The notes beneath the pieces were generated by a model. It was not told the DNA's origin. It did not search any database and was given only the letters and a program-made list of their open reading frames with translations. A stretch of 57,468 nt of DNA. It comes from Alphaproteobacteria bacterium. GTDB lineage: Bacteria; Pseudomonadota; Alphaproteobacteria; UBA7985; JAUIBT01. The DNA lies in contig JAUIDR010000019.1 of NCBI GenBank assembly GCA_030428565.1, forward strand, positions 1-57,468, given 5' to 3'. Both the position numbers and the translations under genes were made by a program. This document shows, piece after piece, positions 1 through 57,468 of the stretch (position 1 is the first letter of the stretch; every line of letters starts with the position of its first letter).

Positions 1-87
1 TCGTTCGGCAGCAATGGCTTCCCCAGGACCTACGACAAGTTCATTACAGCGGTTCGTGAGTTGATTGGCGGCCGGGAGCTCTACTGA
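1..87 (+). CDS. C-terminal end of an unidentified protein (partial)
   Basis: An open frame enters from the left edge and ends at a TGA at 85-87, giving 28 residues that finish GGRELY. The fragment is too short to assign to a family. It would be the neighbour of the tRNA-Arg gene before the integrative element inserted. The frame is uninterrupted and its composition is ordinary, but at 28 codons it could also be chance. Confidence 0.4.
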   Translation, partial: SFGSNGFPRTYDKFITAVRELIGGRELY

Positions 88-530
88 ATTCAAGCTCAGT
101 CCTGCACGTGGCGCTGTTTCGCTTCTGCGGGGTTTGTAGGTGCCTGATCAAACCACCACGAACACGCTCCTGATGGCCGGACGCCCGGCGTGCCGCCAAT
201 GACCCGGTTGTGGGGAGGCCTGCGGAAGCTCGCGTGGAGTGTTTGTTCGCTTGTGCCTGGTTAGATGTCCCTGCTTATCGGCAAGGCGGTCTGGCATCTC
301 ATCGAACAGAAGGCTCAATTGTTCGAGCCCATCTGCCCGAGGCAGTCACGGGCAAAATATTGAAGGGGGGCTTCAGTGGTTGCGTTCGCAAGTGCTGGGC
401 CAGTGTTCAGAGGTTTGGAGATCTAGGAGCGTTGAAACACCGTCTGTAATTGAGCGGTTGCACGGCTAGCGCTGCGGTCGCACGGCTCTCAATAGAGACG
501 AAAAACTACATAATGTCAGCTAGTTAAGTG
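88..530. other. Non-coding stretch left of the integrative element
   Basis: About 440 bases between the partial left-edge gene and the left attachment repeat. I see no convincing gene, no tRNA fold and no strong terminator. Short overlapping frames on the plus strand (around 210-470) have no ribosome-binding site and no recognisable protein. Before integration this would have been the sequence downstream of the tRNA-Arg 3' end. Confidence 0.4.
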
Positions 531-545
531 TGGCGGACCCGGGAG
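531..545 (+). repeat. attL direct repeat
   Basis: Fifteen bases, TGGCGGACCCGGGAG, identical to 6299-6313. Identity stops on both sides (G versus T before, C versus G after), so the repeat length is exactly 15. It is a displaced copy of the tRNA-Arg 3' end and marks the integrase-proximal boundary. Confidence 0.85.
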
Positions 546-676
546 CCGCCAACGGTTGTTTCGCGCCTTTGCGCTGGTGTTCAAATATTCAATAGTTATC
601 AACGGTTTAAAGGTTGCAACTTGCTCTTTCCGATTCGCCCGGATACGCTGCTTTTCGCAGTACAAAGGGGGAAATT

Positions 677-1951
677 ATGGGGGAAGGAAAGTCTGGCGGA
701 GGCGTTTTGACCGTTGCAAAGGTCCGCACTGCCAAGCCTGGCAAATACCACGACAAGAACGGCAGCGGCTTACTCTTGCGCGTTGACCTAAGCGGCGGGC
801 GCTTTTGGATTCAGCGCATGGTCATTTACGGCAAGCGCCATGAGCTGGGCTTGGGCAGCTTCCCCACCATAAGCCTAGCCGCTGCCAGAGCCGCGGCGCT
901 AGAAAACAAGCGCTTGGTCTATGCCGGGGGCGACCCATTGGCAGAGCGGCGCAAGGCGCGCGAAACTCTGACCTTTGAGCAAGCGGTAGACTGCTACCTT
1001 GCGGCCAAGCTAAACGAATTCCGCAACGAAAAGCACAAGAAGCAATGGCGCTCCACCCTGGATAGCTACGCCAAGCCGGTGCTGGGCGCGCTTCCGGTGC
1101 AAGCTATCACCACCGCAGACGTGCTGCGGGTGCTGCAACCGATTTGGGCCGACAAGACCGAAACCGCGTCCAGGCTTCGCGGTCGCCTGGAAAACGTCTT
1201 GTCCTGGGCGACGGTTGCGGGCCATCGCTCTGGCGACAATCCCGCGCGCTGGAAGGGGAATTTGTCCGAGCTTTTGCCCAAGCCTAACAAGGTCGCCAAG
1301 GGCAAGCACTGGCCAGCGGTGGCCCTGAAGGACGCCGCGCGCTGGTGGGCTCAATTGGCGGAACGCGAGGGCATGGCTGCCAGGGCCTTGCAGTTTGCCG
1401 CCCTGACTGGTGCGCGCTCTGGCGAGGTCCGCGGCATGACCTGGGCAGAGCTGGACCGCACAAGCTCCAATGCGGGCGCGACATGGGCCATTCCGGGCGA
1501 ACGCATGAAGGCCAGCCGTGACCACAAAGTCCCGCTCTCTGGCGCTGCCCTGGCCATTCTGGACGCCTTGCCTCGGCTGGAAGGCTCAGAGTTTGTGTTT
1601 TTCGCGCCCAGGGGCGGCGCGCTGTCTGACATGAGCCTGTCAGCCGTCATGCGCAGGATGCAAGAGGCCGAGGTCAAAGCGGGCCGTGAGGGCTTCTTAG
1701 ACCCGCTCAGCAAGCGGCCAGCAGTCCCGCATGGGCTGCGCTCGACTTTTCGCCAATGGGCCGCTGAGCGCGGCTTTGCGCGCGACATGGCAGAGCTGGC
1801 CCTTGCGCACAACGTGGGCAGCGAGGTCGAACGCGCCTACCAGCGCTCCGACATGCTGGAGCGGCGGCGGGACATGATGGCCGCCTGGGCGTCCTTCCTA
1901 GCTGGCGAGGAAGCTAGCGCAAGCAACGTGGTGAGGTTAGGCAATGTTTGA
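677..1951 (+). CDS. int: Tyrosine-type site-specific integrase (P4 family)
   Basis: This 424-residue integrase would catalyse insertion and excision of the surrounding element at the tRNA-Arg gene. The N-terminal part (about 10-95) is the arm-binding DUF4102-like region, with the typical GSGLLLRV and LGLGSFPTISLAAAR motifs. A core-binding SAM-like domain follows (about 100-190), then the catalytic domain. The active-site set is visible: R247 in GARSGEVRG, H352-x-x-R355 in HGLRSTFR, H378 in LAHNVGS and Y388 in ERAYQRSD. I chose the ATG at 677 because GGGGGAAATT lies just upstream; an ATG at 614 would add 21 residues without homology to the family. The gene overlaps the next by 8 bp, suggesting co-transcription. 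It appears complete. Confidence 0.93.
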   Translation: MGEGKSGGGVLTVAKVRTAKPGKYHDKNGSGLLLRVDLSGGRFWIQRMVIYGKRHELGLGSFPTISLAAARAAALENKRLVYAGGDPLAERRKARETLTFEQAVDCYLAAKLNEFRNEKHKKQWRSTLDSYAKPVLGALPVQAITTADVLRVLQPIWADKTETASRLRGRLENVLSWATVAGHRSGDNPARWKGNLSELLPKPNKVAKGKHWPAVALKDAARWWAQLAEREGMAARALQFAALTGARSGEVRGMTWAELDRTSSNAGATWAIPGERMKASRDHKVPLSGAALAILDALPRLEGSEFVFFAPRGGALSDMSLSAVMRRMQEAEVKAGREGFLDPLSKRPAVPHGLRSTFRQWAAERGFARDMAELALAHNVGSEVERAYQRSDMLERRRDMMAAWASFLAGEEASASNVVRLGNV

Positions 1952-2681
1952 GAGTGGAAACGACCCGGTGGAAAACCGGATTGCCAAGCAAGTGCGCGTC
2001 GTTGCGCTGCTAGAGGAGCATTTTCCTGACATAGATGCGAACCTAGTTGCCGAGACCGCAGAGCGCCTCATGACAGGGTACACGGCGGCGCAGTGGCTCC
2101 ATAGCCAATCTGCGGGCAATCGGGCGCCGTCCACCGACCAAGAGGCGCTGCGCAAAGCGGCGAAACACCTTGAAAAAGTTGCGGCTGAATTGGCGAACTT
2201 AAACGCGGCGGGGAATGAAGCGCTCTATCACTATGCGCAAGAAGTCGTGACAAAGGACTTAGGCTTAACGTCCCCGTGCCTGCTGGAAGGCGAGAACGCA
2301 AAAACAGTCATAGCGGGTCAGATAGGCAGCATCGCAAAACGACTTGTGTCGGTCGCCGCGACGTTGGAGCCGACCACAAAAACCCCCTTGGAAGGGTTAG
2401 GCGGCCTCAAGCCTGAGGCCAAGAAACCAGGTCGCCCAGAAAAACTAGCTGCTGCCCAAATTGGCCGGGAGGCGATGGAGGTGTTTCGGGACTTCACCGG
2501 CAAGTATCCGAGCAAGACAGTGAACCCCTATATGCGGGGCAATCCGGCGAGCGGAAAAATCTTGGAATTTCTGTCTGCCTTGTTTGAAATTTTGGAAATT
2601 CACGCCAGCCCTGAGGCCGTTTTTCAGCAAATTTCAAAGACTAAGAGGCAAAAGGAGAAAAAGACCAAAAAACGGAAATAA
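1944..2681 (+). CDS. Element-borne hypothetical protein
   Basis: A 245-residue hydrophilic protein whose ATG overlaps the integrase stop by 8 bp, so the two are probably translated from one mRNA. I recognise no family. The N-terminal 60 residues resemble a small helical domain (HFPDIDANLVAETAERL), the middle is Ala/Leu-rich helix, and the last 15 residues are almost all Lys, Arg, Gln and Glu (KRQKEKKTKKRK), a probable nucleic-acid-binding tail. Its position next to the integrase suggests a role in the element itself rather than cargo. The frame is intact. Confidence 0.7.
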   Translation: MFESGNDPVENRIAKQVRVVALLEEHFPDIDANLVAETAERLMTGYTAAQWLHSQSAGNRAPSTDQEALRKAAKHLEKVAAELANLNAAGNEALYHYAQEVVTKDLGLTSPCLLEGENAKTVIAGQIGSIAKRLVSVAATLEPTTKTPLEGLGGLKPEAKKPGRPEKLAAAQIGREAMEVFRDFTGKYPSKTVNPYMRGNPASGKILEFLSALFEILEIHASPEAVFQQISKTKRQKEKKTKKRK

Positions 2682-2770
2682 ACTCCTTTTTAAAGTCTCG
2701 GAAGCAAGCGGCATTGTGCGGAAGTAAGCCGGGCCATAGGGGTTCGGACGGTCAGATCGAAAGGATTGAT

Positions 2771-2974
2771 ATGACCAACACTTCTGCCGAAAACGGCAAC
2801 ACCATAATCCGAAAACCTAAAGTCCTGGAACTGGTCGGCATGCGCAGTACTTGGCTCTATGCCGCCATGAAACGGGGCGAGTTTCCGAAGTCAGTTCGCC
2901 TCAGCGCCAATGCGGTCGGCTGGCGAAAATCCGAGGTCTTGGCTTGGATTGCTGAGCGAGAGGAGGCTTGTTGA
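2771..2974 (+). CDS. AlpA-family transcriptional regulator / excisionase
   Basis: A 67-residue protein with the AlpA (MerR-like winged-helix) pattern. It begins with a recognition-helix segment around IIRKPKVLELVGMRSTWLY, followed by KRGEFPKSVRLSANAVGW and a closing VLAWIAERE helix. In P4-type islands AlpA proteins activate the integrase promoter and help excision. The start is the ATG at 2771, preceded by AAGGA. A longer frame upstream exists but adds nothing recognisable. The stop lies one base before the next start, so it is translationally linked with the winged-helix gene. Confidence 0.85.
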   Translation: MTNTSAENGNTIIRKPKVLELVGMRSTWLYAAMKRGEFPKSVRLSANAVGWRKSEVLAWIAEREEAC

Positions 2975-2975
2975 G

Positions 2976-3386
2976 ATGAAAAAGCACAACGACTTTTCTC
3001 AAAGCAAAAAAGCCCGGAACCTGCGGCAACAGGAACCGGGCCAAGCAAGACGTGCTGCCAAGGCAGCCGCTTGCAATGCTGACTCTCACAAGAATCCGCA
3101 GGCTACGACCTACCACGTTTCGCCCGCCGTTGGCGAGCCGTTTGAGGTTACGGTTAGCGGCCGGGAGAGGTGGACGCTTCGCCAGCTTGCAAAAGCTGGC
3201 ACCAAGGGCGTCGCGTCGGTCGAAAGCCCAGCAATGCGCCTCGCGGCCTATGTTTGCGAGCTGCGCAAAAAGCGCGTCCCAATTGAGACCCTGACAGAGC
3301 CTCACGGCGGGGATTTCCCTGGCACCCACGCGCGCTACATCTTGCGCGCCAACGTCACAAAAATCTGTGACCGTGAGCAGCTCTAA
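2976..3386 (+). CDS. Winged-helix domain protein of the element
   Basis: A 136-residue basic protein starting at the ATG one base after the AlpA stop, with GAGAGGAGG upstream. The first 45 residues are Gln/Lys-rich and probably disordered. The rest, from about VSPAVGEPFEVTVSGRER, carries a helix-turn-helix of the kind found next to AlpA in proteobacterial islands (WTLRQLAKAGTKGV, then RLAAYVCELRKKRVPIETL). It is probably a DNA-binding control or replication accessory protein of the element. The exact role is unknown. Confidence 0.65.
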   Translation: MKKHNDFSQSKKARNLRQQEPGQARRAAKAAACNADSHKNPQATTYHVSPAVGEPFEVTVSGRERWTLRQLAKAGTKGVASVESPAMRLAAYVCELRKKRVPIETLTEPHGGDFPGTHARYILRANVTKICDREQL

Positions 3387-3407
3387 GAAAACTGGAGCTT
3401 TCACAAA

Positions 3408-3430
3408 GAAGGGCGACTTGTTCGCCCTTC
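3408..3430 (+). terminator. Perfect hairpin after the winged-helix gene
   Basis: GAAGGGCGA and TCGCCCTTC form a perfect 9-bp stem with a 5-nt loop, 22 bp after the stop at 3386. Only a weak T-run follows (CCGCCTTTTG), so it may be a partial terminator or an mRNA-stabilising hairpin between the two element genes. Confidence 0.45.
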
Positions 3431-3457
3431 CTACCCCGCCTTTTGAGGGGGGAAGCC

Positions 3458-3883
3458 ATGGCTAAGCATTACAAACGCCACAAACGCAGCCAAACCGCAA
3501 AATTTGTAATGATTGAGCGTTGGGTACAAAACACCGAGGCTTGGCGCGCGCTTAAACCAGGCCCGCGCGCGCTCTATATTGAGCTTAAGGCGTTTTTTAA
3601 CGGAAGGAACAATGGCGACTTGTTCCTTTCCCACCGCGATGCAGCAAAAGCGTTGAATGTATCCAAGAACACGATTGGCGGTTATTATTCCGAGCTTGTC
3701 GAAAAGGGCTTTATCAAGTCAACGCAACTAGCGCACCTTGGCTCAGAAGGCAAAGGAGAGGCAGCGCATTGGGCTCTTACAGAGCTTCCACTCTATGGTC
3801 GGGACGCAACAAAGGACTTCGCCCGCTGGACACCTGGCCAAACAAAACCCCATCCTAAAAACGGGGACGCCCCGGCCAAATAA
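3458..3883 (+). CDS. Helix-turn-helix protein, putative replication/regulatory protein
   Basis: A 141-residue protein starting at the ATG at 3458 with GAGGGGGGA upstream; the in-frame TTG at 3443 is an unlikely start. The N-terminus is Lys/His/Arg-rich (KHYKRHKRSQTAK). The centre, about residues 60-90, has a clear winged-helix recognition unit: LFLSHRDAAKALNVSKNTIG, then YYSELVEKGFI. This resembles the DNA-binding domains of phage and island replication-initiator or regulatory proteins. The C-terminal tail is Pro/Lys-rich. It is likely a core function of the element. The specific role is inferred. Confidence 0.65.
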   Translation: MAKHYKRHKRSQTAKFVMIERWVQNTEAWRALKPGPRALYIELKAFFNGRNNGDLFLSHRDAAKALNVSKNTIGGYYSELVEKGFIKSTQLAHLGSEGKGEAAHWALTELPLYGRDATKDFARWTPGQTKPHPKNGDAPAK

Positions 3884-4119
3884 ACGGGACACTCACGCTC
3901 AAATTTGCGTCGTTTTGTCGCGAAGCTGTCCCAATGAAAAGGACGCTTTTTGCGTTTCCCCGTATCAGTAAGTTGGACATATCTACAATCTAGCCATGCC
4001 ATGCTTAAAAAGAGGGAAATTGGTGGAGGTGGGAATTGCGTTTCCACTTCCCCTTTTTGCTGCTTCTGTGCCGCCTTTGCCCGCAACCCAAGAACCGGAT
4101 TGAGCGAGCAGCAAACAGC

Positions 4120-4431
4120 ATGGACATTGATACTTTCATTGAACGCTGGGAAGGCTCAGGGGGCAGCGAGCGCGCCAATTTCCAGTCCTTTGCGAACGAC
4201 TTGTGCGACGTGTTGGGAGTAGAGCGCCCGAAGCCCGCCACCGAAGAAGCCAGCGCGGATGCCTATCGCTTTGAGCGGCCTGTCACCATGCAGCACACAG
4301 GCACTCAGTCACACGGCTTCATAGACCTGTATCGCGCGGGCCATTTCGTCATGGAAGCCAAGCAGGGCGTTGCCGCGAAGAGCGCGCTTGCAGACCGACC
4401 AGTATCCTCAATTGGCGCTCATAGAATCTAG
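4120..4431 (+). pseudogene. Truncated N-terminus of an MmeI-like DNA methyltransferase
   Basis: The 103-residue frame from the ATG at 4120 begins MDIDTFIERWEGSGGSER and continues FQSFANDLCDVLGVERPKP, FERPV, GFIDLYRAGHFVMEAKQG. From memory of the family, this is the N-terminal start of large (about 900 residues) MmeI/YeeA-type restriction-modification methyltransferases. Here it stops after about 90 family-like residues in an unrelated tail and a TAG at 4429. None of the methyltransferase motifs (FxGxG, NPPY) follows. The break lies near 4390, directly against the 3' end of the Sel1 gene, so the rest was probably lost when that segment arrived or by deletion. Confidence 0.7.
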
Positions 4432-5120
4432 CATTCGCGATAGCTAGTACGCTGGCAGCGCTGGGCCTTGAGTTCTGCGGCCTGTATTTGCGGACCTGTT
4501 AGTTGATTCTCGAGCCTGTCCCTAGCTGTAGCGCTGAAATCGTTCCCCTGTGATGCGGCTATATTTAGCCACATGTGGGCAATCAAAAGATTACGCTCTA
4601 TGCCTTTACCTTCGCTATAAAGCAGTCCGAGGATCGTTTGAGCGTCAGAATTTCCTTGCCGAGCAGAATACACCGCGTAACGAGCAGCCTCAGCATAGCT
4701 TTTTGCAACACCTTTCCCAGACATATAAAAATATGCGAGCCGAGCTTGCGCATAGGCATCCATGAACCCAGCGGACTTTTCGAAATACATGGCCGCTCTT
4801 ACAAAGCTTTGTGGCAAAACGTCACCACGCTCAAACAATATACCAAGCCACGTCCATCCATTACTGTAACCGTGCTGGCCTGCTCTTTCGAGATATTTAA
4901 TGCCTAATTCAATGTCTTTATTTATGCCGCTTCCATATATAAGTGCGTCACCTACAAACGCCATTGCTTCACCATTGCCAAATTGCGCAAGCTTATAGGC
5001 CATAGCAAATGCCTGAGAATCGTCTCCTTTGCCCTTCAACTCAACAACATTTTCCATGGTTTGGCCAAAAGCATTACTGCATAGTGCCGCCAAAAACGTC
5101 AATAACATAAAGAACTTCAC
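4428..5120 (-). CDS. Secreted Sel1-repeat protein (element cargo)
   Basis: This 230-residue protein has a signal peptide (about residues 1-20, FFMLLTFLAALCSNAFG) and about four Sel1-like repeats. They are recognisable from units such as GDALIYGSGINKDIELGIKYLE, GILFERGDVLPQSFVRA and GLLYSEGKGIERNLLIA. Sel1 repeats are TPR-like helical scaffolds for protein contacts, often in envelope stress or signalling. I chose the GTG at 5120 because AGGGAG lies 7 bp upstream; the TTG at 5126 is too close to it. The gene is AT-richer than its neighbours, runs against the rest of the element, and its stop overlaps the methyltransferase remnant, so it is probably a later acquisition. Confidence 0.8.
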   Translation of the reverse strand: MKFFMLLTFLAALCSNAFGQTMENVVELKGKGDDSQAFAMAYKLAQFGNGEAMAFVGDALIYGSGINKDIELGIKYLERAGQHGYSNGWTWLGILFERGDVLPQSFVRAAMYFEKSAGFMDAYAQARLAYFYMSGKGVAKSYAEAARYAVYSARQGNSDAQTILGLLYSEGKGIERNLLIAHMWLNIAASQGNDFSATARDRLENQLTGPQIQAAELKAQRCQRTSYREC

Positions 5121-5353
5121 GTCCAACTCCCTGCGCCATTAACAAATGCGATAAAATTTAAAATAGTATTCATTGATAAACGGGCAATTTTGCAACTGAC
5201 GACAAAAACGCTTGTAATAAAACGCATTGAATTTTATCCTTGGAAATCGGACATAATGTCGCGTAAAATCTCAAATATTTGTTCCGTTTGGCGCGGAGCT
5301 AATCAGCGTTAGTGTTAATCACTATCATCAGGCCAAAGCATTGAATAGTCAAA

Positions 5354-5785
5354 ATGACCCGTAAAAACGATTCGGATACGGAGCGCGACACGCGGGGCCG
5401 CTTTGCTGCTGGTAACGCTGGCAAGCCAAAGGGCGCACGCAATCGAACGACCAAAGCGGTTGCCGAGTTGCTGGAAGGTGAAGCCCAGGCGCTCACACGA
5501 AAGGCAATCGAGCTGGCTTTGTCGGGAGACACGATTGCCATGCGCTTGTGTCTGGAGCGCATAGCGCCACCTAGAAAAGACGCTCCAGTTAGTTTTGGCC
5601 TGCCAAGCATGAAGACCGCTGCTTCTGCCGCAAAGGCGGCTGGGGCAGTCCTTGAGGCCGTTTCAACGGGCCAGCTAACGCCGCTGGAGGCGGTGCAAAT
5701 CATGGGCTTGATTGAGACTTACCGCCGGACGCTCGAAACCAGCGAGTTTGAAGCCCGCATTGTCGCGCTCGAGGCAGCTGCATGA
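5354..5785 (+). CDS. DUF5681-like phage-associated protein
   Basis: A 143-residue protein beginning with a basic segment, RGRFAAGNAGKPKGARNRTT, the hallmark of DUF5681 proteins found near phage small-terminase genes and in islands. The rest is Ala-rich helix (KAVAELLEGEAQALTRKAIE and later EAVQIMGLIETYRRTL). It may bind DNA through the GNPGKPKG-type motif. No strong ribosome-binding site is visible. It overlaps the next gene by 4 bp (ATGA), a translational-coupling arrangement. Confidence 0.7.
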   Translation: MTRKNDSDTERDTRGRFAAGNAGKPKGARNRTTKAVAELLEGEAQALTRKAIELALSGDTIAMRLCLERIAPPRKDAPVSFGLPSMKTAASAAKAAGAVLEAVSTGQLTPLEAVQIMGLIETYRRTLETSEFEARIVALEAAA

Positions 5786-6060
5786 TTTTGCGAAAGCGTT
5801 TGGCGGCCTTGGAGCGAAAGCACGGCGCCGCACCCGCAGAAGGCCTGCTATTCATTCTAGCTGTAGTTCGCTCAAAACGGCCCGATGGCAGCTATTGCGG
5901 CAAGTTCTGGAACGAAGACGGCAAACCAACAGGGAAGTTCGTAGAATTGCCGGTCAAAGCCTACGTCCGAACCGTCGAAGGCATGGAGGTCGTCTTGCGC
6001 GAAGAAGACGAGAGCGAAGAGGCATTTCTTGCACGCTTGCCCGAACCAGCGCGGGCTTAG
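5782..6060 (+). CDS. Small hypothetical protein coupled to the DUF5681 gene
   Basis: A 92-residue protein whose ATG overlaps the previous TGA (ATGA), so it is almost certainly translated with it. It starts with a basic helix (ILRKRLAALERKHG) and ends acidic (REEDESEEAFLARLPEP). I recognise no family. Being the last gene before the right attachment site, it belongs to the element. Confidence 0.6.
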   Translation: MILRKRLAALERKHGAAPAEGLLFILAVVRSKRPDGSYCGKFWNEDGKPTGKFVELPVKAYVRTVEGMEVVLREEDESEEAFLARLPEPARA

Positions 6061-6231
6061 TGCCAGCTCTTCACCCCAGTGCAGTCCACTGCACCACCTA
6101 GTGCAAAATCAGCATTTGCAGCCTATCGAGGGCGCTCTAGCCACGAGCAGCGCGAACGGGGAACCCAAAACGGAAAAACTCGCCAGCCAGTCCGCACCAG
6201 GCCGCGAGAAATCGCTGCAAGCCGCGTTTTG

Positions 6232-6255
6232 AAGGGGGAAGAAATGGGGGAAGGC
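6232..6255 (+). repeat. Partial copy of the integrase start region
   Basis: The sequence AAGGGGGAAGAAATGGGGGAAGG here matches AAGGGGGAAATTATGGGGGAAGG around the integrase start (665-687) except for three adjacent bases. Both would encode MGEG after a Shine-Dalgarno-like run, but this copy reads only about 14 codons before a stop. It lies about 45 bp inside the right attachment repeat. It may be a remnant of a second integrase 5' end, or chance in purine-rich DNA. Confidence 0.4.
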
Positions 6256-6298
6256 TATTTTGCTTTGTGTTTAATTTCAAGCACTTAGCAAGCAATTT

Positions 6299-6313
6299 TG
6301 GCGGACCCGGGAG
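6299..6313 (+). repeat. attR direct repeat within tRNA-Arg 3' end
   Basis: TGGCGGACCCGGGAG, identical to 531-545. On the minus strand it reads CTCCCGGGTCCGCCA: part of the T-stem 3' strand, the acceptor 3' strand, discriminator G and CCA. The integrated tRNA is therefore restored to full length by the element side of the crossover. Confidence 0.85.
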
Positions 6314-6375
6314 GATTCGAACCCCCGACCCCTTGATTCGTAGTCAAGTACTCTATCCAACTGAGCTACGGGTCC
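6299..6375 (-). tRNA. tRNA-Arg (anticodon ACG)
   Basis: Read on the minus strand, this 77-nt gene folds as a cloverleaf. Acceptor GGACCCG pairs with CGGGTCC, the D-arm contains GCTCAGTTGGATAGAGT, anticodon stem CTTGA/TCAAG encloses loop CTACGAA (anticodon ACG), and the T-arm is GGGGG-TTCGAAT-CCTCC with one G-T wobble. The discriminator is G and CCA is encoded. It closely resembles bacterial tRNA-Arg(ACG), the inosine-modified decoder of CGU/CGC/CGA. It is the integration target of the element to its left. No other tRNA is evident nearby. Confidence 0.95.
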
Positions 6376-6589
6376 GCAGTGCATCGCAGCGAGGCCAAGT
6401 GGGCGCTAGTCGCTGGGCAGGGCCGCAACCTAGCAGGACCGCCCCAAAAGGCAAGCCTGAATTTTCATGTTTTTGAAATTCTTCTAGCTGAAGATCAGAT
6501 TGCCTGGGGGAAACCGCTATACCCCGCGCTTGAGGTCTGCTTTATCTGCGGAAAATCCCTCTCTTTAGCCCGGAAAAGGATCGCGACGC

Positions 6590-7057
6590 ATGGAGCCTGA
6601 TACCAAGAAATACGTCACCTGGGACGAAGCACAGCGGTTGTGCTTCCAATTGGCCGACCAACTCCAGCCCGTCATTGCCGCAGAGCGCGCAAAAGGCGAA
6701 AAACTAGGCCTGGTCGCGATCACGCGCGGGGGCCTGGTGCCGACCGCAAACCTGGCGGCGAAGCTGGACATTCGCCTAATCGACACGGTTTGCATGAGCT
6801 CCTACGACGGCGCCGAGCAGGCCGAGACCATGACCTTGATCAAGAAGGCCTCGGTCATTGGCCATAAATGGATCATCGTTGATGACCTGGTAGACTCAGG
6901 CAAGACGATGCGTTTCGCCAAGGAGCTGATGCCAGATTCCATCACTTGCGCCATCTATGCTAAGCCCATGGGCAAGCCGCTGGTCTCGCACTATATCGAA
7001 GACGTGCCGCAAGACACCTGGATCATGTTCCCCTGGGAACTCTACGACTTTAGCTAA
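6590..7057 (+). CDS. gpt: Xanthine-guanine phosphoribosyltransferase
   Basis: This 155-residue protein has the size of E. coli Gpt (152). It would transfer the phosphoribosyl group of PRPP to guanine or xanthine in purine salvage, in the cytoplasm. The type I PRTase PRPP loop is clear: WIIVDDLVDSGKT at about residues 86-98, preceded by the hydrophobic strand VIGHK. The flexible-loop region ITRGGLVPTANLA and the C-terminal purine-binding PQDTWIMFPWE also match. The gene stands alone between the tRNA and a rho-independent terminator. Other PRTases share the PRPP loop, but the length and the WIMFPWE ending favour Gpt. Confidence 0.9.
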   Translation: MEPDTKKYVTWDEAQRLCFQLADQLQPVIAAERAKGEKLGLVAITRGGLVPTANLAAKLDIRLIDTVCMSSYDGAEQAETMTLIKKASVIGHKWIIVDDLVDSGKTMRFAKELMPDSITCAIYAKPMGKPLVSHYIEDVPQDTWIMFPWELYDFS

Positions 7058-7180
7058 CAGTCGAACTGTTTGCTTTGACAACCGGCCCGATGGCGCGCGG
7101 TCTTCGCGAAGAGATCAGGTCGATTGGATAGCGTTTTGGCAAACCGACCGAGCGGCGGTCGGGTGTGCGCCGCCCTCTAG

Positions 7181-7213
7181 CCCGAGCCCAGGAATGTCGG
7201 CTCGGGTTTTGTT
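7181..7213 (+). terminator. Rho-independent terminator after gpt
   Basis: CCCGAGCC (7181-7188) pairs perfectly with GGCTCGGG (7199-7206) across a 10-nt loop and is followed by TTTTGTTGTTT. It lies 124 bp after the gpt stop and before the convergent DUF11 gene. Confidence 0.85.
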
Positions 7214-7300
7214 GTTTGGCCGAGCCGCGGTCCTGTTTTGCCGACCTGGTTTGCTGATCTGGCTTGCCCCACGCAGGTCTGCTTGCGGGCGCCGGTCGCG

Positions 7301-7341
7301 TGCTGGCCTCGTGCTGCTGGCCTCGTGCTGCTGGCCTCGTG
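7301..7341. repeat. 14-bp tandem repeat between convergent genes
   Basis: Unit CCTCGTGCTGCTGG, two full copies (7307-7334) plus partial copies on both sides. It lies in the gap between gpt and the stop of the large DUF11 protein. No spacer structure is present. Confidence 0.8.
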
Positions 7342-7357
7342 TGGGTCACTTTTGCCC

Positions 7358-10300
7358 TCAGAGGTCGATATAGCGATTGCGATAATCCAAAAGCTGATAA
7401 AAACGCTGGCTGAGCGCGCGCCGGACTTCGGCTGATTGCTCGGGCGACCAGCCTGATTTTTGCGCCTGGGACTGCTTGTAGTCTCGCTTCCATTCTTCGA
7501 CGTGACCGACGTAGGCATTGTAGTCCTGCACCCGTGTGCCCCGCGCTCGGTAAGCCGAGAACTCATCTATCATGAGCTGCCCCAAAGCCTGACAATAGCT
7601 TAGTCCCGGCTTGTCCGTTTCACGATCCTGCCCATCGCAGGCTCGTATTTGCGGCAAGGGTTGTTCTTGAAGACGCGCGGGCGGCAGGGTCACGGCTGGC
7701 CCGAAGTTACCCGTCGGACAGGCCGACACGTCGGGACTGGTGCGCGCGGTGATGACGCTCTCAAAGCCAGCGGCCTGCGCCTTGCCCTTCAGGTAGCGGG
7801 ACAAGCGCGATAGGCGTTGTCGGGCCAGCTCACTGTCGCCCTGGCTGGGGTGGGAAAGAGCGAGCTGGCTGGGGCCTTTTTGCACCAGGTCCACCAAGGT
7901 TTGCAGGTGGCTGCCCCACTGGCCCTGGATTTGCGTGCTGCCCGCAACAAAAACGCCGTCGCACAAGGTAACGCGTATGGTCTTGGGGCAGACCGCGCCA
8001 AAGCTGACCTTGGATAGCTTGCCTGCGGTAAGGCGGATGACACGCGGATTTTCGGTCGTGATCTGGCATCCTTGCGGCAGGGTGCGCTCGTCGATCTTCA
8101 AAATCATGTTCTGACCGCGCTCGTCTTCGGGCATTTGAGCGCAAGGGACGTGGAAGCGGCCATAGCGATCGCTGGTAATCTTCAGGCCCTTGGCGGTATA
8201 GATCACAACCCCTGGCAAGCCCCCTTCGTCTAGGTCGTGATAGCCATTGGCGTTGCTGTCTTCAAAGCTGCGCCCCAAGACATCGCTGCATCCAAAGATC
8301 GGTGGTGCTTGCACGGCGACGGTATCGCTGGCGCGGTTTGAGAGCGCCAAGCCGCCAGCGTCAAAGACCTGCGCTTGGTTGGTCAGGCTCGCTGCCTTCA
8401 GAGCCGGGCTTGAGCGGGTCAAGAAGCGCAAGACAAGGCTCTCGTTCGCGGCCAAGTCCAATCCTTCAAAGCGCAAGTTGCGGCCGCTGGCGGTGACGTT
8501 GGGCGTACTGTCGTTGCCTGAAATGCTGACCTGCGCGCTGCCTTCGACATAGCTCAATCCGGCAGGCAAGCTGTCCAGCACGTAGGCGTTGCTCAAATTG
8601 GCACTGGTCAAGTTGTTGGCCTGCAAGCGCCAGCCGACCAGTTCACCGGCTTCAATTTGCGCCTCGTCGGCGGTCTTGGTCAGGTTGACGGAATCGCTGC
8701 TGACCGGATCCAACGGCAGATGGTTGCCAATGATTCGCTTGCGGCTGTCAGACAAATCGAAAGCCAGGTAGTAGGCGGGGACCGAACTGCCTTGTTCGGC
8801 GAATGAGGCGGGGTCTTGGCTTGATACACGGTAATTACCTTCGCCACTGGGCAAGACCAACGGGCCGGGCAGGGGCGGGCGCAAGCTGGATGGTGCTAGG
8901 TAGCCGTTGGGCGGCGTGATCGCGAGGTAATAACGGCCGTCAGAAGGGGCCAGAGGAGAGTCAACGTTGATATCAAAGTAATAGGAGCCGTCGGCACCTG
9001 TCACCTGTCCTTGTTGGCCCGAATAGAACACGCTGCCGTCGATGGCCGCACCGCTGCTGTTGAGCATGGCCAAGCTTGCACCGGCTAATGGCTGTCCGCT
9101 GCGCGCGTCGTAGACCTGGCCAACGGGCGCGAAAAAGACCCGCGTAACATCGTCAAAATTATCACCCGGATCGCTCTGGGCCAGGGCCTGGGGCTGCGTG
9201 CGCAACTGGGGGCTAAATTGGGCCGCGGATTGAGCGACGAATTGAACATGTTGCGCAATCTTCCGAGAAATTTGGGATGGCTGCCACCAGGCCAAGCCTT
9301 GGCTCTGTTGGCGGGCGCTTTCGATGCTGATGGGTTCGGCAGAGTTGGGGTCGGATGAGCCGTCGCTGATCTCCTCGCCGGCGCCTTGGGCGGTGGCGCT
9401 GGCAACATTATCGACATAGCTTGCGCCTTCGTGGCGTTGCAAGCGCAGATCGAACTCGATGGCTAAGTGTTCGTCTGGGGCCAGATTGCCCGGCGTGGCC
9501 ATCAACTCCGTGCTGCTGCCCTTCAGGCCGGTGCCGCCATCAAAATCGGGGTTCAAGGTACCGCTAAAGCCCGCTGGCATTTCCGCAATTTCAGGCACAC
9601 CCACCTCTAGCGGGGTGGCCGCTAGGCTAAACAAGTCGGTCAAATCGTCGGTGACGGACAAGAGGCTAAGCTGCGCACTGCCCATATTGTGCACCGCGAT
9701 GCGATAACGGAGCAAATAGGAATCGTCGCCGACATAGTTGGGTCCGCTGACGGCGGTCTTATAGATCCGAAGATCGGGCGCGGCGGCGCGATAGCTCAGT
9801 TCGCAGTCGAGCGCCGCATTGGGATCTAACGTAAAGGCGAGTGCATCTTCGTCGATGACTCCGTTGCCGTTGGTATCCTGCGGCAGGGTCAGCGCATCGT
9901 TTGCCAGGCCGCTACATTGGGTGGCGATCAACTCGAAACCCGATTTTTGAAGCGCTTCGATTTGGTAAGCGCCTGGCCAGATTGGTGCCAGCGATGTTTG
10001 GCCTTGTAAATTGCTGGTGGTGATCTCCAGCGGATTGGGCAGTGTCTGCGGGCTCTCAAGGGTGTGGGGGTAGCTAAAGACGCCGCCGCCTTGGTTCAAT
10101 GCAACCCTCAGCGTTACGTTGGCGTAGGCTTGGTTGGTGAAGCTGCAAACCACGTCTTCGCCGTCGGCGATTACCAAGCTGGCGCTGAAACCCGTGTCGC
10201 GATCCCCGCTCACCAGGCTGTCACCGTCAGCGTCGCTGCAACTGGCTAATGCCAGGCCGAAATCGGGATGCGCCGTCTCTTGTAAGGTATAACTGCCGGT

Positions 10301-10678
10301 GGCGATGGGCAGGAAACCGCTGCTGCCCTGGCCATCGCTGGTCGTGATGGCCAGGCTACTGGTCTGGTCGGCCTCAAGACGGAATTCGAAATCACCGTCC
10401 GCACCCTGGCTGATCTTGTCGATCTTCAGCCGCGCGCCCCGATCCAAAAAGGCGCTGTCGGTGTTGTTATTTGGGTCCGGGTCTATGGCGCCTTCTGGCA
10501 GAATGACCTGCGCAATATTCACGATGGTATTGGTGCTTGATGCCCCGCCGCCGCTCTGGGCCGAGCCGCCCTGTACCTGCCACAAGGATGCCGCCAGCAC
10601 AAAGCCCAACAGGCCGGCGAGTCTTGCCAGCGTTGAGAGCCAAGTTTTTGTGCGGCTTTGTAGCAATCGATCGGCCAT
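7358..10678 (-). CDS. Large secreted DUF11/SdrD-B-like surface protein
   Basis: About 1106 residues with an N-terminal signal/anchor (LARLAGLLGFVLAASLWQV). The protein is modular. It opens with a short DUF11-type start (IVNIAQVILPEGAIDPDPNN), then prealbumin-like folds with cystine pairs. A DUF11 domain (DLRIYKTAVSGPNYVGDDSYLLRY) and a second, NLTKTADEAQIEAGELVGWRL, follow. An SdrD B-like unit (RSFEDSNANGYHDLDEGGLPG) precedes a C-terminal segment that resembles a degenerate OmpA-like peptidoglycan-binding domain (VFVAGSTQIQGQW, then LARQRLSRLSRYL). It is probably an envelope-anchored surface protein. I chose the ATG at 10678; a GTG at 10702 is also possible. It lies downstream of a shorter paralogue on the same strand. 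Confidence 0.75.
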   Translation of the reverse strand: MADRLLQSRTKTWLSTLARLAGLLGFVLAASLWQVQGGSAQSGGGASSTNTIVNIAQVILPEGAIDPDPNNNTDSAFLDRGARLKIDKISQGADGDFEFRLEADQTSSLAITTSDGQGSSGFLPIATGSYTLQETAHPDFGLALASCSDADGDSLVSGDRDTGFSASLVIADGEDVVCSFTNQAYANVTLRVALNQGGGVFSYPHTLESPQTLPNPLEITTSNLQGQTSLAPIWPGAYQIEALQKSGFELIATQCSGLANDALTLPQDTNGNGVIDEDALAFTLDPNAALDCELSYRAAAPDLRIYKTAVSGPNYVGDDSYLLRYRIAVHNMGSAQLSLLSVTDDLTDLFSLAATPLEVGVPEIAEMPAGFSGTLNPDFDGGTGLKGSSTELMATPGNLAPDEHLAIEFDLRLQRHEGASYVDNVASATAQGAGEEISDGSSDPNSAEPISIESARQQSQGLAWWQPSQISRKIAQHVQFVAQSAAQFSPQLRTQPQALAQSDPGDNFDDVTRVFFAPVGQVYDARSGQPLAGASLAMLNSSGAAIDGSVFYSGQQGQVTGADGSYYFDINVDSPLAPSDGRYYLAITPPNGYLAPSSLRPPLPGPLVLPSGEGNYRVSSQDPASFAEQGSSVPAYYLAFDLSDSRKRIIGNHLPLDPVSSDSVNLTKTADEAQIEAGELVGWRLQANNLTSANLSNAYVLDSLPAGLSYVEGSAQVSISGNDSTPNVTASGRNLRFEGLDLAANESLVLRFLTRSSPALKAASLTNQAQVFDAGGLALSNRASDTVAVQAPPIFGCSDVLGRSFEDSNANGYHDLDEGGLPGVVIYTAKGLKITSDRYGRFHVPCAQMPEDERGQNMILKIDERTLPQGCQITTENPRVIRLTAGKLSKVSFGAVCPKTIRVTLCDGVFVAGSTQIQGQWGSHLQTLVDLVQKGPSQLALSHPSQGDSELARQRLSRLSRYLKGKAQAAGFESVITARTSPDVSACPTGNFGPAVTLPPARLQEQPLPQIRACDGQDRETDKPGLSYCQALGQLMIDEFSAYRARGTRVQDYNAYVGHVEEWKRDYKQSQAQKSGWSPEQSAEVRRALSQRFYQLLDYRNRYIDL

Positions 10679-10741
10679 TGAGTTCGCTGCATTCCCAGCC
10701 ACATACGCGGCCGTCTAGCAGTTAAAGAATGAGGTTTGCTG

Positions 10742-10833
10742 CCATAGCCAAACGGGGTCAAGCTGCTGCCCTTAACCCGTTTGCCTATGGTATTCGAGCG
10801 GGATCGGCCGCAAGGATTGGCCAAACCCGCTCG
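10742..10833. other. Two adjacent inverted repeats between the DUF11 genes
   Basis: The first hairpin pairs 10742-10756 (CCATAGCCAAACGGG) with 10776-10790, 14 of 15 bases. The second pairs CGAGCGGG (10795-10802) perfectly with CCCGCTCG (10826-10833). Neither is followed by a T-run on either strand, so simple intrinsic termination is unlikely. They could be mRNA processing/stability elements or a protein-binding site ahead of the large gene. Confidence 0.6.
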
Positions 10834-10913
10834 ACTATGATCGGCACGATCAGACGACCGTGTGGTCATACTTGCGCCCGCTCACCGAAGGGTCGCCAGG
10901 CGCAGTGCTGTGC

Positions 10914-11810
10914 TTACAGATATTCGGCTTCTGTCGCTGCAAAGACAACCGGGATGGTGACGGTAACAGTACCACCGTTAACCACATCGACCGTCGTAGA
11001 AACGGTTGCGTCCCCTGCTGTACCGCCGCTTGCCGCGCTACATGCAGAGCCCAAGGCGTCCGCGCTACAGCTCCAAGAATCGGACAGGGTCACGCCAGTT
11101 GGCAAGATATCCGAAACGGTTACGCCTGTAACGTCAGACGGACCGGTGTTGGTAATGGTCAAGGTGTAGGTATCTGTGCCACCTGGTGTATAGGTTGTTC
11201 CGGTCGCCGCTTTGGCCACCGCGACGTCGGCTGAAACAAGGCGCGTATCGGCATCGCTCGCGCTGGTGCTAGAGCCAGAGGTGTTGTCAGTGACGTTGAC
11301 TGTGTTGGTATAAGTCGCATCGGCTACGTCAGAGGGGAAGTCAACGACGAGCGTCAGGGTCACGCTGCCCGCAAGGGCCTCAAGCACGCCGCCGGTATAG
11401 GTGAAAGAGGTGTCGCCCGCGGTAGCGGTGGTCGTGCCACAGCTGGAACCCAGCAGAGGTGTACAGGAGATTGATCCGATGGTCGCTCCGCTCGCCAGGG
11501 TATCGGAAATGGTCACATCTTCGGCCTGTGATAAGCCAGTGTTCGTCACCGTGATTGTGTAGGTGGTGCTGGTGCCTGGAGTGTAAGTGAGCGACAAGTC
11601 ATCTTTTGTTGCAACCAGAACGACGTCCAATGCGGCGGTCAAGCTTGCTGTCGAGGTGTTGTTGGTGGCATCAGGGTCAACGTCGCCAACTTGCAAGGTG
11701 ACGGTTGCCGTGTTGAGCACTGAGGTGAAGGCAAAGGCGGTTTGTGCGCTTAAAAGGCTCCCTGCGAGCACGATTGCAGCACACATGCGATGGAAATTCT
11801 TAGTCCACAT
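10914..11810 (-). CDS. Secreted DUF11-repeat protein, short
   Basis: A 298-residue protein with a clear signal peptide (MWTKNFHRMCAAIVLAG...AFAF) and two DUF11 repeats. They are recognisable from TKDDLSLTYTPGTSTTYTIT and AKAATGTTYTPGGTDTYTL. Its mature N-terminus (LNTATVTLQVGDVDPDATNN) parallels that of the large neighbour, so the two are paralogous. I chose the ATG at 11810 because ACAGGA precedes it; a start at 11852 lies upstream of that site. The protein ends inside the second repeat (PVVFAATEAEYL) with no anchor or C-terminal domain. That suggests truncation or a secreted fibre-like subunit. Confidence 0.75.
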   Translation of the reverse strand: MWTKNFHRMCAAIVLAGSLLSAQTAFAFTSVLNTATVTLQVGDVDPDATNNTSTASLTAALDVVLVATKDDLSLTYTPGTSTTYTITVTNTGLSQAEDVTISDTLASGATIGSISCTPLLGSSCGTTTATAGDTSFTYTGGVLEALAGSVTLTLVVDFPSDVADATYTNTVNVTDNTSGSSTSASDADTRLVSADVAVAKAATGTTYTPGGTDTYTLTITNTGPSDVTGVTVSDILPTGVTLSDSWSCSADALGSACSAASGGTAGDATVSTTVDVVNGGTVTVTIPVVFAATEAEYL

Positions 11811-12538
11811 GAGGCTATTCCTGTTTTGGGGTGATGTCGGAAATGACGCCAAGCGTAAGCTTGCGTTTACCTTATCTTGGATAGGGCGCCTGCTCCAGCG
11901 CGCTCGCCCAATGCAACAGGTTATGATTCTTAACCGAAAGCATAGGTTGAACCTAATCGTTTGCGGTTCAATTATAGTAAGAATCTAGTCTTAGGGGTAA
12001 GGCGGAGAATGTGATTCGCCGTGTATCAACCCGAATCGCTGTCTCAAAAGCATAGGTCTAACCACTTTTAGATGAGTAACCGATCTTTTGCATATAACGA
12101 GGGCAAGCTCGCAAATTGCGATATCAGAGTGTGTGTGAAATCAACTCTGAGTTGCGAGGTAAAAGTAACTCGCCCTCAATAAGTGCGAACATTTTCCCAT
12201 TTGAGCTTAGGAATAAGCTGCATTTGTATACAATTCTCAAATGTGTCCACGCGGTAATTAGATAAATTGTATATATTCAATTTTATATTTATACAGTTTT
12301 AAATGCTCTCTATCTATAAATGAAACATCCAAATTTATTCATGAGATGGGTGATATATAAAGCCCTAGCCGTGGGTATAATTTTTGTTTATTTAGTGGCA
12401 GTTGACGCCCAGATGCTGCCGCAATTTGCAAACAGCGAATTCCAAACCGAATGTTCACCAATCCAAAGTTGACAGCCGCGGCTCATATGAGAGACTTAGC
12501 CCGCTTACAAACTACTCTAAACTTAGGACTATAATCAT
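11811..12538. other. AT-rich divergent promoter region
   Basis: This 728-bp gap between the divergent DUF11 and repeat-protein genes is strikingly AT-rich compared with both flanks, particularly 12180-12380. It must hold the promoters of both genes. A 50-codon frame at 12320-12472 (ATG to TGA) would encode a small protein with one hydrophobic segment (VGIIFVYLVAV), but no Shine-Dalgarno sequence precedes it, so I do not call it a gene. No repeat or mobile-element end is evident. Confidence 0.6.
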
Positions 12539-15500
12539 ATGCGAATGATAGGTCTTCTTACCTCCACAGCGCTGGTGGCTCTTACACTTGCGCCGATCAG
12601 CGGGGCTCTCGCTCAAGAGGGCGGCACACCTGGCTCCGGAAACTGTGGCAGTGGCCCGTTCTCGTTTGCAGGGCAGGCAAACTGTAACGACGACGACAAC
12701 AACGGTGGCGGCCAAAATGGTGGCGGTCTGTTAGCAGACGGCCTACTGAACAATTTGCTGACCAACGGTGCCTTGAGCGTAGCGAGCGGTGCTTTGGCGG
12801 GTTCCCTCAATGACAATGTACTAGGCAATCTGAGCCAGAACGGCTTGTCCTTGATTTCTGGTTCCGTTTTGAGCAACGACAACGGTCAAGCTTTGAACGG
12901 CTTGGTGGCCTTGATCGCGAGCCAAAACAACACCGACGCCCTGAACAACCTGGGCGGCATTTTAAACAACGGCAATGTTGGCAACCTGAACAATCTGGTA
13001 GCTTTGCTGGCGGATCAAAACAATGTCCAGGCTCTGAACAACCTGGGTGGCATTCTAAACAACGCAAGTTCAAGCTTGTCTCTTGGCAACCTGCTTAACA
13101 GCGGCAACATCGGCAACAACGGCCAGGTGCTCACAAACCTGTCGAACATTTTGTCGAACACGCAAGCGACGACAACTCTGACCAACGTGCTCAACAATGC
13201 CGTTGCTAATAACAACGCAGAAATTTTGAACGAGTTGGGCGGTATTCTGGCCAACGCAAACGATAACAGCGTTGTCGCTAACCTTCTGGAGCAGGGCGCG
13301 AACCTGACCGTTGGTACTCTAGGCGATACCCTGGCTGGCAATAACGTCGGTAGCGTGACCAACAATTTGTTGGGCGGTAACGTTGGTACCGGTAACGCAG
13401 CGGCACTGCAGAATATCGCGAACAACCTGTTGGGTGGTGGCGCGTCGACCGGTGCGGTTGGTGTCGTCGGCAACCTGGCCAATGGGCTAGGTAGCGGCAA
13501 TACCTTGGGCGGCGTGAGTTCAACCTTAGGCAACGTGTCAACTCAGCTTGGTAATGTTGGCGCAGGCAATTCCGCGAATGTCCTCAATGGGCTGGCCAGC
13601 GGCGTGCTGGGTGGTGCCGGTATCTTGAATGATACCGTTGCAACCGTTGACGGAACCTTGGGCGATGTCCTGAGCGGCAACAATACCACTGGGACCGTAG
13701 AGAATGTCTTGAGTGGCGTTGGTGCGAACAATACCGCCAACATTTTGAACCAAGCGACCGGCCCTGTTCTGTCCAATCTTGGCATTACTGGTTCTGTCGG
13801 CGATACGCTGAACGGGCTGACCGGCAATGTTTTGACCGGCAACAACGGTGTACTTAACAACCTTGGCTCTGGCGGTGTTACCGGCGAGGTCATCGGCGAT
13901 ACTGGCGTTTTGAACAACCTGAGCAGCAGCCTGCTGGGTGGTGACAATGGCAATGTAAACACCGGTGCGCTGAGCGTATTGGACAATGCCGCCTCAGGCG
14001 TGCTTGGCCAGGGTGTTGTTGGCAACGTGAGCGGCAATGTTCTGGGCGGCGGTGTCGTTGGAGGCAACTTGCTCGGTAATGTTGACGCCACAATCTCTAA
14101 CCTGTTGGGCGGTGGCAACAATGTAAACGGTGGCGATGTCAGTATCGGAAATGGCTCGATTAACCTGGGCCTGGATAATATCGCCAACGGAGTCTTGGGC
14201 GGCAACAATACCGTTTCGGCTCTGGATAACACTGCTGCTAACCTGCTGAATGGCGGTGTTACAGCGACGGTTGATGGGTTGACTGGAAATATCACGGGGG
14301 CCAGTGGTGGCATCTTGAATGGCGGTGTTACAGGCAATCTGCTGAATGGTGGCGTCGTGGACGGCATCACCGCGACCGTCGGCAACATTACCGGCGCTAA
14401 CGGTGGTATCCTGGATGGCGGTGTGACCGGCAACCTGCTTAATGGCGGTGTGACCGGCAATCTGCTCGGCGGCGGCGTAACTGGCAATCTGCTGAATGGT
14501 GGCGTCGTGGACGGCGTAACCGCGACCGTCGGCAACATTACCGGCGCTAACGGTGGTATCCTGGATGGCGGTGTGACCGGCAATCTGCTCGGCGGCGGCG
14601 TAACGGGTAACCTGCTGAACGGTGGCGTGACCTCCACTGTGAACGCTCTGACTGGCGGTATCACCGGTACCAACGGTGGCGTCCTGGACGGCGGTGTGAC
14701 CGGCAATCTGCTCGGCGGCGGCGTAACGGGTAACCTGCTAAATGGCGGCCTGGTAGACGGCGTAACAGCAACCGTTGGCGGCATCACCGGTGCTAATGGC
14801 GGTATTCTGGACGGCGGCCTGCTGAATGGCGGCCTGCTGAACCTCGGCGGCTCTGATGGTGGCTCCGAAGGTGGTAACGGAGGCAACGACGACGGTGCAT
14901 TGCTCAATCTGGGCACCACCGGCGGTCTGCTGAACCTTGGCGGAACCAACGGCGGCCTGTTGAGTGGCGGCCTGGTCAATGTCGGTGGCTCTGATAACGG
15001 CAGCGGCAATGAGGGCGGCGTTCTGATCGACCTGGGCGGTAACAACGGCGGCCTGCTGAATGGCGGCCTGCTGAACCTCGGTGGCTCTGATGGAGGCTCC
15101 GAAGGTGGCAACGGCGGCAATAACGACGGTGCGCTGATCAATTTGGGCACCAATGGCGGTCTGCTGAACCTTGGCGGAACCAATGGTGGCCTGTTGAATG
15201 GTGGCCTGTTGAATGGCGGCCTGGTTAGCGGCGGTGGCCTCCTCAATGGTGGCTCTATCACCCTGCTGGGTAGCGGTGGCGACAATGGCAACGGTGGCAC
15301 CGGTGAAGGCGGCGACAGCAGTGGCGGCATCGTAGTCGGCGATACGCTGGATCTCGGCATCCTCAATGGCGGAACCACTGGTGCCCTGCTGGGCGGTGAC
15401 GGCGGCCTGTTGAACCTCGGTGGCGACGGCGGCCTGTTGGGCGGCAGTGGCGGCTTGCTCGGTGGCAGCGGTGGATTGCTCGGTGGCAACTTGGTGAACG

Positions 15501-15934
15501 GTGCGCTTGCAACCACGTCAACCGGTAACGGCGATCTGTTGAACGCTGGCATGCTCAGCGGTGGTATCCTGACCATCGACGATACGTCGGACAACCGTGA
15601 GGGCATCGTTGACGCGGGCCTTCTCAATGGCGACTCTGGTTGTAGCTATCCGGCTGATCTGAGCTGTAATGGCGAGCCGGGCAATGAGCCCAATGCCGCT
15701 GGCGGCAGCTTGTTGAGCCTTGGCGTCCAGCCTGATGATGGCAGCAACAATAACACCACTATCAACCTGCTGCCTTACGGCGCTGGCTCCGATGGTACCG
15801 CAGAAAATGACCCCCTACTGGACGTAGGTGAGGACAATGCTGGTACCAGCGGCGGCCTGTTGGGCAACGGCGGATTGCTGGGCACTGGTATCTTGGGTGG
15901 CAGCTCAGGCAGCGGATCGCTGCTGGGTCTCTAA
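12539..15934 (+). CDS. Giant secreted Asn/Gly/Leu-rich repeat protein
   Basis: 1131 residues. A signal peptide (LLTSTALVALTLAPISGALAQ) is followed by a Cys pair (C36, C49) in a Gly/Asn/Asp-rich segment. Then come over 1000 residues built almost entirely of Asn, Gly, Leu, Val, Thr and Ser. Three zones are visible: an N-terminal zone with LNNLGGILNN-type motifs, a middle zone of TGNLLGGGV and VDGVTATVG repeats, and a C-terminal zone of GGLLNLGG units. A second Cys pair (GCSYPADLSC) lies near the end, which closes with GSLLGL. There is no transmembrane segment, barrel or known domain. The pattern suggests a beta-solenoid or fibrous extracellular protein. I do not recognise a family. The ATG at 12539 has AGGA 12 bp upstream; the ATG at 12545 is possible. 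Confidence 0.8.
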   Translation: MRMIGLLTSTALVALTLAPISGALAQEGGTPGSGNCGSGPFSFAGQANCNDDDNNGGGQNGGGLLADGLLNNLLTNGALSVASGALAGSLNDNVLGNLSQNGLSLISGSVLSNDNGQALNGLVALIASQNNTDALNNLGGILNNGNVGNLNNLVALLADQNNVQALNNLGGILNNASSSLSLGNLLNSGNIGNNGQVLTNLSNILSNTQATTTLTNVLNNAVANNNAEILNELGGILANANDNSVVANLLEQGANLTVGTLGDTLAGNNVGSVTNNLLGGNVGTGNAAALQNIANNLLGGGASTGAVGVVGNLANGLGSGNTLGGVSSTLGNVSTQLGNVGAGNSANVLNGLASGVLGGAGILNDTVATVDGTLGDVLSGNNTTGTVENVLSGVGANNTANILNQATGPVLSNLGITGSVGDTLNGLTGNVLTGNNGVLNNLGSGGVTGEVIGDTGVLNNLSSSLLGGDNGNVNTGALSVLDNAASGVLGQGVVGNVSGNVLGGGVVGGNLLGNVDATISNLLGGGNNVNGGDVSIGNGSINLGLDNIANGVLGGNNTVSALDNTAANLLNGGVTATVDGLTGNITGASGGILNGGVTGNLLNGGVVDGITATVGNITGANGGILDGGVTGNLLNGGVTGNLLGGGVTGNLLNGGVVDGVTATVGNITGANGGILDGGVTGNLLGGGVTGNLLNGGVTSTVNALTGGITGTNGGVLDGGVTGNLLGGGVTGNLLNGGLVDGVTATVGGITGANGGILDGGLLNGGLLNLGGSDGGSEGGNGGNDDGALLNLGTTGGLLNLGGTNGGLLSGGLVNVGGSDNGSGNEGGVLIDLGGNNGGLLNGGLLNLGGSDGGSEGGNGGNNDGALINLGTNGGLLNLGGTNGGLLNGGLLNGGLVSGGGLLNGGSITLLGSGGDNGNGGTGEGGDSSGGIVVGDTLDLGILNGGTTGALLGGDGGLLNLGGDGGLLGGSGGLLGGSGGLLGGNLVNGALATTSTGNGDLLNAGMLSGGILTIDDTSDNREGIVDAGLLNGDSGCSYPADLSCNGEPGNEPNAAGGSLLSLGVQPDDGSNNNTTINLLPYGAGSDGTAENDPLLDVGEDNAGTSGGLLGNGGLLGTGILGGSSGSGSLLGL
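14261..14820 (+). repeat. In-frame repeat block inside the Asn/Gly/Leu protein
   Basis: Five copies of a unit reading roughly T-A-T-V-x-x-[LI]-T-G-x-I-T-G-[AT]-[NS]-G-G-[IV]-L-[ND]-G-G are separated by TGNLLGGGV/TGNLLNGGV spacers. At the DNA level, 14341-14433 recurs at 14491-14583 with two differences in 93 bases. That points to recent duplication with a 150-bp period. Confidence 0.85.
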
Positions 15935-16016
15935 GACCTAATGGACGCTTGGAGGTGCAGTTGCCCCTTGCTCTTGGGGCGCGACCTCCAGGGCCATCGA
16001 AGTAGTTTGTAGATTG

Positions 16017-16050
16017 ACCCCGGTCGCTCGTCGGCTGGGGTTTCTTTTAT
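16017..16050 (+). terminator. Rho-independent terminator after the repeat protein
   Basis: ACCCCGGTCG (16017-16026) pairs with CGGCTGGGGT (16032-16041), ten pairs with two G-T wobbles and a 5-nt loop, followed by TTCTTTTAT. It lies 83 bp after the stop. Confidence 0.85.
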
Positions 16051-16385
16051 TTCGCTAGAGCGTGTTTCTGTCGATAGAGTTGACTCATCGCGCCCTAATC
16101 AGTTGATTTTACAGTAGATGCAATCCCGGTTGATGGCGGTTGCTAAGTCTTTGCTCTACCCATAGCGTATGCGCCTTAGGTATGTGAAAGCTTGGACCTG
16201 CCGTCTGGCGTGAGCTGCGGCGCCCGCGGTAAGCCCCTAAATCCAGCGGCAATGTTGCGGCCCTGAGCCCAAGACGAAGCTGCAGGACTTCACCGCAACG
16301 CGGCGTTAAGGGGGCAGAGCCGCACTCCTGTTGCTCGGCGTCGGTGGTCTTGCCAAGGGCTGGGATTGCCGGTGGGGGCCTTCTT

Positions 16386-16487
16386 GGCCTGATCCGCTTG
16401 GCTTGATCCGCTTGGCCTGATCCGCTTGGCCTGATCCGCTTGGCCTGATCCGCTTGGCCTGATCCGCTTGGCCTGATCCGCTTGGCC
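16386..16487. repeat. 14-bp minisatellite
   Basis: Seven head-to-tail copies of GGCCTGATCCGCTT (16386-16483) plus GGCC. Only the second copy differs (GGCTTGATCCGCTT). It is non-coding on both strands; its minus-strand translation is only a repetitive Gln/Arg/Ser peptide. Confidence 0.92.
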
Positions 16488-16860
16488 AGTTTGGGAGCTG
16501 AGGGGGCGGTCATGCCAGAGCCAAAATGCTGATCGGGGCATAAATCTTTAGCGAAGTGGTTGCAGGCGCCAACTGCGAAATAGCAGCAACCTTATGTCCA
16601 AGACTAGGTTCATCAAACAAGCAAACAGCGGCCAAGGTTGGCACCCGGACTGCGCATGATGCTCTCACAAATTGGCGAGACCGGCGCGCCGGGGGAAGCC
16701 GATTTGGCGCATTTATCACACATTGGGGCCGCCCCACTGGCCGCCCCCCAGGCCGACCTCCAGGGTCGCACTGTTGATATGTTTCTATGGGCGCCACGGG
16801 CGCTGCGCGCGCGATCTAGGGCCTGTTGCAGTCTTCTTGATGAGCCCGCACGATCGTCCA

Positions 16861-16950
16861 GACCGCAGACCGCAGACCGCAGACCGCAGACCGCAGACCG
16901 CAGACCGCAGACCGCAGACCGCAGACCGCAGACCGCAGACCGCAGACCGC
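16861..16950. repeat. 7-bp microsatellite-like array
   Basis: Unit GACCGCA repeated perfectly about 12.9 times in the spacer between the repeat protein and the PBP gene. Its perfection suggests recent expansion and likely length variation between strains. Confidence 0.93.
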
Positions 16951-17031
16951 CGCCATGTCATAGCTGCCCGTCATCGCGGCTGCGGACGGGTCGCAAAGCA
17001 GTGAATGCCGCGTACGATCAATGCGGATAGG

Positions 17032-19665
17032 CTAGCGGTTCAGGTTCTTGGGCGTTCGTTTAAACACCGTGCCGCGCTTCTTTTTGGCGGGCTTAGCGGG
17101 TTCAGAGGGCTGCGCGAAAAGCCCGAGCAACCCGGACTGGCCTTGAGCATTGCGCTGAGGCGTCTGCGGCGCCGCACTGGAGCGGGTGCCAGCCTGATCG
17201 GCTCCCTGATAGGCTAACAACAGCTCATTAAGGGCTTCTTCAATCTCTTGATCGCTGGGCGACCTCGAGCGCAACAGCAACCGGTTTTCTTTGATGTAGC
17301 CGCGCTGCCCACGATAGAGCGCCTGGCAATAACGCGATGCGCAGTGGCCGATCAGAACCCGCTGATCGACCGGGACAAACAAGATTTTCTCAGACTGGCT
17401 TGAGGGCCGCGAATAGAGCGTCGCCCCGGCTGCGTTGCGGATTTTGCCGGTCTGGTAGAAGTCGCGCCGAATCTCGGCAATCAACTCATCGGTGACCAAC
17501 CGGCTCTCTAGCCAGTCGCTGCGGCTCGCAAGCGCCTCGTTAAAGGCCGCCGCAAAAATGGGCGCAGCCAAGGCGCCGCCAGTCGCCCCACTACCAATGC
17601 GCTTGGGCGTGTCATAACCGACATAAACACCAATCAGCAGGTCGCCCCAAAAGCCAATAAACCAGGCGTCTTTGTTGTCGTTGGTGGTACCGGTCTTACC
17701 CGCAACGGGTACGGTCAGTTGGCTGCGAATTCGGCGTGCCGTACCGCGTTGCACGACGTCTTGCATGATCGAGCGTAGTTGATCGATGCTGGTGCGGGTA
17801 ATGCGCACTTGAGGCGAGTTGGCCCAAATCCGCTTGCGCTGCTCAAGGGGAGAGTCTTCCAAGCAGCCGTTGCATGATAGCCGGCGCGTATCCAAAATGC
17901 GGCTGCCTTCATGGTCTTCAACGATATCAATGGTGGTGGGATAAACGGGCTGGCCGCCGTTCGCGATCATGGCGTAGGCCCCCACCATATCCACCATGGT
18001 GACCAGACCAGACCCCAATGCAATCGACAAGTTGGGCGGCTGTTTTTCGCCGATACCCAGGTAATCCGCATAGGCGCGCACGCGTTTGACGCCCAGCTGA
18101 TTGACCGTGTTGACCGCGGGTACGTTTCGCGAGCGATACAACGCGCGGGCCAGCGAAGTCGAACCTTCGTAGCTGCCGTTGTAATTGCGTGGCGTCCAGC
18201 GACGGCCATTGCCGCTGGGGAAGGAAACGGGCCGATCCATGATCGTTGAATTGGGGGTGAAGCCGTTATTGAGCGCGGTTAAGTAAACGATGGGCTTGAA
18301 CGACGAGCCCGGCTGGCGCCAGGCCTGCGAGGCCCGGTTAAAGTTCGATGTTACGTAGTCATAACCGCCCACCAGAGCCTTGATGTGGCCCGTCGTTGGC
18401 TGCATGACGACCATCGCGCCGTTCAGCTTGGGGCGTTGATAGAGAATATAGAGCCGTTCGCTATGGTTCTTCTCGTTCGGGTCCAGCGGCATGACGGTGA
18501 CGATATCGCCCGGTTTGAAGACCCGGTTGGCGCTGGTGCTGCCCGAGCGAGTCCAGCCCAAGGACGAGGAGGGGATGAGCCCGCGGCGCGTATCGGCCAA
18601 CTGGATCGTGGCGAATTTGGCGCTGGTCTCCAAAATAATCGCGTGCGCCACTTCGTGTTGCGCTTTGATCTCAGGCATAGTGGCCAACTTGACCCGCCAG
18701 CGGTCCTTCGTCAGACTGACGTGCTCAATCGGTCCACGCCAACCGCGCTTGCGATCGTATTTTTCCAAAAAGCGCCTGAATATGTGTTCCGCTTTGACTT
18801 GCAGCTGGTCGTCAACGGTGGTGGTGACCTTCAGCTTGCCTTCAAATACCAGGTCTTCGCCCAAAAGTTCGACCAGTTCGCGCTTGACCTGATCGTCGAA
18901 ATAATTGCGAGCGACGCGTTCTTGCAGCAAACTGTCGGTGACCGCGGGATTATAGCTCAGGGGCTTGAGTTTGGCGCGCAGACCGTGCAGGCGGTTGACA
19001 TAGCCGTTTTCGACCATCTGATCGATAATCCAGTCGCGGCGCTCTTTGGCACGCTCCTTCTTGTCAGGGTTCGCATAGGTCGAGGGCGCTTTGGGCAGGG
19101 AGGCTAAGAAGGCCGCTTCTTCAATGGTCAAATCGGCCATGTTTTTGGAAAAATAGACCGAGGCCGCACGTTTGATGCCGTAGGCGCCCCGCCCGAAATA
19201 GAGGTCGTTCAAATAGATCTCTAGAATGCGCTCTTTGTCGAATTTCTCTTCAATGCGCAGCGCCAACAGGGCTTCGCGCGCTTTGCGTCGCACGGTTCGG
19301 CTGGCATCGGTATAGCGTCGCTTGGCAAGCTGCTGGGTAATGGTCGAAGCCCCCAACAAACGCCCGCCGGAGCCCGCGCGGACGATGTTTTGCAGCATGG
19401 CGCGTGCGAAAGCCACCTCATCGACGCCGTCGTGCTCCCAAAAGCGCTTGTCTTCGGCCGAGGTCACCGCATCGATGACAAGTTTGGGTAATTCATCATA
19501 GGTGGCAAATTCGCGATTCTCGCGAAACAGGCTCAGCCGTCGCTCGCCTTGTTGATCGACGACCGTGGTGACGCCAGGCGCAAAATAGCGGTCCAAGTCA
19601 TCGACCGGCGGCATGTCGGCGGTAAGGTTGAGCCAGCCCATGAGGGCGACGAGGAGATATTCCAT
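17032..19665 (-). CDS. mrcA: Class A penicillin-binding protein (bifunctional)
   Basis: This 877-residue PBP1A-type enzyme polymerises and cross-links peptidoglycan in the periplasm. The glycosyltransferase domain (about 40-220) has the catalytic E71 in SAEDKRFWEHDGVD and the GASTITQQLAK motif. The transpeptidase domain shows S454-S-F-K457, S512-R-N514 and K656-T-G. A C-terminal SH3b-like segment follows (about 740-800, ATLYSRPSSQSEK then GQRGYIKENRLLL), then a Pro/Gln/Lys tail. The N-terminal hydrophobic stretch (YLLVALMGWLNL) is short for a membrane anchor. An upstream TGA in frame leaves no better start than the ATG at 19665, which has AAGGGA upstream. The gene is monocistronic and divergent from hisN. 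Confidence 0.92.
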   Translation of the reverse strand: MEYLLVALMGWLNLTADMPPVDDLDRYFAPGVTTVVDQQGERRLSLFRENREFATYDELPKLVIDAVTSAEDKRFWEHDGVDEVAFARAMLQNIVRAGSGGRLLGASTITQQLAKRRYTDASRTVRRKAREALLALRIEEKFDKERILEIYLNDLYFGRGAYGIKRAASVYFSKNMADLTIEEAAFLASLPKAPSTYANPDKKERAKERRDWIIDQMVENGYVNRLHGLRAKLKPLSYNPAVTDSLLQERVARNYFDDQVKRELVELLGEDLVFEGKLKVTTTVDDQLQVKAEHIFRRFLEKYDRKRGWRGPIEHVSLTKDRWRVKLATMPEIKAQHEVAHAIILETSAKFATIQLADTRRGLIPSSSLGWTRSGSTSANRVFKPGDIVTVMPLDPNEKNHSERLYILYQRPKLNGAMVVMQPTTGHIKALVGGYDYVTSNFNRASQAWRQPGSSFKPIVYLTALNNGFTPNSTIMDRPVSFPSGNGRRWTPRNYNGSYEGSTSLARALYRSRNVPAVNTVNQLGVKRVRAYADYLGIGEKQPPNLSIALGSGLVTMVDMVGAYAMIANGGQPVYPTTIDIVEDHEGSRILDTRRLSCNGCLEDSPLEQRKRIWANSPQVRITRTSIDQLRSIMQDVVQRGTARRIRSQLTVPVAGKTGTTNDNKDAWFIGFWGDLLIGVYVGYDTPKRIGSGATGGALAAPIFAAAFNEALASRSDWLESRLVTDELIAEIRRDFYQTGKIRNAAGATLYSRPSSQSEKILFVPVDQRVLIGHCASRYCQALYRGQRGYIKENRLLLRSRSPSDQEIEEALNELLLAYQGADQAGTRSSAAPQTPQRNAQGQSGLLGLFAQPSEPAKPAKKKRGTVFKRTPKNLNR

Positions 19666-19945
19666 CGATTTATAAATCCCTTGCAGTCGCGTCGCAGGTC
19701 AACGCGGCCCATGAAACTTGACGGAGCCCATCTTTTTAAGAGGTTCGGCTTGGATACCGATGCTGGGCATTATTATATTTCTCGGCTGTGCGCCTATGCC
19801 GATCCTTTGCTTTTAGCGGCTTTGGATGCAAGGCCTGGGCGCTGATTTTCGCAGCCACGCCTTCTACAGTCAAAGATGGCTCGCTTTCGCTTGAACCCAG
19901 CGTCGATGCTTTATAAACAGCCTAAAGCCAGCATACGGGATTTTT

Positions 19946-20737
19946 ATGACCTATACACAGCAATTTGACTTTATCAGCCAGCTTTGTGATTTCGCGCGCG
20001 AGACAGCCTTGGCCTATTTCCGCACGCCGCTGGATGTCGAGCACAAAAATCCCGAACAGCCGGTGACCATCGCCGACCGCAGCATTGAGCAGAGCATGCG
20101 CGCGGCCATTGAAGCGGCCTATCCGCAAGACGGCATCTTCGGCGAGGAGTTCGCCAACAAGTCGAGCCAAAACGGGCGCACTTGGGTCTTGGACCCCATC
20201 GACGGCACCAAGGCCTTTATTACGGGCATGCCGACCTTTGCTTGCTTGGTGGCTTTATTTGAGGAAGGCAAAGGGGTTATCCAAGCGGCGATTGAAATGC
20301 CGGGCCTGGGCGAACGCTGGCTGGCGGGCAAGGGGCAGGGCAGCCATTGGCAAAAGCGCGGCGCCACCGCCTGGCAACGCTGCCAGGTGCGTCGTTCGGG
20401 AAGGCTCAGCGATTGCCTCGTGACCTCCACAACCTATGACATGTTCAAGGGCGACGACCTTCGCGCCTATGAAGCCCTGTGCCAGCAGGTGAGCGGGCGG
20501 CGCTTTGGCGGCGATGCCTATGCCTATGGCTTGTTGGCAGCAGGCTATTTTGATTTTGTCATTGAGGCCGATCTGCAAGCCTACGACTATCTAGCACCAA
20601 GCCTGGTCATTTCAGAAGCAGGGGGCGTCATGACCGACTGGCAAGGCCGCGAATTGGGACTGTCTGGCGACGGCCGAGTTCTGGCTGCGGGCAGCCCAGA
20701 GCGTCAGGGCGAGGCCCTAAAGATCCTCGCCCTCTAG
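19946..20737 (+). CDS. hisN: Histidinol-phosphatase / inositol monophosphatase family
   Basis: 263 residues of the Mg-dependent, Li-sensitive phosphatase family. The metal-binding motifs are E67-E68 in GEEF, D83-P-I-D86-G-T in WVLDPIDGTKAF, and the C-terminal LQAYDYLAPSLVISEAGG. The WVLDPIDGTKAFITGMP version is the one seen in HisN-type histidinol-phosphatases, which catalyse the penultimate step of histidine synthesis; SuhB or CysQ proteins have different surroundings. No other his genes are nearby, as is common for this enzyme. ACGGGA lies ahead of the ATG. The terminator downstream is strong. Confidence 0.85.
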   Translation: MTYTQQFDFISQLCDFARETALAYFRTPLDVEHKNPEQPVTIADRSIEQSMRAAIEAAYPQDGIFGEEFANKSSQNGRTWVLDPIDGTKAFITGMPTFACLVALFEEGKGVIQAAIEMPGLGERWLAGKGQGSHWQKRGATAWQRCQVRRSGRLSDCLVTSTTYDMFKGDDLRAYEALCQQVSGRRFGGDAYAYGLLAAGYFDFVIEADLQAYDYLAPSLVISEAGGVMTDWQGRELGLSGDGRVLAAGSPERQGEALKILAL

Positions 20738-20787
20738 GAGTCGCGGGCTCCAAGTTACAATGCATGGCGGCCGCTATCCCGAGCTGG

Positions 20788-20843
20788 CGCAAAACGCAAA
20801 TTAGGAAAATAATCTACTCTAGATTGCGTTTTGCGGTTTTTTA
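20788..20843 (+). terminator. Rho-independent terminator after hisN
   Basis: CGCAAAACGCAA (20788-20799) and TTGCGTTTTGCG (20824-20835) form a perfect 12-bp stem with a 24-nt AT-rich loop, followed by GTTTTTTAG. A second small hairpin (GCGG/CCGC) overlaps the T-run. Confidence 0.8.
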
Positions 20844-20946
20844 GCCGCAAAAAAGCCATTTCCCACGCTGCGTGTTGCCAGTCTTGCAGCCTTAAGTAGT
20901 GTCAGTTCCAGATTTATAGGTTTCTTCCTTGCCTGGAACGCATTTC

Positions 20947-23103
20947 ATGACCCGCATTTCCAAGACACCCTTTTTGACCTCCGTTAGCCGCATCGCGTGG
21001 CTGGCGACGCTGACCCCTGCGGTTGCCGCTTTGGCGTTGGCGACCAGCTCGGCGCAAGCTGCGGATATCGACTCGGTCTTGTCGAGCAATGCAGCGGGCA
21101 GCTACTCGGCCGGCTATTTGGATCTGCGCTCGCAGTATGATGCGCTGACCGGCAGTTCGCGCACTCAAGCAGCCGATCAACTGAGCCCTGCCATCTATGA
21201 TGCCCTGTTTGATTCTGTCTTCTCTAATCAAGAACGCTTGCACGATGTCATTGGCCGCACATCCGGCCCCGGCACCGGTGCCCGCTTTTTAGAAGGCACA
21301 CCCAGCGCCGCTGTAGCCGAGTGGGAAGAAGAAGACTTGGCGGCTCTAGAATTGTGGGGGCAGGACCAAGACTTCCTCAGTTCTTGGTCGGCCTCGACCA
21401 ATCCGATTTACCAACTGGTAGGCCTTGACATTCAGCCCAACCCGGCGACACAGGTCGGCGTCACGACGGGCATTTGCCAAGACGCCTTCGGCTCTTATCC
21501 CTGCGCGCGCGGTATCGTCCAAGGCAGCCCGGCGCCAGCGCCTGCACCCGTGCCCGATCAGGTGGGCGGGGGCATGATCCCCAGCTTCAGTGCAACACCG
21601 GGCTATGGTTACGCCAATCCCTACGGTGCGCCCTTCTATCCCGCGCCGACGCCTGGTTTCTTTCCGGGCTTTGGAGCCCCGGCTGCGCCAGGGGGCGCTT
21701 TCCCAATGAACCCCGCGCTTGCGCCTATGCTGCCGGTGCCGGGTGTCGCAGGCTATGGCCTGATGGCACCGCAACCTGCGACGGGCCAAATTCCCCAAAC
21801 TCAGGCTCCCCAATCGCAGGCTCCCCAATCGCAGGCTCCCCAATCACAGGCGCAACAGAGCCAGCAAATCCAACAGCAAGCAGCTGCGACGCAGCAAGTC
21901 ACCGGCGAAAGCCCTACGGGTGACCAACAAGACGCTGGCGATCAAACGACTTCAGGGGCGAGCGACGCCGACCAAGGCGAGGGGGCCGGTGGTGCCTCCA
22001 AGAAAGCCGCTCCGCTGGCACCGATCCAGACGCAGGGTCAGTTCGAGCCACTGCCGCAGCCAAAGCTGCCGCCCGCGAGCCAGCAGCAGCGCCCCAATCA
22101 GCAAGCGCGCCAGCAGGTCCAGGCCCGCCAGCCGCGGCCCAGCCTAATGCAGCGGCTGCTCAACCGCCGCCGCGCTGATACCCGCCAAACCGGCCTGCCG
22201 CGTCAACCCTTCCCGGGCCAAGATGCCGACACCTCGGTCTTTGTCGCGCCCTTCTATCTGGCGCGTCAGTCTGACGATACCGGTAGCACGCTGGGGCACG
22301 ACGAGAGTGGTTTTGGCGTCATGGTCGGCACGGATCACAGTTGGTCACCGCAGATGTCCAGCGGCATCGGCGCCACCTACGTCAGCACCGATCTGGACAG
22401 CACCTATTTGAACGCTGAAGCCTCACTGCAGGGCTATGGCCTATCGGGCTACACCCACTATGAAGGCGACGAGCTGTTCTTTGATGCCAAGGTCTCCGGC
22501 AACTTTACCGCCGCCGATGTCAAGCGCACCGTCAGCATGCCTGGAGGCTTTACGGATATCGCCAAAGCCTCGCCCAACATGCTGTCTATGGCCGCTTCAG
22601 CCAAGACGGGCCTGTCGATTTTGGACATGATGGGCGGCGAGCGCTGCCTCAGCTGTATGGCGCAAGATACCGACGTGCGGCCCTATTTTGGGCTGACCTT
22701 CCAAGGCGCACGCATGGATAGTCTGACCGAATCGGCTGCGGGTGGATCGTCGCTGCAGGTCGAAGCCGAGTCAGCTTGGGCGGTCGATTACGCGCTCGGC
22801 GTTGCCGTTGATACCAATGTCTCCTTGGGCCCGATCATGGTGGTGCCCAATATGGACCTTTCTTATCACTACGATTGGCTGTCTGATCGCAGCTTTGATG
22901 CGGCCTTTACCGGCCAACCCAACACCAGCTTCAGCTATGACGGCCGCGCTTTGGACGGCTCAAGCTTGGGCTTTGGCGTCGGGCTGGATGTCATCAGCGC
23001 CGGGGTGGTCGATGGCTACCTGCGCTACGACGGTCAGTATCGGATCGGCGGGACACAGAACGCCACCCACGTCACCAGCTTCGGCCTGCGTTTGAATTTT
23101 TAA
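20947..23103 (+). CDS. Autotransporter-type outer membrane protein
   Basis: 718 residues. The signal peptide (WLATLTPAVAALALATSSAQA) is followed by a segment that looks like an autotransporter junction (SRTQAADQLSPAIYDALFDS). Next come a Pro/Gly/Tyr-rich zone and a Gln/Pro-rich zone with PQSQA repeats (about residues 280-400). The C-terminal 290 residues look like an autotransporter beta-barrel: alternating strands such as GFGVMVGTDHSW and YGLSGYTHYEGDELFFDAKV, ending SFGLRLNF with the terminal Phe recognised by the Bam complex. A Cys pair (CLSC) sits in the barrel. I chose the ATG at 20947; the TTG at 20929 is less likely. The passenger would be short or the Pro/Gln region itself. Confidence 0.75.
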   Translation: MTRISKTPFLTSVSRIAWLATLTPAVAALALATSSAQAADIDSVLSSNAAGSYSAGYLDLRSQYDALTGSSRTQAADQLSPAIYDALFDSVFSNQERLHDVIGRTSGPGTGARFLEGTPSAAVAEWEEEDLAALELWGQDQDFLSSWSASTNPIYQLVGLDIQPNPATQVGVTTGICQDAFGSYPCARGIVQGSPAPAPAPVPDQVGGGMIPSFSATPGYGYANPYGAPFYPAPTPGFFPGFGAPAAPGGAFPMNPALAPMLPVPGVAGYGLMAPQPATGQIPQTQAPQSQAPQSQAPQSQAQQSQQIQQQAAATQQVTGESPTGDQQDAGDQTTSGASDADQGEGAGGASKKAAPLAPIQTQGQFEPLPQPKLPPASQQQRPNQQARQQVQARQPRPSLMQRLLNRRRADTRQTGLPRQPFPGQDADTSVFVAPFYLARQSDDTGSTLGHDESGFGVMVGTDHSWSPQMSSGIGATYVSTDLDSTYLNAEASLQGYGLSGYTHYEGDELFFDAKVSGNFTAADVKRTVSMPGGFTDIAKASPNMLSMAASAKTGLSILDMMGGERCLSCMAQDTDVRPYFGLTFQGARMDSLTESAAGGSSLQVEAESAWAVDYALGVAVDTNVSLGPIMVVPNMDLSYHYDWLSDRSFDAAFTGQPNTSFSYDGRALDGSSLGFGVGLDVISAGVVDGYLRYDGQYRIGGTQNATHVTSFGLRLNF

Positions 23104-23362
23104 TGATTGGGGGGCGGCTGCCCAGCTCTCAGCCCCCCGCCACTATCGCGATCCACGAAAGGATACGACCATGACTTAGGGTTTGGTAACTTTGGATTTA
23201 GTGAAATAAGGCAAACCATCTTAAGTTGAGCCTATTTCTTCTATTTTAGATCACATCGCGGCTCAATTTTAGCGATAGCAAGAGCCAAGATCGACTCGTT
23301 TTCAAGATCCAGCTTCCTCAAACGATTTCTACGGAAGCTACGCATTTATTTGGGAGATTTCC

Positions 23363-24547
23363 ATGCGGTACCCGTTGTGGCTGACGACAGCCCTGCTCGT
23401 AGTTTGCGCTGGCGCAGGTCAGGCAAACGAGGCCCAGAAACAAATACAGATGAATCAGGCGGCGCAATTGCAAGCCCAGCAATTGCAGGCCCAGCAAATG
23501 CAAGCGCAACAGCTGCAGGCCGCGCAGATTCAGTACCAAAACCAAGCCTACTTAGCGGCTCAGCAACAGCAAATGCAGCAAGGCCAGCAAATGCCAGCGA
23601 TGGCCGGTTTTGCCGGATATGATGCCATGCAGGCGGGCGCGAATGGTTCCGCCCAGACGGCTCAGTACTTTATGCCCTCGACCAACTATGCGGGCTACGC
23701 CGGTTACAACCCCTACGCCTATATGTACGGCGGTTACGGCCAGATGGGCTATTACCCCTACTATGGCGGTCAGCAGCAGCCGATTATCATCCAGACCCCG
23801 GCGCCTGAACCGGCTAAGGAAGAAAAGCCGAAAGAAGAGCCCAAGGAAGAAGTCAAGCCCGCGGTAACACCGCAGCCGCAGCCCTTGCCGCAGCCGCTGC
23901 CAACGCGTGAGATCGTGCGCGTGCAGACCAAGACCGTTGCCGAGCGCTCGCGCCCTTATTTGGGGCTCAGCGGTGATGCGCTTCTGTGGTCGCCCATGTC
24001 CTACATGGTTGACAATGTTACTGACGGGGCGACCTTCGACAAGGGTAAACCGGATGTTTTCGGCTACGGTGGTCAAGCTGTTCTGGGCATTGATTGCTGT
24101 CGTTTCAGCAGCTCGTCTGATCTGGGTATGCGCTTTGAGGCCGAGCTGGGGTATAACCGCTTTGGCATCGAAAACGAAACTTTGACCAATACCTTTGGCG
24201 GTAAAAAGGACTTGCTGGCGACCATGTGGTCTGGTGCGGTCAACGGCTATGTCGAATACAAGTCTGGCTCTGTTCACCCCTACGTCGGCGGTGGCGTCGG
24301 CGGTGCCATCGGTATCTTCGATATCCTCAACACCACGCCCGATGTGGATTTTCGCGACGGCACCTACATGGCTCAGGCCATGGCAGGCGTGAGCGTAGAT
24401 TTCGGCAACAACTTGGCTGGTAATGTCGGCTATCGCTTCCGCCACTTTGGCGAGATGGGCGACTATGATGTCGGTGATGCTTACAAGTGGCGCCTGGGCC
24501 TGGAAAACTCCCACGGCATCGAGGCCGGACTTCGCATCAAGTTTTAG
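23363..24547 (+). CDS. Gln-rich outer-membrane beta-barrel protein
   Basis: 394 residues: signal peptide (LWLTTALLVVCAGAGQA), then a strongly Gln-rich coiled segment of about 80 residues (repeats of LQAQQ/MQAQQ). A Tyr/Gly segment (YAGYNPYAYMYGGYGQMG) and a Lys/Glu/Pro linker (EEKPKEEPKEE) follow. The last 190 residues form a porin/OmpA-like eight-stranded barrel ending AGLRIKF. Barrel features include RPYLGLSGDALLW, VHPYVGGGVGGAIG and NLAGNVGYRFRHFG. GGGAG lies at a good distance from the ATG. It follows the autotransporter on the same strand, 259 bp away, and is followed by its own terminator. The function is unknown; a surface or wall-linking role is inference. Confidence 0.75.
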   Translation: MRYPLWLTTALLVVCAGAGQANEAQKQIQMNQAAQLQAQQLQAQQMQAQQLQAAQIQYQNQAYLAAQQQQMQQGQQMPAMAGFAGYDAMQAGANGSAQTAQYFMPSTNYAGYAGYNPYAYMYGGYGQMGYYPYYGGQQQPIIIQTPAPEPAKEEKPKEEPKEEVKPAVTPQPQPLPQPLPTREIVRVQTKTVAERSRPYLGLSGDALLWSPMSYMVDNVTDGATFDKGKPDVFGYGGQAVLGIDCCRFSSSSDLGMRFEAELGYNRFGIENETLTNTFGGKKDLLATMWSGAVNGYVEYKSGSVHPYVGGGVGGAIGIFDILNTTPDVDFRDGTYMAQAMAGVSVDFGNNLAGNVGYRFRHFGEMGDYDVGDAYKWRLGLENSHGIEAGLRIKF

Positions 24548-24575
24548 CGCGCAAATCAGCGTGAGAGATGGAAAA

Positions 24576-24602
24576 GGGGCGGCTTTGGCGGCCCCTTTTT
24601 TT
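24576..24602 (+). terminator. Rho-independent terminator
   Basis: GGGGC (24576-24580) pairs with GCCCC (24591-24595), with partial pairing inside the loop, followed by seven Ts. It lies about 30 bp after the outer-membrane protein gene. Confidence 0.85.
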
Positions 24603-24720
24603 GTCTCGTGCCTATCGCTCGCCCTGTGGCGACGGTCAGCCCTTTGCCGGGCGGCCAATTTCGAGGCTTGGCGCATGCAAAAAGATTGAGCCCGCGCGGG
24701 CGAGCGGCTAGACCGACAGC

Positions 24721-26511
24721 ATGCAGAGCCTAATCCGAGCCCTCATCATGCGCCTTAGGCGTGACCGGGAACCGCTGTTCGTTGCGGTGGTCGCGGTGCT
24801 CATTGGCGTTTTGGTCGGGCTGGCCGCGGTGGTCTTTATCAAGCTGTTGCACGGGTTTCAGGCCGCGTTTTTTGGCGTCGATCATCGCTATTTAGCCAGC
24901 AGCTTGCGGCAGGCCATGGCGACCAGCGTTTGGGCGCAAGCGGCGGTTTTGGTCGCGCCCGTCATCGGCGGCCTATTGGTCGGTGTCTTGACGCGGCTCA
25001 CCATGCCCGAGGGCCGTCCGCAAGGGATCGCCGATGTGATCGAGGCCAACGCCATGCGCGGCGGCCACTTGTCGAGCCGGGTTGGCTGGCAGTCTGCTCT
25101 GTTGTCACTCCTATCCATGGGCTCGGGGGCTTCGGTTGGGCGCGAGGGCCCGATTGTTCACTTCGGCGCTTCGATCGGCTCATTAGTGGCGCGGCTCTTG
25201 CATGTCAGCCGCAACCATTCGCGGACCATGTTGACCTGCGGCGTTGCCGCAGCGATCGCGGCTTCCTTCAACGCGCCCTTAGCAGGGGTCTTTTTCGCTC
25301 TGGAAGTGGTGATCGGGCACTATGGCTTTGCCGCTTTTGCGCCCATCGTTTTGTCAGCCGTCAGCGCCACCGCTATTAGCCGTTTCTTGTTGGGTGACGA
25401 GACCGCCTTTGTGGTGCCCAGCCAGAGCATTGCCAATGTTTGGGAGACCCCCGCCTTTATGATGCTGGGCGTAGGCGGCGGTGTCGTTGCGCTGGTCTTT
25501 ATGATGAGCGTGCGCCTATCTAAGCGCCTGTTTGACCGTTCGGGCTTGCCGATTCCGTTGCGACCGGCGGTGGCGGGGCTGTTGTTGGGGCTGATCGCAC
25601 TGACCTTGCCCGAGATATTGGGCGTCGGTTACGAGGGAACCGATAAGGCCCTGCAGGGTCAATTGGGTTTTACCATGGCTTTCATCTTGTTGGTCGCCAA
25701 GATTTTGGCCTGTGCTATCTGTCTGGGCGCGGGCTTTAGTGGTGGCGTGTTTGCCCCCTCGCTCTTCTTGGGCGCGATGCTGGGAACAGCCTTTGGCGCG
25801 GTCGCGGTCTCCTTGGTGGATGTGCCGACCTCGGCACTGCCGGTCTATTCCATGGTCGGCATGGCCTCGGTCGGAGCTTCGGTCATGGGCTCGCCGATTT
25901 CCTCTATTCTCATGCTATTTGAGCTGACCGGTGAATACTCGCTGTTGCTGGTCGTTATGGTGGCGGTGGTCATGGCGGTCTTTGTTACCCGTCTGGCCGA
26001 CAGCCACTCCTTCTTTACCAGCCAGCTTGAGGACAGGGGCATCTTCGTAAAAGACGGGCACGACGTGTCGGTGCTAGAGCGCGTCTCGGTCGGCAGCATC
26101 ATGGACCAGCAGTTTTGGACGGTGCCGCCGGACGCCGATACGGCCGCGATCAAGCAGGCTTTGCTGGAATCCAATTGGGGCCGCTTGTGCGTTTTGGATG
26201 AAAAGGGGCGCCTGTCTGGGGTCATTAGCCTCAACCATGATCGCGCACGCTTGGATGAGCCGGATTTAACGGCGGCCGACATCGCCCACGAAGGCCCTTA
26301 TTTGACCCCCGAAATGACCCTAGCAGACGCCATTCGTGTGCTGCGCAATTCCGGCGAGGCGCATATTCCGGTGCTAAACTCGGTGGGTGATCGCTTGGTG
26401 GTGGGTCAGGTGCACGAGCACGACCTCAATCACGCCTATCACCAGGCCCTGCTGTCGCATGAAGGGTATGATGACATAGAGCGGGTCTATCAGACCGAGC
26501 GCAAGCGCTAG
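24721..26511 (+). CDS. ClC-family chloride channel/antiporter with CBS domains
   Basis: A 596-residue integral membrane protein moving chloride, probably in exchange for protons. The ClC signature set is visible: GSGASVGREGPIVHFGA (the E of GREGP is the gating glutamate), AAAIAASFNAPLAGVFFALE, and GAGFSGGVFAPSLFLGA. About 10-12 hydrophobic segments fill residues 20-430. The cytoplasmic tail holds two CBS motifs (VGSIMDQQFWTVPPDADT and DIAHEGPYLTPEMTLADA), which sense nucleotides in other ClCs. Only a weak ribosome-binding site precedes the ATG. No operon partner is evident. Confidence 0.92.
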   Translation: MQSLIRALIMRLRRDREPLFVAVVAVLIGVLVGLAAVVFIKLLHGFQAAFFGVDHRYLASSLRQAMATSVWAQAAVLVAPVIGGLLVGVLTRLTMPEGRPQGIADVIEANAMRGGHLSSRVGWQSALLSLLSMGSGASVGREGPIVHFGASIGSLVARLLHVSRNHSRTMLTCGVAAAIAASFNAPLAGVFFALEVVIGHYGFAAFAPIVLSAVSATAISRFLLGDETAFVVPSQSIANVWETPAFMMLGVGGGVVALVFMMSVRLSKRLFDRSGLPIPLRPAVAGLLLGLIALTLPEILGVGYEGTDKALQGQLGFTMAFILLVAKILACAICLGAGFSGGVFAPSLFLGAMLGTAFGAVAVSLVDVPTSALPVYSMVGMASVGASVMGSPISSILMLFELTGEYSLLLVVMVAVVMAVFVTRLADSHSFFTSQLEDRGIFVKDGHDVSVLERVSVGSIMDQQFWTVPPDADTAAIKQALLESNWGRLCVLDEKGRLSGVISLNHDRARLDEPDLTAADIAHEGPYLTPEMTLADAIRVLRNSGEAHIPVLNSVGDRLVVGQVHEHDLNHAYHQALLSHEGYDDIERVYQTERKR

Positions 26512-26737
26512 CGAGAATCCCACCGGCTTGGCCCGCACGCGGGTTTGACGGCTTCAAGCGCTATGGCCGCACCCGCGCGACACGCGGCCAACGCAACAGT
26601 CTTGCCCAAAAACGTCGCCTGGCTACGCTGAGGCTGGCGGAGATGGTGGAGAGGCTTGGCGCTGGCTCGGCTTGAATGGAGCCTCTTCGGGCCGTCGTCG
26701 GGTCCGGCTTCAATTCGTTCAGCCGAAGGATAGGCCC

Positions 26738-27352
26738 ATGACCACGCAAGCCCGCGCTCTCGAGATCCGCAAGATTGTGACCCTTGATGAGGAAACGCTT
26801 GTCGAAGGCTTCAAGCCCGCAGCGCGTCCCTTGCGTATGTTCGCGGTCGCGGCGGTCATCACCAATCCTTGGGCGGGCCGCTATGTCGAAAATCTCAAGC
26901 CTGAGATTATGGACTTTGGCCCGAAATTGGGGGAGATGCTGACGCACCGCATCATAGACCTGGCGGGCGGCGGCGAATCGATCGAGGCCTATGGCAAGGC
27001 GGCCGTCGTAGGACTGGACGGCGAGATCGAACACGGCTCGGCCCTGATTCACACCCTGCGCTTTGGTAACTTTTACCGCGAGGCGGTGGGCGCTAAATCC
27101 TACTTATCGTTCGCCAATACGCGTGGCGGTGCCAATGCGCCCATCCATGTGCCTTTGATGGACAAGAACGACGCCGGGCGGCGCTCGCACTATCTGACGA
27201 TGCAATTTAGCATTGCCGATGCCCCGCGCGACGATGAGATTGTAATCGTCCTGGCGGGTTCGAACGGCGGTCGCCCCCATCATCGTATTGGCGATCGCTA
27301 TCAGGATCTAAAAGACCTTGGCCACGACCTCGACAACCCCGCGGGAGTTTGA
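26738..27352 (+). CDS. DUF1185 ('amino acid synthesis') family protein
   Basis: A 204-residue protein of the DUF1185 family, recognisable from EIRKIVTLDEETLVEG near the start, FAVAAVITNPWAGRYVE, and GKAAVVGLDGEIEHGSALIHTL. The biochemical role is not established despite the family name. I chose the ATG at 26738, preceded by GAAGGA; a longer frame upstream has no such site. It starts a four-gene run on the plus strand with a hydrolase, a luciferase-like flavoprotein and an aldehyde dehydrogenase, which suggests a catabolic pathway for an unidentified substrate. Confidence 0.85.
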   Translation: MTTQARALEIRKIVTLDEETLVEGFKPAARPLRMFAVAAVITNPWAGRYVENLKPEIMDFGPKLGEMLTHRIIDLAGGGESIEAYGKAAVVGLDGEIEHGSALIHTLRFGNFYREAVGAKSYLSFANTRGGANAPIHVPLMDKNDAGRRSHYLTMQFSIADAPRDDEIVIVLAGSNGGRPHHRIGDRYQDLKDLGHDLDNPAGV

Positions 27353-27356
27353 CGGC

Positions 27357-28301
27357 GTGGCGTTGGAGCTGGCGCGGCAAAGGGACGGGCAGGGGCTGTC
27401 CTATCATTTGGCGGGCTCGGGTCAAGAGGGCTCGGGCCGCGTGGGCTCGGGCCGCGTGGGCTCGGGCTGTGTGGGCGGGGGGCTGGTGGTCCTGCTGCAC
27501 GGCGTCGGCTTGCGACTAGAGAGCTGGACGCCGCAAATTGAGGCGCTGGCCGCCCGCTATCAGGTAGTGGCTTTTGACCTGCCGGGGCACGGACAGTCTG
27601 CGCGGTTAACGACGGATGCACCACTGCTTAGGGACTATGCCGCCGTGCTGGCAACCAGCATTGATGCGCTGAGCGACGGGCGACCAGTCTACCTGGCTGG
27701 CCATTCGCTGGGCGCTTTAATCACAGTCGAAATCGCCAGGCGCTACCCGCAGCTCTGTTTTGGGTTTTGTGCACTGTCGGCCATCCATGAGCGAAGCGAA
27801 GAGGCCCGCCAAGCAGTCATGGCACGCGCAAAGGCGCTGCGCTTGGCCGCTGAGCGAGGAGAAATCGCTGACCCCCAACCGACTTTGCAGCGCTGGTTCG
27901 GCGAAGCGCAAACGCCAGAGTTGGCACAGTGGTCGGCGGCGTGCCGGGCTTGGCTGACCAGCGGCGATGCCTTGGGCTATGCCCAGGCCTACCAAACTTT
28001 TGCCAGGGAATATGGCCCGACGCGCGCGCAACTTGCCGACACGATCCAGCCGGCCTTGTTCGCGACCGGGGCACTGGACCCCAACTCGACCCCAGGCATG
28101 AGCCAAGCGGCAGCAGAGGCCTGTCCGCGAGGGCAAGCGGCTATCATTGCCGGGGCGGCCCACATGGTCCAGCTTACCCACGCCGAACCGGTCACAGAGG
28201 CTCTGATCCGTCACATTGAAAATGCGCGCCTTGTTCTTGGGGGCGGGGACGAACGCGCATACACCACAACCCGATCCGATTTGAAAGGCTCGCAGTCATG
28301 A
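27357..28301 (+). CDS. Alpha/beta-hydrolase
   Basis: About 314 residues with the alpha/beta-hydrolase fold. The oxyanion strand is VVLLHGVGLRLESW, the nucleophile elbow is LAGHSLGAL, the acid lies near ATGALDPNSTP and the histidine near IAGAAHMVQL. I chose the GTG at 27357, 4 bp after the previous stop, with GCGGGAG upstream; a TTG at 27318 would overlap the previous gene. The protein carries a tandem GSGRV insertion (residues about 20-40) before the first strand. The stop overlaps the next start (ATGA), implying an operon. The substrate is unknown; an ester or lactone hydrolase is plausible beside an LLM oxygenase. Confidence 0.85.
   Translation: MALELARQRDGQGLSYHLAGSGQEGSGRVGSGRVGSGCVGGGLVVLLHGVGLRLESWTPQIEALAARYQVVAFDLPGHGQSARLTTDAPLLRDYAAVLATSIDALSDGRPVYLAGHSLGALITVEIARRYPQLCFGFCALSAIHERSEEARQAVMARAKALRLAAERGEIADPQPTLQRWFGEAQTPELAQWSAACRAWLTSGDALGYAQAYQTFAREYGPTRAQLADTIQPALFATGALDPNSTPGMSQAAAEACPRGQAAIIAGAAHMVQLTHAEPVTEALIRHIENARLVLGGGDERAYTTTRSDLKGSQS
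27414..27473 (+). repeat. In-frame 15-bp tandem repeat in the hydrolase gene
   Basis: Four copies of a GGCTCGGGCCGCGTG-like unit encode GSGQE-GSGRV-GSGRV-GSGCV. Being a multiple of three it keeps the frame. It lies before the first core strand, so copy-number change would alter only a linker. Confidence 0.88.
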
Positions 28302-29341
28302 AGCTTTCGCTATTCGTTCATATGGAGCGCCCCTGGTCCGACCACCGCCAGCCCAGCTATCGCCAGGCCTATGACGAATTTCTTGAATTGTGCTTGACGG
28401 CCGATCAAGGGCGCATGGACAAAATCTGGACCGGCGAACATCACGGCATGGATTTTACCATTGCGCCCAATCCCTTCTTGAACCTGGTGGACTTGGCGCG
28501 CCGTACCCAGCACGTTCGCTTAGGCACCAGTACGCTAAACGCTGCTCTCTGGCACCCGATCAAGGTCGCGGGCGAGGCGGCCATGAGCGACCTTTTGATG
28601 GATGGACGGCTTGAGTTGGGCCTAGCGCGGGGTGCCTACTCCTTTGAATATGAGCGCTTTGATGCCTCGTTGGACGCCTGGCAGGCCGGGCAACGCCTTC
28701 GCGAAATTGTACGCTGTCTACGCGGGCTCTGGGCGGGTGATTTTGAACACGAGGGTGTGTTTTGGCAGTTCCCCAAAACGACCTGCATTCCCAAGCCTAC
28801 GCGTCCGCAGGGCCCGCCGGTTTGGATCGCTGCACGTGATCCTAACTCGCACGAATTTGCCGTTGAACAGGGCTGCAATGTCAAGGTCACGCCCTTATGG
28901 AAGGGCGTCGAAGAAGTGCAGGATTTGATGGGCAAATTCCAGGCGGCCAGAGCCAAATTTCCAGACAAGACGCCGAAGATCTTGTTGCTGCACCACGTCT
29001 ATGTCGCCAAGGATGACGCCGATGCACGCCGCGCCGCCGAGACCTTGCACCAGTGGTACACCACTTTTGGTGCTTGGTTCCAGAACAAGCGCCCGGTCGA
29101 GCAAGGCCAGATCGAACCGCTGACCGCCAGCGATTACGCCATCAATCCCTTAGGAAGCGTGGACGATATCTTGCAGCATCAGGTCATTGGCACGGCCAAC
29201 CAGGTAAATGACCGCCTGGCGCTTTATAAGGAAATGGGCTTTGATGAATTTGCCTATTGGAGCGACAATGGCCTGAGCCACGCCGACAAAATGGGCTCGC
29301 TGGAGCGCTTCATTGCGGATGTAGCCCCAGGTTTGGCTTAG
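28298..29341 (+). CDS. LLM-class (luciferase-like) flavin-dependent oxidoreductase
   Basis: A 347-residue bacterial-luciferase-type TIM barrel that would use reduced FMN, probably as a monooxygenase. Diagnostic segments are MKLSLFVHMERP at the first strand, DKIWTGEHHGMDF, RLGTSTLNAALWHPIKVAGE and DGRLELGLARGAYSFEYERF. The ATG overlaps the hydrolase stop by 4 bp (ATGA). It sits between the hydrolase and an aldehyde dehydrogenase, consistent with oxidation of a substrate to an aldehyde. The partner flavin reductase is not in the window. The substrate is not deducible. Confidence 0.9.
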   Translation: MKLSLFVHMERPWSDHRQPSYRQAYDEFLELCLTADQGRMDKIWTGEHHGMDFTIAPNPFLNLVDLARRTQHVRLGTSTLNAALWHPIKVAGEAAMSDLLMDGRLELGLARGAYSFEYERFDASLDAWQAGQRLREIVRCLRGLWAGDFEHEGVFWQFPKTTCIPKPTRPQGPPVWIAARDPNSHEFAVEQGCNVKVTPLWKGVEEVQDLMGKFQAARAKFPDKTPKILLLHHVYVAKDDADARRAAETLHQWYTTFGAWFQNKRPVEQGQIEPLTASDYAINPLGSVDDILQHQVIGTANQVNDRLALYKEMGFDEFAYWSDNGLSHADKMGSLERFIADVAPGLA

Positions 29342-29396
29342 TTCGGGCACTCGCCTAGCGCGGCAGCAGGGCAATAGGCAGGCAGAGGAGGCCAGC

Positions 29397-30866
29397 GTGA
29401 CACATTTTCAGCTCTATATCGACGGGCAGTTTTGCGAGGCCGCCGACGCTGCGGTCATGGAGACCCAAAATCCCGCCGATGGACAGGTCTGGGCCAGCTT
29501 TGCAGCCGCCGGTCCCCGAGACGTAGAGCGCGCGGTGGCGGCAGGTAGGCGGGCGCTAAACGATCCCGCATGGCGCGACCTCACCCAAACTGCTCGGGGC
29601 AAAATGATCTCCCGCTTGGCAGACCGGCTGGAGGCAGAAGCCGAAACGCTGGGGCGCATCGAGGCGCGTGACAGCGGTAAGTTGTTGGCGGAGACCGCCG
29701 GACAAGCGCGCTATGTTGCTGATTATTATCGCTATTTTGCCGGGCTTGCGGACAAAATCGAGGGCGCGACACTGCCGATCGATAAGCCGGATATGCTGGT
29801 CTATACTGAGCGCGAACCCATCGGCCTGGTTGCGGCGATTGTGCCCTGGAATGCTCAGATGTTCTTGACCGCGACCAAGCTGGGCCCGGCCTTGGCGGCG
29901 GGCTGCACGGTCATCATCAAGGCCGCTGAGGCTGCACCCTGCACCTTGTTGGCGTTTGCGCGCTTGATCGACGAGGCGGGCTTTCCGCCGGGCGTGGTGT
30001 CGGTCATTACCGGCGATGCAGAGGGCTGCGCTATTCCCTTGACCCGCCATCGCGATTTGGATCGCATCGCTTTTACCGGTGGGCCTGAGACCGCCGCACA
30101 CGTCGTTCGCAATTCGGCAGAAAATTTTGCCGTCACCAGCCTGGAGCTGGGCGGCAAGTCGCCCCTAATCGTGTTCGACGATGCCGATCTGGACAGCGCG
30201 GTCAATGGCCTAATTGCCGGCAATTTCGGTGCCTCGGGTCAGTCTTGTGTCGCAGCCACGCGGGGGCTGGTGCAGCGCTCGGTGCTGGATCAAGTGGTGG
30301 CCATGATTAGCGAGCGCTGCGCCGACTTGGTTGTAGGGGATCCGGCGGCGGATGAAACGCAGATCGGCCCCCTCTGCACCGTCGGCCAGATGCAGCGCAT
30401 TGACCAGACCTTGGCCAAGGCCAAGCAGCAAGGCGCGCGCATCGTGTTTGGCGGCCAGGCTCTGGACCGGCCCGGCAACTACATGGCCCCAACGCTGGTG
30501 GTCTGCCCCAACGCGGAAATCGAGACCCTGACCGTTGAAATGTTCGGGCCTGTCATGTCTTTGCTGGCCTTCGACGATGAGGCTGAGGCAATCGCATTGG
30601 CCAACGACAGCGACTACGGCCTGGGCTCGGGTGTCTTTACGCGCGATATTGCGCGCGGGCACCGGGTGGCGCGCGCGATGCGTGCAGGAATCTGCTGGAT
30701 CAATACCTATCGCGCGGTTTCACCCATCGCCCCCTTTGGCGGCTTTAACCGTTCGGGCTATGGGCGTGAAGCGGGAATAGATAGCATTATGGACTACACC
30801 CGCACCCGCACGACGTGGCTGAACCTGTCCGACGCGCCCATGGCCAATCCTTTTGTCATCCGTTGA
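29397..30866 (+). CDS. NAD(P)-dependent aldehyde dehydrogenase
   Basis: 489 residues, the normal length of the ALDH superfamily. Catalytic residues are N152 (PWNAQM), E250 (SLELGGKSPLIVF) and C284 (GQSCVAATRG), and the cofactor loop is FTGGPETAAHV. The C-terminal PFGGFNRSGYGREAG is typical. The start is a GTG at 29397 with GCAGAGGAG ahead. It ends the four-gene run and would oxidise the aldehyde produced by the upstream enzymes to an acid. It resembles betaine-aldehyde or gamma-aminobutyraldehyde dehydrogenases in general layout, but the substrate cannot be assigned. Confidence 0.92.
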   Translation: MTHFQLYIDGQFCEAADAAVMETQNPADGQVWASFAAAGPRDVERAVAAGRRALNDPAWRDLTQTARGKMISRLADRLEAEAETLGRIEARDSGKLLAETAGQARYVADYYRYFAGLADKIEGATLPIDKPDMLVYTEREPIGLVAAIVPWNAQMFLTATKLGPALAAGCTVIIKAAEAAPCTLLAFARLIDEAGFPPGVVSVITGDAEGCAIPLTRHRDLDRIAFTGGPETAAHVVRNSAENFAVTSLELGGKSPLIVFDDADLDSAVNGLIAGNFGASGQSCVAATRGLVQRSVLDQVVAMISERCADLVVGDPAADETQIGPLCTVGQMQRIDQTLAKAKQQGARIVFGGQALDRPGNYMAPTLVVCPNAEIETLTVEMFGPVMSLLAFDDEAEAIALANDSDYGLGSGVFTRDIARGHRVARAMRAGICWINTYRAVSPIAPFGGFNRSGYGREAGIDSIMDYTRTRTTWLNLSDAPMANPFVIR

Positions 30867-31086
30867 GGTAATGGCTTCGCGCTAATCCAGGGCTCGTGCT
30901 GTGGTGTGGAAAATGATAAGCCTGTTTTGGCTAGCGTGCTCTGGTCTCAATGTTCCATGGGCTTGTCGCGTTGCTGCGCCAAAGGCGCGCGTGATTTTGT
31001 GCAGCGACGAAACAGAAGACAGAAGGCCGGTCTCTGTTTGGGGAGAGGTTTCCTAGTGCAATGCTACTCGATCAAGGCAATAGGCG

Positions 31087-31545
31087 ATGGTGATTGATGA
31101 CCTGCCCAAAGGCTTGGCGCCGCAGGTGACCGCCTCGGGTGAACGCGACCCCTGGGCGCGCAATGAAACCTGTTTTAACGCATCGAACACTAGGTTTGCC
31201 GCCGCATTCAATATCGTTGAAGCAACGATGATGAACGAAATGGGGCGCTTGGTTTGGGGAAGGATTGACAATCGCCGCGCAGTTATTACTGGGAGAATGA
31301 AGGGCATCACCGTTTATTGCTGGGGGACACCGTTTGCACGCTGGCTCAACAGCAGATGTTTCATTGTCAAAATTGCCCCCCGCGCGTCGTCGCATCCCCT
31401 GGTCGCTATCCATTTCGACAAAGGATTTCAGATTTTACGCGGCTCAAGTCATCTCAAGAGCAGGCCAGAAGACATCGACCAGTCGCATCTTGGCCGCGAC
31501 TGGCTTGGAATGGAAGAAGCGTTGATTAGGGCCATGGCCGGATAG
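31087..31545 (+). CDS. Doubtful hypothetical protein
   Basis: An open frame of 152 codons in the 725-bp gap between the aldehyde dehydrogenase and the convergent transsulfuration-type gene. I recognise no family, signal or domain. The upstream ribosome-binding site is weak (AAGGC), and the base composition is less biased than neighbouring genes. A similar-length frame exists on the other strand. It may be a decayed gene or chance. The rest of the gap (30867-31086) shows nothing recognisable. Confidence 0.25.
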   Translation: MVIDDLPKGLAPQVTASGERDPWARNETCFNASNTRFAAAFNIVEATMMNEMGRLVWGRIDNRRAVITGRMKGITVYCWGTPFARWLNSRCFIVKIAPRASSHPLVAIHFDKGFQILRGSSHLKSRPEDIDQSHLGRDWLGMEEALIRAMAG

Positions 31546-31591
31546 CGCCAAACCATTGAACGACGGAGCTTCGGCGTTATTAGGCGGGGCC

Positions 31592-32860
31592 TTAGGCCAG
31601 CGCGTGCTCAAGGTCGGCGATGAGGTCTTCGGGGTCTTCCAGGCCCACTGACAGGCGGAATATGCCGTCGCCGGCGAAGGCGCGGTAGGCCTCAAGCTGG
31701 CGGCCTTGTAAATGGAACGAGCTGTCCATCAAAGCGTCCGTCGGCATCCAGAATATCAAGCTGCGATGGTGGCCAAGGCTCACGGCATAGTGGATAATGG
31801 AAAGCCGCTCGATCATGCGCTCGGCCACGGCCTGTCCCCTGGCGGCGTCACTAACCTGGAAGGCGATCATGCCGGAAAAGTTGCACATTTGGGTGTGCGC
31901 TAGAGCGTGCTGCGGATGACTGGCCAAGCCCGGGTATAGCACCTTGGTTACGGCGGGGTGCGCTTCCAGTGCTTGGGCGACCGCCATCGCACCGCGCTGG
32001 TGGGCCTCCATGCGCAGCGGCAAGGTGGCGGCGCCGCGAGCGATCAGCCACGCATTGAAGGGCGAAAGAACGCCGCCGTGGTGGATGGTGGCCTCCATAC
32101 GCATACGCTCGATCAGCGCCTTTGAACCGGCCACCGCACCGCCCATGGCATCGCCGTGACCGCCGATGTATTTGGTGATGGAGTGCAAGACCAGATCGAC
32201 GCCCAGAGCTCGGCTGTCTTGGCCGATGGGTGACGCAAAGGTTGCATCACAACTCAATAGGCCGCCGCTTGCGTGGATTCGCATCGCTAGGGCGCTTAGA
32301 TCGGATAAACGTAAGATGGGATTGCAGGGGCTCTCGGCGTGAATGAGTTTGGTGTTGGGGCGAAGCGCCGCGTCCACGGCGTCCAAATCGCTCAAATCTA
32401 CCAGCGAGACCTCGATTCCAAAGCGCGGCAGGGTCTCGCGCGCCAGCTCCGCCACCCCTGCATAGCAGACATCAGAAATCAAGCAGTGGTCGCCCGCGCT
32501 CAAGAAGGTTAGAAAGATGCCCGTCGCTGCGGCCATGCCGGAAGCAAAGCAAAGGCAGGCCTCGCTGCCCTCCATACCCGCGATTTTCGCCTCTAGCATG
32601 GCCACGTTGGGATTGCCCCAACGGGCATAAAAATGGCTGTTGGGGTCGTCGCTCATATTGTGGGCCGAAAAGCCCTCGACCTGGTGGGCGATATAGGCGG
32701 AGGACATGGTAAGGCTTGGCGCCGATGCGCCGCTGACCGGATCGGGTTGCTCGCCGCCGTGGATAGCCTGGGTTTGCCTGCCGGTTTGCCCACTGGATTG
32801 CGGACCAATTTGATCGGCGGTTGCTCGGCGGTCTTCGCGATTGTCTGGCGGTGTCGTCAT
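31592..32860 (-). CDS. PLP-dependent Cys/Met metabolism enzyme
   Basis: 422 residues of the transsulfuration family (cystathionine gamma-lyase/synthase, methionine gamma-lyase). The PLP lysine is K230 in LVLHSITKYIGGHGD, with the preceding CDATFASP strand and the FASGMAAATGIFL phosphate site. The family substrate-loop Tyr region reads SDVCYAGV, not the usual LYGGT. The first 35 residues (Asn/Asp/Arg/Gln-rich) are an unconserved extension. I chose the ATG at 32860; the longer frame to 33166 is Pro/Arg-rich and shows no homology. Being a few kb from the sox genes is probably coincidence. The exact reaction is unassigned. Confidence 0.85.
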   Translation of the reverse strand: MTTPPDNREDRRATADQIGPQSSGQTGRQTQAIHGGEQPDPVSGASAPSLTMSSAYIAHQVEGFSAHNMSDDPNSHFYARWGNPNVAMLEAKIAGMEGSEACLCFASGMAAATGIFLTFLSAGDHCLISDVCYAGVAELARETLPRFGIEVSLVDLSDLDAVDAALRPNTKLIHAESPCNPILRLSDLSALAMRIHASGGLLSCDATFASPIGQDSRALGVDLVLHSITKYIGGHGDAMGGAVAGSKALIERMRMEATIHHGGVLSPFNAWLIARGAATLPLRMEAHQRGAMAVAQALEAHPAVTKVLYPGLASHPQHALAHTQMCNFSGMIAFQVSDAARGQAVAERMIERLSIIHYAVSLGHHRSLIFWMPTDALMDSSFHLQGRQLEAYRAFAGDGIFRLSVGLEDPEDLIADLEHALA

Positions 32861-33101
32861 GGTGTGATCGCTGTATTGGTTGGGACGCCTAGGGTGCGCA
32901 TGGCACTCAGGGGGCAGATGGCGGACTGGGGACTCCGGGCGGTCTGGGTTCTCTGGGCCGGTTGTGGGCGCTCTGGCCGGTTGTGGGGCGAAAAGGCTTG
33001 GGTTTGGACGCCCGAATAGATACTTGCTATAGGTCAGAGACAAAGCAAGGTTTGATACACATGGTCGGCGAATCAGCGCCCGACCTTTCGAAGGAATGTG
33101 C

Positions 33102-33956
33102 ATGGCGCCGCAACGTGAGGCCGACCGGATAAATCGAAACCAAGACGCTCCGGAAACGGCGGACACCTCCGTGGACGTGACTGTAGACGCCGCAACAGAA
33201 GCCTGTGCCTCTCAGCAAGATGGAGATCAGGACGCAAGCGCTGGCGCGCCCGCTAAGGCACTGTGTCAACGCGATGATACGGGATTTGCTCCGGCTGAAG
33301 CAGCTTCGAATGTTGGGGAGACCTGTCAGGTGCATAGCGAGACCAGCCCAAGCGAGCCGCTGCAAGCGGATGGCATCGGGGTCGAGGCCCCTGGCCCAAG
33401 CGTGAGCGCCGCCGAGGCCAGTAATTTAGAAGCGGGCCGGGGCGGGGCTGGCAAGGTCGAAGCGGGGCAGGTCGAATTCGACAACTGGGCTATGGCACGG
33501 TTCCGCGACGACGCACCCGACGGGGTTCGTATGGTGCGCGTCAACACATCGATGATTGCCCGGCGCGGCAAGAGCGCTTTTGCGGTTCGCCTGGGGCTCG
33601 CGATCCCCGGTTGTTCGTGGAGCCCAGAAGTGGCGGGCGAAGGTACGTCCGATCTGGACACGGTGGAAGGCCTGGAGCTGGAGGGCGCTATTCATACCTT
33701 TTTGCGGCAGGAGCAAGCCGGTGTCTTGCCGATAATCGTCTGCGAGGCGGACACGCGCGAGTTCATTGTCTATCTGAATACGACCGAGCAGGGCGAAGCG
33801 CTGGTTGAACGCTTGGCGCAAGAAAACCCAGACCTCGACCTTCACTATTACCTGGCTCGTGATCCAGAATGGGAAGCCTTTTGGGGACTGGCCGATAGTC
33901 TTGGTCTGTTGGAAGCCAGCGCAGACCTGGGCCACACGCAAATAGCGACCTGCTGA
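33102..33956 (+). CDS. DUF695-containing protein with long disordered N-terminus
   Basis: 284 residues. The first 120 are Ala/Glu/Asp/Ser-rich, lack hydrophobic cores and have two short Cys-containing stretches. The remaining 160 match the DUF695 pattern: NWAMARFRDDAPDG, then VRVNTSMIARRGKSAFAVRLGLAIPG, and a C-terminal DPEWEAFWGLADSLGLLE. DUF695 is of unknown function. I chose the ATG at 33102, 6 bp after another ATG (33096), because CGAAGGA would be too close to the first. It is divergent from the PLP enzyme and has no operon partner. No signal peptide, so probably cytoplasmic. Confidence 0.7.
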   Translation: MAPQREADRINRNQDAPETADTSVDVTVDAATEACASQQDGDQDASAGAPAKALCQRDDTGFAPAEAASNVGETCQVHSETSPSEPLQADGIGVEAPGPSVSAAEASNLEAGRGGAGKVEAGQVEFDNWAMARFRDDAPDGVRMVRVNTSMIARRGKSAFAVRLGLAIPGCSWSPEVAGEGTSDLDTVEGLELEGAIHTFLRQEQAGVLPIIVCEADTREFIVYLNTTEQGEALVERLAQENPDLDLHYYLARDPEWEAFWGLADSLGLLEASADLGHTQIATC

Positions 33957-34102
33957 GCACTGATACGTTGCGATGCGCCCTGGCGTGCTGGAGGGCGGCA
34001 CAAGCAAGAGGCCGAAGGCCGCGCGCAGGGCGAGCCAGACTTGCGCGGATGCGGCTCGCGGCCAGCCGCGCCGGGAAGCCGGATGGGAAACCGGATGGGA
34101 AA

Positions 34103-34146
34103 GCTGGCCGGGAAAGCTGGCCGGGAAAGCTGGCCGGGAAAGCTGG
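34103..34146. repeat. 13-bp tandem repeat at the end of the transporter gene
   Basis: Three perfect copies of GCTGGCCGGGAAA (34103-34141) and a partial fourth, preceded by two degenerate GGATGGGAAACC-like copies. It lies 18 bp from the stop of the convergent YeeE/YedE gene. Confidence 0.85.
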
Positions 34147-34164
34147 ATAGCCGAGCCTTAGCGA

Positions 34165-35220
34165 TCAGCGGCGCTTTGGGAAAAAGCGCAGCGCTAACAT
34201 GGCCCCGAAGACGATTGCAGCAAAGACGATCATTGAGCCGGTCGAGGTAAGCGACATGCCGGTGAGGCCCTGCCCCAAAGAGCAGCCCAAGGCAGCAACA
34301 CCGCCAAAGCCCATCATGACGGCCCCTAAGCCATAGCGAAGGGGGTCGGTCTCGCGGCCGAAGCCATCAAAGTATAGACGGCCGCTAACGAGCGCGGAGA
34401 CAAAGCTGCCCACCAGCGTGCCCAGCATGAGGCAGACCCCATAGTTAGGCGCGATGCTTGAAGCGATGGTGACGTACTGCAAAAGATCAGCCGCTGGGTT
34501 TGTGAAATTCATCGACTGGGGCTGCAAGATGCTGAAGCCGTCGTCGGCCAAGGCGGTGGTAATCCACCAGCCCACGGGCACCAACAAGCCGACCAACACC
34601 CCATACATCAAGTCGCGGATGTAGGCTTGCCGGCGCAAGGCGGCGGCGGCCACGATCGCAGCCAGTATTGCCAAAAGCCCCAGCGTATAGAGCGCCGACA
34701 TGTCGGAAAGCGTGGGGGCGGGGGCCTGCTGGGCGCCGACACCCTGCAACCATAGCCTTAGCGGTGACAACACGCCGGTCATGCTGGCGTAGGCGGTCAA
34801 AGAAAACAGAATGAGCACCCACAAAGAGCGCAGGTTGCCTCGGCTGGTCAAAACGGTGATGCGCGAGACACAGCCGCCCGCCAAGACCATGCCAAAACCA
34901 AACATCAGGCCCCCGATGATCAGCGAAACCGGCGCAAAGGCAGCCAGGCGTTGCAGCGCGTCTTGGGTGTTGATGAGGCTGAAATTCTCGGCCACTTGGG
35001 TGACAACAATGGCGACAATGACCGCCATCAAGAATTGGGTCGTGCGGCTGCCCGGGCGAAACATCTCGGTTCTTTTGCCGGGCGTAACCCATTCTTCGAC
35101 GGCGGCGCGCAAGCAAAATCCGCCGCGCTCAGCCGCAAATCCGAACACGGCTCCCAAGGCGAGCGCTGAGATCAAGACCCAAAAGACAGGCTCGTCGAGC
35201 GACGGCAAAATTTCAAACAT
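34165..35220 (-). CDS. soxT: YeeE/YedE-family sulfur compound transporter (SoxT-like)
   Basis: 351 residues with about nine hydrophobic segments. The family cysteine motifs are present: RGGFCLRA near the N-terminus, LAGGCVSRI in the middle and ALGCSLGQGL near the end. In the thiosulfate transporter TsuA these cysteines pass thiosulfate through the membrane. GAGGA precedes the ATG. The gene is divergent from a membrane cytochrome c, with an ATTC-N8-GAAT palindrome between them. Its place beside the sox cluster supports import of thiosulfate or a related anion. The symbol is by position and family; substrate is inferred. Confidence 0.8.
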   Translation of the reverse strand: MFEILPSLDEPVFWVLISALALGAVFGFAAERGGFCLRAAVEEWVTPGKRTEMFRPGSRTTQFLMAVIVAIVVTQVAENFSLINTQDALQRLAAFAPVSLIIGGLMFGFGMVLAGGCVSRITVLTSRGNLRSLWVLILFSLTAYASMTGVLSPLRLWLQGVGAQQAPAPTLSDMSALYTLGLLAILAAIVAAAALRRQAYIRDLMYGVLVGLLVPVGWWITTALADDGFSILQPQSMNFTNPAADLLQYVTIASSIAPNYGVCLMLGTLVGSFVSALVSGRLYFDGFGRETDPLRYGLGAVMMGFGGVAALGCSLGQGLTGMSLTSTGSMIVFAAIVFGAMLALRFFPKRR

Positions 35221-35338
35221 GTGTGTCCTCTACCCCTCGGCACTCTGGTCGAGGGTGCCGACTAATTAATCTTGCGATTTTCTGGGCGCTCGGCCCCGCA
35301 TTTCTACGCATAAATCGCTTGTGTTCTATGGGTTGCTT

Positions 35339-35354
35339 ATTCGTGAAATTGAAT
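35339..35354. promoter_or_regulatory. Putative sox operator 1 (ATTC-N8-GAAT)
   Basis: TATTC-GTGAAATT-GAATA, extended on the right by TAA. It lies between the divergent soxT and cytochrome c genes, about 52 bp before the cytochrome ATG. It shares the exact spacing with sites at 36905, 36952 and 39427. Confidence 0.7.
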
Positions 35355-35405
35355 ATAAAACGGTCCCTTAGTACGAATTCCTAGGATATGTGGAGGAAGG
35401 CTGAA

Positions 35406-36194
35406 ATGGCAAACGATAACTCACGCCCAATCATCAGTATGAATGGGATTTTGGCAGCGATTTTGCTGTTGGCGCTGCTTTTGTGGGGTTTTCGCATGAT
35501 TATCTTGCAAGACCTGGGCTTGGCTGGCCATGGCGCCCCTTCTGAGGAGCACGCCACCGCGGAGCCCGCAAGCATGGAAATGCCCGCTGAAGAGGCGGTC
35601 GCTATGACAGAAGAAAGCGCAGCTGAAGCACCCATGCAGGTCATGGAGGTTGCCGAGGCACGCGGCGATTTCCAACCCTCTGATTACCTTGTCTTCGATC
35701 AAGACGCTTATCAGCAGTTGGCTGCCGCTGGCGTGAACTGGCAGGCTGACTATCAAGCCCCAGATTTTGATGCCGCACGTTCGGTTCAACCCCTTGCTGC
35801 TACCGCCCCCGTTCAGGTCGCTGACAGCGGCGAAGGCGAAGACGGTTCCGATGGCGACGATGCAGGCGGGATCGTTGGCAATGCTGACGACGGCGAAAAG
35901 CTGGTGAAAAAGAAGTGCAAGTCTTGTCATACCTTCGACGAAGGCGGCAAGCATCGTACCGGTCCGAATCTTTGGGGCGTCGTTGGCCGCGTTTCGGGAA
36001 CTGCCGATGGTTACAAGAAGTACTCGAGCGACCTGAAGGATTGGGGCCAGGCCTGGGATGCAGAGAGCTTGGATACCTTCCTGACCAAGCCCAAGAAGAT
36101 GTTCAAGAAGACCCGCATGGCCTTCAGCGGCTTCAAGAAAGAGCAAGATCGCGCTGATGTCATCGCGTACTTGGAGAGCCTGAGCGCAGAATAA
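35406..36194 (+). CDS. Membrane-anchored cytochrome c
   Basis: 262 residues. An N-terminal membrane anchor (GILAAILLLALLLWGF, about 14-32) is followed by an acidic, Ala/Glu/Met-rich linker of about 130 residues containing EGEDGSDGDD. The C-terminal class I cytochrome c domain follows. The heme is bound by C171-K-S-C174-H175, with the axial Met probably in TRMAF near residue 238. TGGAGGAAGG precedes the ATG at 35406, so the upstream ATG at 35388 is excluded. It resembles CycM/c552-type electron carriers. In this locus it probably takes electrons from SoxAX and hands them to a terminal oxidase. The carrier role is inferred. Confidence 0.85.
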   Translation: MANDNSRPIISMNGILAAILLLALLLWGFRMIILQDLGLAGHGAPSEEHATAEPASMEMPAEEAVAMTEESAAEAPMQVMEVAEARGDFQPSDYLVFDQDAYQQLAAAGVNWQADYQAPDFDAARSVQPLAATAPVQVADSGEGEDGSDGDDAGGIVGNADDGEKLVKKKCKSCHTFDEGGKHRTGPNLWGVVGRVSGTADGYKKYSSDLKDWGQAWDAESLDTFLTKPKKMFKKTRMAFSGFKKEQDRADVIAYLESLSAE

Positions 36195-36212
36195 GCACAG
36201 CGTTCTGGATGC

Positions 36213-36249
36213 AAAAAACCCGAGAAGCAGCGCTCCTCGGGTTTTTTTT
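36213..36249. terminator. Bidirectional rho-independent terminator
   Basis: AAAAAACCCGAG (36213-36224) pairs with CTCGGGTTTTTT (36236-36247), 12 bp, and ends with eight Ts. Because the 5' arm starts with six As, it also gives a U-run on the minus strand. It would therefore terminate both the cytochrome gene and the convergent soxS. Confidence 0.9.
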
Positions 36250-36311
36250 GTTGCTGCCTGAACCCTCCAAGCGGTGGCGTTGCAGCGTCAGCTCAGCGGC
36301 AGGGGATGAGG

Positions 36312-36785
36312 TTAGTTTGCGTTGGCTTTGCCCAGATGTTTATCCAGCATGCTGTCCAGATAGCCCCAAAAGAAGCTTTCTGACAAATAGCCCTCGATGC
36401 GTGAGACCTCGACCCCATCGATGGCCAAAACAAAGCTGGGAGTAAAAGCCGTTCCTTTGACCTCAAGATCGTCAGGCAAAGGATCGTGGATGTTGACGTA
36501 ACGCAGCGCAGCGCGCTTTGCTTCTTCGGAGTTGTCGTAGGTCGAGCCAATGTCAGCCCGCCATTGTTCGCAGTATCCGCAACCGGTTTGCTCCATGACC
36601 AGCAGTTCCACACGCTTGGCCTGGGGCGAGTCAGCCAGAGCGTCACCGCCGGACAGGGGCGGCATGCTCAAAGCAGCCGCAAGCGCAAGACCTGCGAAAC
36701 CCAGCAGGCTGCGGCGCCCAAAGTTTGTTCGGGGCGCCGAGCGGAGATGCTTGGGCGTGGTGTGTTGGTCTGTGTGTCTGTTCAT
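36312..36785 (-). CDS. soxS: SoxS periplasmic thioredoxin-like protein
   Basis: 157 residues: a twin-arginine-type leader (GRRSLLGFAGLALAAALSM), then a small thioredoxin fold with C69-G-Y-C72 in MEQTGCGYCEQW and the cis-Pro-like TAFTPSFVLAI. SoxS proteins reactivate SoxY by reducing mixed disulfides. GAAGGA precedes the ATG. It is divergent from soxX, and the 350-bp gap holds two copies of the ATTC-N8-GAAT palindrome. Other DsbE/DsbC-like reductases share the fold, but the position beside soxXYZA and the short length favour SoxS. Confidence 0.85.
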   Translation of the reverse strand: MNRHTDQHTTPKHLRSAPRTNFGRRSLLGFAGLALAAALSMPPLSGGDALADSPQAKRVELLVMEQTGCGYCEQWRADIGSTYDNSEEAKRAALRYVNIHDPLPDDLEVKGTAFTPSFVLAIDGVEVSRIEGYLSESFFWGYLDSMLDKHLGKANAN

Positions 36786-36904
36786 TTACGAATCCTTCGA
36801 ACGGGGCATGGCGTTGGTTGCCGGATTGCTGCGGCCTATCTGGGCGCCTTGCAAGGGGTATTGCGACTTCTCAGGCTACATAGTGACTTTGTTGCCGGAC
36901 ATCT

Positions 36905-36920
36905 ATTCACATTGTGGAAT
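36905..36920. promoter_or_regulatory. Putative sox operator 2 (ATTC-N8-GAAT)
   Basis: TATTC-ACATTGTG-GAATA followed by TAA, matching operator 1 in both half-sites and the right-hand extension. It lies in the soxS-soxX divergent gap, 119 bp from the soxS start. Confidence 0.72.
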
Positions 36921-36951
36921 ATAAGCCCGATTTGGCAAGTTTTATCATTGT

Positions 36952-36967
36952 ATTCCTATAAACGAAT
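36952..36967. promoter_or_regulatory. Putative sox operator 3 (ATTC-N8-GAAT)
   Basis: TATTC-CTATAAAC-GAATG, 47 bp from operator 2 in the same divergent gap and 168 bp before soxX. Two sites in one gap could serve the two divergent promoters separately. Confidence 0.68.
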
Positions 36968-37135
36968 GTGCTAACTTACATGTGTTAATTGAAGCAACCC
37001 TATCACCTAAAAGTGAACTCATGCCCTTGGTGGGTGTGGCGAAGGATGGGCGGGCGCTTGTCTGGGGCTAAGGCGTAGGTGGGGCGCTTTCAAAGCAAAT
37101 AACGAACGTAACCAACGCATGCGGGAGGAGAACGC

Positions 37136-37588
37136 GTGAAAACTCTTATCACAGCGCTAGTAGTGGTGGCGTCTTTTACGGTTTCGGCGTGGGCACAAGA
37201 TATGGCCTATGTTGTCAACGAAGACGATTTTACCATTGAAGAATCGCTTACTGGTACTCCGGGCGACGCAGCGGCGGGCGAAAAATCATTCGTCGGGCGC
37301 AAAAAAGGCAACTGCTTGGCTTGCCACGCCGTCGACCAGCTCAAGAATAGCCAGCAGTTCCACGGTGAAGTGGGGCCGGATCTGAGTGATATCGGCAGCG
37401 TTTACAATGCAGCGGAGCTTCGTCTGCGCATTGTTAACTATAAGGTGTTGAACGAGGATGTGATTATGCCGGCTTTCTATAAGTCGACGGGTTTCTCACG
37501 CACCAAATCAGATTTCGAAGGTAAGTCTATTCTGTCGGCTCAAGAAGTCGAAGATGTCATTGCTTATCTTTTGACTCTGAAGTCGTAA
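37136..37588 (+). CDS. soxX: SoxX, monoheme cytochrome c subunit of SoxAX
   Basis: 150 residues with a Sec signal peptide (TLITALVVVASFTVSAWAQ). The heme motif is C60-L-A-C63-H64 and the likely axial Met is M111 in VIMPAFY. SoxX pairs with SoxA and accepts electrons when thiosulfate is joined to SoxY. The start is GTG, with GCGGGAGGAG ahead. It begins a tight run soxX-Y-Z-A with gaps of 33-69 bp. The length is normal for the smaller SoxX type. Confidence 0.92.
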   Translation: MKTLITALVVVASFTVSAWAQDMAYVVNEDDFTIEESLTGTPGDAAAGEKSFVGRKKGNCLACHAVDQLKNSQQFHGEVGPDLSDIGSVYNAAELRLRIVNYKVLNEDVIMPAFYKSTGFSRTKSDFEGKSILSAQEVEDVIAYLLTLKS

Positions 37589-37621
37589 CGTACGGAAAAC
37601 AAACGAAAAGGTCTTATTGAC

Positions 37622-38074
37622 ATGAACCAAGTTTCTATTGTCTCGCGCCGTACCTTCGTGCTCGGCACAGGTGGTCTGGCGGCTTTTTTGGCGCTGCCTC
37701 AAGTGGCTGCGGCGAACGAGTGGCAGGCAGCTATGATGGAATTGGTGGGCACGTCTGAGCCCGCTGAAGGAAAAATTGATCTGGCGATGCCGGAAATCGC
37801 TGAAAACGGCAACGTGGTGCCCTTCGACATCACGGTCGATAGCCCGATGACGGACGGTGATCACGTCAAGGCAGTGCATGTTTTGGCGACTGGTAACCCG
37901 ACCCCCGGCGTTGCATCTTACATGATGTCTCCGGCCATGGGTGAAGCCAGCGTTTCTTCGCGCATGCGTCTGGGCAAGACGCAGGACGTAATCGCTGTTG
38001 CTGAGATGAGCGACGGCAGCGTCTATGGCGTTACCACCACCGTTAAAGTGACCATCGGCGGCTGCGGCGGCTAA
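37622..38074 (+). CDS. soxY: SoxY, sulfur carrier subunit
   Basis: 150 residues. The twin-arginine leader is SRRTFVLGTGGLAAF. The mature protein is an immunoglobulin-like carrier ending in VKVTIGGCGG: the Cys on the flexible GGCGG tail carries the sulfur intermediates. It is exported folded, usually together with SoxZ. It lies 33 bp after soxX and 69 bp before soxZ. The frame is complete and of the normal length. Confidence 0.95.
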   Translation: MNQVSIVSRRTFVLGTGGLAAFLALPQVAAANEWQAAMMELVGTSEPAEGKIDLAMPEIAENGNVVPFDITVDSPMTDGDHVKAVHVLATGNPTPGVASYMMSPAMGEASVSSRMRLGKTQDVIAVAEMSDGSVYGVTTTVKVTIGGCGG

Positions 38075-38143
38075 GTCTCGCGCTCGAGTCGGGGTATCCC
38101 CCCGATACGATGCAGACACGATTACTGGTAAAGGATATCTATC

Positions 38144-38467
38144 ATGGCAGCTAAGCCACGCGTAAAAGCCCCCAAAAAAGCAGAGGCGGGCGAAATCGTT
38201 ACCATCAAGACCCTGGTTCGTCACCATATGGAGACCGGCCAGCGCAAGGACAAAGACGGTAACAAAATTCCTCGTGACATCATCCACACCTTCGTGTGCA
38301 CGGTGAACGGCAAAGAAGCGCTACGCTCTAAGTGGGAAGGCGCGGTCTCTGCGAACCCCTATTTGGCGTTTCCTTTGAAAATCATGGAAACATCTGAGGT
38401 CGTCTTTAGCTGGACCGATGATCAGGGTGAGACCGTGAGTACCACCAAAACCATTACTGTGGCCTAA
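38144..38467 (+). CDS. soxZ: SoxZ, partner of SoxY
   Basis: 107 residues with the SoxZ core IVTIKTLVRHHMETGQRKD, then PRDIIHTFVCTVNG and SANPYLAFPLKI. It has no signal peptide, as expected, because it is exported bound to Tat-translocated SoxY. The 60-bp gap to soxA holds a GC-rich hairpin. Length and motifs match the family well. Confidence 0.95.
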   Translation: MAAKPRVKAPKKAEAGEIVTIKTLVRHHMETGQRKDKDGNKIPRDIIHTFVCTVNGKEALRSKWEGAVSANPYLAFPLKIMETSEVVFSWTDDQGETVSTTKTITVA

Positions 38468-38474
38468 GCCCAGG

Positions 38475-38498
38475 GGAGGGGGAGATCGTTTCCCCTCC
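38475..38498 (+). other. GC-rich hairpin between soxZ and soxA
   Basis: GGAGGGG (38475-38481) pairs with CCCCTCC (38492-38498) around a 10-nt loop. No U-run follows, so it is more likely an mRNA stability or processing element within the operon than a terminator. Confidence 0.55.
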
Positions 38499-38526
38499 AA
38501 AACAAACCAAAAGGGAGGAATGGGAG

Positions 38527-39357
38527 ATGAAACTCTTTCTAATTGGGTTGGCGACTATGGCTGTTACGGCCACTGCGGCACAGGCCCAAGACATCGACTG
38601 GACACAAGTGACGCTCGACGGCTACGAAGTGCCCCTGGCCTATGAGAACGACGAGGGCGAAGTCATTCGTTCGGGTTACACGTTCCGCACCAAAGGCACT
38701 CAGGCTATGCAGGCTGACGACTTTGAGAACCCCGCGATGTGGCGCGTTGACGAAGGCGAAGTCGCCTGGGCGACGCCAGCAGGTAGCGAAGGCAAATCCT
38801 GCGCCGACTGTCACGGTGATGCCGCTGAGTCAATGGCGACCACCGGTACTGAGTTCCCAAAGGTTAACGCCGACGGTGAGCTGCTGGGCCTTGAGCATCA
38901 GATCAACAAATGCCGCACCGAACAAATGGGCGCTGAAGCATTTAAATGGGAATCGCAGGATATGTTGACCATGACGGTCTACGTGCGTCACCAATCGCGC
39001 GGTAAGCCGGTCAATGTTCAGATTGATGGACCCGCTGCAGAGCACTACGCCAAGGGCGAAGAGCTTTACAACAAGCGTATCGGTCAATTGGATATGGCGT
39101 GTAAGCACTGCCACCAGGATTACTATGGCAATTACATCCGCGCCGATTTCCTGAGCCAAGGCCAGTCCAATGGCTTCCCGACCTATCGCCAAAAGTGGGG
39201 TAAGGTCGGCTCGATCCACCGCCGGATTCGGGGCTGTATGGATAACATTCGCGCCAAGAAATATCCCTACGGTTCGTACGAAAATACCGTTCTTGAGTTG
39301 TATCTTGCGAACCGAGGCAAAGGGCTGCCGGTAGAGACGCCGGCTGTGCGAAACTAG
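38527..39357 (+). CDS. soxA: SoxA, diheme cytochrome c
   Basis: 276 residues with a Sec signal peptide (LFLIGLATMAVTATAAQA). Two heme motifs are present, C92-A-D-C-H96 and C192-K-H-C-H196, so this is the diheme type. C237 in RRIRGCMDN is the family's active-site heme ligand (cysteine persulfide). C129 in INKCR matches the usual ligand to the first heme. SoxAX joins thiosulfate to SoxY. AAGGGAGGAATGGGAG precedes the ATG. A strong terminator follows it, separating soxA from soxB. Confidence 0.95.
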   Translation: MKLFLIGLATMAVTATAAQAQDIDWTQVTLDGYEVPLAYENDEGEVIRSGYTFRTKGTQAMQADDFENPAMWRVDEGEVAWATPAGSEGKSCADCHGDAAESMATTGTEFPKVNADGELLGLEHQINKCRTEQMGAEAFKWESQDMLTMTVYVRHQSRGKPVNVQIDGPAAEHYAKGEELYNKRIGQLDMACKHCHQDYYGNYIRADFLSQGQSNGFPTYRQKWGKVGSIHRRIRGCMDNIRAKKYPYGSYENTVLELYLANRGKGLPVETPAVRN

Positions 39358-39382
39358 AGCTGCGGCTCGATCAAAAAAGAAG

Positions 39383-39411
39383 GCGGGGCGTGCGATGCCC
39401 CGCTTTTTTTC
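39383..39411 (+). terminator. Rho-independent terminator after soxA
   Basis: GCGGGGC (39383-39389) and GCCCCGC (39397-39403) form a perfect 7-bp stem with a 7-nt loop, followed by seven Ts. It would end the soxXYZA transcript, so soxB needs its own promoter. Confidence 0.92.
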
Positions 39412-39426
39412 TCCCAATTTTTGAAC

Positions 39427-39442
39427 ATTCGAAGTACGGAAT
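39427..39442. promoter_or_regulatory. Putative sox operator 4 (ATTC-N8-GAAT)
   Basis: CATTC-GAAGTACG-GAATA, in the 40 bp between the soxA terminator and the soxB ATG (39451). Its closeness to the start codon would let a bound repressor block the promoter or the initiation region. Confidence 0.65.
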
Positions 39443-39450
39443 ATTGAGCG

Positions 39451-41133
39451 ATGTTTGAACGCCGAGAGTTTATGCAATTGGCCCTGGCGACCGCCGCCAT
39501 GACCGGTTTGCCCAACCTCACACGCGCCGCTGCGCACCAGTCAATTACCCAGGACGATATCCTGTCGTTTGAGGCCAAAGGTCAGGTCACATTGATGAAC
39601 CTGACGGACATCCATGCGCAAATCGTTCCGGTTTATTTCCGCGAGCCCTCGATCAATCTTGGTGTTGGTGAGGTGCTTGGGCTGCCGCCACACCTGACCG
39701 GCAAGGACTTTTTGGCTCACTACGGGATCAAGGCACAATCGCCGGAATCCTACATGTTGACCAGCGCTGACTTCGAAGCCATGGCGCGCAGCTATGGCCG
39801 GGCGGGCGGCCTGGATCGCATCGCGACCTTAGTGCGTGCTATTCGCGCTGAACGCGGCGATGATCGCTGTCTGCTGTTGGATGGCGGTGATACCTGGCAC
39901 GGCTCCTATACTGCGCTGAAGACGCGCGGTCAGGACATGGTGGACCTGATGAACCTGATGAAGGTCGATGCTATGACGGGGCACTGGGAATTCACGCTTG
40001 GTGATGAACGTGTGTTGGAGCTGGTCGACGCCTTTGATGGGGACTTCCTGGCGCAAAATGTGCGCGATAACGAGTGGGACGAAGAAGTCTTCGAACACAC
40101 TTCGTTCTATGAGAAGGGTGGTGTCAAAATCGCGGTCGTGGGGCAAGCTTTCCCTTACACGCCGGTGGCCAATCCCCGCTATATGATTCCGTCTTGGTCG
40201 TTCGGCATCCGCGAATCCTTGGTGCAAGAGCGCATTGATGCCGCCCGCGACGCCGGCGCCGAGTTGGTGGTGCTGCTGTCACACAACGGCTTTGACGTGG
40301 ATCGCAAGCTCGCCAGCCGCCTGACAGGCTTGGACATTTTGATGACGGGCCACACCCATGACGCCATTCCTCAGCCCGAAATTATCGGCAATACGCTGAT
40401 GATCGCGTCGGGCTCGAGCGGTAAGTTTCTGTCGCGCTTAGACGTAAAGGTCGAGGGTGGACGGATGGTCGATTATTCCTACAAGCTCATGCCGATCTTG
40501 AGCGATGTGATCGCCCCCGACCCAGAAATGGCGGCCGCCGTGCAAGAGGTGCGCGCGCCGTACGAGAGTATGTTGAACACCTCGTTGGCGACGACTCAGT
40601 CGCTCTTGTATCGTCGCGGTAACTTCAACGGTACGTTCGACGATCTGCTCTGCCAGGGTATGCTGGAACAGCGCGACGCTGAAATCGCCCTGTCTCCTGG
40701 CTTCCGTTGGGGCTCCAGCCTGCTGCCGGGCATGGAAATCACCAACGACGACCTGTTCAACCAGACCTCTATGACCTATCCTGAGGTCTATCGTCTGGAG
40801 TTTACCGGTCAGCAACTCAAAGACATCCTGGAAGATGTGGCCGACAACCTGTTCAATCCCGATCCTTACTTCCAGCAGGGCGGCGATATGGTGCGCGTTG
40901 GCGGTATGGGCTATACGATTGACGTCAACAAGACGATCGGCAACCGCATTACCGACATGACCTTGAGCGATGGTTCGCCGCTGGACCCCGCGCGCTCCTA
41001 TGTGGTGTCGGGTTGGGCATCGGTCAACGAAGGCACCGAGGGCCCCGCGATCTGGGATCTGATGCGTGATTACTTCGCCGATCACCCACAGGTCGACATT
41101 CCGGTCAACGATTCGGTGAAAGTTATTTCATAG
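39451..41133 (+). CDS. soxB: SoxB, thiosulfohydrolase
   Basis: 560 residues, typical of SoxB. A twin-arginine-like leader (RREFMQLALATAAMTGLP) is followed by the calcineurin-like metallophosphoesterase domain: LTDIHAQI, DGGDTWHGS, TGHWEFTLG, LLSHNGFDVDRK and TGHTHDAIPQP supply the dimanganese ligands. The C-terminal 5'-nucleotidase domain includes PGFRWGSSLLPG and EVYRLEFTGQQLKDILED. It hydrolyses the terminal sulfonate of SoxY-bound thiosulfate. The gene follows its own operator and terminator arrangement, so it is likely transcribed separately from soxXYZA. Confidence 0.96.
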   Translation: MFERREFMQLALATAAMTGLPNLTRAAAHQSITQDDILSFEAKGQVTLMNLTDIHAQIVPVYFREPSINLGVGEVLGLPPHLTGKDFLAHYGIKAQSPESYMLTSADFEAMARSYGRAGGLDRIATLVRAIRAERGDDRCLLLDGGDTWHGSYTALKTRGQDMVDLMNLMKVDAMTGHWEFTLGDERVLELVDAFDGDFLAQNVRDNEWDEEVFEHTSFYEKGGVKIAVVGQAFPYTPVANPRYMIPSWSFGIRESLVQERIDAARDAGAELVVLLSHNGFDVDRKLASRLTGLDILMTGHTHDAIPQPEIIGNTLMIASGSSGKFLSRLDVKVEGGRMVDYSYKLMPILSDVIAPDPEMAAAVQEVRAPYESMLNTSLATTQSLLYRRGNFNGTFDDLLCQGMLEQRDAEIALSPGFRWGSSLLPGMEITNDDLFNQTSMTYPEVYRLEFTGQQLKDILEDVADNLFNPDPYFQQGGDMVRVGGMGYTIDVNKTIGNRITDMTLSDGSPLDPARSYVVSGWASVNEGTEGPAIWDLMRDYFADHPQVDIPVNDSVKVIS

Positions 41134-41300
41134 CGTCAGGCAAATAGGGGGGCGTGCGAGCGCTCCTCTTCTTGCGATTGTGTCATGCCAATAGCGGCCC
41201 AAGTAGTGCGGCTTTTTTAAAACATGGCACGCTTTCTTTGATGTCCATCCAGCGCGCGCTCAACCTAGATGAGGCGACGCCGGTGTAGGGAGTGCAAAGC

Positions 41301-42203
41301 ATGTTCGACATGGAAATGCTGGCGATCAACATCATGTCTGGTGGCTACATGGCCATCATTATCGCTTTCTTCGGCGGTATTTTGACTTTCTTTACCCCCT
41401 GCGTGCTGCCGATCGTGCCGCCGTACCTAGCATTCATGACCGGCTACTCGGTTGGCGATCTGCAAAAGGAAGGGGCTGAGGCCAGACGGGGGCGCGTCCT
41501 TAGCGCTGCATTGTTGTTTGTGCTGGGCTTTTCCATCGTCTTCATGGCGCTGGGGCTTGCTTTTACATCCGTCAGCCAAATTTTGCGCGGTTACTTGGGC
41601 TCGCTGCAGGCGTTTGCGGGCATGCTAATTTTTGTCATGGGCCTCATCATCGCAAAACCACCCTTGCTCGACGGCGCGCGTCGACGAGTCTTGCAATGGA
41701 GTGGCGCTATCATCCTTGTGTTGGCTGCCTTTGGTCTCGCCCAGGCTCAAGCGGTGGCACCGCCGTTGATGTTGGCCATGGCGCTGATGCTGGTCGGCTT
41801 CTTCAACTGGCCCGCGCTTTACTCTGACATGCGTTTTGATGCGGGCCGACAAGATGCGGGCATGGTAAAAGCCTTTTTGATGGGGCTGGCGTTTGCTTTT
41901 GGCTGGACCGCCTGTACAGGGCCTTTGTTGGCAGCAGTTCTGCTCGTCACTTCAGAGGCTGCCCAAGACAAGTGGCAAGGCGCTTTTACCATGTTGGGAT
42001 TCGCTGCTGGATTGGCCGTCCCATTCGTGTTGACCGCGGTCGCCGTTGGTCGTGCTATGAAAGTCTTCTCTACCCTGCGCAAATATCTTTCAGCGATTGA
42101 ATTCGGCGCTGCGCTGTTGTTGATGTTGACTGGCCTGGCGCTGTATGCGGGTTGGGTCAATGTACTGGCGCTTTGGATGGAGCGCTTTATTCCTGCGATC
42201 TAA
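41301..42203 (+). CDS. soxV: SoxV, CcdA/DsbD-like thiol transporter
   Basis: About 300 residues with at least six hydrophobic segments. The transporter cysteines are in LTFFTPCVLPIVPPYLAFM (first) and FGWTACTGPLLAAV (second), the CcdA pattern. SoxV moves reducing power across the membrane to SoxW and thence to Sox proteins. I chose the ATG at 41301, with AGGGAG ahead; the GTG at 41292 overlaps that site. In other bacteria soxV often lies upstream of soxW-soxX. Here it sits after soxB and just before soxW. Confidence 0.88.
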   Translation: MFDMEMLAINIMSGGYMAIIIAFFGGILTFFTPCVLPIVPPYLAFMTGYSVGDLQKEGAEARRGRVLSAALLFVLGFSIVFMALGLAFTSVSQILRGYLGSLQAFAGMLIFVMGLIIAKPPLLDGARRRVLQWSGAIILVLAAFGLAQAQAVAPPLMLAMALMLVGFFNWPALYSDMRFDAGRQDAGMVKAFLMGLAFAFGWTACTGPLLAAVLLVTSEAAQDKWQGAFTMLGFAAGLAVPFVLTAVAVGRAMKVFSTLRKYLSAIEFGAALLLMLTGLALYAGWVNVLALWMERFIPAI

Positions 42204-42268
42204 TCTGGCTATCTTTTCTGGCTAACTTTTCTGGCTAACTTTGTCTTATTTTTTTGGAGGCATATCCT

Positions 42269-42874
42269 ATGTTTAGACGTTTTATTTTGGCCATGGCCGC
42301 TGCGCTGACCTTTGCAGCTTGGGGCGCGCAGGCCGAACAAGCTTTTACCGAAAACGGGATGCATACCGAGCCTTGGTTTGCGCATGACTCGTTCTTAGAG
42401 TTGGCCGACGACTTGGAAGTAGCCAACTCAGAAGGCAAGCGCCTGATCGTGGTGTTTGAGCAAAAGGGCTGCATTTACTGCCAGCGCATGCACGAAGAAG
42501 TGCTGTCCCACCCCTATATCCGCGACTATGTGAAAGACAATTTCCGCGTCGTGCAATTGGATCTGTGGGGACCGCGCACGGTCGTTGATTTTGACGGCGA
42601 AGAGATGGCCGAGACCGACCTGGCGCGCAAATGGCGGGCAAACTATACGCCGGGCATCTTCTTTTTCCCGACCGATATTCCCGCCGACACCGACAAATCA
42701 GGCGGCGAACTTTACGTTCACCGCATGGATGGTGGCTTTGGGCGCATGACCTTCACCGCTACCTTTGAATGGGTTTTGAACAATAAGGTCGATGAGATCA
42801 ATCTGCAGCGCTACTTGACTGAGCGCATCCCTGCTATCCGCGACTTGCTGAAGAAGGCCGAAGCAAACAGCTAA
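42269..42874 (+). CDS. soxW: SoxW periplasmic thioredoxin
   Basis: 201 residues with a Sec signal (FILAMAAALTFAAWGAQA) and a thioredoxin-like fold. The active site is C68-I-Y-C71 in VFEQKGCIYCQRM, and the cis-Pro region is ANYTPGIFFFP. It is reduced by SoxV and in turn keeps Sox cysteines reduced. GGAGG precedes the ATG at 42269; the TTG at 42254 overlaps it. The gap to soxV has short TTTTCTGGCTAAC repeats. A terminator follows 80 bp downstream. Confidence 0.88.
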   Translation: MFRRFILAMAAALTFAAWGAQAEQAFTENGMHTEPWFAHDSFLELADDLEVANSEGKRLIVVFEQKGCIYCQRMHEEVLSHPYIRDYVKDNFRVVQLDLWGPRTVVDFDGEEMAETDLARKWRANYTPGIFFFPTDIPADTDKSGGELYVHRMDGGFGRMTFTATFEWVLNNKVDEINLQRYLTERIPAIRDLLKKAEANS

Positions 42875-42956
42875 GCCCCTCGTCCTATTGGCAAGACGGT
42901 GCCTTGACCGGTGCCAGGACCGGCAGCGCAGATCTGCGGTCAAGGCAAGAGTTCTG

Positions 42957-42984
42957 AGCGGGGCGTGTGAGCGTCCCGCTTTTC
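42957..42984 (+). terminator. Rho-independent terminator after soxW
   Basis: AGCGGG (42957-42962) and CCCGCT (42975-42980), with further CG/CG pairing inside, are followed by TTTCTT. Just upstream, GCCTTGACCG (42901-42910) and CGGTCAAGGC (42937-42946) form a second perfect 10-bp inverted repeat. Confidence 0.8.
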
Positions 42985-43003
42985 TTACGTTGGAAGGAAG
43001 ACT

Positions 43004-43522
43004 ATGCTGAAATCAATGATGTTTGGCGGGGCTTTGGCCCTGGCAAGCTTAGCAGCCAGTGTTGGTGTCGCCACCGCGCAAGACGAAGATCTGACGGTCG
43101 GCTATGAATCCTTGACGACAGAAGCGGCGCTGGACCTGGCGCAGGCGACAATGACGGCTTGTCGGGAACGCGGCTTTCAAATTGCGGTCGCTGTTGTGGA
43201 TCGTGCGGGGCTGGTGCAGGTGGTCCTGAAGGACCGCTATGCGGGCATCCACACGGTTGATACCGCCACCCGCAAGGCTTGGACCGCTGCTAGCTTCAAG
43301 ACCAACACCCTGGACCTGAGCGCGGTGGCCGCTGACGATGGTGAGATGTGGGCGCTGCGCCTCGTGACCAATGCCTTACCTTTGGGCGGCGGCATCTTCA
43401 TCGAAAACGGCGAGGGTGCTTTATTGGGCGCTGTGGGCGTGTCGGGCGCTCCGGGCGGTGAGATCGACCACGAATGCGCCGCCGCGGGCTTGGAGACCAT
43501 CGAAGACAGCCTGTTGTTCTAG
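43004..43522 (+). CDS. GlcG/HbpS-family protein, secreted
   Basis: 172 residues with a signal peptide (GALALASLAASVGVATAQ) and a complete GlcG/HbpS fold. Diagnostic segments are ALDLAQATMTACRERGFQIAVAVVDRAGLV, GIHTVDTATRKAWTAASF and GGGIFIENGEGALLGAVGVSGAPGGEID. In Streptomyces HbpS binds heme and sits outside the membrane; GlcG members elsewhere are poorly known. It is separated from soxW by a terminator, so it may have its own promoter. Family members are sometimes found near sox genes, but a role here is inference. Confidence 0.82.
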   Translation: MLKSMMFGGALALASLAASVGVATAQDEDLTVGYESLTTEAALDLAQATMTACRERGFQIAVAVVDRAGLVQVVLKDRYAGIHTVDTATRKAWTAASFKTNTLDLSAVAADDGEMWALRLVTNALPLGGGIFIENGEGALLGAVGVSGAPGGEIDHECAAAGLETIEDSLLF

Positions 43523-44119
43523 AACGGGCCACTCTGTCCTGAACCCGCGATGACAGAGAGCCTGGCCCTGCTGGTTCATCGGTGGGCAGGGCCGGTGTCC
43601 TGCGCAAGTGTCCTCCACCAGTGTTTGGCCTTGATTCGCGGGCCTATTTGCCTGGGCCCGATGCGTGGGCCCGATTTTCGAGCTCGTTTGCTGGCGATGC
43701 GCGCATGCATGGTGCTTCGGCGCCGGTTTCAAAGGCCCGGACACGCTGGCTTTAGCGGTCTGGGTTTTGTCCTATCTGGGTTTTGTCCTATCTGGGTTTT
43801 GTCCTATCTGGGTTTTGTCCTATCTGGGTCTTATCCTATCTGGGCCTATTTGCCGGGGCCTATTTGCCGGGGCCTAAATGTGAGGGCCTCGCAGTCCGCA
43901 CGACGACGGCCGATATCGCCCGCGTGGTTTGCGTCGCCCCGGTGGGCCGCCCAGCGGGGGCAACCTTGGCGTGCAAAGCTTGCACAAGCCACCTTGAAAC
44001 TTCCGATTTTCAATCTCAAAGCTGCCTCAGTCCAAGCCGAATTTGCTAAGGCCTCAATAGATTAGGGGCGCTGTCGGATTTGCCGGCGGTCAAAAGAATT
44101 TATAGTTAAGGTATTTCAG
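43523..44119. other. Non-coding stretch with tandem repeats
   Basis: About 600 bp between the GlcG-like gene and the MipA/OmpV gene. It contains the 16-bp array at 43759-43838, then two copies of CCTATTTGCCGGGG at about 43845-43873. Earlier, GGGCC-rich runs occur near 43640-43675. Frames through the arrays are repeat translations. I see no gene. Confidence 0.55.
43759..43838. repeat. 16-bp minisatellite
   Basis: Four perfect copies of TCTGGGTTTTGTCCTA and one variant (TCTGGGTCTTATCCTA). The unit is less GC-rich than the other arrays in the window. Confidence 0.9.
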
Positions 44120-45673
44120 ATGACGGCGACCTGGCGCTTTTCCAAAGCCGCGAGCCCCTGCGCAAAGACGCGCCTTGGCTACGAGCCTGTTTGCACATCC
44201 CCCGCCTACCCCTCACATGCAGCCGCGCTTGGCTCCGCATTCAAGCGCAGAATCGCATTGCTGACGGGTGTCTTGGCATCTGGTTTTTTGCTGGCTGGCA
44301 GCCCGGCTCTGGCCCAAGAGTCTTGGGTCGTGCCCTTAACCACGGTCGACTTCAACAAAGACGACGCGGCGCTTTATACCGCCTATGGCGCAAGCAGTGG
44401 CCAACCAAGCGGCCCGGCAGCCGGTGACGTAATCTCTGCTCCTAGCGGCAGCGCGACCTATATTACCGCGCAATCCAACCTTAGCGCGGTTCCTCAATAT
44501 GACGCGGGGCTGCCGCTTGCAGTGCAGGCGCAAGGTGTGACTTCTGCCGCTGGTACCATGCTCAACGACATGGGTGTCACGCCCACGGCGCTTGGTGAGG
44601 CCAGCGATTTGCCCGATATTCATGCCCCGGCGCTGGAAGCGCCGCAAGGCATCTATGCCAGCACGCCATTGCAGCAAGACCAAGCCATTCCCTCGGCGTC
44701 GCCCACCGCACAATACAGCTTTGACGAAGGCGCAGCGGATGGCTTCGTTGTCAGTACCGCCTCGCCGCAACCGACCAGCAGCACGCAAATCATTGACGAT
44801 GTGTCCGTCGCTCCACCGCAGCCCGTGCCCGCCCCGCAAGCAGCAAGCAGCATCGATCAAGCGCCGCGTCAGGCCCGCTTTGCCCAGGTCTCAGGCGCAT
44901 CGGCCAGCCCTTCTTTCTCGGACGCTATCCCTGATCGCGGTCTAGCGCCGACGGACTTCAGCTTTGTCTTGGGCGGCGGCCTGGCGGTGCGTCCCGATTA
45001 TCTAGGCAGCAACAACTACGAGATCGCGCCCAACATTCTGTTTGATATCAGTTTCAAAGACACCGTGTTCCTGTCGTCCAAGCACGGTCTGGGCGTGGTG
45101 CCGTTCAAGAACGATATGTTCTATTCTGACCTGCACTTGAAGTATTGGCCCGCGCGTGGCGATTCCGGTGATTTGGACGGTATGGTCCCGGTTGACCCCA
45201 GCATGGCGGTCGGCGCCACGGTTGGCTTTCGCAGCGATTGGGTCGATGTCGATTTGAGCGGCGATTGGGGCGTACTGGGCGGCAACACCGGCCTAGATGC
45301 TACCTTGAGCGCCTCGCACTGGTTTGACATCAGCGACAGCTTTGCGCTGCGCCCGAAAGCCTATATCTCCATGTCGGATAACAGCTACAACGACACGCTT
45401 TTTGGCATCAACACCGCCGAGGCGGCTGCGGTTAACGCCGCACTGGCGGCTGCAGGGCGCAGTGAGACGGTCTCGGTCTACGATCCCAACGGCGGCTTTC
45501 GCGAGGTTGGCAGCAGCTTGGACCTGGAGTACGCCTTTAGCCCAAACTTCTCGGTCATAACCTCTGCCGAGATGTCGTTGCTCTTAGGCGATGCGCGCAA
45601 CTCGCCATTGGTCGAAGAGCTGGGCTCCCCCTTCCAGTGGGGACTTGGCCTGTTGGGCGTCTATCGCTTTTAG
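44120..45673 (+). CDS. MipA/OmpV-family outer-membrane protein with long N-terminal extension
   Basis: 517 residues. An N-terminal leader (RIALLTGVLASGFLLAGSPALAQ) is preceded by about 46 residues, so the true start may be internal. About 220 residues of Ala/Pro/Gln/Ser-rich disordered sequence follow. The last 245 residues are the MipA/OmpV beta-barrel: FSFVLGGGLAVRPDYLGSN, NYEIAPNILFDISFKDTVFLS, FYSDLHLKYWPARGD and a final LGLLGVYRF. Usual MipA proteins are only about 250-270 residues. MipA is a murein-hydrolase scaffold in E. coli. The extension could reach the peptidoglycan. Confidence 0.8.
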   Translation: MTATWRFSKAASPCAKTRLGYEPVCTSPAYPSHAAALGSAFKRRIALLTGVLASGFLLAGSPALAQESWVVPLTTVDFNKDDAALYTAYGASSGQPSGPAAGDVISAPSGSATYITAQSNLSAVPQYDAGLPLAVQAQGVTSAAGTMLNDMGVTPTALGEASDLPDIHAPALEAPQGIYASTPLQQDQAIPSASPTAQYSFDEGAADGFVVSTASPQPTSSTQIIDDVSVAPPQPVPAPQAASSIDQAPRQARFAQVSGASASPSFSDAIPDRGLAPTDFSFVLGGGLAVRPDYLGSNNYEIAPNILFDISFKDTVFLSSKHGLGVVPFKNDMFYSDLHLKYWPARGDSGDLDGMVPVDPSMAVGATVGFRSDWVDVDLSGDWGVLGGNTGLDATLSASHWFDISDSFALRPKAYISMSDNSYNDTLFGINTAEAAAVNAALAAAGRSETVSVYDPNGGFREVGSSLDLEYAFSPNFSVITSAEMSLLLGDARNSPLVEELGSPFQWGLGLLGVYRF

Positions 45674-45744
45674 CGGCGCGGCCTGCCTAAGACTTGTTTC
45701 AAAAAAAGGGCTTGAACCGCATGACGCGCGGCGCGAGCCCTTTT

Positions 45745-45912
45745 CGCGTGGCAGGGGTATTGCTGCGCGTGGCAGGGGTATTGCTGCGCGTGGCAGGGGT
45801 ATTGCTGCGCGTGGCAGGGGTATTGCTGCGCGTGGCAGGGGTATTGCTGCGCGTGGCAGGGGTATTGCTGCGCGTGGCAGGGGTATTGCTGCGCGTGGCA
45901 GGGGCTTTGCTG
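45745..45912. repeat. 21-bp minisatellite
   Basis: Eight head-to-tail copies of CGCGTGGCAGGGGTATTGCTG, the last with one change block (GGGGCTTTGCTG). It lies between the MipA/OmpV gene and the S9 peptidase. On the plus strand it would encode RVAGVLL repeats and on the minus strand QYPCHAQ repeats, but no gene-like start precedes it. Confidence 0.93.
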
Positions 45913-46039
45913 CATGCCGCAGCGGTCAAGGATAAGCGCGGCGACGAAGAAACCGGGCATAAGCCCTTGCATCGACGTCGTAATCTGCGAGGTTCCAAGC
46001 AGGCTGGCACACCATGACCAGCCAGCGCAGAGAGGACTT

Positions 46040-48151
46040 ATGAGCGTTTCCCCCTTGACCGCCCCCGACGCAGAGCGTTTGCCCGCGCCGAAAGCAAAGA
46101 AAGTGCCGGTAATCCATACGGCCCACGGCCATGAACGCCTGGATAACTACGCTTGGATGCGCGCGGATAACTGGCAAGAGGTCATGCGCGACCCGGCTAC
46201 GCTGGACCCCGAAATCCGCGCCCACCTTGATGCCGAGAACGCCTATTGCGAAGCGGTGATGGGCGACTGGGGTGGCCTGATTGGCGAGTTGCACAAAGAA
46301 ATGATTGGGCGCATCAAAGACGATGATGAAGCGCCGCCATCGGCGCGCGGCCCCTACGAATATCTCAGCCGCTTTGAAAAGGGCGGCCAGCACCGCCGCT
46401 ATCTGCGCCGTCCGCGTGGTGGTGGTCCCGAAGAATTGCTGTTCGACGCCAACGCAGTCTCGAAAGATTTTGATTTCTATAATTTGGGCGGCTTTGGCGT
46501 CAGTCCCGACCACAAACTGTTGGCCGTCGCCGAGGATACGCAGGGCGATGAAGCCTACCGCCTGCGCATCAAAGACCTGGAGACCGGCAACTGGCTGGAG
46601 GACAGCCTCTATCCTATCTCGGGTAACTTCACTTGGATCGAGACCAGCGGCGGTCTGCTCTATACGACACTGGATGACAGCCACCGTGCGTCCAAGGTTT
46701 GGCGCCACCTGCTGGGCCAGGACGGCGCGAAGGACGCTCTAGTCTATGAAGAGACCGACGGCGCCTGGCAGGTGAGCTTAGCCAAGACCAATTCGCGCCG
46801 GTTTCACATGATCTCGCGCGGGACCTCGGGCTCGAACGCGGTCTTTTTGATGGACGCTGGGGATGAAGCCGCTGAGCCGCGCTTGGTGGCCGAGGCTCTG
46901 CCGGATGTCTACTATTCCATGGAAGACCAAGGGGATCGCTTTTTCATCCTGACCAACCGCGACGGTGCCACTAACTTCAAGATTTGTACCGCGCCTTTGG
47001 ACGACCCTCGTGCCGACAACTGGCAGACCTGGCTGGCGGCTAGTGAGACCTGTTTGGTTGAGCATATGGAGCTGTTTGACGGCTATCTTGTGCGCGATGA
47101 GACCGAGCGCGCCCTGCCGCGGATCGTCGTCCATGACCTAGCGAGTGGTGAAGAACACACCATAGAACAGGATGAAGAAGCCTATTGCTTGACCCACTTT
47201 GGCGCTAGCGAATTTGATACGCGGGTAACGCGCTTTTCCTACCATTCGCCGACCACGCCGACGCGCATCTATGACTACGACATGGCCACGCGTGAGCGCA
47301 GCTTGGTCTATCAACAAGAAGTGCCCAGCGGCCATGATCCGGCCCGCTATAAGGTCGATCGCTTCTTTACCAAAGCCAAAGACGGCGCAGAGATCCCGGT
47401 CACAGTGCTGCGCCTGGCCGATCAGGCCCTGGACGGCAGCGCGCCGCTGTTCGTCTATGGCTACGGTTCTTACGGGATGAGCCAATCGGCGGGTTTTTCG
47501 GTGACGCGCTTAAGCTTGGTTGATCGCGGCGTAATTTATGCCGTGGCGCATACCCGTGGCGGCATGGATATGGGATACCAGTGGTATCTGGACGGCAAGC
47601 TGGAGAATAAGGTCAATACCTTTACCGATTTCATCGAGGTCAGCGAGGATCTCTGCGCGCGTGGCTATGGCCGTGAAGGAGAGATAGCGGCGATGGGCGG
47701 CTCTGCGGGCGGCCTGCTGATGGGGGCGGTGACTAATATGCGCCCCGATCTCTACAAGGCCATCGTGGCGTCTGTACCCTTCGTGGACGTGCTGACGACC
47801 ATCTTGGACGCCGATTTGCCGCTGACGCCGGGCGAGTGGACCGAGTGGGGCAACCCCATCGAAGACGAAAGCGTCTATCAGCGCATGCTGGCCTATTCGC
47901 CGCTGGATAACGTCACCGCCCAGGCCTACCCGCATATGTTTGTCACGGCGGGGCTGTCCGACCCTCGCGTGACTTATTGGGAGCCCGCCAAGTGGGTCGC
48001 GAAGTTGCGGGAACTGAAGACCAATGAGTCGTGTTTGATCTTCAAAATCAATACGACAGCGGGCCATTTTGGCGTCTCCGGGCGCTATGACCGCTTGATC
48101 GAGGTCGCCGAAGAATACGCCTTTGTGCTGAGGGCCTTTGGCTGTGCTTGA
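46040..48151 (+). CDS. ptrB: S9-family peptidase, oligopeptidase B-like
   Basis: 703 residues. An N-terminal seven-bladed beta-propeller (about 75-400) precedes the alpha/beta-hydrolase domain (about 400-703). The catalytic Ser is S555 in AAMGGSAGGLLMGAV, the Asp is in TAGLSDPRVTYWEP and the His is H676 in TTAGHFGVSGR. Oligopeptidase B cleaves short peptides after Arg/Lys in the cytoplasm. No signal peptide is seen. The ATG at 46040 has AGAGAGGAC ahead; frames starting further left pass through the minisatellite region. A prolyl oligopeptidase is the alternative, but the length and the RYD-containing C-terminus favour the OpB type. Confidence 0.88.
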   Translation: MSVSPLTAPDAERLPAPKAKKVPVIHTAHGHERLDNYAWMRADNWQEVMRDPATLDPEIRAHLDAENAYCEAVMGDWGGLIGELHKEMIGRIKDDDEAPPSARGPYEYLSRFEKGGQHRRYLRRPRGGGPEELLFDANAVSKDFDFYNLGGFGVSPDHKLLAVAEDTQGDEAYRLRIKDLETGNWLEDSLYPISGNFTWIETSGGLLYTTLDDSHRASKVWRHLLGQDGAKDALVYEETDGAWQVSLAKTNSRRFHMISRGTSGSNAVFLMDAGDEAAEPRLVAEALPDVYYSMEDQGDRFFILTNRDGATNFKICTAPLDDPRADNWQTWLAASETCLVEHMELFDGYLVRDETERALPRIVVHDLASGEEHTIEQDEEAYCLTHFGASEFDTRVTRFSYHSPTTPTRIYDYDMATRERSLVYQQEVPSGHDPARYKVDRFFTKAKDGAEIPVTVLRLADQALDGSAPLFVYGYGSYGMSQSAGFSVTRLSLVDRGVIYAVAHTRGGMDMGYQWYLDGKLENKVNTFTDFIEVSEDLCARGYGREGEIAAMGGSAGGLLMGAVTNMRPDLYKAIVASVPFVDVLTTILDADLPLTPGEWTEWGNPIEDESVYQRMLAYSPLDNVTAQAYPHMFVTAGLSDPRVTYWEPAKWVAKLRELKTNESCLIFKINTTAGHFGVSGRYDRLIEVAEEYAFVLRAFGCA

Positions 48152-48180
48152 TCGGTTGCGGCAGCTGTAAAAGCTTGAAA

Positions 48181-49016
48181 TAGAGTTATAAAAAGCGCGA
48201 GCCTGCCCACGCGCGTGCCATTGCTAAGCGTCTTGCGCTCGACGAGGGCTATATGAGCCGCCAAATCAAAGCCTTGATTGAACGGGGCTTGGTTACGCGC
48301 ACACCCTCAGTCAACGACGCGCGTGTTGACGAGCTGCGGCTTAGCAAGAAGGGGCAGGGCGTTTTGGATGCTGTGCTTGATGCGGCGCGCGCGGCTGTGC
48401 AGGATATGATTGGAGCTGTGCCGGAGGCTGCGGTGTCCCTGCTATTAGAGGCCATGGACACGCTGCAAGGTGTCTTGAACTGGCCGCACGGCAGCACCCC
48501 GCAATTGCGTGATTTGGCCAGGGGCCAGCCGGATATGGCGTCATGGGATGGATCATTAAGCGCACTGGCGAACTCTTTTGCCAAGAATTTGACTTTGACA
48601 TCAACTTCACGGTTGCGGTTGCGCGCATTGTGGCGGACTTCGCTGAAAGTCGCCACCAACAAGTACTTGAGAGCAGAGCGCCAGTGCAAATCCAAGATCG
48701 TGGCTGGATCGCTGAGAGCGACGGGCAGCGATTGGGCTGTGTTTTCTTGGTCGCTGAAGGTCCAAAGACCGCGCGCTTGCGCCTCTTGATGGTGGAGCCA
48801 TTTGCGCGCGGCAAAGGCATCGGCCAGAGCCTAGTTCAGGCGACCATCGATCACGCGCGCGCACAAGGCTTTAAGGAAATCGTGCTATGGACTCTCGCCA
48901 GTTTAGAAGCGGCCTGCCGCCTGTATGCGCGCAATGGATTTCAGCTATGTGAGACCCAAACGGCGTTTGAATTTGGGCAGAAGGTCGAAAACCAAGTTTG
49001 GCGTAGGGCGCTCTAA
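48181..49016 (+). pseudogene. Decayed MarR-GNAT fusion gene
   Basis: Two frames belong to one ancestral gene. The first (open from 48184, with an ATG at 48253) carries the back half of a MarR helix-turn-helix: AIAKRLALDEGYMSRQIKAL, then RLSKKGQGVLDAVLDAARAAV. The second, from about 48540 to 49016 in another frame, carries a GNAT acetyltransferase: MGWIIKRTGELFCQEF, FLVAEGPKTARLRLLMVEPFARGKGIG, ARNGFQL. In intact bifunctional MarR/GNAT proteins, a GDMGWIIKRHG-type motif joins these parts. Here the reading frame shifts near 48535. The N-terminal 50 or so residues are missing, cut by a TAG at 48181. The gene is therefore inactive. Confidence 0.75.
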
Positions 49017-49044
49017 GCTTGCTGCGCAAGACTGGGGGGGACAG

Positions 49045-49098
49045 GACTGGGGGCGCTGGACTGGGGGCGCTGGATTGGGGGCGCTGGATTGGAGCGCC
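49045..49098. repeat. 14-bp tandem repeat abutting the caspase gene stop
   Basis: Three copies of GACTGGGGGCGCTG-like units (49045-49086; third copy GATT) and a shortened fourth, ending exactly at the stop codon of the leftward caspase gene. Confidence 0.85.
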
Positions 49099-52000
49099 TA
49101 GCGAAGCTCCTTAACGACGCGAAAACCCAGATCATTGCCGGCAAACCGCGTCGATGCCCAGACGCGCTCGGCAGAGCGCAGCTCGGCAGGCACGGAGTAC
49201 CAACCGCCACCGCGAAAGACATGGCGCTCGCAGTTGGTCTCGGTATGGGGGCGCTGGTCGCTGGGTGCGCCTTGATAGCTTTCTTTATAGCAGTCTTCTA
49301 CCCACTCGCCCGCGTTGCCGCTCATGTCATAGAGGCCAAAGTCATTGGGTCGGAATTGGCGCACCTTGGCCGTCTCCACAGCATGGCCGTCCGAGCAGGT
49401 CGCCTTGTTGTTCCAAGAGGTCTTGCCATCATTCCAGGTCGTGGTGTCCGTGCCGTTGCCATAGCGGCATTGGCGGCTGTGGTCGCTGTCTGTACCCCAG
49501 TAGTAAGGCGATGTGCTGCCCGCGCGTGCAGCGTATTCCCATTCTGCCTCGCTTGGTAGGCGATAGGGTGAACCGGCCACAGAGCGGTTGAGCCAGGTGA
49601 CGTAGGCTTGGGCGTCCGCCCAGGTTAGGCAGACAACCGGATGGCTGTTGTTTTGGACAAAGTTGGGCTGCAGCCAAGAGCGGCCATCGCGATACTGGTA
49701 TTCATTATCTTCAAAGGTCCAGCAAGATTGCGGCATGCTGTGGCCGGTTGCGGTGACAAAGGCGCGAAATTCGCCCAAAGTGATCTCGTTGCGGCCCATG
49801 GCAATGGGCTTGTCGATGCGTACCTGGTGAACCGGACGCTCGTCCTCTTCGCCGTCGTTGCTGCCCATGCGAAAACTGCCGGTCGGCAGCACAACCATCA
49901 CCGGGCAATCAGGACAATCGCGGAACTGCGAACCGTTGGAGCGGGCGCAAGAGATATCAGAGGCGCTCTCAAGCTGGCTCAAGACCTGCGCGTCGGGTGC
50001 AATCTGGACATAGCCAGCGGTCTTGCGTGCGACATCGATAAAGTCTTGCAAGGCGTTGCGGGTCTTGCTGCCCACCTGTCCGTCGATAGCACCGACCTCA
50101 CACGAACGATCGGCCAGGGCTTGCTGCAGCCGTTCCACATCGCGCTTGGTTAGGCGGCGCAAGTTCAAATCGGCCAAACGGTCGGCCAGGTCGGCATGAC
50201 TGAGTTGGTAGCGGCTCTTGCTAAGCGCGGCGATGGCGTCGGCCTGAAAGGCACAGACCGGCTGACAGCTGGACAAATAGAGTTGCAGCGCTTCGGGCGT
50301 CGGATCGTTCTTAACTTGGGTCCAGATTTGCAGATCCAGCAATTCGGCCTGACGCTTTTCGTTTGTCGCCTCCAAGGCCTGCCGTCGCGATTTGGACTCC
50401 TCGATTTTGCTACAGAGCTTGCAGACCCGCTCATAGGCCAAGTAGGCGGAGACTGAATCGCGCGACAGGGCCCGTTCCCAAAGCCGGGCGTCCCGCATTT
50501 CGGCCTCTTGTTGCGCGGCGAAGCTGGCGGCTTCATCGGCGGAGGGTGTGGCCGTTTTAGCATCCAGTTTGGCCTGGTCTTCGGCGCGCTTTCGAACCGC
50601 AGCTTTCCTTTCTTCTTCTGCCTTTGCTTCTTCAGCCAGGCGTATGGCTTCTTCTTCGGCTTGTCGTTGAATTCTTTCCAGTGCTTGGCGGGCAACGGCT
50701 TGGTTGACCTCTAGTTGGCAGCGGTCCACACAAGCTTGCCAATCGTCCGGGTGATCGCTTCGGGTCGCTTTGGCCAGCAATTCAGCGTCGCTCGGGCCTT
50801 GCTTGGGAGCAAGCAATCGGCACTCGCTCTCGGCCTCAAATTGGTAGATGCAAGCATAATTGGGGCTGATGGTTTTGAAACGTCGGCAGGCGGCTAAATA
50901 GGGCTGGCAGCGCGTGGTGAAGTTGCGCGCGGTCTCCTCAAGCCATTTGCTTTGGTCTTCAAATTCCAACAGGTTACGGGTCAAGCGGCGGTCGATGGCC
51001 TCGCGCTGGCTAATCAGATCCTGCCCGCAATCCTGGCGCTGGCAATAGCGATCAAAGCGACGCAGTGGCAGCAAGATCTGGTCGCGCTCCAGCCGGGCAG
51101 CGCGCAAGCTGTCCAAGTTGGTGTAATCCAGCGGGCTCGGCAAATTGCGCAGGGCCGATTGGGCCTGGTCAAACATCCACTTTGCGTTTTGGCTCTGCTG
51201 TAAGCTGCGGAATTCAGGCACGGCATAGATGGGTAGCGACAGGTCTTGTTCGCCCACCAAATCCGCCGATTGAGCGCGGCCCGCCAAGGCGGCGACATTT
51301 TCGTTCAAATAAGCCCGTAGCTCGAGCGTCTCCAAGCTGTTGTTGGCGTTGCCGTCATAGCGTCGGTGATCGGCCAGGCCCGCGGCCGCTCGCAGAAAAC
51401 CGGAGGTCAAGGCGCCGAGCTTGGCATCCTCATCATCGTAAGCAATGCCGTTGGAAGCGCTGAGCAAAGTAAAGGCGGCTCCTTCGTCGGGCACCTCGAT
51501 GCGCGGGACGAGTGGCGGCGCCTTGCCGCTGTAGGCTTGTTCGCCGGGGCGGTGGCGATCCTGGCCCGAAAAGCAGGTATCGAACATGGCAAAGACCCGC
51601 CGATCGAGGCCGCTGGAGGCCTGTTGAGCGCGGGCCCTTGCCAGCGCCGCTTTCACATCGTCGACCGAATAGAGCTGTTTGGCGCGCGCCGGATCGGCGT
51701 TTGACGGCAAAAAGTGCGAGCTGTCGAACCCCGGCAGCGTGACGCCATGGCCAGAGATAAAGACAAACAAATTGCGTCCGCGCAGGTCGCGGTCGATCAG
51801 TCCGCCTTTGCCAAAAATGCTATCAAAGGCGTTTGTATCCGCGTTCCGAAAGACGTGCAGGTTTTGCGGGCTCACCTTCAGCCCCTCCAGCGCGTAGAGC
51901 TTCATGGCTTCTAGGTCGCGCTCGGCATAGGGCAGGTTGGTGGCAAAGCTATTGTCCGGGTTGCCAATCAAAATCACCATGGCCTGGCTCCAATTGATGG

Positions 52001-52166
52001 GCGTAGCGTCCCCGGCGGCCAAGCTAAATTGCTCTGGGGCTAGGGGGGCGGTGACGTCGGGTGAGCTGGTTGCTTGATCGCCGCCCATAGCGTTGCTCGC
52101 GGCGGGTGCAGTTACAGCGATGGTCGCAATTAGCGCGGCGACCAGGCCTAGCATGTGTGGGCGCAT
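49098..52166 (-). CDS. Secreted caspase-like peptidase fused to an FGE-sulfatase domain
   Basis: 1022 residues. A signal peptide (LGLVAALIATIAVTAPAASNA) precedes a caspase-like (C14) domain (about 60-330) with the dyad H140 in FVFISGHGV and C198 in FAMFDTCFSG. A helical middle with several Cys pairs and a coiled Glu/Ala/Lys/Arg segment (about 500-580) follows. A short peptidoglycan-binding-like unit comes next (LTKRDVERLQQALADRSCEV). The C-terminal 245 residues form a formylglycine-generating-enzyme-like fold: MVVLPTGSFRMGS, YRLPSEAEWEYAARAGS, DMSGNAGEWVEDC, RGGGWYS. Caspase plus FGE is known among bacterial metacaspase-like proteins. AGAGGAGAC precedes the ATG. It is the second gene after an outer-membrane protein on the same strand. 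Confidence 0.88.
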   Translation of the reverse strand: MRPHMLGLVAALIATIAVTAPAASNAMGGDQATSSPDVTAPLAPEQFSLAAGDATPINWSQAMVILIGNPDNSFATNLPYAERDLEAMKLYALEGLKVSPQNLHVFRNADTNAFDSIFGKGGLIDRDLRGRNLFVFISGHGVTLPGFDSSHFLPSNADPARAKQLYSVDDVKAALARARAQQASSGLDRRVFAMFDTCFSGQDRHRPGEQAYSGKAPPLVPRIEVPDEGAAFTLLSASNGIAYDDEDAKLGALTSGFLRAAAGLADHRRYDGNANNSLETLELRAYLNENVAALAGRAQSADLVGEQDLSLPIYAVPEFRSLQQSQNAKWMFDQAQSALRNLPSPLDYTNLDSLRAARLERDQILLPLRRFDRYCQRQDCGQDLISQREAIDRRLTRNLLEFEDQSKWLEETARNFTTRCQPYLAACRRFKTISPNYACIYQFEAESECRLLAPKQGPSDAELLAKATRSDHPDDWQACVDRCQLEVNQAVARQALERIQRQAEEEAIRLAEEAKAEEERKAAVRKRAEDQAKLDAKTATPSADEAASFAAQQEAEMRDARLWERALSRDSVSAYLAYERVCKLCSKIEESKSRRQALEATNEKRQAELLDLQIWTQVKNDPTPEALQLYLSSCQPVCAFQADAIAALSKSRYQLSHADLADRLADLNLRRLTKRDVERLQQALADRSCEVGAIDGQVGSKTRNALQDFIDVARKTAGYVQIAPDAQVLSQLESASDISCARSNGSQFRDCPDCPVMVVLPTGSFRMGSNDGEEDERPVHQVRIDKPIAMGRNEITLGEFRAFVTATGHSMPQSCWTFEDNEYQYRDGRSWLQPNFVQNNSHPVVCLTWADAQAYVTWLNRSVAGSPYRLPSEAEWEYAARAGSTSPYYWGTDSDHSRQCRYGNGTDTTTWNDGKTSWNNKATCSDGHAVETAKVRQFRPNDFGLYDMSGNAGEWVEDCYKESYQGAPSDQRPHTETNCERHVFRGGGWYSVPAELRSAERVWASTRFAGNDLGFRVVKELR

Positions 52167-52416
52167 GCGGGTCTCCTCTTGCGCTGAGCCGGGGAGCCAA
52201 GCGGAGGCGCGTGTGCCCAGGTCAGCCTTTGAAACGCGATCAAGCCAGTTCTGGCCTTGGTTTTGTTCAGCGATGGCCGCCAGCGAAGCGACGGATAGCT
52301 ATGGCTCCACCTTGGCACATTCTAAGTATAACTGGAACAGACAGGCATCAAATTGTGATGGCGCAAGGCCGAACCAGGCCGCTGTACATCTGGGCAAAAT
52401 AACCGGTCGAAGCGCC

Positions 52417-53118
52417 CTAAAATCGTCGCCGCAAATTCAGATTGACCTGCGTATGAATTCGCGAGCTCAGGCTTGCGCCATTCAGCGGGTTGGCGTGATC
52501 GCGCCAGCCGTGTCGTGTCGTTGGCAGGATTTCGGCGCTGTAGTCCAGCCCGATCGATCGCCATGGTGACAGCGCGTAATAACCGCCAGCAGACAGGGTG
52601 AGCGCGGGCGACCAACGCGGGTCAAAGGCCGCACCGTCGATCTTCAGTGCTGTGCGCGCCGCCGCTAAACCGAGGCTAGTCGCCAGGCCAAATTTTCCGC
52701 CGATGTTGCGTTGATAACCGGCTTCGAGGCCCAGCCCGTCGATGCGATATCGACTGTTGGTGAATTCTTCTTCGCTGCTTGCATAGAACAAGGCGAGCGA
52801 AAACGCGCGCTTGGAATTATCGGCCATCAGACCCAAAGATCGCTTGCTGGCCAGACCCATGTCGGTGGGCAGGTCTTGGCGATCCGCAAAGCCCGTGTCG
52901 GTCTTTAGGCGAACCGACGGTGTGTTGGCCCAGAAGGCGCCAAAGGAACTTTCAAAAAACAAATACGATTGGAAGGCGGGGACCGCTTGGGCCTCGTCCC
53001 AATCCGCTTCGCTGTTAGGGGCTTGTGCGAGAAGCGGGCTCGACAAGAGCGAAAGCAGCACAGCAAGGGGCAGGGCGCACAAGATTTTGCGAGCTATTTG
53101 TTTATAATAATCAATCAT
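52417..53118 (-). CDS. Outer-membrane beta-barrel protein
   Basis: A 233-residue protein with a signal peptide (ILCALPLAVLLSLLSSPLLAQ). The barrel strands alternate as in small outer-membrane proteins: SYLFFESSFGAFW, RAFSLALFYASSEEEF, GLEAGYQRNIGGKFGLATSLG, IHTQVNLNLRRRF. The C-terminal Phe is the Bam signal. No family is recognised. It lies upstream of the caspase/FGE gene on the same strand, 250 bp away, so co-regulation is possible. The ribosome-binding site is weak. Confidence 0.7.
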   Translation of the reverse strand: MIDYYKQIARKILCALPLAVLLSLLSSPLLAQAPNSEADWDEAQAVPAFQSYLFFESSFGAFWANTPSVRLKTDTGFADRQDLPTDMGLASKRSLGLMADNSKRAFSLALFYASSEEEFTNSRYRIDGLGLEAGYQRNIGGKFGLATSLGLAAARTALKIDGAAFDPRWSPALTLSAGGYYALSPWRSIGLDYSAEILPTTRHGWRDHANPLNGASLSSRIHTQVNLNLRRRF

Positions 53119-53375
53119 TTATCGCCCGTTTTGCCTTTATTTGGCGTATCCAAATTGAGGGGTCTAGCTTACCTAGAGCGGGTTAAACGAATGTCGATGG
53201 GCGAATATAGCTGGCGGCGCGTCGAAGGTGCTGCCTGGATGTCGCCACAGCGATTGACGCAAAGGCACGGAACTTGGCAGACTAGGCTCGCCATTTAACC
53301 GCTAAGCATCTGAAGCGGTGAAGAAGCGATCAAGCACACCGGGGCCGGGGGCTCCAAAGTGGGAGGCGCCTGCCC

Positions 53376-55409
53376 ATGATCAATGATCCATTGCTGGAGC
53401 CTTTTCAATTGCGCCATTTGCGGCTGCGCAATCGCATCGTCAGTACAGCCCACGCACCCGCCTACCAAGAAGGCGGCCATCCAAGGCAGCGCTATCGCCT
53501 CTATCACGAGGAAAAAGCGCGCGGCGGCCTTGGGCTCACGATCATTGGCGGCTCCACCAATGTCGCGCCGGACAGCCCCTCGGTCTTTGGGCAGCTCTAT
53601 GCAGGCGATGATAGCATTTTGCCCTGGTTCCGCGCTCTGACATCGGGGGTGCGCTCAGAGGGGGCGGCTATCATGTGCCAAATCACTCATATGGGACGGC
53701 GCACCGCGTGGGATGACGGGCACTGGTTGCCGGTTATAGGGCCCTCGCGGACCCGTGAACGGGCGCATCGTGCCTGGCCCAAAGCCATGGAGGCCGAGGA
53801 CATCCGCCGGGTCATTACGCAATTTGCGGACGCGGCCAAGCGCTGTCGGGCGGGCGGCTTTGACGGTATTGAGCTGTTGGTACACGCGCACTTACTCGGG
53901 CAGTTCTTGTCGCCCCTGGTCAACAAGCGTCAGGACGATTACGGCGGCTGTTTGGAGAACCGCTTGCGATTGACACTGCAGGTGGTCGAGGCGGTTCGCG
54001 CCGCTATTGGGCCGGAAATGATTTTGGGGCTTCGGATCACCGGCGATGAACTGACGCCGGGTGGCCTCAGTGGCGATGATTGCGTCGAGGTCGCGCAACG
54101 GCTTGCCGATACCGGCGCGATAGATTTCTTGGATGTATTGGCGGGGGCTCCCTATGACGATTTAGGATTGGCCGGTTGGGTCGCCCCCATGGGCCAGCCC
54201 AGCGCGCCACATTTATCAGTTGCCGGGCGCATTCGCCAAGCGGTCAACCTGCCGATCCTGCACGCTGGTGCGGTGGCTGATGTTGCCTCAGCACGCCATG
54301 CTATCGCCGGTGGCCAGGTCGATTTGATTGGCATGACCCGCGCGCATATGGCTGACCCGCATTTGGTCAATAAGCTGGCGCAGGGCCAGGAAGCGCGCAT
54401 TCGTCCGTGTGTTGGCCTTGGTTATTGCGTGGATCGCGTCAATCAAGGCAAGCCCGCGGTCTGCGGCCACAACGCGGCTACCGGTCGCGAAGCGCGCTTT
54501 TCCCATCGCATCGAGCCTGCCGCGCGCTCGCAAAAAGTCGTGGTTGTGGGCGGCGGGCCAGGCGGCTTGGAGGCCGCACGCATATGCGCTGAGCGCGGCC
54601 ACAAGGTCGTGCTGTTTGAGGCCAGCGAACGCTTAGGCGGCCAGCTCAACTTGGCTGCCAAGGGCAAGACGCGGCGCCAGATTTGGGGGGTAGCTGATTG
54701 GCTGATCCAAGAAGTCACGCGGCTGGCCGTCGATTTGCGCTTGAACCACTACGCTGAGGCCGACGATGTTCGCGCTGAAGCGCCCGATCTGGTCGTGATC
54801 GCAACCGGCGGCTGGCCTGAACCGCCCGACATCCCAGGGGGCTCGCAAGCGGTTTCGTGCTGGGAGGTGTTGAGCGGCGCGGCGCGGCTGAGCGGGGAGG
54901 TCTTGGTCTATGACGAGATGGGCGATCATTCCGCCATGGTCTGCGCGGACTTGCTCAGCGAGGCCGGGTGCCGCGTGCAAGTGGTGACGCCCGATCGCAC
55001 CGTTGCCCAAGAACTCGGCCCGACCAATATGGCGGTGGCCTTGCGGGACTTGGCGGCCAAGGGCGTCGCCATGGCCTGCTTTTGGAGCTTGGAAGCCGCC
55101 GCCCGCCAGGGAGCGCAGATCGAAGTGACCTTGCGCCACGTCCTAAGCGGTGAACAGCGTCGCGTCCTGGTGGACCATCTTGTTGTCGAGCTGGGCAATG
55201 CGCCAATGGACGCGCTGTATTTCGACTTAAAACCAGACGCGCGCAATCTAGGACAGCTCGACCAAGAGTCGCTTCTGGCGGGGCAGAGGCCGTTTCAAAA
55301 CCTCAACCCAAGTGGCGATTTCATGCTGGCGCGTTTGGGCGACGTTGTGGCGGGGCGCAATATTCATGCGGCCCTGTACGATGCGCTTCGCATCTGCAAG
55401 GATGCCTGA
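53376..55409 (+). CDS. NADH:flavin oxidoreductase, N-methylproline demethylase-like
   Basis: 677 residues in two parts. The first 340 form an Old-Yellow-Enzyme-type TIM barrel with FMN (LEPFQLRHLRLRNRIV, ITHMGRRTAW, GFDGIELLVHAHLLGQFLSP). The second half is an FAD/NAD domain (KVVVVGGGPGGLEAARI...LFEASERLGGQL). Between them, CVGLGYCVDRVNQGKPAVC near residue 344 is the iron-sulfur site. It has a gap where the usual C-x2-C spacing would place a second Cys. I recall the CVGxxYC pattern from StcD-type demethylases. The substrate is inferred: a methylated amine. Confidence 0.85.
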   Translation: MINDPLLEPFQLRHLRLRNRIVSTAHAPAYQEGGHPRQRYRLYHEEKARGGLGLTIIGGSTNVAPDSPSVFGQLYAGDDSILPWFRALTSGVRSEGAAIMCQITHMGRRTAWDDGHWLPVIGPSRTRERAHRAWPKAMEAEDIRRVITQFADAAKRCRAGGFDGIELLVHAHLLGQFLSPLVNKRQDDYGGCLENRLRLTLQVVEAVRAAIGPEMILGLRITGDELTPGGLSGDDCVEVAQRLADTGAIDFLDVLAGAPYDDLGLAGWVAPMGQPSAPHLSVAGRIRQAVNLPILHAGAVADVASARHAIAGGQVDLIGMTRAHMADPHLVNKLAQGQEARIRPCVGLGYCVDRVNQGKPAVCGHNAATGREARFSHRIEPAARSQKVVVVGGGPGGLEAARICAERGHKVVLFEASERLGGQLNLAAKGKTRRQIWGVADWLIQEVTRLAVDLRLNHYAEADDVRAEAPDLVVIATGGWPEPPDIPGGSQAVSCWEVLSGAARLSGEVLVYDEMGDHSAMVCADLLSEAGCRVQVVTPDRTVAQELGPTNMAVALRDLAAKGVAMACFWSLEAAARQGAQIEVTLRHVLSGEQRRVLVDHLVVELGNAPMDALYFDLKPDARNLGQLDQESLLAGQRPFQNLNPSGDFMLARLGDVVAGRNIHAALYDALRICKDA

Positions 55410-55504
55410 AGCCCGATACCAAGCGGCCCGCCCGGCGCCTGATCTGGTGCCTGATCTGGCGCCAAAGCGGCCGCAAAGCGCAAAGAACAGCCTAGGAGGA
55501 CCAC

Positions 55505-56179
55505 GTGACAAGCGAGCAACAAAGACAGCAAGCCGCGCGCCGCGCAAGCAAACCGGACAGCGCGATTGAGCGCATCAATTGGGCGGTCGGTGCGGGCGAT
55601 TCTGCGACCATGCAAAGTCGCTATGATGACTGGGCTGAAAACTATGATGCTGACCTGACATCGGTTGAAAACTACCTCGCCCCAGAGCGGACCGTTGAGG
55701 CGTTTGGCGAATTGGTGCCGACGACAGCGCGGGTCTTGGATGCCGGTTGCGGTACCGGCTTGGTCGGCGTGGCCCTGGCCAAAGCGGGGTTTGGCGCAAT
55801 CGATGGCTTGGACTATTCGCAAGGCATGCTGGATCAAGCCGCGGCGAAAAACGCCTATGATCGGCTCATGCAGGCTGACTTGAACCAGCCCATTGAATTG
55901 CCCGATCACAGCTATGATGCGGTCTTGCAGGTGGGCTCGACCCTCCACGTTGACGGCAGTTGCTTTCGCGAATTTGCTCGTATTTTGAAGCCCGGCGGCT
56001 ATCTGGTATTCTGTGGCTGGGATCGTGTATTTGACGAAGGCGGATTTCGACGCAATGTCGATGCTCTGGCGGGCGAGGGGCGCTTATCGGAGGTCTCTGT
56101 CTCTGACTCGTTCAAGCCCCTGCCGCTATCCGAACCCGAAATGGTCTATCGGGTCTATGTCTTTCAGACCGCATTATAG
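55505..56179 (+). CDS. Class I SAM-dependent methyltransferase
   Basis: 224 residues. Motif I is RVLDAGCGTGLVGVALA and the next acidic strand is GLDYSQGMLDQAA. Motif post-II reads DAVLQVGSTLHVDG, and motif III follows in FARILKPGGYLVF. The first 45 residues include a conserved MQSRYDDWAENYDADL start, typical of small-molecule or quinone-type methyltransferases. The start is GTG at 55505, with AGGAGGACC ahead. It follows the flavin oxidoreductase by 95 bp; a short tandem GCCTGATCTGG repeat lies in the gap. The substrate is unknown. Confidence 0.88.
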   Translation: MTSEQQRQQAARRASKPDSAIERINWAVGAGDSATMQSRYDDWAENYDADLTSVENYLAPERTVEAFGELVPTTARVLDAGCGTGLVGVALAKAGFGAIDGLDYSQGMLDQAAAKNAYDRLMQADLNQPIELPDHSYDAVLQVGSTLHVDGSCFREFARILKPGGYLVFCGWDRVFDEGGFRRNVDALAGEGRLSEVSVSDSFKPLPLSEPEMVYRVYVFQTAL

Positions 56180-56350
56180 GTCGCTTGGAGCGGCGGGAAT
56201 AGCAGGCTAACCGGGACCGACAGCCCAGCTGGGCGACCGCGCCGGCCCTCTGCTGGGCAACGCCGCTGCGCGCATGCGGTGTTTTATCTTGACCATTCTC
56301 ATTTATTGGTGCTGACTATTAAAAACACGCCAGCAGCAAGCGAGTCGATC

Positions 56351-57468
56351 ATGCGCGCCCTGTTAACTGCCCTTCTGACCTGTTGTCTTGTGGTTTGCCT
56401 TGTCCCCATCGCGACCGCTCAAACCGGCGATAAGCTGTGCCGAGGAAGCAAGGACGCTGAGGCTTGCCTAAGCGCGGGCCTTGCGCTCTTGAAAAGCCAA
56501 GCCACGGAGGCGGACTTGGCAAAATCGGCCAAATATTTTTATTGGGCCTGCGAGGGCGGGGCCGCCAAAGGCTGCGAGCTTGGGGCCGTGCAATACTTGA
56601 ACGGCCAAGGCGTGCCTCAGGATTTTGATCTGGCCCTCGCCCTGGCGCTGTCCGCCTGTGCGGGCGATATGGGGCGCTCTTGCTACCAAGCTGCCTACCT
56701 TCTGGAGCGTCCGCAAGGTGGCCGGAAGCCCGAAGCAATGGAACTCAAGATCGCGCTTCAGCACTATGACAAAGCTTGTGAGCTTGAGGCAGCAGGTGGC
56801 TGCCTGGGCGCTGGTGCGATGTTCTACAGAGGGTGGGGCGTGGCGCAAAATATGCGTACGGCCATGCATTATTTTTTGAGGGCCTGCGTTGCAGGACACC
56901 CCAGAGGCTGCCTGAATTCTGGGCTACTGTTTGAAGCGGGCGATGGCTTGGACAAGGACTTAGAAAATGCTGCCCTCATGTTCGACAGCGCCTGCGAAAG
57001 CGATTTGGCAGAGGGCTGCCGCGCTGCTGCTCTGCATTTGCGCGAGTATGGTCAAGATGGCGAAGATGCGCGGCGCGCTCAGGCTTACTTTCATAAGGGC
57101 TGCATAAATGGCGATGCGATTTCTTGCTATAATGAGGCGACAGGCTTCTTCAAAGGCATCGGCGATCAGGCTCCCGATAAAGCCCTTGCAAGCGCGCTGT
57201 TCGTAAAAAGCTGTGACATGGGGCACGCGCTTGGCTGCAAAGCGGCAGGATTGATCTATCACGATGGACGGGGAGGCGAAGTTGACGTTCCCCGCGCGCG
57301 CTCGCTCTATGCCCGCGCCTGCGAATTGGATGACTCCGAGTCTTGTATGCGCGCAGGCAGGCTTCATGTCCTGGACGAAGACGAGGAGGAAGGGTATGCG
57401 CTGGGAGCCGCATTTTTCGGCAAGGCCTGCACTGGCGGCCAGGTTGAAGGTTGCTATCAAGCCGCGCT
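56351..57468 (+). CDS. Secreted Cys-rich Sel1-repeat protein (3' end missing)
   Basis: The frame opens at an ATG at 56351 and runs uninterrupted off the right edge (372 codons here). It begins with a signal peptide (ALLTALLTCCLVVCLVPIATAQ). The rest consists of Sel1-like repeats of about 36-40 residues, each with a Cys pair: KYFYWACEGGAAKGCELGA, then ALSACAGDMGRSCYQAAYLL, HYFLRACVAGHPRGCLNSG and so on. Disulfide-stapled Sel1 repeats are the design of the Helicobacter cysteine-rich proteins (Hcp). The protein is probably periplasmic or exported. No domain other than the repeats is visible in this window. Confidence 0.85.
   Translation, partial: MRALLTALLTCCLVVCLVPIATAQTGDKLCRGSKDAEACLSAGLALLKSQATEADLAKSAKYFYWACEGGAAKGCELGAVQYLNGQGVPQDFDLALALALSACAGDMGRSCYQAAYLLERPQGGRKPEAMELKIALQHYDKACELEAAGGCLGAGAMFYRGWGVAQNMRTAMHYFLRACVAGHPRGCLNSGLLFEAGDGLDKDLENAALMFDSACESDLAEGCRAAALHLREYGQDGEDARRAQAYFHKGCINGDAISCYNEATGFFKGIGDQAPDKALASALFVKSCDMGHALGCKAAGLIYHDGRGGEVDVPRARSLYARACELDDSESCMRAGRLHVLDEDEEEGYALGAAFFGKACTGGQVEGCYQAA

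Follow-up and report, generated by a model that had tools for sequence, protein, structure and literature searches.

Genes and palindromes of the sox cluster

The window, meaning the whole 57,468-nt stretch of DNA that was analysed, contains a sox gene cluster. On the minus strand lies a soxT-like gene for a YeeE/YedE sulfur transporter (34165..35220; PF04143, 8.5e-54), divergent from a c-type cytochrome gene on the plus strand (35388..36194; PF00034, 2.9e-12), for which a later start at 35406 is possible. A soxS-like gene on the minus strand (36312..36785) encodes a thioredoxin-fold protein that has a CGYC motif in its sequence and matches PF13098 at 3.1e-4, under the curated cut-off. It diverges from the plus-strand genes soxX (37136..37588), soxY (37622..38074), soxZ (38144..38467), soxA (38527..39357) and soxB (39451..41133), which all score above the cut-offs of their respective models (TIGR04485, TIGR04488, TIGR04490, TIGR04484 and TIGR04486). 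A terminator-like hairpin with a T run on the plus strand (39376..39410; MFE -23.5 kcal/mol, z -3.96) lies 3' of soxA.

An exact scan identified the palindrome ATTC-N8-GAAT four times in the window, starting at 35339, 36905, 36952 and 39427 as a sequence-only reading of this DNA had reported, and nowhere else in it. All four exact matches, to which no strand is assigned, lie between coding regions, and we refer to them as candidate operators 1 to 4. Operator 1 (35339..35354; ATTCGTGAAATTGAAT) separates the divergent soxT and cytochrome c genes. Operators 2 (36905..36920; ATTCACATTGTGGAAT) and 3 (36952..36967; ATTCCTATAAACGAAT) are both found in the divergent region of soxS and soxX, with their starts 47 bp apart. 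Operator 4 (39427..39442; ATTCGAAGTACGGAAT) lies between soxA and soxB, just downstream of the hairpin, and 8 bp separate its end from the soxB start codon. The flanks agree with the earlier description, as TATTC is found on the left in three of the four sites, GAATA on the right in three of the four, and sites 1 and 2 have additional sequence in common.

Shuffled versions of the window contained 0.81 matches on average and reached four in one of 100 shuffles. The earlier estimate of about one chance match per 57 kb was therefore a fair one, although the real genome is sparser: besides these four sites, its 3.5 Mb hold 18 copies, a density of 0.3 per 57 kb, which is below the shuffle rate. At the genome's own rate, 0.02 copies would be expected in 4.1 kb, and the Poisson probability of four in such a stretch is approximately 8e-9, or approximately 7e-6 once all stretches of this size in the genome are allowed for. 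We also built a scoring matrix from which the sites of the window's sox cluster and of its orthologues were excluded. It gave scores of 24.8 (operator 1), 22.7 (operator 3), 18.9 (operator 4) and 17.0 (operator 2), while the fifth-best place in the 57-kb window scored 10.1. The symmetrised consensus reaches about T-A-Y-ATTC-R.

We also compared the sites with possible promoter elements. Operator 3 overlaps a promoter-like TTAGCA-16-TACAAT on the minus strand that points to soxS; it was the only site where the promoter scan, whose calls are weak, found a clear overlap with a sigma-70-like match in a sensible direction. Judged by eye only, the right arm of most sites runs into TATNNN, a possible -10 element. 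Given the strong hairpin and T run downstream of soxA, soxB is probably transcribed from a promoter of its own; operator 4 is located between this hairpin and the soxB start codon. A leaderless soxB transcript was considered, and the spacing from a -10 element in the right arm to the ATG fits it poorly.

Copies elsewhere in the genome and in other sox loci

The whole genome contains 22 exact ATTC-N8-GAAT copies versus 10 for a reversed-pattern control, and two genomes of the same genus (G001 and G002) show 21 versus 6 and 25 versus 5. Since the control yields 10, approximately 10 of the 22 copies look like background, and the other 12 likely form a regulon. Besides the four window sites, these regulon-like copies comprise one between soxC and soxR, two at genes for a Blh-type dioxygenase and a YeeE protein, and one each at another YeeE gene, tsoY, pntA, petA/trmL and an M20 hydrolase gene. 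The extended form TATTC-N8-GAATA occurs six times in the genome, each time in an intergenic region. Five of these sites lie beside sulfur-type genes (soxT/cytochrome, soxS/soxX, soxC/soxR, a pmpA-like YeeE/YedE gene and a TsoY-family gene) and one precedes pntA. The pmpA site ends 6 bp before the pmpA ATG; for TsoY, our literature search returned unrelated papers only. Further copies of the core motif precede the genes for the Blh-type dioxygenase, another YeeE transporter and the M20 hydrolase, and one lies between trmL and the petABC (bc1) operon. The copies thus concentrate at sulfur genes, in line with the clustering near sox genes for which the sequence-only reading had proposed a genome scan. 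Its statement that the motif occurs only in sox intergenic regions holds within the window, but not genome-wide, where eight regulon-like copies are found at other genes and 10 copies are background-like.

The regulon-like sites were largely retained in the two relatives, in 10 of the 10 testable cases in G001 and 10 of 11 in G002, counts that, except for the sox loci, which were selected by SoxB, are biased because the regions in the relatives were picked by their motif matches. Operators 2 and 4 are kept in both genomes. Operator 1 is kept in G002 with 8/8 arm and 3/8 spacer bases, while in G001 the soxT region extends beyond the contig end and is hence not testable. The soxC/soxR copy is conserved in all three genomes. 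The pntA site was lost in G002, where pntA itself is present, and neither relative has a homologue of tsoY. Where the sequences were aligned, both arms are intact, whereas 2 to 8 of the 8 spacer bases are identical and flanking identity goes down to about 36%; only near the second YeeE gene of G002 is the site displaced, by a few bases. Of the ten background-like copies one was retained, inside the lon coding sequence; an apparent match of an rpoC site in a relative was rejected, as it lies in a different place. A search of 26 further genomes revealed no site upstream of petA outside this genus; a single match in G039 is located on the other side.

We also examined 80 sox loci that were collected by SoxB rather than by motif, 48 of them of the alphaproteobacterial type (including Granulosicoccus MAGs) and 32 of the beta/gamma type. 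Among all matches in the 48 alphaproteobacterial-type loci, a spacer of eight bases was found 35 times versus 4 to 18 times for the other spacers between 2 and 15. Between or near the sox genes of these loci it was the only enriched spacing, with 26 matches versus 1 to 5 for any other. Upstream of soxX, 12 of 37 regions had the motif with spacer 8 versus 0 to 2 with any other spacer. The exact site is absent from the remaining 25, which shows that a sox locus can do without it. The 32 beta/gamma-type loci showed no spacer-8 peak and had no such site before soxX. In the two closest loci (L029 and L030, SoxB 94% and 89% identical), both soxX sites are kept at the identical 47-bp distance, and the soxB site is kept as well; these loci appear to be the same records as G001 and G002, judging from their identical site sequences, and were not counted twice. 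The exact 8-base spacer of ATTC-N8-GAAT therefore marks sox control regions in many alphaproteobacteria. The 3-kb surroundings of 52 SqrR/SoxR homologues showed no spacer-8 enrichment (three matches, similar to other spacers), and so these regulators do not generally control their own genes through this exact motif.

A candidate repressor and the predicted regulon

A PF01022 search of the genome for ArsR-type genes gave seven matches, and one of these is a gene of the SoxR/SqrR type. An ArsR-type soxR, which the sequence-only reading had suggested looking for elsewhere in the genome, was thus found on another contig than the window (G000:C27:42779-43135), in divergent orientation to soxC (TIGR04555) and with one motif copy between the two genes. 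Its 119-aa product has an ArsR winged helix (NF033788, above cut-off) with a typical recognition helix, RQSLVSQHLTRLR. The nearest solved relatives in the PDB are YgaV, HlyU and SqrR, and the protein aligns without gaps with SqrR structures over residues 17-100. It scored 66.4 bits against the 155-bit cut-off of the NCBIfam BigR equivalog, a model built for BigR proper. No good match to a second SoxR-like protein was found in the genome, only a weak one (E 4.5e-4). Because the assembly is 99.2% complete, a missed SoxR-like paralogue is unlikely.

By all signs in its sequence, the regulator resembles SoxR and SqrR in DNA recognition; its membership among strict two-cysteine sensors fails at one of the features tested. 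The first sensing cysteine, in alpha2, is present as Cys48, the equivalent of SoxR Cys50. The canonical second cysteine in alpha5, at +66 (SoxR Cys116), is absent, as the position is occupied by Met114 here and by Leu in the two relatives. Met114 is flanked by Cys110 (+62) and Cys117 (+69), and both cysteines are found in each of the three genomes of this genus. Given their i, i+4, i+7 spacing, these cysteines would share a helix face with the canonical position. Among 75 sampled homologues, 53 have both sensing cysteines, 11 only the first and 11 neither, so that 53 of the 64 with the alpha2 cysteine carry the canonical second one.

We consider it very probable, from the sites and the regulator gene taken together, that the four palindromes are operators for this predicted dimeric repressor of the SoxR/SqrR kind. 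A repressor dimer is predicted to bind each ATTC-N8-GAAT, in most cases at or beside a promoter. Without sulfane sulfur, the bound repressor would block transcription of soxT and the cytochrome c gene, soxS, soxXYZA and soxB. Oxidation of thiosulfate or sulfide would raise the level of sulfane sulfur, the repressor cysteines would become bridged by sulfur atoms, and the bridged repressor would leave the DNA, switching the sox genes on. Cooperative binding, repression and the sensing of sulfur are all predictions as far as this organism is concerned. Other probable targets of this repressor are soxC, the gene of the repressor itself, the genes for the Blh-type persulfide dioxygenase and its YeeE/YedE transporter, another YeeE transporter gene and a small number of genes for electron transfer. 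The proposal that one repressor controls all four promoters is thus well supported by the genomic sites at sulfur genes, by the SoxR/SqrR-type gene with its own motif copy and by the spacer-8 conservation in alphaproteobacteria; as a correction to it, the predicted regulon is wider than the sox genes.

That AT-rich intergenic DNA simply yields functionless copies is hardly credible. Shuffled windows do occasionally reach four, and almost half of the copies in the genome resemble background, but chance would not readily produce a preference for spacer 8 across many lineages, arms that are conserved while their flanks drift, or the gap in rank between the four sites and the rest of the window under the independent matrix. 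It is also very improbable that a different transcription factor controlling sulfur genes, either an ArsR paralogue or an unrelated regulator, occupies the sites. The genome has six other ArsR/HTH_5 matches that might supply one, but these belong to other types, including a methyltransferase fusion, an open frame joined to a CysD-like domain and a MarR-like protein, and just the one weak match resembles SoxR. Moreover, the motif equals the SqrR consensus, and the copy between soxC and soxR is conserved in three genomes.

A further alternative accepts the SoxR-like protein as the binder, but the sites, or at least those preceding soxB and pmpA, would act as roadblock or activator sites and not as simple promoter operators. 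The positions of these two sites, so close to the start codons and, for operator 4, after a terminator-like hairpin, speak for such a role. An autonomous soxB promoter between hairpin and ATG is equally possible, however, and the characterised proteins SoxR, sHdrR, SqrR and YgaV act as repressors, so we regard this alternative as unlikely.

Beyond the repressor-operator reading itself, we tentatively suggest that sulfur sensing by the repressor has been rewired in this genus, a proposal that we judge slightly more likely to be wrong than right. The alpha5 motif LYxxFC would have become LCTHYMDNC, and the partner of Cys48 would have to be Cys110 or Cys117, each located about a helix turn away from the canonical position, on opposite sides of it; alternatively, these two might jointly form a different switch. 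Besides sulfur genes, the regulon would have come to include the cytochrome bc1 operon and, in two of the three species, the transhydrogenase. The motif, the type of regulator and the class of targets are already known; the shifted cysteines and the lineage-specific petABC/trmL and pntA sites are worth following. With its shifted cysteine, the regulator is a naturally occurring variant in which the freedom of a sulfur-bridge sensor could be explored, and the genus offers a clean, testable sox regulon in the alphaproteobacteria.

Comparison with known sulfur-responsive repressors

SqrR, SoxR, BigR and YgaV are ArsR-type repressors that answer to sulfide or sulfane sulfur. The SoxR proteins of Paracoccus pantotrophus and Pseudaminobacter salicylatoxidans are ArsR-type repressors of sox operons, and cooperative binding is named in the title of a study on SoxR (Mandal 2007, cited in PMC10451225). 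The soxR genes of these two species are grouped with soxS and other sox genes, unlike the soxR described here, which lies on another contig beside soxC. The sequence-only reading had attributed such palindromes to the SoxR proteins of Paracoccus and Pseudaminobacter. In the literature consulted, the documented consensus is that of Rhodobacter capsulatus SqrR (PMC9774250) rather than of those SoxR proteins.

BigR of Xylella and Agrobacterium is a sulfide-responsive ArsR-type repressor of the Blh sulfur transferase/dioxygenase (PMC5823870). Here, too, a Blh-like dioxygenase is a probable target, since its gene carries the motif, though the regulator stays below the BigR equivalog cut-off. SoxR of Hyphomicrobium denitrificans, and likewise sHdrR, represses sox and sulfane-sulfur genes and binds to intergenic regions (PMC10451225, PMC12423496). 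Two cysteines of this SoxR are bridged by sulfur atoms, upon which DNA binding is lost, and two shifted bands appear when it is combined with soxXA-soxYZB intergenic DNA (PMC10451225), as expected of paired sites. We found no base sequence for the H. denitrificans SoxR site in the portions of text searched. Its Cys50 and Cys116 are 66 residues apart, whereas Cys48 of the regulator here has Met at that distance and Cys at +62 and +69.

R. capsulatus SqrR is a persulfide-responsive repressor whose deduced recognition site is given as ATTC-N8-GAAT in PMC9774250; the footprint of Escherichia coli YgaV on its own promoter includes a similar sequence (PMC9774250). The SqrR site and the sites described here have the same core palindrome and spacing, and the alpha2 cysteine is common to SqrR and the regulator found here, but the latter lacks an alpha5 cysteine at the SqrR position. 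The conservation of the 8-base spacer links the site of R. capsulatus SqrR to SoxR-controlled sox clusters.

Motif copies elsewhere in the genome

Two of the further copies of the ATTC-N8-GAAT palindrome, the predicted operator of a SoxR/SqrR-type ArsR repressor, in the window's genome (G000) are described here. One overlaps the trmL start codon upstream of the petABC (bc1) operon (G000:C73:102880-102895; L214:2581-2596) and is conserved in each of the genus's three genomes, while no motif was found upstream of petA in the 26 other genomes examined. The other (G000:C48:89230-89245; L213:2531-2546) has a small DUF1476-like gene on one side and an M20 hydrolase gene on the other. Its arms are kept in both same-genus relatives, together with only two of the eight spacer bases, and it has no obvious sulfur connection. 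Elsewhere in this genome, at G000:C68:81700-81840 (L016), an ArsR-type DNA-binding domain is followed up in a single 390-codon open frame with a second domain that resembles CysD (sulfate adenylyltransferase), as judged by eye only.

Tandem repeats in the window

The stretch at 34085-34145, a short way downstream of soxT, holds a unit of about 13 bases (GGGAAAGCTGGCC) repeated in tandem. Downstream of the HbpS-like gene, at 43760-43850, short tandem repeats in open frames read as YLGFVLSGFCPIW. An intergenic tandem repeat at 45740-45930 has several frames open, one translating as RVAGVLL repeats and another as RGIAARG.

Predicted operators and regulators in other loci

Four MAG loci labelled Granulosicoccus, which is gammaproteobacterial (L031, L032, L037 and L079), encode SoxB proteins 60-64% identical to that of the window and carry the same operator before soxX. 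This similarity suggests that the sox cluster was transferred together with its control site, or that the MAGs are mislabelled.

SqrR-like homologues from other alphaproteobacteria (L229, L236, L238, L243, L246, L247 and L250) have lost the alpha5 cysteine and kept the alpha2 cysteine. Both canonical sensing cysteines are absent from the SoxR homologue adjoining soxS/soxT in sox loci of Roseibaca, Roseinatronobacter, Natronohydrobacter and related Rhodobacteraceae (L056, L060, L062, L064, L065, L066, L067, L073 and L074), with Tyr replacing the alpha2 and Arg the alpha5 residue. Despite these replacements, L062, L073 and L074 still keep ATTC-N8-GAAT upstream of soxX.
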